Shown here piece after piece: positions 1-64,000 of a stretch of 64,000 nt of DNA. The notes below the pieces were generated by a model that had not been told where the DNA came from, did no database searches, and saw nothing but the letters and a program-made list of their open reading frames with translations. The DNA is from Deroplatys truncata (taxonomy: Eukaryota > Arthropoda > Insecta > Mantodea > Mantidae), in NCBI GenBank assembly GCA_030765065.1, contig CM060983.1:47738067-47802066 (forward strand). The letters run 5' to 3'. The position numbers and the translations under genes were made by a program. The stretch's first letter is position 1; every line of letters starts with the position of its first letter.

Positions 1-639
1 CCCCACCCCAGACTACCCTTTACATGGAACATTTTTCGAAAATTTTAATTTTCTCAAAAATGGCTCTAACGATTTTGATTAAAATATCATATGTTTAAGA
101 TATTTTCATGACAAATAAAATGTATATCTTGAATTTTCTGGGAATGTCTCCAAAAGTGTTCTTTATTGTGAACGACTTTTGCATAACTGGTAAACCATAA
201 GAGATAGACAAAATTTTACTACACAAAAAATGTAGATCGCATTAAAATACACAATTTATGTCATACACATTTTTTTGTTGAGTGAACCATTTTCGAGATA
301 TTACTTGTTATTCCCTTAAATTTTTCAATACTTATTTTCTCAAATGGGAATTCGTTATTCATTTTTTTGTCTTGGATATCAAAGAGTATTAATCTGTGGG
401 AAAGGGAATGTTGCTGCACCTAGCAACCAGCTATTAAGAGATATGTATGTGCTTAAAGGCTACTGTATTTCCAAATTGCCCTTGTAAATATACATTCTTC
501 TTACATCTACAAGAAAATTAGCAATAAGATAGACTCTGCAACTGTTTATCTCGATTAACATGAAGTAGATGGAGAATAAGCGTTTGTAAAAATAGTTTGT
601 ACAAGAGTAGAGAAAGTCATGTGAGTGTAACACATCAGA
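1..639 (+). mobile_element. HINE-like element copy, cut by the window start
   Basis: Begins inside the element (CCCCACCCCAGACTACCCTT) and runs to the standard 3' end CACATCAGA at 639, followed by a T-tract. The 3' subterminal repeat AGTAGAGAAAGT is at 606-617. Non-coding. Confidence 0.88.
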
Positions 640-1975
640 TTTTTTTTAATTCATCCCCCTTAACACACCTTCAGCAATTTGATCCCTTTGGAGCAGTCCA
701 TCTCTCCCGCCAATCCCTAAATCGCCTTAGAGGAATTATCATTAGAAAAATAAGTTTTTGATGTTTTGGAAGAAAAAACAATCACCAAAACCCTAGGTGA
801 CTGAAGTGCTTGTTGGAGAACTGTCATTAGAAGGACTGGTGATTTAATGAGATGACTTCTTCTTCTTATAGTTTATAGAAGCACTTGTTTTTCCAATAAT
901 GCCCAAGTTTCATGTATGTTCTCAGTAGAGCCTGGGTGGTAATAAATCAAAAGTTGTGTACATAATCATTTTTGAGGTTTTTGGAGGTGATAGAACCACT
1001 TTCTATTTTATCTATTTTGCATCTCATTTGAATTACAAATGCCAATTTTTGCATTTTTTAAATCAGCTTAAATCTTTTCAATTTATTTAAAATTTTTCTA
1101 TTACAGTCAATAAACTCTGGATGGTGGACATCCTTTATGTTGGAATGTGACCTCTTTTGTGTTGTAATTTTTGTTATCTGCTAAAGATTCAGCATTTCCT
1201 TTGGCAGTTGGTTCCTCTGGAAGTATTGTAGGGAAAACATTTTGACGAATAGTGATGGCCACTTACTGTTGCACAGAAGCAAACATAACATTATTTAGCC
1301 TTGCTGACTAACTTCAGTCACCATTGAAAAGTAAACTTTACAGTTATGTTGGCGAATTTGGTGCCCAAGTGTTTTTTCAGCCGTTGGAAGTGTTTTATTG
1401 TGTAAGGTGTTTTATCAATCAACACAAATCTGCTCTCACTTCAAAGAATTACGATAACAAAATAAGGCTAACTTCCAACAGCCATTGTCACATCTGGCAA
1501 ACAGTTACAGCTTTCATTAGATTCGTGTAAATTATTAGTTGATGCCGAAAGAATCTATCACAAGAACATTTACAGCAATAACTTGTGGTAATGCGCAACA
1601 ATAAAAATGTATAATTTGCATGACTTTTACACCAAATATTGGTTATTAAATATTTTTTATTACGACTTTTTAAAATGTATAATGAACTTTTTAAATTTAC
1701 AGTGCTTTTTTATGCTTTTTTTGCCTGCCTGTTTTGATTGTTATAAATGTCTAAACATCCGGATTCTAGTTTATCAATATCACCACTGTCCCACAAAACT
1801 GCATTTGTTATAGGTCATGTGGGTTAGCATTCAGGTAGTCATGGCCTCTTTATACTTCAACACAAGAAAATCTAAATTCAATTATTGGGTTTTGGTGATT
1901 AGATCTCTGATCTGGAATAACTACTTGACTGATATGGTACCCAAAAGGGTACCTGTTAACATTCATTGAAATCTT
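640..1975. other. No recognisable gene (640-1975)
   Basis: AT-rich DNA. The 68-codon frames at 1324 and 1607 have no motif and no plausible splice context. Nothing supportable was seen. Confidence 0.5.
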
Positions 1976-2225
1976 AGTCATCCTCCATGTTCACAAGGTC
2001 GTGTGTTCAAACCCAGTGGAGGGCGATAGATATTTTGGCCATAAACATTCTTAGTCACCTTTGGAAGGGAAGTAAAGTTGCTGGTCCTGTGTCGTAGATT
2101 TACGGCATGTATAAGAACTTCAAGCCTGAGCAACATTTCCAGTCTTTCATGCCCAATATAGGAGGGGACGCTAAGGACTGCAGTAGTTAAAGAGTGTCCA
2201 TAAATAAAATTCAATTTAATTTTTA
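1976..2225 (+). mobile_element. tRNA-derived SINE, family 1 (degraded)
   Basis: Contains the B-box-like GTGTTCAAACCCAGTGG and the family body (TGTGTCGTAGATTTACGGCA, CCCAATATAGG, CATAAATAAAATTCAATTTA). Same family as 24261-24550 and 60081-60388, but more diverged and with a damaged head. Confidence 0.8.
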
Positions 2226-4009
2226 ATTGAAGCCTTAGTTAATAAAGTAAATGGATGAATGAACTGCAGGATATCTATATTACCAATATATCAATCAGGG
2301 GTGACTTCTTAATATGGTAGCATGTATAACTTTTGTTCCACAAGTATAATCCTGCCTTTCCCTTTAGTGTACATGAATAACTATACTATTTATACATTTC
2401 AGTTCATTCCAACCCGATCTTGTGTTCCTGAGCTTCAGCAAGCACTATATTGTTTGCAGGTGCCAAATAGTACACTCCTGGCTGCAATCCAGTCATATAA
2501 TGGTAAGGCATAAGGCATGACGAACCAAGGGAGCACAGAGATGTATAGTGGGGAAGCGCAGGGCATAAGGCTCTATGTTGTTGACTAACCTAACAACAGA
2601 GAGCATGGAACATGTCATAGTAAATGTCTGCCTCACTTCCAATCCTCCATATACTGAACATTAGTACTAGGTTGCCTGTACATTGAGATTGATTATGCTG
2701 TGTTTCAATTGGTCAATCAGAGTGACTTAGTGCAATACATGTATACAATGCTATAAGGAGAAACACACTCTTTTAGCCCCACCATTTTAAACACTAAACT
2801 TGAAAACAAAAGGAAATTAAACATCTTGGTAGACTCACAACAAATTTAAAAATCTCTTGGCTGTTAAAACAAAAACAAGCTTTTTATCAGGAATTTTAAC
2901 AACAATGTATGTAAGAATATGACTGGATAAGTGTTTGTGATGTTAAACATGCCCTATTTTGCTTTCTTTGAGTTTTATTTGTGGTGAAGACGTATTGAAG
3001 ATACATAGGATGAATGATTCGTAGCATCTTCATGACTTCTCCATAAAACCATTGGCTTAAACAGCAGAGTTACGGATACATTTAACAAGTAGAAATTGCA
3101 GCTATCTATAACAACATGAACCATCAAAGTTTAGAGTCCCAGCTACCCCTGCTATCAATGTTACACTGAATAGGTCAAACAAGATAGAACAACCACTTAG
3201 ATTAAGTGCACATTAGCTGATGATAACCATTCTTTGTATGTGACACAAAGCTAGAAGTTATGTAAAACGCCAGTGTCCAGCTTACAAGAACTGAATCTCT
3301 GCATATCATTTTTTCAGCTGGAAAACATTATGCGGACAATGATTTGAACAATACATGCAGTCAAAACACTACTTAAACTATTATTATTATTACTACTATA
3401 CAACATCTATATATACATCTATATCTGTAATTAATCATAAACTACTGCCAGGTTTAACAAAACAAAGTTTATATGACTGAAACCCATGTACCGAAACAAT
3501 TCCTTTTGTGTGCCCAATGCATCATTCAGTTTCAGATGTTTGAAGTTGCTTCATTTTAGCTTAGAAAAACAGTCATACATGTACTGCATTAAACTGGATG
3601 AGAAATGTGAAAGGTACAAGGCAGATGTTCCATGTGGAAGATTCAGGATACAAGACAAAATGTCTCAACTTCCTCCATTTGCTACAGAAATCATTAATAT
3701 CATCTTCAGGGAGTGACGCTTTTGTTCCATTCTGTTCACTAGGAATCTAAGGCATTTTCCCACTCATTTTGGATCCTGTTTCCCATATGTTTGTCCTTTT
3801 TGTGAGAATATGCTCCTTCCAGTTGGTTTTCTTTGGCATAATTGCTTCATTTATACTTTTAATTTGCACTTCATTTTGAACTGTGAGTTTAAAGATTGGA
3901 TCCCTCCTAGTACTCCCAGCTGCGTATCTTAAAAATTTAATTTATCCTTCTTTTTTTGAGTTCTATTAGCTACAGAAAACACATTAATCATATTCAGTGA
4001 ATAATTTCT
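2226..4009. other. No recognisable gene (2226-4009)
   Basis: AT-rich DNA with short unremarkable frames (for example 76 codons at 3486). No motif or repeat was identified. Confidence 0.45.
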
Positions 4010-4090
4010 ATTAGTAACAGAAGTAGTGGCTAAATATGGTTTTCTCTAGCATATGGAGGTAATAAATAAGTTCTATTCTGCATTATGACC
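4010..4090. repeat. Isolated diverged satellite monomer
   Basis: About 760 bp before the array a single unit reads AACAGAAGTAGTGGCTAAAT, then GGTTTTCTCTAGCATATGGA and GGTAATAAATAAGTTCTATT, recognisably one copy of the 71-bp monomer. Confidence 0.75.
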
Positions 4091-4849
4091 AGACAAAGGG
4101 GTTTTAGTAAGTAAACCCTCAAATAAGCAATTCCCTGAGGGTTGGTGCCCAGAGAAGTTGGAAGTGCTTGCGACCTGCACTATTCTCTGTAGACAAATGT
4201 GATCTACAGTTTGAAGGCAGTACACCTTACTTCGATAGAAGGTAGATCAGAATGAAGAAATATTGAAGGAAAAAGAGAACAATGCATGTTTACTATTGGT
4301 AGTGTCCAATAAAGTTACCTCATGATTTAATATACAGAAATCTGAGTTACATTGCTTTTTCATTTACATTGAAAATTGTAAATTTTTTAAATCAATATCT
4401 GGTGTTATTAGCATATGACGCAGATCCTCAAAGAATTCTGATCCATAGTTTGGAGTTGAGCAGGTTAAAGGTCCACTTTCCTCATTCTTCCTCTCTAATA
4501 ATGTCACATGTTCCTTATGTTTCATTGAATTACAGGTTGTTTAACATGATGTTCTTAATGTCATTTGAGCTGTAATATTATATCTGATAATTTCACCATT
4601 TGTGCGAAGTATTACATATCAAATTCCACTAAAAAAGATGAATATTGTGCCCATGTTTTTTATGTATAAACTTATCTTTCTTTAGACATATTGACACAGT
4701 ACTCCACTGATCTATACATGCAACAATAAATGGAAGAATAGCAACAAAACCGTCCATGGGTTGGGGAGTAGAGTGTCCATTAAAATACCTTACGTCACCT
4801 ATATTCCATTAGGTAACACGATTGCTCTCTTTATTTACTAAAACCAATC
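4091..4849. other. Spacer between isolated monomer and satellite array
   Basis: No gene-like or repeat signal was recognised. One 68-codon frame at 4369 has no motif. Confidence 0.45.
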
Positions 4850-7800
4850 TGCATGGCTATGACATAGCAATAGTGCCTGAAATAGGTTTTATGTAACATA
4901 TGGAGAAAATAAATAAGATCTCTTTAGTGTTACGATATGGTAGAAGTGGCTGGAATTGAATTTATGTAACATACGGAGAAAATAAATAAGATCTCTTTAG
5001 TGTTACGATATGGTAGAAGTGCCTGAAATTGGTTTTATGTAACATGTGGAGAAAAAAAATAACATCTCTTTAGTGTTACGATATGGTAGAAGTGGCTGGA
5101 ATTGGTTTTCTGTAGCATATAGAGGCAGCAAATAAGTTCTTTAGTGTTACAATATAGTAGAAGTGGCTGAAATTGGTTTTTTGTAGCATATTGAGGCAAC
5201 AAATAAGTTCTTTAGGTTACGATATAGCACAAGTGGCTGAAATTGGTTTTCCGTAGCATATAGAGGCAACAAAGAAGTTCTCTTTAGTGTTATGATATAG
5301 TAGAAGTGGCTAAAATTGGTTTTCTGTAGCATATACAGGCAACAAATAAGTTCTCTTTAGTGTTATGATATAGTAGAAGTGGCTAAAATTGGTTTTCTGT
5401 AGCATATAAAGGCAACAAATAAGTTCTCTTTAGTGTTATGATGTAGTACAAGTGGCTGAAATTGGTTTTCTGTAGCATATTGAGGCAACAAATAAGTTCT
5501 TTAGTGTTACAATATAGTACAAGTGGCTGAAATTGGTTCTCTGTAGCATATAGAGGCAACAAATAAGTTCTTTAGTGTTACAATATAGTACAAATGGCTG
5601 AAATTGGTTTTCTGTAGCATATAGAGGCAACAAATAAGTTCTTTAGTGTTACAATACAGTAGAAGTGGCTGAAATTGGTTCTCTGTAGCATATAGAGGCA
5701 ACAAATAAGTTCTTTAGTGTTACAATATAGTACAAGTGGCTGAAATTGGTTTTCTGTAGCATATAGAGGCAACAAATAAGTTCTCTTTAGTGTTATGCTA
5801 TAGTAGAAGTGGCTGAAATTGGTTTTCAGTAGCATATAGAGGCCACAAATAAGTTCTCTTTAGTGTTATGATATAGTACAAGTGGCTGAAATTGGTTTTC
5901 TGTAGCATATAGAGGCCACAAATAAGTTCTCTTTAGTGTTATGATATAGTACAAGTGGCTGAAATTGGTTTTCTGTAGCATATAGAGGCAACAAATAAGT
6001 TCTTTAGTGTTACAATACAGTAGAAGTGGCTGAAATTGGTTCTCTGTAGCATATAGAGGCAACAAATAAGTTCTTTAGTGTTACAATATAGTACATGTGG
6101 CTGAAATTGGTTTTCTGTAGCATATAGAGGCAACAAATAAGTTCTTTAGTGTTACAATATAGTACAAGTGGCTGAAATTGGTTTTCTGTAGCATATAGAG
6201 GCAACAAATAAGTTCTTTAGTGTTACAATACAGTAGAAGTGGCTGAAATTGGTTTTCTGTAGCATATAGAGGCAACAAATAAGTTCTTTAGTGTTACAAT
6301 ACAGTAGAAGTGGCTGAAATTGGTTTTCTGTAGCATATTGAGGCAACAAATACGTTCTTTAGTGTTACAATATAGTACAAGTGGCTGAAATTGGTTTTCT
6401 GTAGCATATTGAGGCAACAAATAAGTTATTTAGTGTTATAATACAGTGGAAGTGGCTGAAATTGGTTTTCTGTAGCATATAGAGGGAACAAATAAGTTCT
6501 TTAGTGTTACAATACAGTAGAAGTGGCTGAAATTGGTTTTCTGTAGCATATAGAGGCAACAAATAAGTTCTTTAATGTTACAATACAGTAGAAGTGGCTG
6601 AAATTGGTTTTCTGTAGCATATAGAGGCAACAAATAAGTTCTTTAGTGTTACAATACAGTAGAAGTGGCTGAAATTGGTTTTCTGTAGCATATTGAGGCA
6701 ACAAATAAGTTCTTTAGTGTTACAATATAGTACAAGTGGCTGAAATTGGTTCTCTGTAGCATATAGAGGCAACAAATAAGTTCTTTATGGTTACAATATA
6801 GTACAAGTGGCTGAAATTAGTTTTCTGTAGCATATAGAGGCAACAAATAAGTTCTATAGTGTTACAATACAGTAGAAGTGGCTGAAATTGGTTTTCTGTA
6901 GCATTTAGAGGCAACAAATAAGTTCTTTTCGTGTTACAATATAGTACAAGTGGCTGAAATTAGTTTTCTGTAGCATATAGAGGCAACAAATAAGTTCTTT
7001 AGTGTTACAATATAGTAGAAGTAGCTGAAATTGGTTCTCTGTAGCATATAGAGGCAACAAATAAGTTCTTTAGTGTTACAATACAGTAGAAGTAGCTGAA
7101 ATTGGTTCTCTGTAGCATATAGAGGCAACAAATAAGTTCTCTTTAGTGTTACAATATAGTAGAAGTAGCTGAAATTGGTTCTCTGTAGCATATAGAGGCA
7201 ACAAATAAGTTCTTTAGTGTTACAATACAGTAGAAGTAGCTGAAATTGGTTTTTTGTAGCATATAGAGGCAACAAATAAGTTCTTTAGTGTTACAATACA
7301 GTAGAAGTGGCTGAAAGTGTTTTTTTGTAGTATATAGAGGCAACAAATAAGTTCTTTAGTGTTACAATACAGTAGAAGTGGCTGAAATTGGTTTTTTGTA
7401 GCATATAGAGGCAACAAATAGGTTCTTTAGTGTTACAATAGAGTAGAAGTGGCTGAAATTGTTTTTTGTAGCATCTAGAGGCAACAAATAAGTTCTTTAG
7501 TGTTACAATACAGTAGAAATGGCTGAAATTGGTTTTTTGTGGTATATAGAGGCAACAAATAAGTTCTGTTTAGTGTTACAATACAGTAGAAATGGCTGAA
7601 ATTGGTTTTTTGTGGTATATAGAGGCAACAAATAAGCTCTGTTTAGTGTTACAATACAGTAGAAATGGCTGAAATTGGTTTTTTGTGGTATATAGAGGCA
7701 ACAAATAAGTTCTGTTTAGTGTTACAATATAGTAGAAGTGGCTGAAATTGGTTTTCTGTAGCATATAGAGGCAACAAATAAGTTCTGTTTAGTGTTACGA

Positions 7801-7931
7801 TATAGTAGAAGTTGCTGAAATTGGTTTTCTGTTGCACATAGAGGCAACAAGTAAGATCTGTTTAGTGTTACAATATGGCAGAAGTGGGTGAAATTGTTTT
7901 CTGCAGCATATAAAGACAATAAATAAATTCT
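4850..7931. repeat. Satellite array, 71-73-bp monomer, about 43 copies
   Basis: A head-to-tail array of a monomer containing GTGGCTGAAATTGGTTTTCT, GTAGCATATAGAGGCAACAA and ATAAGTTCTTTAGTGTTACA. The core has 71-bp spacing (TTCTTTAG form). The flanks have 73-bp forms (TTCTCTTTAG on the left, TTCTGTTTAG on the right). The first units (4850-5110) are the most divergent (GTAACATATGGAGAAAATAA form). Within the core, two variants alternate (ACAGTAGAAG and ATAGTACAAG). All short minus-strand frames here come from the repeat and are not genes. Confidence 0.96.
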
Positions 7932-8087
7932 AATCCACTTTAGGGTGTATATGGTTTTCTGTACTGTATGGATACAGAACCCGATTTACCTCTTGGTTCC
8001 ACTGACCTTTGCTTACACTTTACATTGCAGCTTCATTCTCTACCAACTAAAATTCCCTAGTTCACTGAAAAATATAGCTACATTATA

Positions 8088-9411
8088 CTGGATGATTTAT
8101 GAAGAACTGGCACATTTCTTTCTTTAATTATTCTGTTCGAAATTCACTCAATGCCCCAATTTTAGATCCAAATTAAGCAGAATGTTCTGGAGTTTCGATT
8201 GTTTGTTACTAGATGCGCAGATGTTCATGCTTTATTCGTAATTGTTACGTTTTATTTTCGGCAACTGTTCTAGTCAACGTGAAAATAGAATACACATTAA
8301 ATGAACGACTCTTCCTGTAAAGCAATACTGAATTACGAATTCAATTACAGCTACTCAAAGGGCATACCAGAGAGAATTTGGTGTTCGGAATGCTTCTCAA
8401 AGAAACACAATAATGGGACTGGTAAACAAATTGAAAACAACTGTATCTCTGGTGAGTGAGAAAGGCAAAACTCGTTCTTCTAGGCTTCCTACGGTTGTTC
8501 TTGACGAAAGAGCACCACTGTATCTGTCTCCCAAAAAAAATCATTAAGGCGTTTGTCGCAGGTACAGCTACCCAATATGTCAGAGAGCTGTGAAAAGTGA
8601 GGGCCTAAAGCCGTATAAGATTGCGGTTGTCCATCAGTTACAAAAACCAGATAAGGATAGACGACTGAGGTATTGTCGTTGGTTTCAGGCGTTCATTGTG
8701 CAAAATCCTACCATATTGTCCATCACATGGTTCACAGATGAAGCATGGTCCCATGTGAACTCAAATAACTCACGCTCTTGGGCCAGCGAAAATCCACATG
8801 TTATTCACGAAGGACCTATGCAGCCGATTAAAATCGGAGTTTGATGCGCAATATCCGCACAGAGAATAGTGGGACCAATTTTTTTAACACAATGTGAACA
8901 CTGCAGAGTACCGACGGATTTTCATGCAGTTTGCTGAGCAACTAGACGATGTAGAGCTGAGTCAAGGATATTTTCAGCAGGACGACGCTACATGCCACAC
9001 ATCAAATGAATCCATGGCACTAATTGTAAGTTTCTTTGACGACCGGATAATTTCTAGGAACCTGTGGCCACCGAGATCTCCGGATTTGACGTTGCCGGAC
9101 TTCTTTCTATATGGTTCTTAAAATACAGGGTTTATGTCACACGTCCCCAGACATTGGAACGAGTTGAAGCACAACATTACACAGAAGATTCAAGCTATTG
9201 ACAACAGAGTCCTCCAATGAGTGGCCAATAAAATGGAACGTCTTGTTGAGTTGTGCCTTATGAAGGATGGAGGACATTTTCAACATTTGCTATAGAGGTA
9301 AATAATCTCCCCAAATTCCTCTACATTTCAGGTATAATAAGTTGTCGCTAGCATAACTCGTTTTGAAACAATTAGAGAAATAAATGTGTCAGTTCTTCAT
9401 AAATCTTCCTG
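8088..9411 (+). mobile_element. Tc1/mariner-superfamily element (Tc3-like, D,D,D), full length, degraded
   Basis: Imperfect terminal inverted repeats (about 40 bp, sharing GATTTATGAAGAACTG then CACATTT) start at 8088 and end at 9411, each flanked by TA. The length of 1324 bp is typical of the superfamily. It lies about 60 bp downstream of the Tob splice donor, inside the Tob intron. A truncated left end of the same family is at 35031. Confidence 0.88.
8346..9300 (+). pseudogene. Broken transposase of the 8088-9411 element
   Basis: Three frames must be joined to read it. The N-terminal HTH part contains QRAYQREFGVRNASQRNTI (near 8353). The middle part (8590-8844) contains WFTDEAWSH with the first catalytic Asp and the SRSWASENPH block. 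A third part (8894-9121) contains FQQDDATCHT (second Asp) and NLWPPRSPDLTLPDFFLYG (third Asp, 38 residues after the second by my count). Stops follow at 8844 and 9121 and frame changes occur between the parts. This resembles the transposases commonly called 'Tc3-like' or mariner in ants and aphids. It is not functional as read. Confidence 0.85.
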
Positions 9412-9469
9412 TAGAATGAATCAACCTAACTGTAAGAAATATGTGTGCGAAAATACATCTGTTACATAC

Positions 9470-10245
9470 CTGTTGGCTCGCTTGCTACTGGTCTTGAGCT
9501 TTGTGCTTCCAAATTTGGTCTGGGCGAAGGTAGCCGTGGTGAAAGTGAGTGGCGCCGTAGATCGAGGGATGAAGGATGTTACAGGACTTGGCGAGCCTTT
9601 GTAAGGTGGCGGTGGTGAGGACGTCGAGCCCGGAGTGGCCGTGGTGGTCGAGGTCACGGCCTGCTGCTGTACAGGAGCGACGGATTGTACTGGCTGTACC
9701 CTGACTGGCGGCACAGTTCCCGATCCAGCACCGGGATACGGCGAGGACGAGGAGGTGCTCTTGTTGTTGGGCGAGAGGCTAAGTCCACCGAGAGAGGAGC
9801 CCACGGCCTCGATGGGCCTGAAACACTGCGCCTCAGGATTGAAGGTCTTGGTGACTTCGCGGTCTGCGGCAGAGGAAGAATCGTCGTGTGGATCTGACAA
9901 CTCGCTGAACAGCACCTTAACGGCACCCTTCTCGCCGATCCTGTAGCTCACTTCTCCGGGATCCACCCACACTGCCAGTTCCTGTGGCAGGTTCTCGAGA
10001 ACGTCCTGAATGGGAACCCCGCTTTCCCTGGCTGCTCGCTCCAGAACAGGGTCCACGGGATCACCGGTCTTGAGACATCTGAACGCTGATCCTTTGAATG
10101 GCTTTTCTGGGTACCAGTGACCCTTGAATTTGTCCTTTAGTGCCTTTTCAAGTTCTTCGCCGAAGATGTTCACCCTCCGCCGGGGCAGCTTATTGTACAG
10201 GTAGGAAATGACGAAATTTAGAGCGACTTGTACTTCTATGTGCAT
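9470..10245 (-). CDS. Tob: Tob (BTG/Tob antiproliferative protein), N-terminal coding exon
   Basis: Encodes the first 258 residues of a Tob protein. Known role of the family: the BTG domain binds the CAF1 (CNOT7/8) deadenylase and the PAM2 motif binds the MLLE domain of cytoplasmic poly(A)-binding protein, so Tob recruits CCR4-NOT to mRNAs and restrains proliferation. Seen here: a BTG domain at about residues 1-115 with the box A pattern [16 protein letters not shown] (42-57) and box [21 protein letters not shown] (86-105); a PAM2-like segment [10 protein letters not shown] (135-144); then a Ser/Pro/Thr/Gln-rich linker and the Tob-typical [18 protein letters not shown] (232-249). The start is chosen because [11 protein letters not shown] matches the family N-terminus and the ATG sits in CAAAATG. 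The frame runs into a splice donor (CAG then GTATGT, intron from 9469), leaving two bases of a split codon (phase 2). The C-terminal exon was not found. The exon is clearly more GC-rich than its surroundings. The family call is very secure. Confidence 0.94.
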
Positions 10246-10272
10246 TTTGGACGTTTGATAATCCTCTCTTCG

Positions 10273-10290
10273 TTACAACCGATGGTGCAT
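10273..10290 (-). promoter_or_regulatory. Short upstream ORF in the Tob 5' UTR
   Basis: A five-codon ORF (MHHRL, then TAA) lies in the inferred 5' UTR and ends 27 bases before the Tob ATG. Its ATG context (ACGCATGC) is weaker than the main start. It could damp translation or allow re-initiation; this is inference. Confidence 0.4.
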
Positions 10291-10351
10291 GCGTAACAGG
10301 GACCTCTGTAGCAAGTCTTGGTCTAGAAGACTAACAAGAAGTGCTGCACAC

Positions 10352-11117
10352 CTGCAACAAACAAAAGAACACCTCCATTAGACCCCACTTAGCACCAATT
10401 AGAACTACCTAGCTACTAAGTTTAATTGCCACAGTCATCTTAATGTAGATTTTTGCTGTCAGATCTGGTATATAAGTGTATAATATTGCATCCGTTGCAT
10501 TTTCTACTTTATTTCTTTATATTATTTTCAGGACAATTCCGTGAGGAGAAGAGCTGAAGGAAATCTCCTGAAATTAGTGAGTCAGTCTTTAATTTTGAAT
10601 ATATAAACAAAATAACACCGACATACTATGAAAAAGAAACACATTTTAGCTCGATTCTATATACTTTTGCATGATAAAATTATAAAAATACTAAGATGGC
10701 TCATGCTACACTAATACATTTTTGTAGTATGAATACACTGTATATTTTGAGCAACCATGACCCAGTACTCTAACCTCAAAAGTTTGCAGTAATGTGTTTA
10801 TTACAAACATACGCTAAAAAGCTATGAATGTAGTTATGTCGTCATCAGTCAGACTAAAGGAGATCAGTTTTGTTGATTCACATAAGGAGACTGATCTTAG
10901 AGGAAGATTTCCTTCATTAGATGATTGAAATTAAAAGAGCGTGGATTACATTCAAAAGTGTGATTACTAAGGTTCTTGGGAAAAGAGGCCCTTGACTACA
11001 TATTGAAGACATTTGGAATGCTTTTTCAGTTAACTTTGAGGTGCAATCTTAGCGATGTAGTTGTATTCATTATGGTCATAAATGTATCATACAATGACCG
11101 TGGAACGTGTATTTAGG
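10352..11117. other. Probable Tob 5' intron, no other gene seen
   Basis: On the minus strand this lies immediately upstream of the inferred Tob acceptor, so it is probably intron. AT-rich, with no conserved element recognised. Confidence 0.45.
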
Positions 11118-11313
11118 CATCTGCCCAGGATAGTCCTGATAAAGGCCAACTAGTTATTAATTAACAATCGCAGCACACATTCACATGCCAGGCCCTAGAA
11201 CACATCAAGGTGCCTTATCAAAGGTCAATTTCTGAAGCCTAGCAGGGAATCGAATCGGACCCTTGGAACAGCAGGCATATGCTCCAATATAACTTAGCCA
11301 CAGGGCCAGTCGG
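11118..11313 (-). mobile_element. tRNA-derived SINE, family 4
   Basis: On the minus strand an A-box-like GTGGCTAAGTT is followed about 45 bp later by the B-box GATTCGATTCCCTGC and a short body. The tRNA-like head lies at the high-coordinate end. A single copy was seen. Confidence 0.7.
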
Positions 11314-12504
11314 ATGATCAATGATTTGGGTTTCTTCTCTAAAAATCTTGGAATACTGATTGAGGAAGAGAAAACGTTTTCATTAACTCCAAAAAATTAA
11401 CTCCCTAATTTTGCAGACCTGTATAGTTAGCATCTATTAACACAAGCGTTCAAGTCTGAAAAAAATGCATTTGCAGATCTTTGAAACTGGAACATTATAT
11501 AATTGAAGCATCAAAGCTTTTCATAGTGCTTAGAAGAATGATTCACCGTATACTCAGAATTTTAAATGCATTTCAACCTACAAAGACCGTCTTAAATATA
11601 ATATCTATATCACCGCTATTTCGATGAGTTAGTTCTTTATGAAATTTTGTGAAATAAACATTTATGATGAGCATTAGGAACTATAAACTTCAGAACAATA
11701 TGGACAGTTTCCTTTCAAGTAGAACAGAGCTTGAACGTTTTCAAAAGCTTCTGATTTTTCCCAAATCCATGAAGTTATTAATCTCAGTAGTTTTCTCACT
11801 TCTGTTTGATTTTTGTATTTTTATTATACTTATAACTTGTACTATCATGCTACACAATTGATTGGGGGACTCCTTCCAAACAGGTAGGGGTTCAGCTACT
11901 GAATAGAGGTGGTATTTACTTAGTATTAGGCAAGTGAGGGGTAAAGACGCGCGATAGTGAAAGACTGTTGGCTGTTTTCCACTGCACGCGTCACGCGCGG
12001 TAGGAGTTCAGCATACCGTGTACCCCTCCCACCAGCTAAAGCTTTACCAGAGAGATAAGCCACCCCCCACTAGCTAAAACACCACTGAACAGACAGTAAT
12101 TGGTCGTTTACCGTTTAGGTAGAGCACCGCATTGAACTCTAAACTCCGTTTTTCTCAATTCGCTTTCTTCAGCATTTTTCACTATTCACTATGCTCCTTG
12201 CGCCACAGCTTATAACTTATTAGCTTGAAATTTTCAGGAGAGCTCCAAGAATTACGTATTTAAAAATTGTTGTGCACTAGTTAACGATATTGAACATTTC
12301 AACAGAAATTATTTTTCATAACTCACATTGAAAAATTTAAAACATTCAATAACATGTATACTAAATTATTTTTGTCATAATAAACTAATTAAAATTAAGA
12401 AATGCCTGCACAATAATTTATGTTTGTATACTAGGCTAGCATTAAAAGTTGCGATGCGATAAACGGTAGGGTCCAAGGAGAGAAAATTAAGTACTAAGGC
12501 TTTT
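11314..12504. other. No recognisable gene (11314-12504)
   Basis: AT-rich apart from a CpG-containing patch at about 11945-12010 (ACGCGTCACGCGCGG). This patch might belong to an upstream Tob exon or promoter, but nothing decides it. Confidence 0.4.
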
Positions 12505-12612
12505 AAGTACTAAGGCTCTTAGCGCCCCATTCTATATTGGGCGTGAAAGACCGGGAATTTTACTCAGAAGCCACTTTATCAAGCTTGAGGTTCTTGTACG
12601 TATCGAAAATCT
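12505..12612 (-). mobile_element. SINE family 1, 3' fragment
   Basis: The minus strand matches the tail half of family 1: GGTCTTTCACGCCCAATATA-type sequence, AGAATGGGGCGCTAAG and the 'AACCTCAAGCTTGATAAAG' block. The tRNA-like head is missing. Confidence 0.75.
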
Positions 12613-13163
12613 ACGAAAAAAGTGTTCTCTTTTTTTCACACATTGCTTTAAATATCAGATTTGTCCCAAAATCCGCGAGAGAGATTCAGCTTTCTTTCGT
12701 TTCTCAAAATGACAGCGTTTAGATTTGACTGGGTTGTGGTATTTCCAATCTGCCAACCTCTCCGTGCACGCGTTTACGGTATATTATCGTTTTAAAACTC
12801 GTTGCACTTTCCTTTTTTAACCATCGCGTGTTCGCTTCTTCACCAAATATATTCCATATCTTTATGTGTACATTTTCGTGCTATCTACACCCACGTAGCA
12901 AACATACGTTTCGAAAATTACCAGCGCAGACAGAAGGAACTTCTCCCTCATTTGGTTCGGATGTATCCGCCCGTTATAATTTAATTAGCATACCTATCTC
13001 TGCCATTCATCGACGTAGTATCCTGTTGGATAGATCTGCGCCTGCAGATATTCCGCACGCACATATCTACATGTGTGGTAGCTGAAAATAACAAAGTTGC
13101 CCTAACTTCGTAAAAAAGCACGAATCTTCGGTTTTATGGCTAAATGAAGTTATCAGTCAGTAC
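12613..13163. other. No recognisable gene (12613-13163)
   Basis: Mixed composition. Short frames at 12802 and 12828 overlap in two phases and have no motif. Confidence 0.4.
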
Positions 13164-13735
13164 TGAGAGGGATGGCTCAGGTGGTAACGTCTGCGACTCG
13201 CATTCGGGAAGTCGTAGGTCCGATTCCGTTCCTGACCCATGGGTTTCCTCGGGTCGCCAGGTGAATGCTGGGAAGGATCATTATATGCCCCAAATTTTCT
13301 GTCCCTCCATTTCACCTTTATTCTTATTTCACTTCACCTTTCATCTACTTATTGCAAGTGTCGGCTGGAGGTCTCGGCATGTGCTTGACAGGGAAAAGGA
13401 TGCTCTGAGTTAACCTTCGTCCCCCGATCTGCGTGCGGTCTCCATGTCTCGGGCCCCCAGGGGATGCGTGAACCCACAGGGTGGAGGGGAGCCGCTGCAC
13501 CAGCCACTACCCGGGGAGTTCAAATCTGTAAATGCTAAGGACCCTGCCCTCTGCCTGTGTATCTCCTATTCGGCCGCCCTCTGTCTACTCTCTACTTATC
13601 TCTCCCTCCCAGGGCGCCCCGTCAGGGGCCTATGCACAAAAAATCTGCATAGATCGAGGTGCTAGGACCCCCTCCGCTTCTAGTCTTGTTCCATTAGTCA
13701 GTGGCAATTTGAAGTCCTTGTCCTTGAAGCACTTC
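13164..13735 (+). mobile_element. tRNA-derived SINE, family 2 with long body
   Basis: The head has an A-box-like GATGGCTCAGGTGGTAACG, the block GACTCGCATTCGGGAAGTCG and the B-box GGTCCGATTCC. Then come CCATGGGTTTCCTCGGGTCG, a CT-rich stretch and a GC-rich body. The 3' limit is uncertain. The head family recurs at 40555-41037 (minus) and 60011-60860. Confidence 0.8.
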
Positions 13736-13741
13736 AAGTAG

Positions 13742-15262
13742 ATGAAGTATTGCTTTCTATACAGAAATTCGATATCGAGATTTCACCGGAATCACTTTTT
13801 GAGGCTCCCTGAATTTAAAAAAATCTGATGTGTTACACTCACATGACTTTCTCTACTCTTGTACAAACTATTTTTACAAAGGCTTATTCTCCATATGCTT
13901 CATGTTAATCGAGATAAACGTTTGCAGACTCTGTCTTAATGCTAATTTTCTTGTAGATGTAAGGGGAATATATATTTACAAGGGCAATATAGAAATACAG
14001 TAGCCTTTAAGCACATACATATCTCTTAATAGCTGGTTGCTAGGTGCAGCACCATTCACTTTGCCACAGATTAATACTCTTTGCATATCCAAGACAAAAA
14101 AATTAATAAGGAATTCCCATTTGAGAAAATAAGTATTGAAAATTTAAGGGAATAACAACCAATATCTCGAAAATGGTTCACTCAACAACAAAAATGTATA
14201 TGACATAAATTGTGTATTTTAACGCGATCTACATTTTTTTGTGTAGTAAAATTTTGTCTATCTCTTATGGTTTACCAGTTATGCAAAAGTCGTTCATAAT
14301 GAAGAATACTTTTGGAGACATTCCCAGAAAATTCAAGATATACATTTCACTTGTCATAAAAATATCCTAAACATATGATATTTTAATCAAAATCTTTGAG
14401 CCATTTTTGAGAAAATTAAAATTTTCGAAAAATGTTCCATGTAAAGGGTACTCTGGGGTGGGGGGATTTTCTTGAAAACCTTCGTGTCGCATCTCTGGAA
14501 CATACTGAACCTAAATACCAAGGATGGTGTTTATCCGACTGTTCGTTTCTGAGTTATGCTGTTCACAGACAGACACACGGACATGTTTCCAAAAATGCTT
14601 TCTTTGGATTCAGGGGGTCTCAAAACATGTATTTCCGGTGAAATCTCGGTATCGAATTTTTGGGTGGAATACAATACTTCCCCTACTTACTATACGTAGT
14701 AGAGAAAGTAAAAATTAGTAAAAGGCCCGTGTGTCTGTGAATAACATAGCTCAAAAACTGTAAGTCGCTCAAATACCATAGAAGTTCAGCATCTTCCAAG
14801 GATGCAACACGAAGATTTTCTAGAAAATTCCCTCCACCTCATACTAGCCTTCACATGGGAGAACCTTCGTTATTTTTTATTTTCTCAACATGAAGCCATT
14901 TTATTCGGAATGAGTTTTTTGTATAATTTTGTATAGCGGGTAAACTATATACAAAAACATGCTACACAAAAAGACACAGATCTTATTTATTTCAAATGGC
15001 TTTTTTGTGGCATAGCCATTTCCGAGGTATCCGTTATTATTGGTTTGAGATTTTCAATACTTTGTCATTCCTATAAAAGTACTGGCGCTACTCAGTTCTT
15101 TCCTGCAATGACAATAAAATACTATGAAATTTTAAGGGCAGCATATAGCGTCCCGCTTTTGAACATCTGACAATTGATTTGATTTCTATCCCGCTTATAG
15201 GCACAACGAAATGTATAATGAACCTGTTTCTGCAAAGGTTTATCTCGATTAACACGAAGTAT
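13742..15262 (+). mobile_element. Old HINE-like copy, split by a younger one
   Basis: The left part (13742-13820, from GAAGTATTG through the block ending CCCTGAATTT) and right part (14715-15262, resuming at AAAAGGCCCGTGTGTCTGTG) are the two sides of one plus-strand copy of the older subfamily. The break lies in its internal A-tract, occupied by the minus-strand copy at 13824-14709. Confidence 0.8.
13824..14709 (-). mobile_element. HINE-like element copy, complete, nested
   Basis: Complete minus-strand copy (886 bp) from TCTGATGTG at 13824 to GAGAAAGT at 14709, with A-tracts on both sides. It is inserted in the A-tract of the older plus copy. Confidence 0.92.
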
Positions 15263-15769
15263 TTTCCACCTCAATTTAATATGAATGGGGAAAAAAAGGT
15301 CAGATTGATATTTGCTAAAATAGTCAATTTTCAGTGGCCTTTTAGTGGCTTCGGCAACGTATCTAATTAGCTAAAACATTATTCAAAATACTAATAATGA
15401 GGTCCGAATTAACTTTTAATTCTATACTTGTATCTTTATGATAAGAACAAGTGCTGAAGCGTTCCAGGAGCTCCTGTATTGAATTTTTGTATAAAAAGTT
15501 TAATAAACAACTTGCGAATTTTTTTGCATTAAACATTTATTCAATAGATCTTGCGCAATTTCTTAACATTTATGTAATGTTCTGAAGGCGTAGTTTAATA
15601 CAAGTTATTTCCAACTTTCATTACTAAAAATTGAGTTGACATTCCGTACTTCATGTAGAATTCTTCCACTTACACATTGAAACTCAGAATAAATGGTCTA
15701 AGGGGAAAGAGAAGTGTATAAGAAAGTGAAGAAAGACTTCTATTTATTATAATGTGTAGCAGATGGCCC
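15263..15769. other. No recognisable gene (15263-15769)
   Basis: AT-rich DNA without a recognised repeat or motif. Confidence 0.4.
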
Positions 15770-16200
15770 AACCGCGCCGTATTTCACGTGTGCACATATC
15801 CCTTCGTGCGTTAAAAGAGCTGCAGAACTCAACGGGGCAATTCCAAATAAACACAGGTCAGTGAGGAACTGGCGCATTAGTGTGAGCGATCTTCATTCTA
15901 CTTCTTTACTTATCATCGAAGATGATGAGCCGATCGCGCTCATTTGAATCAAGAGTACTTGAATGCTGGATTGGCCGAGGTAGCCCCTTGTTTTGGCTAC
16001 CAAGATCTCCTGATCTAACCCCATTAGATTTTTTATATTGTGTGTCAAGCAGATCCCCTCAATGGAGAGGTTTTACTCCAAAGGATCGTCGAAGCATGTG
16101 CATCTGTCACACCAGCGGTTCTCAGAAACGCCCATGTGGATAAACGGATACTGGAATACTGTTTCAATCAACAGGAGCAACATTTCTAATACCATTCTAT
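15770..16200 (+). pseudogene. Tc1/mariner-superfamily transposase remnant
   Basis: In one frame WIGRGSPLFWLPRSPDLTPL then DFLY matches the third catalytic block (RSPDLTPxDF) of Tc3-like transposases. After a frame change the C-terminal piece reads like ACASVTPAVLRNAHVDKRIL. The catalytic core upstream is missing. A related stretch lies inverted at 16608-16815. Confidence 0.65.
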
Positions 16201-16320
16201 GGGTGAAGTCAGCATAACAGTACCGTTATATCATGATAATAATGATAATAAAATAATAATTTTGATGATTGTAATGATGATGATATTAAAGTAATAATAA
16301 TAATAATAATAGCAAGCGAA
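16201..16320. repeat. Imperfect AAT/ATG-rich simple repeat
   Basis: Runs of ATAATAATG, AATAATAAT and GATGATGAT units with interruptions. Confidence 0.85.
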
Positions 16321-16607
16321 CAAATGGCAGTAAAACACTACATGTTCTTATGTTTGCATGGTTTTAGTTACGGGCGCTTTAATGTTTTTATTTAAACCTA
16401 CAGTGCGTCTAGTCCGTAATATTACATAAGAACAGCGTAAACATAATTTTAAAAAATGCTATGGGCGTATTTAATGCGTAAGCCATTTTAATTAGTTGTC
16501 AGTCTGAAAAGTGAGTTTATTTCCTCGAAAATAAAGTCTCTGTAATTGAAGTAGAAAACATTCTAAGGCCTTTTCGGTCTGTTTACACTGTTCTTGTCTA
16601 TCATCAT

Positions 16608-16815
16608 GGACTAAGACAAGCCTGGGAACCGATTCTCAATGATCGCGATCCGCTCATCGTCCTCCTGATACGCAAGAGGGGTAGAACAAAGGTCACTCAG
16701 GTTATTGTGCCAATTCCCCACTCACTGGCCTGTGTTTACTTAGAGTTGCCCCGTTGAGTTCCGCAATTATTTTAACGTACGAAAGGATATTTACACTCGT
16801 TAAATACAGTTGGAC
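16608..16815 (-). repeat. Inverted partner of 15770-15970
   Basis: The minus strand shares several blocks with 15770-15970: CTTTCGTACGTTAAAA versus CCTTCGTGCGTTAAAA, GAACTCAACGGGGCAA, AAACACAGG, and ACGATGAGCGGATCGCG versus ATGATGAGCCGATCGCG. Roughly 200 bp is related, in inverse orientation. Confidence 0.8.
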
Positions 16816-18075
16816 TACCTGGTAATCCAGCCTTTTATATTGATCTCCTATGTGTTTTGTAGTTGTAGGACTTTGTTTTATATACTGAGTAAGCAAGTTA
16901 CTTTATGTCTGTGTAAAACACAAAAATAATTAACTCTGAAACAATTAAGCCTTATTAACCTCATAGGCATTATATAATGCACAACTAATTTACACAGAGT
17001 GTCACTCATTTTCAAAATTGTATTTCCTTGAAGCACAATTTAAGCGTTTTCTCAAAGTCTGGCTTTGGTAGAATTTCTATATTGGATGATATAATTATGG
17101 AATTAGCCAAATGCATTTCACAGAAAGTAATTTTACCGGTACTAAATCTATATATTCTGAATCATGCTGTTTTATTATCCAAATGCCGTTGCACTGATGT
17201 ATACAAAACCTTAAAAGAACCTACAAGCACGTGTCGCATGCATGAATATTCTAATGTGTATATTGGTAATAGTTGATGTCATCCTTTACAAACTCAAAAT
17301 ATTATTTTACCTTAAGAGAAACTGCTTCTTCCTTATTCACTTTTGAAAAAAATTAACGCATACTAACATGAACTTATTTTTAGAACATGAAATGAGTACA
17401 ACAATGAATAAAGTCTAGACCTTATTTTAGCTATGCAACTCGCTTTAAAGGAAACAAATGACTGACACCAGACAGGATAGCAAACTTAGAAGACTAAATC
17501 TACATAGCATAAGTGTAGGGGATACAAATATCTTACACGCCTTAGAAGACATTTACCCTTAATATTTGAGAACCAAATGCCAAGTTATTTGACATGCATA
17601 GCTAACGAAGCGCGAAACAGTCACTCGTATTTCAATACCTTTCGATTTTAATTCCTTGCTATCGATTCATCGTTCAGCTGTTCGACCAACCGTGAGTTTT
17701 ACGTCGCTATAACGCGGCAGACGTGACCAACCAAGAAAGCTGAATGCAAAAAAACTGTCTCATCGCTTCAAAGCTGTCTAAAGCATAAAGTTTCGCAATA
17801 TCACGGCTTTTGTTCCCAAATTGCAGCATTTGATCTGGTTTCCTGAAGAGAGAGGATCGGCTTCAGGCAAGCAGAACCGTTTCCTCACAAAATGCTTCGC
17901 TAAAGGAAAGCGAATTGGCTAAATGTAATGCGATAACGCGCATAACAGATATTCTGTTACTTCCATGTTCAGTCTCTGGAAATATTCCTACCACATAGTG
18001 ACGTAACAGTGGCAGAAGAATTTGATTTTATGTAGTTAGTGGTAATTACTACTGCAGAAGAAAATAAACCACTCA
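16816..18075. other. No recognisable gene (16816-18075)
   Basis: AT-rich DNA. An 82-codon frame at 17028 has no motif. Slightly more CpG around 17640-17960. Confidence 0.4.
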
Positions 18076-18079
18076 GAAC

Positions 18080-18145
18080 CGCGTACGGGTACCGTTTTCG
18101 CTTCTCACGTTGTGAGTTCGAATTCCGATTGGTTATCAAACTGCC
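18080..18145 (+). mobile_element. Possible SINE head fragment
   Basis: GTGAGTTCGAATTCCGATTG resembles a B-box. No body was recognised before the HINE-like copy at 18220. Weak. Confidence 0.3.
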
Positions 18146-18552
18146 TTAGATGAGATTTGGCGTTCTCCGAATACATTTTTGCAACCATTCATCACCCAAA
18201 TATGACACGATTAAAAAAATCTGATGGGTTACACTCACATGACTTTCTCTACTCTTCAAACTATTTTTGCAAACTCTTATGCTCCATCTATGTTATATTA
18301 ATCGAGATAAACATTTGCAGAAACGATCTTTTGACATGCAAAGAGAATTACATTTTACACATAGCGACCAGTTCTAAAAATATTTCACTATCGCTTAAGG
18401 CGTACTATGTTCCCCTTGTTTTGTATTTGCAAGGGCAATATAGAAATACAGTAGCCTTTAAGCATAGACATATCTCTTAATAGCTGGTTGCTAGGTGCAG
18501 CACCCTACTCTTTGCCACAGATTAATACTCTTTGCATATGCAAGACAAAAAA

Positions 18553-19458
18553 TCTGATGTGTTACACTCACATGACTTTCTCTACTCTTGTACAATCTAA
18601 TTTTACAAACGCCTATTCTCCGTATGCTTCATGTTATCGAGATATCGAGATGTCAATCTTATTGGTAATTTTCTTGTAGATGCAAGGGAAATATGGTAGC
18701 TTTTAAGCGATAGTCAAATATTTTAACGCTGGTTGCTATGTGCCGCATTCCATTCTCTTTGCATGTCCAGGACATAAAAAAATGAATAACGCATTTGAGA
18801 AAAAGTATAAGTATTGGAAAATTTAAGGAAATAACAAGCAATATCTCGAAAACGGTTCACTCTACAAAAGAAATGTATATGACATAAGTTGTGTATTTTA
18901 ACGCGATCTACATTCTTTGTGTAGTAAAATTTTGTCTATCTCTTATGGTTTACCAGTTATGCAAAAGTCGTTCACAATGAAGAACACTTTTGGAGACATT
19001 CCCAGAAAATTCGAGATATACATTTCATTTCTCATGACATTATCTTAAACATATGATATTTTCATCAAAATCGTTAGAGCCATGTTTGAGAAAATTAAAA
19101 TTTTCGAAAAATGTTCCATGTAAAGGGTAGTCTGGGGTGGAGGGATTTTCTTGAAAACCTTCGTGTCGCATCTCTAGAAGATCCTGAATCTAAATACCAA
19201 GTTTTGTGCTTATCCGACTGTTCGTTTTTGAGTTATGCTGTTCACAGACACACACACAGACACACACACAGACACACACACAGACACACACACACACAGA
19301 CACACACACACACACAGACACACACACGGACATGTTTCCAAAAATGCTTTTTTTGGATTCAGGAGGTCTCAAAACATGTATTTCCGGCGAAATCTCGGTA
19401 TCGAATTTTTGGGTGGAATGCAATACTTCCCCTACTTACTATACGTAGTAGAGAAAGT
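18553..19458 (-). mobile_element. HINE-like element copy, complete, nested
   Basis: Complete minus-strand copy (906 bp), TCTGATGTG to GAGAAAGT, inserted in the A-tract of a same-strand copy. Its internal CA-type microsatellite is expanded. Confidence 0.9.
19247..19328. repeat. Expanded CA-type microsatellite inside a HINE-like copy
   Basis: About 80 bp of alternating ACAC and ACAG units (CACACAGACACA pattern) at the place where other copies have only a few repeats. Confidence 0.95.
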
Positions 19459-20249
19459 AAAAATGAATAACGAATTCCCATTTGAGAAAATAAGTATTGA
19501 AACATTGAAGGGAATAACAAGCAATATCTCGAAAATGCTTCACTCAACAAAAAAATGTATATGACATAAATTGTGTATTTTAATGCGATCTACATTTTTT
19601 GTAGTAAAAGTTTGTCTATCTCTTATGGTTCACCAGTTATGCAAAAGTCGTTCACAATGAAGAATACTTTTGGAGACATTCCCAGAAAATTCAAGATATA
19701 CATTTTATTTGTCATGAAAATATCTTAAACATATGATACTTTAATCAAAATCGTTAGAGCCATTTTTGAGAAAATTAAAATTTTCGAAAAATCTTCCATG
19801 TAAAGGGTAATCTGGGGTGGGGGGATTTTCTTGAAAACCTTCGTGTCGCATCTCTGGAAGATACTGAACCTAAATACCAAGTTTGGTGTTTATCGGACTG
19901 TTCGTTTCTGAGTTATGCTGTTCACAGACACACACACGGACATGTTTCCAAAAAGGCTTTTTTTGGATTCAGGGGGGTCTCAAAACATATATTTCCGGTG
20001 AAATCTCGGAATCGAATTTTTCGGTGGAATACAATACTTCCCCTACTTAGTATACGTAGTAGAGAAAGTAAAAAGTATATGTAATGATCACATGAATTGC
20101 TTACCCATTAGCATTTATACTCTTAGTCATTCTACAAATTATTTATACTCATTTCCACGTACTTATTAATCATTATAAATATTCACCAGAAAATGCTTCA
20201 ATTATGATGCTATGGTAATAAAGGTAATGTAGGCTATTGACAGCTAATC

Positions 20250-21555
20250 AAAGATGTGCATTTTATTTCTCACGTCAATATCCCAAACTTATATTTTAAC
20301 GAAAATCGTATGAGCTAATTTTGAGAATCGTTTTCTATGTAAAGGATTTTTAGGGTGGGAAATTCTTGAAAGTCTTGAGCCAGCATCCTAAGGCTCTTGA
20401 CTTAGGTAACCAGGAAGTGCAAAATGGTCAAAACTTAAATTTTTCATTTTAGGCCTAAGAAATCTACAACTCTTCCCGAGTAATTTGATATACACGCTTT
20501 ATTGTTTAAAGTTATATATAAGACATTATAATGGCAAGGGTTGACGAACAGCATGACTATTGTCCTGGAATGTATTAAGGTCAGTTTAAGTGTTGTGACT
20601 GTTCGCATTTCTGTATAAACATTACTATTTCTACTATGTATATAGTAGAGAAGGTATTGCATTCCATCAAAAAATTCGATGTCGAGATTTCACCGGAAAT
20701 ATATGTTTTGAGGCCCCCTGAATCCAAAAAAGCATTTTTAGAAAAAGTCCGTGGGTATATGTCAGTCTGTTCGCGCGCGCGTGTGTGTAAACAGCATAAC
20801 TCAAAAACGAAAAGTCGGACAAGTACCAAATTTGCATTTAAGTTCAATATCTTCCAAAGATGCGACACGAAGATTTTCAACAATCCCCCACCCCAACTAC
20901 CCTTTACATGGAACATTTATCGAAAATTTTGATTTTCTAAAAAATGGCTCTAACATTGTTTAAAACGAAAATGTAACACATAAAAAATCTAGATCTCCTT
21001 AAAACACACAATTTAATTCAAATAAGTTTTTTGTGGCATAAGCCATTTCTGAGATATCCGGTACTGAAAGTTCGACTTGTTCATTTCTTGGTCATTCTTT
21101 AAAGTCCTTTCAACATTCAGTTGTTTCCCGCGATGTCATGGAAGCAGTATGAATTTTAAGGCCAGCATATAGCGTTCCAGTTCTTAAACATTTGACTATT
21201 GCTGTTCTCTTTGTAACGAAATGTGTAAAGCAGCTATTTCTGCAAAGGTTTATTTGGATTAAAACATAGTATATGCAAAAATAAGCGTTAGTAGGAATAG
21301 TTTGTATACTCACTAATAAACGATAGAGGGTAGATAAAGTCGTGTGAATGTATCGCATCAGAATTTTTCAGTTATGCTGTTCACAGACACTAACACACAC
21401 ACATGCGCATTTTTTTTATAAAAATGCTTCTTTTGGATTCAGTAGGCCTTAAAACATGCATTTCTGGTGAAATTTCGATATATAATTTTTGGATGGAGTA
21501 CAAATTTTCCTTTACTTATGTAAACACGCAGTAGACAAACTAAAAAGTGTGTTTT
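20250..21555 (-). mobile_element. Old HINE-like copy in two parts
   Basis: 20250-20448 (GTAAAGGATTTTTAGGGTGG region) and 21367-21555 (resuming CAGTTATGCTGTTCACAGAC to TAGACAAACTAAAAAG) look like one old minus-strand copy interrupted by 20625-21362 plus about 175 bp of unassigned sequence. Confidence 0.55.
20625..21362 (+). mobile_element. Old-subfamily HINE-like copy
   Basis: From TCTACTATG and the block GTATTGCATTCCATC to GCATCAGA at about 21362, with typical internal blocks (CCCCACCCCAACTACCCTTT). The middle resembles the subfamily at 46569 and 48825. Confidence 0.75.
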
Positions 21556-22045
21556 GAGTAAACAGTGTAAAGTTAAATGCCACTTTACGTGCGTATATAA
21601 TGGCTGTTGGAGTAAGGTTAATGTCAGATATAAGAAATAAAAATGGCTATCGAGAATTCAGAAACACGCGATTCGTTTCCGAATGACACAAATAAGTTTA
21701 TATTTCCCATAGGGAGTAATACAGAGCAAATGAAAGTACATATAAATAGAAAATCCCCTTTGGCATTTCTAAATATCCATCGTGGGTCTGTTATTTAAGC
21801 ATGACAGCCCTGTACGCTGTTGCTATCACGCAAGCCTTCGTGTAGAACCTAATTTGCATTTTACAACCTGTCACACATTCCAAGTAAGTGTCTGGCATTC
21901 GATAAAGAAGACAGTAGTGCCACGATGTAGTGCTTGTTGCTCACTGTGCAGAGGTTATGCCATCCCAGGGATTTTATTTCGAACTTTTACCCTGCTGTGT
22001 CAAGTGCTTTTTAATTTATCTATCGCATTCCTATGGTAGGTGGTA
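21556..22045. other. No recognisable gene (21556-22045)
   Basis: An 85-codon frame at 21782 has no motif. No repeat was recognised. Confidence 0.4.
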
Positions 22046-22868
22046 TTATATTCCCACAAAAAATAATATATTTATATTTCACAGGAAATAAATGTTTTGA
22101 GGCCCCTTAAACGCTCCCTCAAAAAGTTTTTTTAGAAAAAGGTACGCGTATGTGCGTGTGAACAACATAACTTGGAGAAATAGGATATTTTTCAAGCGCA
22201 AACTACCCTTAAGACAGAAAAAATATTTCGTTTCTTTTCCTTTCTTCTCAAAAATAGCTCTTAACAATTTTTATTAAAATAACATACATTTGATAGATTG
22301 ACGAGGAAAAAAATATATATTAAATTTTGTGTAACTATAGTTAGTTTCCTGTGTATAGGAACACCCTAGTGGTGCTTTCTGTAATTAGGCGCAGATTCCG
22401 CCACTAGGCCCGCGCATGATGGGAGGTGATTAACCCACTACCCATAGATAGCGCCATGGGAGAGAAGCAGGATGCTGCGGGCGTGAAATGTATAATCGTA
22501 AGAGAAAATTCACTAAAAATCCAGATAATTTTCATTTTAGCGTTAGGCATTTCCGAAAACTTCCATGATTACATTTTCCCAAATGTAAGATGTTTGGAAG
22601 TTCCCGATTTTTGTTTTTTCATTTCCTGAGCTCTTTACTTCGAGCAAGGAGGGTTAATTTATTCTTCCTCGCTTCCGAGAAGCATTTGAATATTTATTCT
22701 ACATGTTGTATGCAGCTAAGCATTTATTGCACATTTGAAATAATTTCTATGTAAAATTTTATCGTGAATGTAATAACGTAGTTAGAGAAATCATTTTGAT
22801 ATGTATGGCATAAATGAAAATTTGTAAAAGGTAGAGAAAACTGTGTGACTTTATCACATCAGAGTTTT
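22046..22868 (+). mobile_element. Diverged old HINE-like copy with unrelated middle
   Basis: The left block (AATGTTTTGAGGCCCC, then AGAAAAAGGTACGCG) and right end (GGTAGAGAAAACTGTG through CACATCAGA) match the family. About 22330-22650 does not and may be an insertion. Confidence 0.5.
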
Positions 22869-22904
22869 TAAGAGGTAGCGCTACTGATATACAATACAAT
22901 TTTT

Positions 22905-23666
22905 ACTTCCTCTACTACGTATAGTAAGTGGGGGAAGTATTGTATTCCACCCAAAAATTCGATACCGAGATTTCACAGAAATACATGTTTTGAGGCACCC
23001 TAAATAAACAAAACATATTTTTAGAAAAAGGTTTGTGTGTGTGTGTGTGTGTGTGTCTGTGAACAGCATAACTCAAAAATGAAAAGTCGGATAAATACCA
23101 AACTTGGTGTTTTAGTTTAGTATCTTCCAAAGACGCTACACGAAGATTTTCAGGAAAAATCCCTCACCCCAGACTACCCTTTATATGAAAAATGTTTCGA
23201 AATTTTTAATTTTCTCAAAAATGGGTATAACGATTTTGAATAAAATATATGTCACAATATATTCATTGTGAATGGCTTTTGCATAACTGGTAAACTGTAA
23301 GACATAGATAAAATTTTTGTACACAACAGATGTAGATCTCGCTAAAACACACAATTTATGTCATATACACTTTTTTGTGGAGTGAACCATTTCCGAGATA
23401 TGCCTTGTTATTTGTTTGAATTTTCTAATACTTTTTCTCGAATAGAAATTCGTTTATTCGTTTTTTTATGCCCTGAAATGCTCCACATGGCAACGAACTC
23501 TTAAAATATTTGACTATCGCTTAAAGCCTACCAATTCCCCTTGCACGTACAAGAAAATTAGCAATAAGATTAACATCTCTATTAACATGAAGTATATGGA
23601 GAATAAGTGTTTGTAAAAATAGTTTGTACAAGAGTAGAGAAAGTCATGTGAGTGCAACACATGAGA
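22905..23666 (+). mobile_element. HINE-like element copy
   Basis: Plus-strand copy from ACTTCCTCTACTACG to the 3' end (CACATGAGA), T-tracts on both sides, about 760 bp with small deletions. Confidence 0.88.
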
Positions 23667-24260
23667 TTTTTTATACTAGAAATGTCTTGGATTTTTTCCA
23701 AATAAATGCAATTTTTTTCCCAAAATAGTCTGTTGGGCATTTTCTCCTCAAATTCAACATTAGAAGTGTTAGAATATATGTAAATCATCAGTGTTTGCAT
23801 TGATCTTTGGGGTAGTCAGAGATTATTTTAACGTTGGGTCCAATGAACGGAACGAAATCTAACGTGTTTGTTAACTTCGAACGGATTTTAATCGCTTTTG
23901 TAACACCTGTTGTTTAACACATAATTGATATAAATGAGTAATAATTATACAAGGTGGAATGGAATGTATTATTATAATTTAAACGACACAAAATGTTCTA
24001 AAACTATTTTAGCTCATAACCTGTAAACTTTCTAAGTGGCAATGCGTCGAAATTCATATATTTCGTATACAGTGATGGACAGAAAAACAAAAATATAAAA
24101 TACTAGCAGAACCTGCAGCTCTGCTCGCGTTATTGTGCTAAATGCGAAGATTTTTGTATGTCACTCTCCCTCTCTCACTTTCTCCGTTCCACTTCTCCCT
24201 TTTTTCTTTCCTTGCACTTTCCCCATCTTCCTGTATCTCTCTCCTCCAGGTTTATTTTGT
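23667..24260. other. No recognisable gene (23667-24260)
   Basis: AT-rich, with a CT-rich run at 24160-24250 just before the SINE. Confidence 0.4.
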
Positions 24261-24550
24261 CGTCCTCCGTGGTGTAGTGGTTACCATGCCAACCTCTAGT
24301 TCCCGAGGTCACCGGTTCAAACCCGGCGGAGGACGATGGATTTTTCGGGCGTAAAAATCCTCAGCATGGCTTCCTTCGGAAGACAAGTAAAGCCGGTGGT
24401 CCCGTGTCGTAGATTTACGGCACGTAAAAGAACCTCAAGGCTGATAAAGAGGCCTCTGAGCAAAATTACCGGTCTTTCACGCCCAATATAGAATGGGACG
24501 CTAAGGACCACAGCAGTTAAAGAACATTCATAAATAAAACTCAATTTTTA
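24261..24550 (+). mobile_element. tRNA-derived SINE, family 1, best copy
   Basis: Head CGTCCTCCGTGGTGTAGTGG (A-box TGTAGTGGTTA), B-box GGTTCAAACCC, then the body TCGGGCGTAAAAATCC, TTCCTTCGGAAG, TCGTAGATTTACGGC, CACGCCCAATATAGAATGGG and a tail ending AAATAAAACTCAATTTTTAT. Confidence 0.88.
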
Positions 24551-24763
24551 TTTCTCTTCCAGTATTTTCCGTTCTTTCCCCCTCTCTTCCCCTACATTGC
24601 CCCATCCCTTTCCTCTGTATAGCGTGCTGACATGTAATGTTTTCATAATTCATAACTAAACGGTTTTCTTTCCTGGGAATTTAATAAAAATAAATACGTA
24701 TCTGAACCTTTTAACTGTATACAAACTTGTGCCTATACTGTGTGCTTGCAACGCGATCGTAAC
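24551..24763. other. Spacer
   Basis: CT-rich then AT-rich, with no gene recognised. Confidence 0.4.
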
Positions 24764-24765
24764 TA

Positions 24766-26008
24766 CACTATGTGATCAAAAGTATCCGGACACCCCCACA
24801 AACATACATTTTTCATCTTAGGTGCATTGTGCCGCCACCTATTGCCTGGCACTCATTATCCGCGACCTCAGTAGTCATTAGACATCGTGAAACAGGCAGA
24901 ATGGGACGCTCCGTGAAACTCACGGTCTTCGAACGTGGTCAGGTGATTGGGTGTCACTTGTGTCAGAAGTCTGTACGCGAGATTTCCACACTCCTAAACA
25001 TCCCTAGGTCCACTGTTTCTGATGTGATAGTGAAGTGGAAACGTGAAGGGACATGTACAGCACAAAAGCGTACAGGCCGACCTCGTCTGTTGACTGACAG
25101 AGACCGCCGATATTTGAAGAGGGTCGTAAAGAGTAATAGGCAGACATCTATCCAGGCCATCACACAGGAATTCCAAACTGCATCAGGATCCACTCCAAGT
25201 ACTATGACACTAAGGCGTGAGGTGAGAAACCTTGGATTCCATGGTCGAGCGGCTGCTCATAAGCCACACATCACGCAGGAAAATGCCAAACGACGCCTCG
25301 CTTGGTGTAAGGAGCGTCAACATTACACGATTGAACAGTGGCAAAATGTTGTGCGGAGTGACGAATCACGGTACACAATGTGGCGATCCGATGGCAGGGT
25401 GTGGCGAATGCCCGGTGAACGTCATCTGGCAGCGTGTGTAGTGCCAACAGTGAAATTCGGAGGTGGTGGTGTTATGGTGTGGTCGTGTTTTACCTGAAGG
25501 GGGCTTGCACCCCTTGTTATTTTGCGTGGCGCGATCACAGCGCAGACCTAAACTGATATTTTAAGCACCTTCTTGGTTCCCACTGTTGAAGAGCAATTCG
25601 GGGATGGCGATTGCATCTTTCAACATGATCGAGCACCTGTTCATACTGCACGGGCTGTGGCAGAGTGGTTACACGACAATAACATCCCTGTAATGGACTG
25701 GCCTGCACAGAGTCCTGACTTGAATCCTATAGAACACCTTTGGGATGCTTTGGAACACCAACTTCGTGCCAGGCCTTACAGACCTACATCGATACCTCTG
25801 CTGAGTTCCGCACTCCGTGAAGAATGGGCTGCTATTCCCCAAGAAACCTTCCAGCACCTGATTGAAAATATGCCTGCGAGAGTGAACGCTGTTATCAAGG
25901 CTAAGGGTGGGCCAACACCATATTGACTACCAGCATTACCGATAGAAGGCGCCACGAAATTGTACGTCATCTTCAGTCAGGTGTCGGGATACTTTTGATC
26001 ACGTAGTG
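24766..26008 (+). mobile_element. Tc1-family transposon, copy 1
   Basis: Terminal inverted repeats CACTATGTGATCAAAAGTAT (left) and, inverted, CACTACGTGATCAAAAGTAT (right) are flanked by TA at 24764-24765 and 26009-26010. Length 1243 bp. It has one transposase frame. Confidence 0.95.
24901..25926 (+). pseudogene. Tc1 transposase (DD34E) with two nonsense codons
   Basis: A single frame of 341 codons from ATG to the stop at 25926, without frameshift, interrupted only by TGA at codon 199 (25495-25497) and TAA at codon 217 (25549-25551). The N-terminal HTH region (about 5-55, with QKSVREISTLLNIPRSTVS) is followed by a GRPR hook (59-62) and a second HTH. The catalytic acids are D154 (RSDES), D243 (QHDRAPVH) and E278 (SPDLNPIEHLW), with 34 residues between the last two. 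Family role: cut-and-paste transposition at TA. The second copy at 29242 keeps sense codons at both stop positions but has frameshifts. Probably inactive. Confidence 0.93.
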
Positions 26009-26010
26009 TA

Positions 26011-26581
26011 TACTGTTTCTCGCGTTAACTGGTTTACGAAAGGAACAACCTAAATAACTCTCATACAATCGAAATGTTGTACATTTAAAAAGACGTTTTA
26101 GAGGCGTTATGCTTACAAACGTTTATTATGTAGAATTTTTAATAAAACTTTGTAATCGATTTTTTTTTACGTTCCGTTAGATTCCACTTCGCTTTCATAA
26201 AAGTAATTAAGATGTCATATACGCAGCCTATTTTATAAACGGGACCTTAGTTTTGTATATAGCAAGTTGCAGCCCAATAAGTAGGTATAGATAGTACAAT
26301 CTGTAATAATTGTTCCATAATACTACGGCTATTGGCATAAATTGGTTTGAAAAGTTTTCTGCAAACTCTGTCGATTTATAAAATTAGATATTGGAACATG
26401 AGGTTAGCTGTAGTCATAGCGTTGATGTTAACAGTTGAATAACACTCTCTTTCTCGTTCATTACATTTGTTAGGTGTACTGTTCTTTCAGTGTTGCCATA
26501 CATATTGATACCCCAGTACTAACGTGTTAAAACTTAAAACTGTAAACGTTCTGGAGAGAGCAAAAACTATGGAACAATTTA
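26011..26581. other. No recognisable gene (26011-26581)
   Basis: AT-rich spacer between two transposons. Confidence 0.45.
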
Positions 26582-27871
26582 CGAAGGCGGATCGAAAAGT
26601 AACGCACAATAATGTTTTTTACAAAAAATTTTAATAGTTAAAACAACAATAAAAATCACAAATTAACTTGCACCTTTTACCTACTTTTCGAAATAGTCAC
26701 CAAGTTTCTCAACACATTTCTCCCATCGTGATACCAGTTTCAATATGCCCTATTCGTAGAAGTCCGTTTCCTTGGAGTATAGCCATCTGCGGACTGCTGA
26801 TTTCACTTCCGCATCTGTCGCAAAGCGTTGGCCGACCAGCAATTTCTTCATGGAACCAAACAGATGAAAGTCCGACGGTGCAAGGTCCGGACTGTATGGT
26901 GGATGCTGGAGCACCTTCCAACCAGCAGCAGCAACATGGGACCATTGTCGTGAAGAATTTTGACGTCGTCAGCATCCATGATGTGGCGTTTGTCACGAAG
27001 GACACGACGCAACTTCACCAAAGTTTTCATGTAGGCTTCAGCATTCACAGAGGTCCCGTGTTCAGCAAAGTCCACCAATACAACCCATGCATATCCCAGA
27101 ACACCGTCACAAGCACTTTCCTAGCAGATTGAGCCACTTTGAATTTTTTCTTCACTGGGGAACCAGCATGTTTCCACTCCATACTTGCTTGCTTGGTTTC
27201 GGGCGTGTAGTGGTATGCCCACGACTTATCACCAGTGACGATTTCTTTCGGAAAGTCATGCCCTTCTGCGGTGTACCGCGTTAGGTGATCTCTTCATCAT
27301 TCGTTGGCCATTGTGTTTGTCTGTCAGGTTCTTAGGCACCCAGCGAGCACTAACTTTACTAAATTTCAACGTGTCATGAACAATATCGTACACTGCACCA
27401 TAGGAAATGTTGAACTGTTTCGACAAGGTTCGCAGTTGCACACGCCGGTCGTTCAAAATTTCCGCCTCAGTGCCTCTTACATTCTACAGCTGTTATCGGC
27501 CTTCCGGAGCGTGGCGAAACACTAAGGTTCACACGGCCCTCTAGGAAGAATGCACACCACCTGGAGACATTGCTACGGTCCATATAATCATCCCCATACA
27601 CGCCACGCATGTCCCTGTGAATATCACCCGGTTTATGCCCTTTTGGGCCACAAATATCGAACCACACCTCTCTGCTCTTCACACGTGGACGACAGTAACA
27701 TGCGCGCCATCGTTGTTGCATAATTCACGCTTCTCTCGCTAGAGCTGCACATGAAACAAAAAATACCTCTATAGTGAAAACTTCAAACTATATCTGTGTG
27801 AAATTGCAACATTCCAGCTGCAATATCAAGACAGAAAATATTATCGTGTGTTACTTTTCGAACCGCTCTCG
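26582..27871 (-). mobile_element. mariner-family transposon, full length, degraded
   Basis: Terminal inverted repeats share TCGAAAAGTAACGCAC (left) and TCGAAAAGTAACACAC (right, inverted), with TA on both outer sides (26580-26581, 27872-27873). Length 1290 bp, normal for mariner. The minus strand carries the transposase remnant. Confidence 0.93.
26695..27721 (-). pseudogene. mariner transposase remnant (DD34D type)
   Basis: Reads across several frames from a start at 27721. Pieces in order: an N-terminal HTH part (VYGDDYMDRSNVSRWCAFF, PRSGRPIT); a second HTH with LSKQFNISYGAVYDIVHDTL and the mariner hallmark WVPKNLTD; a first-Asp block (IVTGDKSW, where the usual Glu after Asp is Lys); a HDNGP second-Asp block; and PYSPDLAPSDFHLFG for the third Asp. 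Multiple frameshifts; non-functional. Confidence 0.9.
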
Positions 27872-27873
27872 TA

Positions 27874-29239
27874 AATCTGGTCAGGATCCCAAATAAATTA
27901 CATCAATTTAAAGCTGTGCCGTTCTTAGCACAAAACAGAACAAATGCTATGTAAAGTAGGCTTAGTACTATATGCTAATAATAAATTAAAACCGTATTCC
28001 ACTCTCGTGTTCATATTTCAAACGTTTATTCTCGATTCAGATACTTACGTCAAAGATGCAAACTTTCAATTCCATTTAGTATCTTAAATGACAATTTATT
28101 TACAGGTCTTGACATTTTTATATAGAGCTCAAGGGATTATCATCTCTTACAGTGTCACGCTATATGTAAGGATGTTTACCATCTCCATTTAAATGCACAG
28201 AACCAGGTTTGAAATTTAAATACAAGATTATGTCCTAGTATTCTTAAAAATTCATTTTCCTTTTTTATCCACTTAAGGTTATTTAAATTGAAGCAGCGTC
28301 CTATTTTATTTTCAGGATTACACTCGCTTTCAGTAGTTGGCTTGCTGTTGTTAAAGAGCGCACCTGCCGAGCACTCAAGTAAACAAAAGCAGACATTCTG
28401 GTTAATCAAATGGAAACAATTGAAGTTTCCACGCGTGCGTTAGCAGTTGGTAGCAACTGTGAAGGCCTTCTGAAAGCTCGTTTCATTAAAACTTTGCAAC
28501 GAATTAGGAAGAAAAGGACGTAAATTTATTATGAATGCACTAAATAATTACGTACACAGTTCTTTTAAAAGGGCATCAGAGAACAAACTACTTGAGTTAA
28601 AACGAACAAAACTACCTGAAAATGTTATTAGCACGGAAGCATAAGAAACTTTACACAGCAGCGAAACTATGTTGTTGCTCGGTGGGATAAAAAAACAGTA
28701 TTCCATTTGCAGGAGTTTCAAAAACGGGAAATAGAGAGCGAGGGTGTGAACTTCAAAAGAGAAAAGTTACCCAACTTTAATAAGAAGTTGGTGAAAATAG
28801 CCGCCAGATGGGCGCAATGTCGACTCAGTTTCTCTTCTGAGGTTAGCCCCTATTGATCCAACCGCCTTGCAGCCTGGGATAAAACCTGATGAATTCCCTT
28901 AGCTGCTATAAATCTTAATAAAGAAAGAAGAAGAAAAGAACCAACATAATACAGTAGTGTGTTTTTATTAAGTTATTATATGGCTCAAATGCTTTTTGTA
29001 TTAAGTCTCCCAAAAAGATATTATACATAAAAGCATTCTGTCATTGCTCGATTTTGGGTACATAATTTAAGTTAGTTAACTACAATGAAGCAAAAAATGG
29101 CGGTTTTAAGGTTTTTGTTGTATTTGGGTGACGAACTTTTCATAAAATAGTTATCGAATCGATTACATTAGGTTATATGGAACGTTTACCACCTTCCAAA
29201 TAGGAATAAGAACGAGTCACGAAGTTGAAAATGTCAAAA
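27874..29239. other. No recognisable gene (27874-29239)
   Basis: AT-rich, with a GC-richer patch at 28780-28910 that has no recognised motif. A 77-codon minus frame at 28176-28409 shows nothing. Confidence 0.4.
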
Positions 29240-29241
29240 TA

Positions 29242-30486
29242 CACTACGTGATTAAAAGTATCCGGACACCTGGCTGAAAATGACGTACAAGTTCCTGGCG
29301 CCCTCCATCAGTAATGCTGGAAGTCAGTATGGTGTTGGCCCACCCTTAGCCTTGATAACAACGTTCACTCTCGCAGGCATACTTTCAATCAGGTGCTGGA
29401 AGGTTTCTTCGGGAATGGCAGACCATTCTTCACGCAGTGCGGAACTGAGGAGAGGTATTCATGTAGGTCGGCGAGGCCTGGCACGAAGTCGGCGTTCCAA
29501 AACATCCCAAAGGTGTTCTATAGAATTCAAGTCAGGACTCTGTGCAGGCCAGTCCATTACAGGGATGTTATTGTCGTGTAACCACTCCGCCACAGCCCGT
29601 GCAGTATGAACAGGTGCTCTATCGTGTTTAAAGATGCAATCGCCATACGCGAATTGGTCTTCAAAAGTGGGAAGCAAGAAGATGCTTAAAATATCAATGT
29701 AGGTCTGCGCTGTGATCGTGCCACGCAAAACAACAAGGGGTGCAAGCCCCCTCCAGGAAAAACACGACCACACCATAACACCACCACCTCCGAATTTCAC
29801 TGTTGGCACTACACACGCTGGCAGATGACGTTCATCGGACATTCGCCATACCCACACTCTGCCATCGGATCGCCACATTGTGTACCGTGATTCATCACTC
29901 CACACAATGTTTTGCCACTATTCAATCATGTAATGTTGACGCTCCTTACAACAAGCGAGGCGTCGTTTGGCATTTTCCTGCGTGATGTGTGGCTTATGAG
30001 TAGCCGCTCGACCATGGAATCCAAGGTTTCTCACCTCACGCCTAACTTCATAGTACTTGGAGTGGATCCTGATGCAGTTTGGAATTCCTGTGTGATGGTC
30101 TGGATAGATGTCTGCGTATTACTCTTTACACCCTCTTCAAATGTCGGCGGTCTCTGTCAGTCCTCGGACGAGGTCGGCCTGTACGCTTTTGTGCTGTACA
30201 TGTCCCTTCACGTTTCCACTTCACTATCACATCAGAAACAGTGGACCTAGGGATGTTTAGGAGTTTGGAAATCTCGCGTACAGACTTCTGACACAAGTGA
30301 CACCCAATCACCTGACCACGTTCGAAGTCCGTGAATTCCTCGGAGCGTCCCATTCTGCCGTTTCACGATGTCTAATGACTACTGAGGTCGCGGATAATGA
30401 GTACCAGGCAGTAGGTGGCAGCACAATGCACCTAAGATGAAAAACTTATGTTTGTGGGGTGTCCGGATACTTTTGATCACATAGTG
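29242..30486 (-). mobile_element. Tc1-family transposon, copy 2, inverted relative to copy 1
   Basis: Same terminal inverted repeats as copy 1 (CACTACGTGATTAAAAGTAT left, CACTATGTGATCAAAAGTAT right inverted), TA on both sides, 1245 bp, minus-strand transposase. Confidence 0.95.
29325..30353 (-). pseudogene. Tc1 transposase with frameshifts
   Basis: Starts at 30353 like copy 1 (MGRSEEFTDFERGQ). A single-base loss stops the frame near 30126 (after DRDRRHLKRV). The frame is regained by 29905 (WSDESRYTMW), with an insertion giving GRVWVWRM, and continues through the second Asp (KHDRAPVH) and Glu (LNSIEHLWD) to about 29460, where it is disturbed again. The positions corresponding to the two nonsense codons of copy 1 are Trp and Tyr here. 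Confidence 0.9.
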
Positions 30487-30488
30487 TA

Positions 30489-31368
30489 TATCGCTTATTT
30501 TGTAAAAAAAAAATAAATGTTACATAATGAAAGTTAAGAAAAGTGCCTATGAAAGCGCGTTGTCTACTCCCACAATACAGAGTATACATTGAGGTCTAAT
30601 GTGCAAGGATATATGCAATTTACATTTTAGGGAGAAGAACTCATGTATCAGAAAATGACCCAAAGTGTTTATCTGGGAATCCCTCCTTAGCCGTGTGCAC
30701 AAATTTGCTTTCCTGCATAATAAGTACATATTTTTTTCAAAATTAATTACTGATTAAGCCAATGCTAATCTTAATTGTTAAATTTGAAGTTAATGTCTTT
30801 AGATTTAGAGTATTTGGGATTCTACTTCTAGAATATACTTGTGATGATAAAAAAAGTTTATAAGTCGTTCAATAACAAAATGATTTCCAGGTTGATTCAA
30901 ATCTGCTGTGAAAACTTGGATTCTTTTTGGCCAAGTATAGTTAATAATATGTTGCGATTTTAACTCAATACACTATGTATTTTCTTAAATATTTAAATAC
31001 TTCGTTTTAAAACAATAGAAATACACGTAAACAAAGAACTTTTTAAGAAAGTAGTTTTTTTTAAAATGTGTGTGTGTGTGTATTGTGTGTCAAAATCAAT
31101 GAAACAGTTCTTGTTTTAATAGTATCTTATATTACATTGCAATGAATACGTTTTGTAAACTTTATTCAAAGTACTATTAAACACTTGTAAGTAGATCCGT
31201 ATACTCTACGTCTAACAAGTGATAGTTTATCCCAACCAAGATTTTATGTAGTAAAATATAATGCGTTTTATAGCATATCAATTTCTTGCCCCACTTCTAA
31301 CTCTAAATTAAATTTTGACGTACAGTTCAAGTGGATATTTGAATAAGAAAATCCAATTTTATCTTTTT
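30489..31368. other. No recognisable gene (30489-31368)
   Basis: AT-rich, with a short GT run at 31067-31081. Confidence 0.45.
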
Positions 31369-32212
31369 ACTTTCTCTACTACGTATAGTAAGTAGGGGAA
31401 GTATTGAATTCCACTCAAAAATTCGATACCGAGATTTCACCGGAAATACATGTTTTGAGGTCTCCTGAATCCAAAAGAAGTATTTTTGGAAACATTTCCG
31501 TGTGTGTGCCTGTGTGTCTGTCTGTCTGTGAACAGCATAACTCAGAAACGAACAGCCGGATAAACACCTGACTTGGTATTTAGGTTCAGTATCTTCCAGA
31601 GATGCGACACGAAGGTTTTCAAGAAAATCCGCCCACCCAAATTACCCTTTACATGGAACATTTTTCGAAAATATTTATTTTCTCAAAAATGGCTCCTACG
31701 ATTTTGATTAAAGTATCATATGTTTAAGACATTTTTATGGCAAATAAAATGTGTATCTTGAATTTTCTAGGAACGTCTCTAAAAGCATTCTTCATTGTGA
31801 AGACTTTTGCATAATTGGTAAACCATAAGAGATAGACAAAATTTTACTACACAAAAATGTAGATCGCGTTAAAATACACAATTTATGTCATATACATTTT
31901 TTTTTCAGTGGACCATTTTCGAGGTATTGCTTGTTATTCCCTTAAATCTTCCAATACTTATAATTTTTTCTCAAATGGGAATTCGTTATTCATTTTTTAT
32001 GCCCTGGACATACAAAGAGACTGGAATGCGGTACATAGCAACCAGCTCTTAAAATATTTGACTATCGCTTAAAGCCTACCAATTCCCCTTGTACCTACAA
32101 GAAAATTAGCAATAAGATTAACATCTCGATTAACGTGAAGTATATGGAGAATAAGCGTTTGTAAAAATAGTTTGTACAAGAGTAGAGAAAGTCATGTGAG
32201 TGTAACATCAGA
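31369..32212 (+). mobile_element. HINE-like element copy, complete
   Basis: 844 bp from ACTTTCTCTACTACG to AACATCAGA, T-tracts on both sides. Confidence 0.93.
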
Positions 32213-32967
32213 TTTTTTATGTATGTCTACATCTTTCATATTCTCAATCCCCAAGCTCTATCCTCCCATAGGTTCTCAGGAATGTTTTTCTCCTTCATGT
32301 CTTCTTGCACTCCATAAAACCACGTCCTCTTGGGTCTGCAACTCTTCCTTCTGTCCAGAGGATGATAATCTCTTCTATTGTGAGTGTTTTTATTCCACGG
32401 CCACCTGGAACTTTCTGATCTTCAATGCTGTTAAGTTAGCTAATCTGATTTTCAAATCATTGTAGCAAAGGAGCAACATGGCCCCTAGGTTGTGTTAGCA
32501 TCTGATGTTTGAAGGTATAGTATGCATTGCGGAGCTGCAGATTCTTTGATACAACAGGGATGAGAGAGCGAATTAAACTGTAGAAATACTGCGCGTATGA
32601 GAATACGCTGAAGTATTACACAGAATTTCAAACTGAGCCACTAACTTTATGTCAGAATGTGTAAAAAACATCAAACGCTTCCAAAGAATCGTGAACTTAG
32701 AAACAGGTGTGTTTCTGCATGCAAATTAAATGTTCTGAGTATAGGTTATACCTGCATCTAATCACGCATGCATACGAGTAAGATCAATTATTATTTAAAG
32801 CGAAAAAAATTGGCAAAATGAGATTTACTTTCGTTAGTTGTTCTAGAGTTGACGTAAGTATTAAAACGGATTAAGTGTAAGACAGGTAATGTAGAATATG
32901 CAATTAATATATGACTCGAGAAATAATGAGTTACTTCGATATTGGATTATAGTGAAAATAGAATCGG
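32213..32967. other. No recognisable gene (32213-32967)
   Basis: A 97-codon plus frame at 32172-32465 starts inside the repeat end and has no motif. Otherwise AT-rich. Confidence 0.4.
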
Positions 32968-32994
32968 TTTTTTTTTTTTTTTTTTTTTTTTTTT
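32968..32994. repeat. Poly-T tract of 27
   Basis: Uninterrupted T run. It may be the poly-A tail of a minus-strand retroposed sequence lying at higher coordinates, but no source was recognised. Confidence 0.9.
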
Positions 32995-33006
32995 GCTATC
33001 CACAGT

Positions 33007-33080
33007 AATTCTTGGTTAACGAGGAACGTTTTGGTGTAGTAGATGTTGCTCCAATTCTTGGTTAATGAGGAACGTTTTTC
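33007..33080 (+). repeat. Short direct repeat, 46-bp period
   Basis: AATTCTTGGTTAACGAGGAA at 33007 recurs as AATTCTTGGTTAATGAGGAA at 33053, each followed by CGTTTT. Confidence 0.85.
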
Positions 33081-35030
33081 AGGCCGCAACTGCTACACTC
33101 CTCTCCTTCTAAAAACATCCGTCGGCCACGCTTTGAGGCTGAGGGACCTAAATCGTGTTTTCAGCTATGTTGGGATTTCAAATGTTGGCAGCGGAAAAAC
33201 AACGCAACCAACGTTCCCATGATGCCACGGGTGAGATGCATGCGATGCGACTTCTGAGTGTCAGTAATATGGAACAAAAGTGACAAAATATGCCATGATG
33301 TAGCGTATGTGTGTGCATTGTCGCGTTGGGCACATTATTGCTGTGTAAAATGTATTGTTGAACTAATTATTTCGTTTGTAACCTTGAATTCTTGTCCGGC
33401 GTGGCAATGTCCTCCAATTTCTAGTTGGGGGGTGAAGGCAATTGAGGGAAGAGCCTTGTCTGATAGCGTGGGTCTAGCAGTAGCGTCCTGTGGTAGAGTC
33501 AGTCTAATTTAGGTCTTCAAAGCGAATGTATGCGTGTGTGTGATAGGTATGTATGCGTGGGGCATCTCCCCCAGTGTTCTTCTGTAATCTTTTGTGTATA
33601 ATGTAGGGCACCTTGTTTATTATAATAAATCAGAGTTAAACGTAAATTTATGCATTCTTAATGTTCTAAATATCCCACGCCCGCTTAATTTGTGCAGCAA
33701 GTTCTTGGTATCTCTCGTGTGCCTCGAGTTACGTCCCCCAATGTTCATGCCGGGGTAACTAAATTTAATATTTTAGCTGCAAACCTTTCGGCCTCACTCC
33801 GGTGTATAACAATATATTAATGAAGATAAGTAAAGCACCGTGTTATTTGTTCTTTATTATGTGTAATAATGTGTTGAAGTTAACAAAAGCCATGCAGTGT
33901 ATGCGTGTGTTACGTGTATATAGTGATATTATCTAATATCGAAGTTAATTGAATAATAATTGGATTTCGTTGCATTACTTTAGTCTTCATTGAAAACGTT
34001 AATAAAGTAACCTTCCGTAAATCATGAACCTAAGCTTATATAAAAAACTAACCCTAACCTAACCTCCCGAAAATCAGAAACGTAAAAATCTAATAAACCT
34101 AAAATAAAAAGTAATTAGGAACGCACGCTGCAAGCGTTGGCGGTATGTCACTGGCTTTGAAGAGCAATGTAATACAGGTTACCGAATAATTGTAATAATA
34201 AAATGCTACAACTTTGCGGAAAGCTAATATTAACTCAAAGGTTTGCCTTTACGAATAGAAGGCTTTTTCGATGCATAATATTAAGTGTCGGTTTTCGACC
34301 AATGCAAATGGCTTTGCCTGACGGTATTTTGCATACCCTGGTATTAGAGTGCTACGCATGACACATGAAGTGGTTGCTTGTTACTCGATTGTTGTAAAAT
34401 TCCTAAAATAAAAGCAAAATCGTAATCGATTTAAGCAATTCTATGGCAAGAGCAATTTCATGTCGAATTGGAGAATCTAGCTCCAAAAATATTTTCGACC
34501 TTGAATTTGGCATAGGGAACAGAGGATTTAAAGAAGTATTAAATCCATTACTTCAGAAAGATTTTTCTTATTTATAGAGTTTAAATATTACTGAACAAAA
34601 AAATTAACTTTACCTTTAATGCGATCTCCTATATTGTTCCCTTCGTCGTAATGCCTTGTTCTTTGTCGCAATTAAGGCGGAATACATCACTAATTTCCAG
34701 CGCCTCTACAAATAAGCTTCAGAGAAGTAGGTCAAGTGACTGAAGAAGTCACATAATTGCTCGCTAGAGTAGTTTACTCTGAGCAGAGTTTGATCAAGAT
34801 AACCCAAACGCAACTCTTAATATATTATCTTGCGTGCAATGCTTGTTTACTATCGCGCTAACCATACACGCTTTGCATGCAGTCGACTTTCAAGGCGCTG
34901 CACGTTTCGAAGCAAGCATGTTAACAAGTCCTCCAGCGTTTCTTATATCGAAGGAACAGTAGGGAATCGTGAGTATACCAATTTTAGTCAGACAGCCCTT
35001 AAAATGTCGAAAAGCATCTGCTGCTTAATA
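33081..35030. other. No recognisable gene (33081-35030)
   Basis: An 84-codon frame at 33258 and a 67-codon frame at 34830 have no motif. CTAACCCTAACCTAACC at 34048 is too short to call telomeric. Confidence 0.4.
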
Positions 35031-35186
35031 TAGGGTGATTTATGAAGAACTGACACATTTCTTTCTTTAATTATTCTGCTCCAAATTCACTGAATGTCCC
35101 AATTTTAGCACAAAATTAAGCAGAATGTTTTGGTGTTTCGATTGCCTGTCACTAGATACGCAGATGTTCATGTTTTATTCGTAATC
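35031..35186 (+). mobile_element. Truncated left end of the 8088-type mariner
   Basis: Matches 8088-8245 closely (GATTTATGAAGAACTGACAC, TTTCTTTAATTATTCTG, GCAGATGTTCATG) and stops where a SINE begins. TA precedes it at 35029-35030. Confidence 0.88.
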
Positions 35187-35540
35187 CCGCTCCGTGAATA
35201 TAAACTTAACTCCAATGCGCAAGAGCCCGTTGCCGGGCCAGGGTTTATCGCCGTGGCGCTGCGCCCCCCCCACCTCTGCTCACAACGGGCGTCATAAGTG
35301 GGGTGCAGTACTGGGTGGGACGTCATCAGCGCCCTGGGTCCTTCCCGGCCGGTATATGCGGCCTTCTCAACAGAGCCGCTACTTTCCAATCAAGTAGCTG
35401 CCTAATTGGTCCTCATGGACCTAACGAGCGCACCCCGGGCCAGGTCTCCCAGCGGGAGAAAATCCCCACGCTGGTGCCGGGAATTGAACCGGGGTCTCCT
35501 GTTTGGTTTAGCAGCTACGCTACCGCCGCGAAGGTGAAAA
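35187..35540 (-). mobile_element. tRNA-derived SINE, family 5, GC-rich
   Basis: On the minus strand the head has GGTAGCGTAGCTGCTAAACC (A-box like) and the B-box GGTTCAATTCC, followed by a GC-rich body ending near the truncated mariner. Single copy here. Confidence 0.8.
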
Positions 35541-36118
35541 GTATAAATATTTAAAAATCTAAACCAACTACAAAGCCTATTTCAGAAATGGTTAACGCCA
35601 TGAAACATTTATTTGTCATGAATTGTGTGCTTAAACAGATCTACATTACTTGTATAGTAACATTTTGGCTGTCTCTTACGGTTTACCAACTATACAAAAC
35701 TCATTCGGAATGAAAAGGACTTCACAGGCTATTCCCAGAAAATTCAAGTTATATACAGTTTTGTCACGTAAACATTTTTAATGTATGGCATTTTAATCAA
35801 AATCCTTAAGAGCCACTAAAATAAGAGTTTTGAAAAACGTTCCATGAGGGTAGCTTGTAGAGTGGGTATTTTCTTGAAAATCTTGGTGTCACATCTTTGG
35901 GAGATACTGAAATTATGTAACAAGTAGGTATTTAACCGACTCTTCGTTTTTGAGTTATGCTATTCACACATACAAACGGACCTTTTTTCTAAAAATGCTG
36001 TGTTTTTACTTTCTCTACTATGTATACTAAGTAGGGGAAGTATTGTATTCCACCCAAAAATTCCATACCGAGATTTCACCGGAAATACATGTTTTGAGAT
36101 CCCCTGAATCCAAAAAAA

Positions 36119-37880
36119 TCTTATATGTTACACTCACATAAATTTCTCTACTCTTGTAGAAACTATTTTTACAAACGCTTATTCTCCATATGCTTATGTT
36201 AATCGAGATATCGAGATGTCAATCTTATTGCTAATTTTCTTGTAGATGCAAGGGAAATATGGTAGGTTTTAAGCGATAGTCAAATATTTTAAGAGCTGGT
36301 TGCTATGTGGCGCATTCCATTCTCTTTGCATGTGTAGGACATAAAAACAAAATCTGATGTGTTGCACTCACATGACTTTCTCTATTCTTGTACAAAGTAT
36401 TTTTACAAACGCTTATTCTCCATCTAGTTCATGTTAATCGAGATAAACATTTGCAGACTCTATCTTATTGCTAATTTTCTTGTAGGTGTAAGGGGAATAT
36501 ATATTTACAAGGGCAATATAGAAAAACAGTAGCCTTTCAGCACATACATATCTCTTAATAGCTGGTTGCTAGGTGCAGCACCATTCACTTTGCCACAGAT
36601 TATAACTCTTTGCATATCCAAGACAAAAAAATGAATAACGAATTCCCATTTGAGAAAATAAGTATTGAAAAATTTAAGGGAATAACAAGCAATATCTCGA
36701 AAATGGTTCACTCAACAAAAAAAATGTATATGACATAAATTGTGTATTTTAACGCGATCTACATTTTTTTGTGTAGTAAAATTTTGTCTATCTCTTATGG
36801 TTTACCAGTTATGCAAAAGTCGTTCACAATAAAGAATACTTTTGGAGACATTCCCAGAAAATTCAAGATATACATTTTATTTGTCATAAAAATATCTTAA
36901 ACATATGATATTTTAATCAAAACGTTAGAGCCATTTTTGAGAAAATTAAAATTTTCGAAAAATCTTCCATGTAAAGGGTACTCTGGGGTGGGGGGATTTT
37001 CTTGAAAACCTTCGTGTTGCATCCTTGGAAGATACTGAACCCAAATACCAAGTTTGGTGTTTATCCGACTGTTCGTTTCTGAGTTATGCTGTTCACAGAC
37101 ACACACACAGACAGACACACAGACACACACACGGACATGTTTCCAAAAATGCTTTTTTTGGATTCAGAGGGTCTCAAAACATGTATTTCCGGTGAAATCT
37201 CGGTATCGAAATTTTGGGTGGAATACAATACTTCCCCTACTTACTATACGTAGTAGAGAAAGTAATTAATAACGAATTTGAGAAAAGTATAAGTATTGGA
37301 AAATTTAAGGGAATAACAAGCAATATCTCGAAAACGGTTCACTGAACAAAAAAATGTATACGACATAAATTGTGAATTTTAACGCGATATACATTTTTTG
37401 TGTAGTAAAATTTTGTCTATCTCTTATGGTTTACCAGTTATGCAAAAGTCGTTCACAATGAAGAATACTTTTGGAGACATTCCCAGAAAATTCGAGATAT
37501 ACATTTCATTTGTCATGACAATATCTTAAACATATGATATTTTAATCAAAATCGTTAGAGCCATTTTTGAGAAAATTAAAATTTTCGAAAAATATTCCAT
37601 GTAAAGGATAGTCTGGGGTGGAGGTATTTTCTTGAAAACCTTCGTGTCGCATCTCTGGAAGATACTGAACCTAAATACCAAGGTTGGTGTTTATCCGACT
37701 GTTCGTTTCTGAGTTATGCTGTTCACAGACACACACACACACATACACGGACATGTTTCCAAAAATGCTTTTTTTTGGATTCAGGGGGTCTCAAAACATG
37801 TATTTCCGGTGAAATGTCGGTATCTAATTTTTGGGTGGGATACAATACTTCCCCTACTTACTATACGTAGTAGAGAAAGT
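36119..37880 (-). mobile_element. HINE-like copy B, inside A and split by C
   Basis: 36119-36352 (3' end) and 37264-37880 (TTAATAACGAATTTGAG to GAGAAAGT) join into one minus copy of about 850 bp. The break is in the internal 'GGACATAAAAA' A-tract. Confidence 0.86.
36353..37263 (-). mobile_element. HINE-like copy C, innermost, complete
   Basis: 911 bp from TCTGATGTG to GAGAAAGT, uninterrupted, closest to the family consensus. Confidence 0.92.
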
Positions 37881-37902
37881 AAAAAGCATTTTTGGAAACA
37901 TG

Positions 37903-37905
<3 letters not shown>

Positions 37906-37958
<53 letters not shown>
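37906..37958. repeat. (GT)n expansion inside copy A
   Basis: 53 bp of uninterrupted GT at the family's fixed microsatellite position. Confidence 0.97.
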
Positions 37959-37960
<2 letters not shown>

Positions 37961-38757
37961 CAGCAGAACTCAGAAACGAACAGTCGGATAAACACCAAAC
38001 TTTGTATTTAGGTTCAGTATCTTCCAGAGATGCGACACGAAGGTTTTCAAGAAACTCCCCCCAACCCAGATTACTCTTTACATGGAACATTTTTCGAAAA
38101 TTTTAATTTTCTCAAAAATGGCTCTAACGATTTTGATTAAAATATCATATGTTGAAGATATTTTCATGACCAATGAAATGTATATCTCGAATTTTCTGGG
38201 AATGTCTCCAAAAGTATTCTTCATTGTGAACGACTTTTGCATAACTGGTAAACCATAAGAGATAGACAAAATTTTACTACACAAAAAATGTAGATCGCGT
38301 TAAAATACACAACTATGTCATATACATTTTTTTGTTGACTGAACCATTTTCGAGATATTGGTTGTTATTCCCCTAAATTTTCCAATACTTATACTTTTTC
38401 TCAAATTCGTTATTCATTTTTTTGTCCTGGTAATGCAAAGAGAATGGAATACTCCACATAGCAACCACCTCTTAAAATATTTGACTATCGCTTAAAGCCT
38501 ACCATATTCCCCTTGCCCCTACAAGAAAATTAGCAATAAGATTAACATCTCAATTAACATGAAGCATATGGAGAATAAGCGTTTGTAAAATTAGTTTGTA
38601 CAAGAGTAGAGAAAGTCATGTGAGTGTAACACATCAGATTTTTTATTTGTTGATTCAGTAGACCTAAAAAGGTGTGTATTTGCATGGAATCTCATTCGAT
38701 ATCAAATGTTTTGGTGGAACGCAATATTTTCTCTACTTAGAATAGGTAAATAATAGA

Positions 38758-39281
38758 AAAAGAAGGTACAAATTTCTTCTGAAATTTCGGGGACAAAGTT
38801 AATTGGGATTTCCTGTCTTAGACCGCGTCAGAAACCTTGATGCAACCAGTATTTAACCTTTGGATAGAATTTCAGAGAATTCTCAATGGTCTAATTAGTG
38901 AAATTTACTCCCTCACTTCTATGCTAGAGTCTCTGGAATCTTCAAGTTGCGAAAGAGAAAGTGATGTGCTGAATGAAAGACGAAGCTACGACATTCAATT
39001 TTTTCAAGGGCTGAAAACTTGGAGTTATGGTTATAATTATAGAAATAAAAGCAGAGGATACATTTGCGAATTCGAAACGAGGAGCTGGTAGCCTAAGATA
39101 CTTCTTGGAATGAAGTTCATGCTGGAATGAAGCTAGAAAACTACTGGAGCACTAGTGGTTTATAAGTATAAATTTTGGGTGTTCACAATATTTTAGATTC
39201 AGATAGCCATGGAAATTAAAATAGCACCTACTGCATAATAGCCATGCTTATGAACACACTGATACAACTGCTGCTGCTCCC
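38758..39281. other. No recognisable gene (38758-39281)
   Basis: An 84-codon frame at 38837 has no motif. Confidence 0.4.

Positions 39282-39341
<60 letters not shown>
39282..39341. repeat. (AAT)n microsatellite, about 20 units
   Basis: Uninterrupted AAT repeat. Confidence 0.98.
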
Positions 39342-39343
<2 letters not shown>

Positions 39344-40554
39344 ATAACTTTTCTATCAAAGTAAGTGGTTGTTTTGTGGATGTTTGCTGTGTACATAATT
39401 AAGTACAGCGTTTTAGGGCAAGAACGAAGTAATGTGTAAATTAAATTGTAGTTGAGAGTTTGTACGGCATGGATAAACCGGGAGAAGTTTCCGTGCTCGT
39501 GCACATTACTTCACATCGTACTTCGGCCGTAGTGTGCTACCACCTAGTGGCATTGAGTAAAATTGTAGTGCGCCGGTGAACTTCAAGTCTGCACGACCCG
39601 TATGTATTTGAACATAAGGTAATTACGTCATACCAGTTGCGCATGCGCAAAAGCTCCTTAAAACGTGCACAAATAAACATGTACTAGTGACGCTGTTGCC
39701 AAGCTTCATCGACTTTAGAGGAGTAGTGCGGTAGGTTTAAAACGCCATAGATTTTAAGTTACCGCATATAAGGTTTAATAGCCTTCAAAGAAAAGATAAC
39801 CAATAAATTGGCAAGGTGTCAAAAGTTAAGGCGTTCACACGCTCTTGTGCTCTTATACAGCAGCCGCCACTGACTGGAAGCATTTGCAATGTGGATAAGA
39901 ATAGTTAGCTAAAAGTGACGAAGCTGTTTTAGAAGGGCAAGTGAAAGAAGAACATGCTGAAGAGGATCAGGAAGTGGAAGAAAGATTGGATGTGAACATA
40001 CTGCTTGTTAGGAAATGGATAAAAGGGTTCACAGCAAAAAGAAATTATGATAGATGATATACATTATCAAGATAAATGGTTCATATGCTGAGACAGAGGA
40101 AAGCAGAAAAGAGGGAAGAATGGAAAGGGCTCCGATTGCAGTGAAGGACTCGCCCTTGGAGTGCCTTGACTGTCTATGCATATAAAAAGTACAAAATCCT
40201 CAGCAGGTGTTTTTTTATAAAATTCAGTATCAGAAAAAAGAAATTCCATAACATACGGAAAGTTAAGAGACTATTTTTGTTACACTTTTCCATACTTTGG
40301 TTAATGAAAGCCGTGTAGTATTTGTTCTTCGCATGCAGGATGTTTATTGCAAAATTCTCCAGAAAAAACAATTAATTTAATTAAAAATGAACTCCTCGTA
40401 ATAATGAAGAAAAGTTTCAAAAACACAATGAATTTTCAATTGTTTGTACACTTCATTTATTTTCATATCTTAAATAACCGGTTGGTTATTCACCGGGCAT
40501 CACAGCCCAAATAAACAACAACTAATTTTGGCTTAGTTATAGGTTTGACAGCGG
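39342..40554. other. No recognisable gene (39342-40554)
   Basis: AT-rich. No repeat or coding signal was recognised. Confidence 0.4.
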
Positions 40555-41037
40555 AGGGGGACATCTCGCCCCTGCGACCTACGTAGATCTATTGTAGCTA
40601 ACACCCCCAGGAGGAAAGGAACTGAAAGAACTACAGGGGCTATAGGCCGCAGTCAGCAGGGCACAGAGGCGCGCGGAAGTACCTCAAACTTCCAGGCTCG
40701 AAGACTTGTCTCACTGTTGGAACTGTCCAGAGAGGGCGATGAACGACCGGTCGACCAAGCAGCCCTCTAGTGTTCAGATGAGTACCCTTTCCTTTGAGCA
40801 AACATCCACGTCATTTGTCCGGCACCGCCATACGCCACGAAACCTAGAAGCACACCTGAAATATGAGGAGGAAACGGATGAAAGAGAAATGAGATGGGAA
40901 GTGACCCCAGTATTCGGCTACCGACCAGGGAAAATCATGAAAACCCCAACGTCAGGAAGGCGGTTGACGTGAATCAAATCCGGGACCACCCGAATGCGAA
41001 CCTCACACATTACCGCGGACCCATCTCGCTCGGTTTT
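40555..41037 (-). mobile_element. tRNA-derived SINE, family 2
   Basis: The minus-strand head at about 41037 reads CGAGCGAGATGGGTCCGCGG, then GCATTCGGGTGGTCCCG and the B-box GATTTGATTC, followed by GCCGAATACTGGGGTCAC. Body limits on the low side are uncertain. Confidence 0.7.
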
Positions 41038-42465
41038 GCGTTGTTTGTATTTAATTATGGTTGATTCGAATACAGATACAGAATATTCGGAGAAGTTAGG
41101 TCTTACCGAGGGAACTAAGTAGATAAGGTAGACGTAACTTTCCATTGCTACAAATGTCAATTTCAAACAAATGTAGATAGGCAGAGATGGATCAATTGGA
41201 AGGCCTATAATATGATCGATTGTTCTTGTGAGCATGTAGTGTAATACTCTACTAAGTTTGTCATTGACAATCACTGATATGTGGTACCGTGGACAAGTTC
41301 CTGATCAAAGAACAGGACGAGCGCATTCCTCCAGGTGCTGTCAGTATGTGGACGGACTCCATAGAGGATCATCAAGGGCAGAATCCCTCAAAAAGGCTGA
41401 ATAATGCAGAGCATTACAGACAATGAGTGACAGTATTTGCCACATCTTTTTGGGGCTTTGGAGAAACACCTGAGAGGACGTTTGACGCAATTAGGGTGTC
41501 TGAATAAACTGCCAAACGCGAGGAACAAGTGCATACAGCCTAAGGGAGCTGTATTGAGATGATAGACTTTCACACCAGGTTGTAAATTATGCAACCTTGT
41601 GCGGAAAAAATAAAGTGTAAATCAACGTAGTCCTGAAGTGTCAAATTTCCATTTTCTGTACTGTTTTCGCTTTGGAAACACGTAAATTTCGACGTAGTAT
41701 GGAACAAAGCAATTTTTTACATGAATAGTTTGTATGAAAAGAATGGTAATCCTTGAGAAAGATATTGAACTGTTACACTCGCGTTTTCTTCCCTCTTTAG
41801 AACATTTTTGGTGAAGGAAGATGCAAGACTTACGAAGAATGAAATGAACCAGAAGACCAGAAGTTTCCAGACAGAGTTAAGCTATCCAAGGCGGCCAAGT
41901 GTCATGTATGTAACTCTGCAGACTTTCTGAAACTTCCAGAACACAATGATCTAACTTAACCGGCTTTGCTCTAAGGGTTTACGTCATAAAGATTCCTGAA
42001 TGTTTCTCACTTTGCATTTTACGAGGGATTCCTATCTTGATACGCGCTTCTTTCTAATCTCATGGATGATGAAATTGTCACCTCACTCGAGGTGACGAAA
42101 AGGTCGTTCAGCTTCTGAATGTTGCAAGACTTTGTGATGTTTTTTCTTTCTTTTTCTGTACAAGGATCAGGTTTGTCAAGGTTTCTATTTCAGCTCGGTC
42201 GTTTGTTGTGTAAATGTTCCCCTTGTTTAAGAAACAAACTCGTTTCTGCATATCCCAATTAATCATATCACGTTTAGCAACCTGAAGAGCCATTAACCGA
42301 ATTACTGCACAAGGTTGAACACCGCAGAAATATGAGCAGAATGTCTGTGCAACATTCTTTCTCGGCATTGTCACAATGTTAAGTCATTCTCGGGGAGTAG
42401 CACTGTACCCATATAACCTCGGCCCCCTGACAAATCACAAGAGGGTCTCCCACAACCAAATTTTT
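41038..42465. other. No recognisable gene (41038-42465)
   Basis: Short frames only. A CATCTTTTTGGGGCTTTGGA stretch near 41440 is faintly like a transposase C-terminal block, too weak to call. Confidence 0.35.
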
Positions 42466-43288
42466 ACTTTCTCTACTACGTATAGTAAGTAGGGGAAGTA
42501 TTGTATTCCACCCAAAAATTCGATACCGAGATTTCACCGGAAATATATGTTTTGAGACCCCCTTGAATCCAAAAAAGAATTTTTGGAAACATGTCCGTGT
42601 GTGTGTCTGTGAACAGCATAACTCAGAAACGAACTGTCGGATAAACACCAAACTTGGTATTTAGGTTCAGTATCTTCCAGAGATGCGGCAAACGTTTTCA
42701 AGAAAATCCCCCCACCCCAGATTACCCTTACATGGAACATTTTTCGAAAATTTGAATTTTCTCAAAAATCACTAACGATTTTGATTAAAATATCATATGC
42801 TTTAAGATATTTTCATGACAAATGAAATGTATATCTCGAATTTTCTGGGAATGTCTCCAAAAGTATTCTTCATTGTGAACAACTTTTGCATAACTGGTAA
42901 ACCATAAGATATAGACAAAATTTTACTACACAAATAATATAGATCGCGTTAAAATACAAAACTTATGTCATATACATTTTTTGTTGAGTGAACCATTTTC
43001 GAGATATTGCTTGTATTTCCTTAAATTTTCCAATACATTTTCTCTAATGGGAATTCGTTATTCATTTTTTTATGTCCTGGACATACAAAGAGAATGGAAT
43101 GCGTTACATAGCAACCAGCTCTTAAAAGATTTGACTATCGCTTAAAGTCTACCATATTCCCCTTGCACCTACAAGAAAATTAGCAATAAGATTAACATCT
43201 CGATTAACATGAAGCATGTGGAGAATAAGCTTTTGTAAAAATAGTTTGTACAAGTGTAGAGAAAGTCATATGAGTGTAACACATCAGA
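42466..43288 (+). mobile_element. HINE-like element copy, complete
   Basis: 823 bp, ACTTTCTCTACTACG to CACATCAGA, T-tracts both sides. Confidence 0.93.
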
Positions 43289-43299
43289 TTTTTTAAGTA

Positions 43300-44705
43300 A
43301 GGTAAGTATTGTATTCCACCCAAAAATTCGATATAGAAATGTCACCGGAAATACATGTTTTAAGGCACTCTGAATCCCCCCCAAAAATTTAGAGAAAGGT
43401 TTGTGTGCGTGTGTCTGTGAACAGCATAATTCAAAAACCATCAACACCAAACTTGGTATTTAAGTTCAGCGACCTCCAAAGATGCGAAACGAAGATTTTC
43501 AAAAAAGTCCCCCACCCCAGACTATCCTTTACATGGAAGAGTTTTCTAAAAAATTCCTTAAGGAGTTTTATTAAAATACCATATATTAAAGGTATTTACA
43601 TGATAAAAAAATATATATCTTGAATTTTCTGGGAAAAACCTCTGAAGTCCACTTCATTTAGAAGAAATTTTGTATAACAGGTAAACGTGACAAACGAAAA
43701 CGTATACTACACAACAAATGTAGTTATCTTTAAAAGACACAAGTTATTTAAAATAAGTATTTTTGGTGGTAAAAGTCGTTTATGAGATATCCGCTACTAA
43801 GGTTTGAATTCTTCGTTTATTGGTTCATTCTCTTAGAGTCCTTTCAACATTTAGTTGTTTATCGCGATGTCATGGAAATAGTATGGAATTTTAAAGCTAG
43901 CATAATTCTCCATATGCTTCGTGTTAATCGAGATGTTAATCTTATTGCTAATTTTCTTGTAGATGCAAGGGAAATTGGTAGGCTTTAAGCGATAGTCAAA
44001 TATTTTAAGAGCTGGTTGCTATGTGCAGTATTCCATTCTCTTTGCATTACCAGGACAAAAAAATGAATAACGAATTTGAGAAAAAGTATAAGTATTGGAA
44101 AATTTAAGAGAATAACAAGCAATATCTCGAAAGTGGTTCACTCAACAACAAAATGTATATGACTTAAATTGTGTATTTTAACGCGTTTTACATTTTTTGT
44201 GTAGTAAAATTGTGTGTATCTCTTATGGTTTACTAGTTATGCAAAAGTCGTTCACAATGAAGAATACTTTTGGAGACATTCCCAGAAAATTCAAGATATA
44301 CATTTTATTTGTCATGAAAATATCTTAAACATATGATATTTTAATCAAAATCGTTATAGCCATTTTTGAGAAAATTAAAATTTTCGAAAAATGTTCCATG
44401 TAATGGGTAATCTGGGGTGGGGTGATTTTCTTGAAAACCTAAATACCAAGTTTGGTGTTTATCAGACTGTTCGTTTCTGAGTTCACACACGGACATGTTT
44501 CCAAAAATGTTTTTTTATATTCAGGGGACCTCAAAACATATATTTCCGGTGAAATCTCGGTATCGAATTTTTGGGTGGAATACAATACTTCCCCTACTTA
44601 CTGTACGTAGTAGAGAAAGTAATAAGCTTTAGTAAGATTACCTTGTATACCTACTATTAAACATAGAGGTAGAGAAAGTCATGTAGGTGTGTCATCAGAT
44701 TTTTA
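43300..44705 (+). mobile_element. Old HINE-like copy, split by a minus copy
   Basis: 43300-43905 (from GTAAGTATTGTATTCCACCC) and 44625-44705 (AGGTAGAGAAAGTCATGTAG to TCATCAGA) appear to be one old plus copy. Confidence 0.7.
43906..44620 (-). mobile_element. HINE-like copy, 3'-truncated, nested
   Basis: Minus copy starting inside the 3' region (ATTCTCCATATGCTTCGTG) and ending with the intact 5' terminus GTAGTAGAGAAAGT. Confidence 0.85.
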
Positions 44706-45087
44706 TTGTTGCGCATTACCGCAAGGTATTGCTGTATATATTCTTTTGTTAGTCTCTGGAGGTATCAACTAATGATTTACAGAAATCTAATGAATCTAAT
44801 GCTAGATGTGGCATCAGTTGTTGGAAGTAGCCTTATTTTCTTACCACCTTTTTTTGAAGAAAGAGCAGATTTGTGCTTTGTTGTGAACACGTGATGGTTG
44901 ATAAAACACTTGTTTTTTCGTGATTAACTTTGTTTTCACAAACCTTACACAGTAAAGTTATCCCATGAGTTGAAAACATATGGGCAACAAATTCACAAAC
45001 ATAATTGTGACTTTACTTTTCAATGGTTGACTGAATTTAGGCAGCGTGACTAAATGATGTTACGTCTACTTTCGCGCGGCAGTGACG
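44706..45087. other. No recognisable gene (44706-45087)
   Basis: AT-rich, with a 62-codon frame and no motif. Confidence 0.4.
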
Positions 45088-45420
45088 GACCATCGAGCAG
45101 GATGTCTCTGTGGTCCGCATTCGGGAGGTCCCGGGTTCGAGTCCCATGGACTGAACAATGTTACTGGGTTTTTTTCTTGGTTTTCCTCTGTCGACAAGTT
45201 AAATACCGGATTGGATATTTAATACCACGAAGTTTCATCTTAAGTCTAAAACAATAGGGAAGTACATGGTACTAGCGAATGTTCTGCCATTTATCCACAG
45301 ATAATGAAAGCAAGTAAACTGGACGGCACCCTAATGTACGTATAGAAGCAGAGGTACAGCTGCTATACACATGCAACTGAAGCAACATGGCACACCGATT
45401 TACGAGGTTATCTCCTAACA
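45088..45420 (+). mobile_element. tRNA-derived SINE, family 3 (unfilled site)
   Basis: Head CGAGCAGGATGTCTCTGTGG, CCGCATTCGGGAGGTCCC and B-box GGGTTCGAGTCCC; then a T7 tract before CTTGGTTTTCCTCTGTCG, and a body with CCATTTATCCACAGATAATG and TCTCCTAACAGATC. It is the empty-site counterpart of the interrupted copy at 61571-62920. Confidence 0.85.
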
Positions 45421-45421
45421 G

Positions 45422-45424
<3 letters not shown>

Positions 45425-45486
<62 letters not shown>

Positions 45487-45497
45487 AGAGAGAGAGA
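45425..45497. repeat. (AT)n-(AG)n compound microsatellite
   Basis: 38 bp of AT followed by about 35 bp of AG with one interruption, directly at the SINE tail. Confidence 0.97.
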
Positions 45498-46568
45498 ATC
45501 AGATCATCACTGTTCATCAAAATGTTTTCCCTAAAATACCCAATTTCAAAGAGAAAATCGAAGGATGAAGGAAGGATAGATGGATGACCATCTAGAATTT
45601 CCTAAATGTAATACAAAAATTGAAAATAAATTGAAAAAGCTTAATTGATATTAAATAGTCAAAAATTGGCATTTGTAATTCAGATAGGCAGCTAGGCCTA
45701 AATAAGGCCAAATAAAAACTGGTTCCATTCTTTCCAAATATCTCAAAATGCGACTATATCTACGTAACTTTCGAGCTCTAGTGATAGGGCGCAAATGAGA
45801 TTGTTTGCACACATGCAAGGATTAGAAAGCCCTTACTTGCTTTAAGGTTATCCATTTTAACTACAGTACAGCAAGACTGACATTCCTCAGGCATATAACG
45901 TGCATTCTAATTGACTCTCTACAGTGTGCATATTTGGATTACAACTCCACCTCTCAGCAGTACTCAGTTTTGTGAGGAAAGAGAAAATCTCTACACAAAC
46001 AGTGGTCAGTAGTTGCTCGTAACCATACATTTGCAGTCCTATTTTTACAAATATGTACTTTCTAGCTTCTTTCCACCGTCTCGGGGTGTGCTACCAAATT
46101 TGATAAATACTGTACTTAAATCAGGTTTAAGTAGAATGTTTAGTTGCACAAAAGTGTGTTTACTTATCGGTTTTCAATGTAGTTCGTGATTAAGAGCCTG
46201 GTATAGTAGTCACACAGCTTTTTCTACTTATTCCAAATTCGCAGACATATATTATACCATTCCTCAAAAAGCTTTCTTATAACCTGTTTACATTATTATT
46301 AACCGCGCAGTTTTACCTAGAAATGATTTTAAATTAAGTAATAAATATTTGTATGCTGCGACGAATCGAGGAAGACTAATCCAGACATTTGAAATGCAGA
46401 TATGAAGAATACTGAGGCGTCTGAAATCACATGCAAAGTAAGAATGGTGAGTGGGAAAAAAGATTTGAGGCCGAAATATGGGTCTACATTTAAGTGTCCC
46501 TCTCAATCAAAACTTAAGGCTACACATGGTATTAGCTATGATAGTAATTTGAGTACATGCCCCTTTTT
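45498..46568. other. No recognisable gene (45498-46568)
   Basis: AT-rich, short frames only. Confidence 0.4.
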
Positions 46569-47395
46569 ACTTTCTCTACCACGTACCTACTAGGTAGTAA
46601 AGGTATTGCATTCCACCCAAAAATTCCATACCAGGATTTCACTGGAAATACATATTTTGAGGCCCCCTGAATTCAAAAAAGGATTTTTAGCAAAAGGTCC
46701 GTGTGCCTACTTGTGAACAGCATAACTCAAAAACAAAATCTCGGATAAATACCAAACTTGGTATTTAAGTTCAGTACCTTTCAAGGATGCGACACATAGT
46801 TACCAAGAAAATCCATCCACCCAAAACTGCCCTTTATATGCGACATTTTTTGGAAATTTTTTATTTTTTTAAAAAAAAGACTAATGATTTTGATTAAAAT
46901 ACTATATATTAAAGATATTTAAATGACAAATAAACTGTATATCTTGAATTTTCTGGGAATAGCTCTTTTAGGTCCTTTTCACTCGGAAGGAATTTTATAT
47001 AATCTTGTATAACTTGTAAACGTTAAGCGATAGAAGAAAACATACTGCACAAAAATGTAAATCTGTTTAAAACACATAATTTATTTCACATAACTTTTTT
47101 GTCACATCAGCCGTTTCCGAGATATCCGTTATTAATGGTTCGAATTGTTCAATACTTTGTCATTCTTTTAAAGTCCTGTCGATTTTCAGTTGTTTCTCAC
47201 GATGTCATGGAAAGAAAATGGAATTTTAAGGCCAACGTATAGTATCCAGTACTAAAGCATTTGACTATCGCTGTTCTCTTTGTATCTATAACGACATGTG
47301 TAATGTAGCTTATGCGCAAAAGTTTATCTCGATTAAAATGAAGTAGATAGGAAAATAAACTTTGGTAAGAATAATTTATATGTCCAGTATTAAGT
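46569..47395 (+). mobile_element. Old-subfamily HINE-like copy, 3' end lost
   Basis: From ACTTTCTCTACCACG through family blocks (GGCCCCCTGAATTC, CTGGGAATAGCTC, TTTCCGAGATATCCG) to about 47395, where the end is replaced by other sequence. Confidence 0.8.
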
Positions 47396-48011
47396 AATAC
47401 AGGGTATACGGCGTGGTTTTCGTAAACACGTCGAAGTTTATTTTGAAGAGCCGTAAGGAAAGCGAAGGGCCTATTGCCTGGATGCAATGTTGAACAACTG
47501 CCAACTTCTATTTGACAACAAGGATGAACACTGCAAGGGTACGAAACTGTAAATAGATGCAGATTCTTTCAGTGACCCGTACTTTCGCTTCTGGCGCTTT
47601 TTGCCCCGGCGTTGCCTGCAAGTGCCCTAAATATGTGCTTTGATTTCGGGTGTGGCGTACCCCCTCCGCCCTCGTCAGCTGGTGTGGGCCGCTCGATACA
47701 AACGTCCTGATGTGAAAACTTGTTTCCTGGCATTGTTGTAGGATTTACTCTCGCCGCAGGACTGTTTTTGCATCAGCCTTTTGAGTTACGTTCGTGCGTG
47801 ACAAAAAAGTTAACACTACGCCTGCACGGCAAGCAACCGGCAGTACGTACACAACTTTGTGCTTTGTTTCGCTTCTGGAGAAGTGAAACCTCTCCCTGCT
47901 GTATTACACCTTTATGCTATGACACTGTATTAAACACACAAATAATACAATACATACTTCCTACCACACAAGATGCCTACAGGGCAATAACAATAATACA
48001 TTTCAATTTTT
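47396..48011. other. No recognisable gene (47396-48011)
   Basis: Moderately GC-rich at 47560-47720. A 103-codon frame at 47720 has no motif. Confidence 0.4.
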
Positions 48012-48824
48012 ACTTTCTCTACTACGTATAGTAACTAGGGGAAGTATTGTGTTCCATCCAACCGGAAAAATATGTTTTGAGACCCCCTGAATAAAAAAAA
48101 GATATTTTTGGAAACATGTCCGTGTGTGTGTGTCTGTGAACAGCACAACTCAGAAACGAACAGTCGGATAAACACCAAACTTGGTATTTAGGTTCAGTAT
48201 CTTCCAGAGATGCGACACGAAGGTTTTCAAGAAAATCCCCCCATCCTAGATTACCATTTACATGGAATATTTTTCGAAAATTTTAATTTTTCAAAAATGG
48301 TTCTAACGATTTTGATTAAGATATCATATGTTTAAGATATTTTCATGACAAATGAAATGTATATCTTGAATTTTCTGGGAATGTCTCCAAAAGTATACTT
48401 CATTGTGAACGACTTTTGCATAACTGGTAAACCATAAGAGATAGACAAAATGTTACTACAAAAAATGTAGATCGCGTTAAAATACACAATTTATGTCATA
48501 TACATTTTTTTTGTTGAGTGAACCATTTTCGAGATATTGCTTGTTATTTCTTTAAATTTTTGCAATACTTATAGTTTTTCTCAAATGGGAATTCGTTACT
48601 CATTTTTTTGTCCTGGTAATGCAAAGAGAATGGAATACTCCACATAGCAACCAGCTCTTAAAATATTTGACTATCGCTTAAAGCCTAGCAATTCTCCTTG
48701 CATCTACAAGAAAATTAGCAATAAGATTAACATCTTCGATTAACATGAAGCATATGGAGAATAAGAGTTTGTAAAAATAGTTTGTACAAGAGTAGAGAAA
48801 GTCATGTGAGTGTAACACATTAGA
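48012..48824 (+). mobile_element. HINE-like element copy
   Basis: 813 bp with a small deletion in the 5' part, ending CACATTAGA, followed at once by part of an older copy. Confidence 0.9.
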
Positions 48825-49524
48825 TTTTTAGAAAAAGACCCGTATGTGTCTGTGGGCAGCACAACTAAAAACTAAATCTCGGATAAACACCAAACTTGAT
48901 ATTTAAGTCCAACTTCCTCCAAAGAGCGACACGAAGATTTTCAAATAAATCCCCCCACCCCAACTACCCTTTATTTAACATTTTTCGAGATGTTTCAAAA
49001 ATGGCTCAAACAATTTTGATTAAAATACCATATATTAAAGATATTCACATGACTAATAAAATGTATATCACGAATTTCTGGGAATACTTTGTGAATTCGT
49101 CTTCCTTCTGAAGGAGTTTTGTGTAATATTGTATAACTGGTAAACGTTAAACGGTAGACGTAAACGTGCTACACAATAAATTAATATCTGTTTAAAACAG
49201 ACAATTCATTTCAAATAACTTTTTTGTGGCATTAGCCTTTTCTGAGATATCCGTTATTAATGGTTCGAATTGCTCAATACTTGTCATTCTTTCAAGTCCT
49301 GTCGATTTTCAGTTGTTTCTCACGATGGCCTGGAAATGGCAAGAAATTTCAAGGTCGGCATATAGCGTCCAGCATTTAACTATCTTTGTTCTCTTTCTTA
49401 ATGAAATGTGTAATGTAGCTATTTCTGCAAAGGTTTATCTCGATTATAATGAAGCAAGAATAATTTGTATAGCCATTGATAAACGATAGAGGGTAGAGAA
49501 AGTCATGTGAATGCAACACAGAAA
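48825..49524 (+). mobile_element. Old-subfamily HINE-like copy, right part only
   Basis: Starts at TTTTTAGAAAAAGACCCGT and runs to GTCATGTGAATGCAACACAG. The 5' block is absent. Confidence 0.78.
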
Positions 49525-49529
49525 ATTTT

Positions 49530-50125
49530 TGTCAGCAGCTATAGTCAAACCTTTAAGCAGCGGTTCGCTATGGAATTGGACGCTTTACATGACATTGGGA
49601 GCTAAAAATTAATAATAACTTAAGGTCTGGAAACAATTATGATAAAACGGGAAAATTAAAATCAGTAGCGACTATAAAAAAATTGGAACATAATATTATG
49701 TATTTTAACGAGATCTACGTGTTTTGTGTAGCAAGCCTTTGTTTGTTTCATATGGTTTATAAGTTAAACAAAATTTAAAGATTACTTTACAAGCATGCCC
49801 ATAAAATTAAAGATATACTTGTATTTGTGATGCAGACATCTTAAACATATGGTATTTTAATTAAAGTCTTTATAATCATTTTTAAGAAAATGCAAAATAA
49901 GTAAACACTTCCCTTTAAAGGGTAGTTTAGGGTAGGGGAATTTTGTTGAAAAACTTTTCGCATCGTTGGTAGCACTAAATCTTGAGTTTGGTATTTATCC
50001 GGCTTTTCGTTTTTCAGTTATGCTGTTTAACATACACACGCACACAGTTTTTTCTAAAACTAAATTTTTTTATTCAGGGGGCCTCAAAACCGGTATTATC
50101 GCGATATCTCATTTATCTTTCTAGC
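49530..50125 (-). mobile_element. Old diverged HINE-like copy, partial
   Basis: Minus-strand family blocks such as AGCAGCTATAGTCAAACC, TAAAGGGTAGTTTAGGGTAG and CAGGGGGCCTCAAAAC. Both ends are eroded. Confidence 0.65.
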
Positions 50126-50439
50126 CTTTGGATTAGAATTTCATTTTACAGGTAAAATTGTGTTATCCACGTAAAACAATTCTTCTAATAATTTAAACAC
50201 GTTAAAGTTTATTTATTAGGAAATGCGGACATAACATGCAAAATTCTGCAACAACACTCAACGTATAACAGAAGCCGATTTTTCTTAGTAATGAGCGCTT
50301 GCGAAAAAGAATAGGGTATTTTCAAACACGTTACACAGATTGACACCCACGTAAACTTCAGTCTGTTATAAAATATAACAATGGATTTTCCGAAAATAAT
50401 TAATACTGCGAATATACCTTAACGATCCATATACTTTTT

Positions 50440-51269
50440 ACTTTCTCTACTACGTATAGTAAGTAGGGGAAGTATTGCATTCCACCCAAAAATTCAATAC
50501 CGAGATTTCATCGGAAATACATGTTTTGAGACCCCCTAAATCCAAAAAAGCATTTTTGGAAACATGTCCGTGTGTGTCTGTGTGTCTGTCTGTGAACAGC
50601 ATAACTCAGAAACGAACAGTCGAATAAACACCAAACTTGGTATTTAGGTTCAGTATCTTCCAGAGATGTGACACGAAGGTTTTCAAGAAAACCCCCACCC
50701 CAAATTACCCTTTATATGGAACATTTTTCGAAAATTTTAATTTTCTCTGACGATTTTGATTAAAATATCATATGTTTAAGATATTTTCCTGAAAAATGAA
50801 ATATATATCTCGAATTTTCTGGGAATGTCTCCAAAAGTATTCTTCATTGTGAACGACTTTTGCATAACTGGTAAACCATAAGAGATAGACAAAATTTTAC
50901 TACACCAAAAATGTAGCTCGCGTTAAAATACACAATTTATGTCATATACATTTTTTTTCTTGAGTGAACCAGTTTCGAGATATTGCTTGTAATTCCTTTA
51001 AATTTTTGCAATACTTATACTTTTTCTCAAATGGGAATTCGGTACTCATTTTTTTGTCCTGGTAATGCAAAGAGAATGGAATACTCCACATAGCAACCAG
51101 CTCTTAAAACATTTGACTATCGCTTAAAGGCTACCAATTCCCCTTGCATCTACAAGAAAATTAGCAATAAGGTTAACATCTCGATTAGCATGAAGCATAT
51201 GGAGAATAAGCGTTTGTAAAAGTAGTTTATACAAGAGTAGAGAAAGTCATGTGAGTGTAACACATCAGA
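50440..51269 (+). mobile_element. HINE-like element copy, complete
   Basis: 830 bp, ACTTTCTCTACTACG to CACATCAGA, T-tracts both sides. Confidence 0.93.
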
Positions 51270-51274
51270 TTTTT

Positions 51275-51646
51275 CTGTAGTAGTTACGCTTTTGTCTATA
51301 TCTTATGATTTTAAGATAAGTTCATAAAATTCGATAAGAATGAAAAGGACTTTGCAGCCTATTTATAGAATATTCAGTGACTTACAGTTTATCACGCCAG
51401 CACGTCAAACATATGGTAAAGGAAATCTTTAAAGCTATTTTTGAGAAAATAAATAACCAAGAAAGGAATGGACGAAATTTTACCTTGATTACTTAAAATA
51501 TATTGAAATTAAATTAGAAGTTTGACATTCATCTGAATTTTCGTTTTTGAGTTATGCTTTTTCACACGGAATTTTTATTATTCAGGGATCTCAAATCGTG
51601 TATTTTAGGTGAAATTGTGGTATAACGTTTTTGGATCATTACAATA
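51275..51646 (-). mobile_element. Old diverged HINE-like copy, partial
   Basis: Blocks GAATGAAAAGGACTTTGCAG, GAGTTATGCTTTTTCACAC and TTTAGGTGAAATTGTGG match the minus orientation. Confidence 0.65.
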
Positions 51647-51647
51647 C

Positions 51648-51800
51648 TTCCGTAGCTCAGTCGGTAGAGCACCTGCCTGCTGTGCGAGGGGTCCCGGGTT
51701 GGATTCCTGGCTGGGAACTTTTCTCTAGCCAAGATTATTCCCTAACCTCCCCAGAGTCTGGAAGTATGAACGCGTGTGTGACCTAATGATTAAAACCCAA
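51648..51800 (+). mobile_element. tRNA-derived SINE, family 6
   Basis: TCCGTAGCTCAGTCGGTAGA and the B-box GGGTTGGATTCCTGGCTGGG give an almost complete tRNA-like head. The acceptor stem does not close fully and a non-tRNA body follows, so this is a SINE rather than a tRNA gene. Confidence 0.7.
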
Positions 51801-53685
51801 AAAGTGCAAGAAACCCAACGACAAGAGAATACAAGTTGGCACCATTGCCAATACTTATTTTTACACAGAATTTATTTTCTTTGGTATAAAAAAATGTCAA
51901 ATTTTATCGTTTTACACTTCCTGTTTGCCAGTATTGATGTCTTTTAGCTATCAGTTCTTACAAAATTTTGGACTAAAACTTAATTTATTTTTCAGTGCCT
52001 ACTATAAATTCACAATTATCTCTAACAGCATTCACATAGAACATTAAGTTACCCCAAATATGATAATCAACAAAAATACCAATTTTTATATCTGTAACAA
52101 AGAAAAATGCGTTTTATTCTTTTTCTCTGAAGAAGCAGATGTTACCTATTTATGGACGTACTAAATTCAATCATCAATTCTTGGAGAATACACATTTAAA
52201 GTATATATTGCTATTTTTGCACAGGAAAATGTAGAAGACTCGCTGTGGTGAATAGATCCATTAATTCGGCTTACAAAGCAACTAAATTGCAGTTACCTGA
52301 TCGTATGCACTAGTAAAATAGGAGTCAATAACCGAAATCTTAATTACATGTTGAATGAACCTTATGCATCGAAACACATTTAGAACACTTCTGAGCGACA
52401 ATGGTTCATTACAACACCCCTGTATTACCAAAATACAGCCTTACCAAGCTCTTTGTTTCTCATTCACATTAACAAGCTTCGATCACAACACAGGAACTGT
52501 CGTTCCGGCACTTATTTCACCCCTACTACTACCAGATATTTGACAGATCACATTTCACAAATTCACCACAGAATTCTTCTTTCACGTTCTTCACTATATC
52601 ACTCGTCGTAGAACAGGCTGCCTTTGGAATGTTACCATACCTGGCAACGCACTGAAAGAATACCATCAAGTTTGCAGCTTTTAGTAACACTACAAACATT
52701 GAAAGAGTCCCTAACTTTTTGCGTTAACAGACACTGAATTAATACCAAAAACATTAATAAACTGCTCATCAGCTGATCTGCAAGCCTCCATGCTTCATCC
52801 AGAAAACTGGTTATAACACTCTGCGTATTTTCATTCGAGTTACCCCCAAAGCAAAGAAGGACACAAAATAAAATTAATAAAATGTAAACCTGGACATTCT
52901 TAGAAACTTTTAAACATTTTAAAATGAAATTACAGTCTATACTTGCCATGTAATCGAAATAATTTGTTACTCACTGAAGGTTCGTGTTCTCCACGAGGGC
53001 CAACAAATTTGAGATAAACTTTAGGCCTCTTTAAGTATTTTACCACAATATTATAAATTCATTCACGATTTAATATTTACATCCTAGTCAATCTAAAACT
53101 GTTTTAAAACGCCTGCAAATGTAACTCAGTTGCCGCTGATTTCTTTTGACGAATCTGCCTTAATTTTGAATCGAAATTGTGTCCAGTTTGAAGAAACCAC
53201 TAATGGATTTGGCGAAAAGATTGTTGTGGTTCAAATATTGATTCGCAAACGCACTCTTTACAGAAATAAATTAAAAAGCAGACATTTTATGGATAAAAGG
53301 GCATGTAGCTGGAATATGCTCGAAGCTTTTCATCAATATGCGATGAAAGCTGCAGTGCATGTCACGAATAATTCTTTTGAGGAGTTCGCCAACGCCTGTT
53401 GTTTTTTGCAGCGCTCGTTGCATTAAGCAGCGAGCGGCAGGTTGAATTAAAACACCAATAGGAATGAAGTGCAGGCGTTTGCAGCCGAGTCTTACCTTGT
53501 GATGATAGAAACATATGGCAGATGGCCGCCCGAGCTTGAAGCTATACCAGTATGGCCGGCACTGCCGGTAGAGTCCGGTCGACTGGCCTAGCCAGGCAAG
53601 TAGCAGGCTGTTCGGGACACAGCTGAGCCGCGCCTGCGCACTACCGTTCACTCACACCCACGTCGCAAAAACAGCCGCAACACAC
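51801..53685. other. No supported gene (51801-53685)
   Basis: AT-rich until 53430, then GC- and CpG-richer. A 105-codon minus frame at 52632-52949 has a hydrophobic stretch but no homology that I recognise. Confidence 0.35.
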
Positions 53686-53689
53686 CCAC

Positions 53690-53830
53690 ATCGCGGCGCT
53701 CGCTGTACTTCGCGTCGTCGTGTCCGCGGTTCGACCCCCGGTGTCAGGCTTCACACCCATTGTAATTGCACGTTTAAGAGCGCTAATAGCGTGTAGGTGT
53801 GATGGCTCTATTCCCGCAGACAGCATTTGT
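53690..53830 (+). mobile_element. Probable SINE head fragment
   Basis: CCGCGGTTCGACCCCCGGTG is B-box-like, inside CpG-rich sequence. The body is unassigned. Confidence 0.4.
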
Positions 53831-54069
53831 CTTTATCGTCTCACAGCATCACTGAAATATATTTTTGCTTATATATTACTGTGTATTAAGATAGTTTTGT
53901 TTATTCCGTAGTAAATATATGTAAATCACAAACTGTATTTACGTCCGTTTTCTTGAAAACTGCGACAATGAAAAAGAGCTCAAATTGATGTTTAAAATTG
54001 TCTTTTAAAATCAGTCTTTTTAAGGGGTGCTGGTTACCAAAAGCGTACATTTTAGAAAATATCCCCCCA

Positions 54070-54290
54070 AAAAAGAAATATATTGTCTTACAACCACACG
54101 ACTCTCTACCCACTCTTCTACAAACTACTCTTAAAAAGCCTGACTTTATTTTTTATATACTCCATGTTACTCGAGATTAACCTTTGTAGAAATGGTTTAA
54201 TTATACACTTCATAATACGTATAGTAGGTCGCTATACGTTGGATTTAAAATTTAATACACAAGCAAAAGCGTGGTGACTTAGCGCATCAA
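54070..54290 (-). mobile_element. Old HINE-like fragment
   Basis: CACACGACTCTCTACCCACT, ACTCCATGTTACTCGAGATT and related blocks match the 3' part of the family in minus orientation. Confidence 0.6.
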
Positions 54291-54384
54291 AACCTGTAAT
54301 GATAAAAGCATTGCAAGTTTAAATCAATAACAACAGTTTTCTACTCCAAGAAAATCCAGCCTCGTGCATTATTTCCATTTTTAT

Positions 54385-55044
54385 ACTTTCTCTACTACGT
54401 ATAGTAAGTAGGGGAAGTATTGCATTCCACCCAAAAAATTCGATACCGAGATTTCACCGGAAATACATGTTTTGAGACCCCCTGAATCCAGAAAAAGCAT
54501 TTTTGGAAACATGTCTGTGTGTGTGTGTCTGTGAACAGCATAACTCAGAAACGAACAGTCGGATAAACACCAAACTTGGTATTTAGGTTCAGTATCTTCC
54601 AGAGATGCGACACAAAGGTTTTCAAGAAAATCCCCCTACCCCAGATTGCCCTTTACATGGAACATTTTTCGAAAATTTTAATTTTCTCAAAAATGGCTCT
54701 AACGATTTTGATTTAAATCTTATATGTTTAAGATATTTTCATGACAAATGAAATGTATATCTCGAATTTTCTGGGAATGTCTGCAAAAGTATTCTTCATT
54801 GTGAACGACTTTTGCATAATTGGTAAACCATAAAAAAATTGTAGATCGCGTTAAAATACACAATTTATGTCATATACATAATGCAAACAGAATGGAATAC
54901 TCCACATAGCAACCAGCTCTTAAACGCTTAAAGCCAATTCCCCTTGCACCTACAAGAAAATTAGCAATAAGATTAACATGAAGCATATGGAGAATAAGCG
55001 TTTGGAAAAATAGTTTGTACAAGGGTAGAGAAAATCATGTGAGA
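54385..55044 (+). mobile_element. HINE-like element copy with internal deletions
   Basis: 660 bp. Standard 5' terminus; several deletions in the second half (for example after AAACCATAAA and in the CACATCAGA end). Confidence 0.88.
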
Positions 55045-55530
55045 TTTTTTTAAAAGAAGTTCGTGTGTCTATGTGTGTTTGAGAACAACAAAACCCAAAA
55101 CGGAAAGTTGAATGAATACTTCTTTCCTAAGTCAGGAACTTTTAAGGATACAAGGCGAAAATCTTCAACGAATTTCCCTACCCAAAAAAAACCCTACACA
55201 TGTAACATGTTTCGTTATTTTTTAAGTTTCTCAAAAACAGATGTTTTGATTAAATGCCATAGGTGTAAGAAGAAAATGTATAGACTGAATTTGTGAATAG
55301 GTTGTGAAGGCTTCCTCAGTCTTATTGAATGTTACATAACTGAGAAACCATAAGAGAGAGACGAAATCTTACCAAAGCAAAAATGCAGACCTTACTAAAG
55401 CATGCAGTTACTGTAAAATAAGGATTTTTGTAATGTTAATTACTTCTGAAATAGTCGATATTTTCATTTTAATCACTCCAAATGTGTGCTTTGAAATTTT
55501 AACTGGCTGTTATTTTGTTTCTTGTGAGCT
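55045..55530 (+). mobile_element. Old HINE-like copy, right part only
   Basis: Starts at TTTTTTTAAAAGAAGTTCGT and continues through ACCATAAGAGAGAGACGAAA. As at 48825, the 5' block is missing. Confidence 0.65.
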
Positions 55531-57304
55531 GATGCAAAGAACATATTATAGGAGGCATTTAAATAATTATGGGGAGTAGTTGCTAAAAGATTCTGTTATT
55601 TGAAGAAGTGATTTCTCGCTGCACTTTGATGGCTCTTGAACACTGTAATTGTGCTATTCAGAGGTGCGTAATGAAGTATATCATCCCATTTAAAATATCA
55701 AAATTGACCCCTTATCTCCTTCACCCCTAGGCTTAAAAAACTTATAGCCCCCTTGGACTAAAATAACTTTTCTTTTATCCTCCAAAGTGGGCGTGTTAAT
55801 AAGATGACCTGTTTTAAGTGCCACAGTCTGATCTGATATTATTCATACATATATAAAACATAGACACTATATCAAGACTAATTAATCTGCTGCTAAAACA
55901 AAAAGCTCCATTTTTTGTTCATACATTTTAAGTTAATAAACAGTTTTCTTCACTCTTTTTTGTGAAATATTTATCATTTATAACAGTAAACAGATTTTAA
56001 TAAATTAACAGCTTTTAGAGTAGCTATGAAAAAAAATGGTTAGAGAGAGCATTGTGATAGATAAACAACGTTTTTTTAAGTTACACTCCTAGCCTCATTT
56101 CATAAATACGCAAAAGCGTAACGCTTAATAATTAGTAACTGATTGCAGTACGGTATATAAACCGGTTCTCTCCTGCCTAATAGACTACATGCGCACGCAC
56201 TACCTTCAGCAGCAGCTAAATGCTTAAGGCGAACCAATAATACAGTACAAGTTTTTGAATCATATCAAATAACTAGACATAGCGATTTAATGTGGAAAAT
56301 CAGTTTTTTCTGATAATCGATCCCCTGTATTTTAGAGGTAGATTTTATAAGAATGTTTTTAAGAATATTAAAAAAAGGAATAAATCCAAAAGCAGAAAGT
56401 TTATACTTGTTTATTTTGGAGGAAATAATAATACGGCAACTTTTATTAATTCTTTACATTACTAATTTTTGTTTCATTACAGTGGGCCATGAGTCACAAG
56501 TTTGCAACAAATGAGAATCAGGATATGATAAATAGATTATGGGACCTTAGATTACTCACATATGCGACATTGTAAATAACCATTGCTGATAGAGAGGATT
56601 CTTTAACTCTTATTACAATAGAGTTGTAAGATGTTTCTTTAAAATTGACAGGGAGAGAGTGTTAGATAAAAACTGATTTCCCGTGTTAAATCTTATGTCC
56701 ATGTAGGTATGGTGTTTCCTGTGAAGAAATTGTTCAATTATTCTGCTATACGTAACGTAATCTTATGAATTATTTAAGCGTTTAAAAATATTTGCTGCAA
56801 AACATTTTAAACTCAGTTACATAAAACGTATAATCTTGTAGGTATTATATATGTGTGTATATAACATATATACCGGATAATGAAGTGAAATTTTGTTTTA
56901 TAAAAATTATTGCTATTAATTATTAGCTCATTAGCTTACATACATAACTAAGACGTCTTTTAAAACTAATTAATATGTTAGGTCAACTTAAAAATTCAAA
57001 GAGGCGCGTTTAAAAACTACTATGCATATTTTAAAAATTGCATTGTTGAATTCTCTAATTCTTTTAGATTTACCATCTGTAGTAATACTTAGATATGCGA
57101 AACAAGGAGCAAAATTTTTCGTAATCATTTACGCTTACAGCTTTAAAACGAAAACATCCAAAAGTAGACATGATTTACGATTAACCAGTTGCCCCATTTA
57201 TTCAAAAAGCGTCTAGGATCATAAAACATGATTGTTTTTATCCAAATGCTTTACTTCACGCTTTGGGGAGCGGAAAAATCCCGAGAGCTGTATCAGGAAG
57301 ATCG
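55531..57304. other. No recognisable gene (55531-57304)
   Basis: Very AT-rich, with no repeat family recognised. The longest frame is 64 codons (57022) and has no motif. Confidence 0.45.
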
Positions 57305-57400
57305 ACCCAAATAGGGTCCGAACCTGCGCCCTCCGCTATGCAGCTGTTATCGAGCTGACCTCTAACTGACTGTGTCACAACTTCGCCAGTCGCAGACCCT
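57305..57400 (-). mobile_element. tRNA-like SINE head
   Basis: On the minus strand GGCGAAGTTGTGACACAGTC then GCGCAGGTTCGGACCC gives A- and B-box-like spacing of a tRNA head. Confidence 0.5.
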
Positions 57401-57615
57401 GACCTTGCCCGAAATCTCTGTTCATGACAGGACGTTTTAAAACCACACCTGCAGGTTTTTATTGAGTCATTCCAGAATCATGCTATTATTATTTTATTCC
57501 CCTAGCGTTTACTGTCTCCGCTCTGCTGCTTTCGTGCGTAAGATAATGGGAGTGTTGCAATCTACCTCCACCTCAAAAAATGGGTATGGATTTTCATTCT
57601 GAGCAGACCCAAATA

Positions 57616-58330
57616 AAAAAAATCTGTGATACATTCACACGACTTCCTCTACCCGCTATCGTTTAGAGTGGGTATACAAATTTATCTTTAGCTTATTTTT
57701 CTATCTACTTCATTTTAATCCAAACAAACCTTTCCAGAAAAGCTACATTACACATTTCGTAATCCGTACAAAGAGAACAGCGATAGTCAAATGTTTAGGA
57801 ACTGGACGCTATATGCTGACCTTAAAATTCCATACTGTTTCCATGCAATTGCGATAAACAACTGAATGTTGAAAGGGCTTTTAAAGAATGACCAAGTAAT
57901 GAACAATTCAAACCATTAATAATGGATATCTCGGAAATGGCTGATGCCATAAAAAATATATTTAAAATAAATTGTGTGTTTTAAAGAGATTTATATTTCT
58001 TGTGTAGTGCGTTTTCTTCTATCGCTTAACGTTTACCGGTTATACAAGATTATACAAAATTCCTTCCGAATGAAGAGGACTTCAAAGGCTATTCCCACAA
58101 AATTCAAGATATACATTTTATTTGCCATGTACATATTATTAATATATGGCATTTTAATCAAAATCGTTAGAGCCGTTTTTTATAAAATAAAAAATTTCGA
58201 AAAATGCTCCAAGTAAGGCGTAGTTTGGGTCTACGCTTGGACCTTTTTCTAAAAACTTTTTTTATTCTGGGGCCTCAAAATGTGTATTTCCCGTGAAATC
58301 TTGGTATTCGAATGTTTGTGTGGAATGCAG
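57616..58330 (-). mobile_element. Old-subfamily HINE-like copy
   Basis: Minus copy from TCTGTGATACATTCACACG to TGCAGCACCTTCTCTACC, with the old-subfamily middle (CGGAAATGGCTGATGCC). Confidence 0.78.
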
Positions 58331-58339
58331 CACCTTCTC

Positions 58340-59350
58340 TACCCACCATCGTTTACTATTGTATAGCTTTTGCAAACTATTCTCTGTATGTCTTTATAGA
58401 AATAGCTTCACTGCACATTCCTTAGTAAGGTACAAGGACGATAGAAGGAACCAAATCGATAATTAGATGTTCAAAAGGGGCTTGCTATATCCTGGACTTT
58501 AAAAACCATACTCTTTCCATGATATCGCAAGAAACAGCTAAATATGACAGCAATTTAAAAAATGACAAATTATTGAATAATTCAGCCAATAATAACGGAT
58601 ATATCGGAAATGGCTAATGCCACAGAAGTTATTCGAAATAAATTGGGTGTTTTTAAGATATCTACATTTTTTGTGTAGTGTCTTCATAGGCTATTTCCAT
58701 TAACAATACATCTGCATTTTATTTGTGATGTAAACGCCTTAAATATATCATATTTTGATCAAAAGCTTTAGAGCCAGTTTTTATAAAATCAAACATTTCG
58801 AAAAATGTTCGATATAAAGCGTAATTTGGTGTGCGGGATTTTCTTGAAAATCTTTGTCTATCTGAACTTAAATGTCAATTTCGATACTTATCCGAGTAAT
58901 TGTTTTTCAGTTTTCAGGAAAATTCTCCCCACACCATATTAGCCATTAGATGGAAAATTTATCGTTATTTTTTATGCTCGCAAAATGGCTCTACGATTAT
59001 GATTAGATATATTTAATGTCTTTACTCGAACAATAAAGTATATATCTTGAATTTTCTGGTAATAGCCTGTGAAGTCCTCCCCATTCTAGATAAGTTTGTA
59101 TAGGTAACTAGTAAACCATAAGAGATAGACAAAGACTTACTGCATAAAAATCTTTAAACATACGTATTACTTTCAAATTTTTGTGGCGTCGGTCAATTTC
59201 TAAGTATTCGTTGTTACTGATTTAATTTTTCAATGCTTTGTCATTTTTTGAAGTGATCACCTTTCAGTTGTTTCTCGCGATGTCATAGAAAGAGATATAA
59301 TTTCAACCCCACCATATGAACATTTGACTATCGCTTCAACCTCCTGTATC
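58340..59350. mobile_element. Two old diverged HINE-like partial copies
   Basis: 58340-58905 is minus (blocks CTTTTGCAAACTATTCTCTG, GGATATATCGGAAATGGC). 58906-59350 is plus (AGGAAAATTCTCCCCACACC, AAACCATAAGAGATAGAC). Borders are approximate. Confidence 0.6.
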
Positions 59351-59390
59351 CCCATATATCTAAAACGTAATAGGTAGTATAACAATTTTT

Positions 59391-59763
59391 ACTTTCTGTT
59401 CTACGTATAGTAAGTAGGGGAAGTATTGTATTCCACCCAAAAATTCGATACCGAGATTTTTTGTGTTGAGTGAAGATATTGCTTGTTATTCCCTTAAATT
59501 CTCCAATACTTATACTTTTTCTCAAATGGAAATTCGTTATTCATTTTTTGTCCTGGTAATGCAAAGAGAATGGAATACTCCATATAGCAACCAGCACTTA
59601 AAATATTTGACTATCGCTTAAACCTACCATATTCCCCTTGCATCTACAAGAAAATTAGCAATAAGATTAACATCTCGATTAACATGAAGCATATGGAGAA
59701 TGAGCGTTTGTAAAAATAGTTTGTACAAGAGTAGAGAAAGTCATGTGAGTGTAACACATCAGA
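59391..59763 (+). mobile_element. Internally deleted HINE-like copy, 373 bp
   Basis: The 5' 65 bp (to CGATACCGAGATTT) is joined to the 3' third (from GTTGAGTGAAGATATTGC). The element ends are kept, and the microsatellite and centre are lost. Confidence 0.88.
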
Positions 59764-60010
59764 TTTTAACATGAATTGGATATAAAAATAAACGAGTGGC
59801 TAGAAAAGGCCATGTGGAGGTAACGCATTATCTTCACGGTTGTCATTTAGCTTCGTTACCTTAGGATCTTTTTGCAGCATATCGAATAGGATTAATCCAA
59901 AGTCAGAATTTAAGAAAACCTTTAAATCTGCGAGCTTTTTTCGTGATGACTCTGTAAAGAGATTATCCAACCTGATAAAAGTTATAAGGATATATTATTT
60001 TATAGTTTTC
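59764..60010. other. No recognisable gene
   Basis: AT-rich spacer with a 61-codon frame and no motif. Confidence 0.4.
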
Positions 60011-60860
60011 CGACGAGCGAGGTAGCGCCGCGGTAACGTGTCCGACTCGCATTCGGGAGCTCCCGGGTTTGATTCCCGGTTAAATTAAATTAAAATTAAG
60101 TTGAGTTTTATTTATGGACGCTCTTTAACGCTGCGGTTCTTAGCGTCCCATTCTATATTGGGCGTGAAAGACCGATAATTTTGCTCAGAGGCCTCTTTAT
60201 CAGGCTTGAGGTTCTTTTACCTGCCGTAAAACTACGACACAGGACCACCGGCTTTACTTTCCTTCCGAAGGAAGCCATGCTAAGGATTTTTACGCCCGAA
60301 AAAATCCAACGCCCTCTGCCGGGTTTGAACCCGCGTCCTCGGGAACTAGAAGATAGCATGCTGACCACTACGCCACGGAGGACGACTCGATTCCCGGTGG
60401 CCGCCTACTCTGCCCCATGGGTTCTTCGTGGTTTCCCCAAGTCGATAGGCGAATGCTGGTTTGATTCCTTTTCTACCACAGTTTTCCTTCCCCTCATTTC
60501 TGTACCCATTATCTCCTCTATTATCATCTGTTTCAGAGATGCAGGGCCAGGCGATGGTATTCGCAGGGTAGCGACTGCGCTGTGAAGCCTGTAGAGGTTA
60601 GTTTCATGGAGTCATTGCGGGACTACTCAGTTAAGACCTGTGGGTGGGCCCGGGCGTCGTTGTGTGTTTCGCACTGGAAACGTTAAAGACTCCATGCATG
60701 CTTTCGCCCGCCGTCATCCGGATCTAGTCCCCCTTCGGGTCTTTCCACTCATCCCTTCCTCTAGGAGTGACTGTGGAAGGGAAGCAAAAAGGGCGTTGCG
60801 GCCTGCTTGCGGTGCTCTGCAGAAATTTCATACACACTCACTGATCGATGCCTGTGATTA
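60011..60860 (+). mobile_element. tRNA-derived SINE, family 2, interrupted by a family 1 SINE
   Basis: The head (CGACGAGCGAGGTAGCGCCG, GACTCGCATTCGGGAGCTCC) breaks at the B-box at 60080 and resumes at 60389 with the duplicated GATTCCCGGT, then CCATGGGTTCTTCGTGG and a GC-rich body. The 3' limit is approximate. Confidence 0.85.
60081..60388 (-). mobile_element. tRNA-derived SINE, family 1, inserted in another SINE
   Basis: The minus-strand head CGTCCTCCGTGGCGTAGTGG is at the high end, with B-box GGGTTCAAACCCGGC, and the AT-rich tail is at 60081. A perfect 10-bp duplication GATTCCCGGT flanks it (60071-60080, 60389-60398). Confidence 0.94.
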
Positions 60861-61570
60861 GTTGCCATCAAGCATATTATTACGTATGACGAACGATTAA
60901 GTGAAACAGTCGACGGTTAGAACCGAATAATGCTAATTCTGTTGCAGATGTTTTGGCAATAGCTGTGAGAAAAACATCATTTTTGCATTCTGGATGATTA
61001 ATGATGCACAAAATGCATTGATACTTTGCATGTCATAATTCTGGTATTGCGAAGAGAAAATAAAAGCTTCCTCCACTCGTTTCCCCTCCCTCAAATGGAT
61101 ACGCTTTCTGAACACGTTCGATAAGCGATTATCGAATACATTATTTCAGAATTAGGGCTCGTTTGTGACAGCAGAGTGGAGACGGCGACCTCTGGACGGA
61201 AGCCACATGCACTAATGTCAGTGTTGCCTTGGCGATGTTGGCAAGCCTGGTGCATGGCGCTGCTAAATTAACAACTGCCCGCAGCGGAATAACTTCGCTT
61301 ACAACTTAATACGATTCCAGAGTTCTATCTTACCGAGATTGCCTGCGACTTTTCTTTCCTTCTTGCTGGAAATAAGTAATGAAACTTGAAGCTGTAATTA
61401 GTTTTTATTTTAAGGCAATGTTTCCACGGTCAAGGTTGTCGCTTATTTTTCACTTCTCTGCTACTCCTCCCTTTCTGCTACGTATAGTAAAAAGTTAGTG
61501 TTACACTCATACAATTTTATATATCCATTACAAAGTCTCATATATCCCTTATATATTATACAATTTAACT
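60861..61570. other. No recognisable gene (60861-61570)
   Basis: No repeat recognised apart from a CTGCTACGTATAGTAAAAAG scrap at 61477, a degraded HINE-like 5' terminus. Confidence 0.4.
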
Positions 61571-62920
61571 AAGGATCAAGTGGTAACGTATATGGCCGGC
61601 ATTCGGGAGGTCCCGGGTTCAAATCCCGTGGCCTGACCAATCTACTGGTTTTTTACTTTCTCTACTACGTATAGTAAGTAGGGGAAGTGTATTCCATTCT
61701 AACCAAAAATTGCATATCTATCGAGATTTCACTGTAAATACATGTTCTGAGGTCCCTTGAATCCAAAAAAGGCATTCTTAGAAAATGGTCCGTGCGTGTG
61801 TCTGTGAACAGCATAACTCAAAAACGAAAACTGGGATAAATACCAAAGTTGATATTTAGGCTCAGTAGCTTTCAAAAATGCAACACGATGATTTTGAAGA
61901 AAATCCCCCCACCTCAGACTACCCTTTACATGGAACATTTTTCGAAAAGTTTGATTTTCTCAAAAATGGCTCTAACGATTTTGATTAAAATATTATATGT
62001 GTAAGATACTTTCATGGAAAATGAAATGTATATCTTGAATTTTCTGGGAATGTCCCCAAAAGTCGTCTTCATTCTCAATGAATTTTGCATAACTGGTAAA
62101 CCGTAAGAGATACATAAAAAATGCAAGTCTCGTTAAAACACAATTTGCCATGTACATTACCTTTGTCGAGTGAGCCATTTCCGATATATTCCGTGTTATT
62201 TGTTTGAATTTTCGAGTACTCAGCACTTTTTCTCAAATGGGAATTCGTTATTCGTTTTTTTATGTCCTGGACATTCAAAGAGTATGATATGCTCCACATA
62301 GCACCCAGCTCTTAAAAGATTTGACTATCGCTTAAAGCCTACCGTATTCCCCTTGTACCTACAAGAAAATTAGCAATAAGATAGTTTCTGAAAATGTGTA
62401 TATCGATTAACATGAAGTAGATAGAGAATAGGCGTTTGTAAAAATAATTTGTGCAAGAGTAGAGAAAGTTATGTGAGTGTAATACATCAGATTTTTTTCG
62501 TGGTTTCCCTCTGTCGCCAAGTTAATAGTGGATTGTATACTTAATGCCATGTCTCAAAGTTCCTCCTTAAATTTAAAACAGTGGTAAAATGGAAATAGAT
62601 GGCAATAGAGAAAGTTCTACCATCTATCCACAGATAATGAAAGCAGGTAGACTGGACGACACTCTAATACCATCTGCCCGGACGGAAAAGAAGCAGAGAT
62701 ATATTTTTCTAGCACTAAGGTCTCTGTGGACAGTGTCGAAGCTGACATCTACCCGTCACAGAAGCAGAAGTACAGTTGCTATGCACATAGCTCTCTGGAC
62801 TCGTGACGGAATAAGATGGTATGCTAAAGGGATGAGACCTAGAAGGCTAATTTTCTGCCACACACCGAGCCACGAGGTATCTCCTAACAGATCTGTCACG
62901 ATATGACCTCGTAGTTAAGG
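61571..62920 (+). mobile_element. tRNA-derived SINE, family 3 (filled site)
   Basis: The head (GGCATTCGGGAGGTCCCGGG, TTCAAATCCCGTGG) to the T-tract at 61649-61654, then resuming at 62499 (CGTGGTTTCCCTCTGTCG) with the same body as 45088-45420 and a longer tail. It is split by the HINE-like copy at 61655. Confidence 0.88.
61655..62491 (+). mobile_element. HINE-like element copy with defined ends (reference copy)
   Basis: 837 bp: ACTTTCTCTACTACG at the start, TACATCAGA at the end, T6 before and T7 after. The empty site is represented by the T7 of the SINE at 45088-45420. Order inside: 5' palindromic CTACTACGTATAGTAAGTAG, short GT repeat, AT-rich centre, AGTAGAGAAAGT, a small palindrome (ATGTG/CACAT-like), end. 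No coding frame of note. Confidence 0.95.
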
Positions 62921-62949
62921 GGGCGTAATATAAATAGAGAAGAAAATAA

Positions 62950-63792
62950 TCTGATGTGTTACACACACATGACTTTCTCTACTCTTGTACAAACTATTTT
63001 TACAAACGCTTATTCTCCATCTACTTCATGTTAATCGAGATATCGAGATGTTAATCTTATTGCTAATTTTCTTGTAGATGCAAGGGGAATTGCTAGGCTT
63101 TAAGCGACAGTCAAATATTTTAAGAGGTGGTTGCTATGTGGAGTATTCCATTCTCTTTGTATGTCCAGGACATAAAAAAATGAATAACGAATTCCCATTT
63201 GAGAAAAAGTATAAGTATTGGAAAATTTAAGGGAATTACAAGCAATATCTTGAGAATGGTTCACTCAACAACAAAAATTTGTATATGACATAAATTGTGT
63301 ATTTTAACGCGATCTACATTTTTTGTGTAGTAAAATTTTGTTTATCTCTTATGGTTTACCAGTTATGCAAACACGTTCACAATGAAAAGCACTTTTGGAG
63401 ACATTCCCAGAAAATTCAAGATATACATTTTATTCGTCATGAAAGTATCATAAATATATGATATTTTAATCAAAATCGTTAGAGCCATTTTTTAGAAAAT
63501 TAAAATTTTCGAAAAATATTCCATGTAATGGGTAATCTGGTGTGGAGGAATTTTCTTGAAAACCTTCGTGTCGCATCTCTGGAAGATACTGAACCTAAAT
63601 ACCAAATTAGGTGTTTATCCGAAAGTTCGTTTCTGAGTTATGCTGTTCACAGACACACACACGGACATGTTTTCAAAATATTTTTTTTGGATTCAGGAGG
63701 CCTCAAAACATGTATTTCCGGTGAAATTTCGATGTCGAATTTTTGGGTGGAATGCAATACTTCCCCCAATTACTATATGTAGTAGAGAAAGT
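62950..63792 (-). mobile_element. HINE-like element copy, complete
   Basis: 843 bp minus copy from TCTGATGTG to GTAGAGAAAGT, A-rich sequence on both sides. Confidence 0.93.
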
Positions 63793-64000
63793 AAAAAGTT
63801 AACTATGAAGTGAATCTTCCGTTTAGGTTACAATATTCACCATATGTTTTGCTAGAAAGGTTTTGAAATTAAGCTGATTTATGTTAGCAACGAGCTCGGA
63901 ACAAGATCTTTGATATCAGGGAGCATGGGAAAATCTCGAAAACTGCTAATTTTACAAAAAAAATGTTATTTGACAAAAATAGTGTATTTAATCACATACA
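63793..64000. other. End of window, no gene recognised
   Basis: AT-rich. The last part (CTCGAAAACTGC, TTGACAAAAATAGTG) faintly resembles the HINE-like family but is not assigned. Confidence 0.35.

Follow-up and report, generated by a model that had tools for sequence, protein, structure and literature searches.

A Four-Level Nest of a HINE-like Repeat Family and a Favored Self-Insertion Tract in the Genome of Deroplatys truncata

Introduction

DINE-1 and HINE elements are typified by subTIRs, a partner repeat, a microsatellite, a 3' palindrome, and T-rich targets, as set out in the available portions of PMC4067079, PMC2374699, and PMC7492417. The first of these also describes clustering and end bypass and, in the portion available, leaves open how the Ts are divided between a HINE and its target. 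Excerpts of PMC5148889 report self-inserted, composite Helitrons in Fusarium oxysporum, in which multiple 5' ends were explained by self-insertion. In a fly region, 11 of 322 repeats were nested (PMC3630058, in excerpt). None of the titles and opening lines of abstracts surveyed on Helentron, DINE-1, and Helitron nesting describes a single-tract self-landing hotspot in a HINE.

Here, we analyze a stretch of 64,000 nucleotides (the window) in which a reading of the sequence alone had pointed to a stack of four nested copies, and we place it in the context of the source assembly (4.29 Gb, 818 contigs). Nesting itself is already known for Helitrons (PMC5148889); the part worth following is a self-insertion hotspot at a T-run near consensus position 622 of the family (T622).

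Results

Four Copies of One Family Are Nested in the Window

Self-comparison of the window made many copies of one repeat family visible, and a family profile was built from 27 of them. It covers 22,099 of the 64,000 bases (34.5%). A second, leave-out profile was made without the four copies of the stack (A, B, C, and D). The sequence-only reading had proposed that D contains A, A contains B, and B contains C, with each interrupted copy resuming at the matching position on the far side. The profile map bears out both points: the order is D(−) > A(+) > B(−) > C(−), and the leave-out profile yields an identical layout (Table 1). Strands across the interval read D(−), A(+), B(−), C(−), B(−), A(+), D(−), and model coordinates run on across the inserts in all three hosts, with joins at model 104/109 (A in D), 111/107 (B in A), and 620/620 (C in B). 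By a hand estimate, each of the three joins would keep the same strand and continue to within about 5 of the model's 866 positions by chance with a probability of roughly 0.006.

Table 1. Parts of the stack and related features, in window positions
Feature	Position	Profile match	Strand	Extent and site
D, first part	35537–36002	to 36006	−	model about 593–104
A, first part	36003–36111	36008–36120 (model 1–113)	+	T5 plus consensus 1 to about 104
B, 3' part	36112–36348	36114–36347	−	model 866–620
C, complete innermost copy	36349–37265	36349–37263	−	model 865–1
B, 5' part	37266–37885	37263–37880	−	model 620–1 plus T5
A, remainder	37886–38643	37881–37926 (model 107–152), 37934–38642 (model 128–865)	+	model 107–865; (GT)n microsatellite at 37906–37958
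D, remainder	38644–38757	38646–38749 (model 109–11)	−	model 109 to about 1
Second nest of the A-run kind	13734–14888		minus copy in plus host	antiparallel; tract 105–118 (105–111 tract)
Second nest of the T622 kind	18215–20069		−	minus copy in minus host at 622, parallel
Microsatellite, GT/GTCT	37094–37137			
Microsatellite, GT/GTCT	37906–37958			
Microsatellite, GT/GTCT	19243–19332			

The tracts that had been named as insertion sites are also right. A lies in D, and B in A, at the same A7 run (consensus 105–111), A being on the strand opposite to D; C lies in B at the T-run at about 622, on the same strand. The A-run at 36112–36118 is the host tract of A and is held in common with the end of B. 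Where B entered A, the host tract, which reads A7 in numerous copies, is present as A7 on one side and A5 on the other, a net gain of five As (about five Ts) that may come from the element or from the target. Where C entered B, the host T-run precedes ATGTCC; the 5' flank of C is down to two Ts, and the 3' side reads TTTTGTTTTT. T5 stands to the left and T6 to the right of the degenerate tract of D at which A is found.

After excision, A (model 1–865), B (1–861), and C (1–865) each gave one match, almost end to end, with the profile that includes the four copies; with the leave-out profile, A splits into two matches around its microsatellite. The earlier expectation that every copy would align in this way was borne out for these three and not for D, which aligns over model 11–592 only. 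A scan at a relaxed threshold found no weak match to the distal part (model 594–865) beside D, which ends against a tRNA-like stretch at about 35183–35540, a SINE as read by eye. D is truncated, a correction to the first reading.

The window has other features besides this family. A minisatellite with a 71-bp unit (42.7 copies) occupies 4872–7931, a frame with a BTG/Tob domain (E 7.6e-41) lies on the minus strand at 9421–10272, and pieces of Tc1/mariner-type transposases (HTH_Tnp_Tc3_2, DDE_3) are found at 24763–25926 and 29459–29917. A tRNA-Ser-like sequence at 51647–51718, called by ARAGORN and by a weak Rfam tRNA match, adjoins an old family copy.

Nesting, Not Divergence, Orders A, B, and C

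The sequence-only reading had derived a relative age order within the locus and expected divergence to rise from C to D, with no inner copy more diverged than its host. D is clearly the oldest copy by divergence. In a maximum-likelihood tree of 20 copies its terminal branch measures 0.232, compared with 0.019 for C, 0.024 for A, and 0.025 for B, and its distance to the main-subfamily consensus is 0.328. The expected rise therefore holds for D, but A, B, and C are unordered or partly reversed. Their terminal branches differ by few substitutions only and fit the C-to-D order within error, whereas their distances to the same consensus point in the opposite direction (A 0.029, B 0.039, C 0.058), so that on this measure inner copies are more diverged than their hosts. 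C belongs to another subfamily, lying 0.042 from its two relatives; with a pooled leave-out consensus, it is still more distant than B (0.035 and 0.030). Because branch lengths and consensus distances disagree and are partly reversed, divergence was dropped as a clock for these three copies.

The same comparison was made for ten units with an insert at T622. The insert is nearer the leave-out consensus than its host in 7/10 (medians 0.024 for insert and 0.039 for host; one-sided p = 0.053), and the B/C pair of the window is among the three whose insert is no younger than its host. The proposed age order, D then A, B, and C, stands in that it follows from the nesting geometry; for A, B, and C it comes from the nesting alone and not from divergence.

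The Target T-Strand Sets the Orientation of New Copies

Exact 28-base 5' ends of the family number 62,675 + 62,885 = 125,560 genome-wide, a lower bound on its 5' ends. Taking 0.85 kb per end and each end as a full copy, a hand estimate puts the family at about 107 Mb, or 2.5% of the assembly. Exactly five Ts stand on the 5' side at 12 of 16 ends in the window and at 34 of 49 sampled genome ends, and of 59 sampled ends, 48 have 5–9 Ts on the 3' side. The pattern is consistent with a T5 carried by the element itself and a target T-run left on the 3' side; alternatively, the five Ts may reflect a five-base duplication at the run edge.

Orientation was read from exact junctions throughout the genome. 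The T622 tract, GACATAAAAA, has its T-run on the element's own strand and shows 15,246 parallel versus 27 antiparallel junctions. The 105–111 tract (CTGAATCC/GCATTTTT) is an A-run and shows 1,270 antiparallel versus 45 parallel junctions. Control patterns read backward gave 0 matches in each count. Genome-wide, at both tracts, the T-strand of the target sets the orientation of the new copy.

T-Run Density Accounts for Nesting within the Window

The stack had also been taken as a sign of repeated self-targeting. In the window, 256 of 482 A/T runs of five or more lie inside family copies (element-terminal runs excluded); about 8.5 of the 16 young 5' ends are expected in or against another copy, and 10 were counted by eye from the map. 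Six of those ten have host sequence on both sides (one join is imprecise), and the other four have it on one side. One tract was used by three of the six two-sided nests. If bases are chosen uniformly, the probability that three of six fall within 8 bp is 0.006; if the choice is among ten tracts weighted by length, the figure for that tract is P = 0.29. On the latter figure, tract reuse was rejected as significant. Special self-targeting was likewise rejected for the window alone, where the density of T-runs explains the nesting.

A fairer sample is provided by 46 complete, uninterrupted copies at 40 loci on one contig, chosen by an intact 105–111 tract. Twenty-nine have no family neighbor, 8 are one-sided, 5 lie inside one host, and 4 lie between two different neighbors; family coverage in these loci is 27.7%. 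The same script calls three one-sided cases in the window (42466, 48012, 50440). Such cases may come from deletions or read-through. Another search, in which 40 of 4,136 candidates were scored, found T622 nesting in 7/8 loci; it may favor multi-copy places, and no rate was taken from it.

Three places in the window (42466–43897, 48012–49529, and 54385–55544) show a young copy with an older, equally oriented copy directly after it and no copy on the left; the older one is missing its 5' part. The older copies start at model 21, 114, and 114, respectively, and the pairs are possible products of read-through, deletion, or recombination.

T622 Is a Favored Self-Landing Site

Exact patterns found T622 filled 15,246 times and empty 54,066 times genome-wide (about 22%), a rate that is somewhat overestimated, as the empty pattern omits one subfamily form; the counts are of junction copies, partly amplified, and not of events. 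By the same approach, the 105–111 tract was filled 1,270 times and empty 83,808 times (1.5%). T525, the longest T-run of the consensus, whose length varies among copies, has 953 filled junctions. T622 junctions make up 12.1% of all exact 5' ends. T622, the tract that received C, is a strongly favored self-landing site genome-wide. The claim of repeated self-targeting thus survives in a changed form: the window is explained by T-run targeting and density, the genome-wide preference is specific to the tract of C, and the A-run tract that had been stressed is little used.

Neither base flanking the T-run accounts for the preference: one was found in 13/35 cases versus 441/1,076 background runs (p 0.73) and the other in 19/36 versus 415/1,076 (p 0.12). 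A palindromic form of the site, with ATGTCCTGGACAT after the T-run, is commoner among filled sites (78:21) than among empty ones (43:26; p = 0.023), a hint only, as these counts were made by hand from partial lists covering different stretches of one contig. Context energies computed for both tracts, T622 and 105–111, showed no clear pattern.

The first 31 empty T622 sites listed all fall in one tandem array, near the start of contig C1 (C1:20306–122564), whose unit of about 3.4 kb includes a HINE; the array gave at least 31 rows. At C1:158336162–158343467, four 105–111 self-insertion junctions recur at a spacing of about 2.4 kb and represent a tandemly amplified nested unit. Units with inverted arms form a further class: the arms lie 4–10 kb apart, and each has two HINE-derived heads about 443–478 bp apart. 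They occur at L029 and L030 (C1:8174100–8190800) and, on the same contig, at 13833732–13843059, 22028068–22033236, 26123579–26132929, and 32879668–32888551. The inverted-arm unit is a larger repeat that took up HINE pieces.

Separate Insertions Are Favored over Joint Travel

B could have held C already when it jumped into A as one unit, and T622 nests in general could be composites that were then amplified, made of a full copy with a head, with a tail, or with both; there would then have been fewer events at the locus. We regard this as improbable. Composite, chimeric Helitrons have been proposed (PMC5148889, in excerpt), and the arrangement A[B[C]B]A is seen again at locus L003. Amplification did contribute to the counts: 15 of the first 100 head junctions listed lie in inverted-arm repeats. 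Locus L008 is a T622 nest of four levels, all of them parallel, that comprises three heads and three tails. Its two outermost heads share 99.1% identity across 223 bp and resemble each other more closely than other pairs at the locus do, which hints that local duplication may have had a part in this nest. Of the 14 T622 units picked automatically, both head and tail are present in 6, just a head in 4, and just a tail in 4, as composites that travel with one end would, although the headless L033 and L012 do show part of a head.

Other features speak for independent events. Head and insert sequences are unlinked across ten units (Mantel r −0.12, p 0.58; a small sample), and head junctions (15,246) are similar in number to tail junctions (12,033, in one sequence form only). 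Outside the inverted-arm repeats, the 85 remaining heads among those listed resolve into 70 nests, 56 single, 13 double, and 1 triple, the depths that independent hits predict; the chance of a further level is 20%, close to the occupancy of T622. Head–tail pairs, for which both ends must match exactly, number 14 among the 100 heads and 81 of the 100 tails listed, a figure that is neutral as to complete nests. Since head and insert are not linked, separate insertions are favored over travel as one unit, within the limits of the small sample.

The Family Has a HINE-like Structure

The repeat is about 850–915 bp long and non-coding; among frames of 110 aa or more, the longest overlapping a copy has 123 aa. 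The ends are sharp in an alignment of ten window copies: T5-ACTTTCTCTACTACGTATAGTAAGTAGGGGAAGT at 5' and GTAGAGAAAGTCATGTGAGTGTAACACATCAGA-Tn at 3', with a GT-type microsatellite in between. An 11-bp 5' subTIR, ACTTTCTCTAC, is exact in 14/16 5' ends, and its exact inverse, GTAGAGAAAGT, in 14/17 3' ends, counted by hand in ends chosen by their similarity to the ends of the element. Beside the 5' subTIR lies a partial inverse, GTAGGGGAAGT, complementary at 9/11 positions. The 5' end folds at −5.7 kcal/mol (z −3.93 versus shuffles). The consensus 3' end contains a palindrome, ATGTG-7-CACAT, whose fold is not more stable than that of shuffled sequences (z −0.34; z −0.97 for the stem by itself).

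On this structure, we file the family as a putative HINE, a DINE-1-like non-autonomous Helentron. A canonical Helitron (5' TC, 3' CTRR, insertion at A/T) was rejected: the ends here are T5-ACTTTC and CAGA-Tn, and the target is a T-run. A MITE of a TIR transposon was rejected as well, given that terminal inverted repeats are absent. More broadly, a different class of DNA transposon, not rolling-circle, such as a MITE that makes a five-base TTTTT target duplication, would accord with the roughly five Ts gained where B entered A, as a duplication inside a T-run, and DINE-1 itself was once called a MITE on its subTIRs alone (PMC2374699, in the portion available). We nonetheless hold this to be very unlikely, in that the 3' inverted repeat lies inside the element, about 22 bases short of the CAGA end, and the number of Ts is pinned at five on the 5' side but variable on the 3' side.

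That assembly error or repeat recombination made the stack, as high copy number and the existence of tandem arrays (at least 31 rows, about 3.4 kb apart, at C1:20306–122564) might suggest, is scarcely credible when the same kinds of junction recur by the thousands in strict orientation and the join in each of the three hosts is precise to the model position.

Helitron-Type Rep Proteins Are Present in the Source Genome

With 150 of 291 candidates scored, at least 152 matches to PF14214 (Helitron_like_N, a Helitron-type Rep) were found in the source genome; 0 of 14 control genomes had a match. Eighteen of the matches listed fall within open frames at least 2,000 aa long (hand count). The HINE 5' end is absent from the 3 kb around the start of one PF14214 frame, and the ends of that element were not reached in 6 kb. 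No Helitron-family Pfam match was found in the 8 of 20 window open frames scanned. We infer that the proteins that move the HINE come from other elements, and its pairing with Helitron_like_N elements is presumed.

A frame of at least 978 aa at C1:248258300–248261300 (L057) has a Herpes_teg_N-type domain (E 2e-9), tandem peptide repeats, and DUF6570 (E 4.6e-17). It is probably the frame of a PF14214 match of 2,324 aa.

Discussion

The locus is best explained, with good but not complete confidence, by a HINE that is moved by proteins of other elements, inserts into T-runs in an orientation given by the T-strand, and has stacked as D<-A<-B<-C by self-insertion. On insertion into a T-run, the 5' end of the element, TTTTT-ACTTTCTCTAC, reads in the direction of the T-strand, and the orientation of the new copy is thereby fixed by the strand of the target run, as seen genome-wide at two tracts. 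With many A/T runs in its own sequence and great abundance, new copies often land in old ones. D took A at its A-run, on the opposite strand; A took B at the same A-run, again on the opposite strand; and B took C at the T-run near 622, on the same strand. The stack puts the insertions in order with no need of a clock. The family also offers data in large numbers on how the Ts of a HINE divide: in most copies the 5' side is pinned at five, the 3' side is variable, and the T-strand dictates orientation.

A more tentative proposal, which we put forward as a possibility short of an even chance, is that the element has its own landing pad: the T622 region, one form of which has the palindrome ATGTCCTGGACAT, would be preferred by the transposition machinery. 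Its basis is the contrast between 15,246 junctions at T622 and 953 at T525, 1,270 at the A7 run, and 27 in the wrong orientation, together with the hinted excess of the palindromic form among filled sites; the inflation of the T622 total by amplified copies counts against it. If the proposal is correct, about 1 in 5 copies holds a copy in the same orientation at T622, and nests deepen roughly geometrically, as if copies were hit independently. Insertions would be steered away from genes, and serial heads and tails would be a source of chimeric elements. T622 would then provide thousands of natural insertions at a known site with known empty versions, so that target choice by Helentrons, and how composite elements arise, could be tested directly.

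The family resembles HINE/DINE-1 elements in its subTIRs, one at the 5' end and one internal to the 3' end, the partner repeat beside the 5' subTIR, the microsatellite, the sequence of a 3' palindrome, T-rich targets, terminal Ts, non-coding sequence, and high copy number. It differs from those described in PMC4067079, PMC2374699, and PMC7492417 in having its own sequence, in a 5' T count that is fixed at five in most copies while the 3' count varies, and, as far as the available portions of that literature go, in using one internal T-run as a self-insertion hotspot. With the Helitrons of Fusarium oxysporum (PMC5148889, in excerpt), it shares the nesting of one Helitron in another. That study presents one nested example and several multi-headed copies, whereas here a HINE-like family in a large genome shows 15,246 exact junctions at a single tract.
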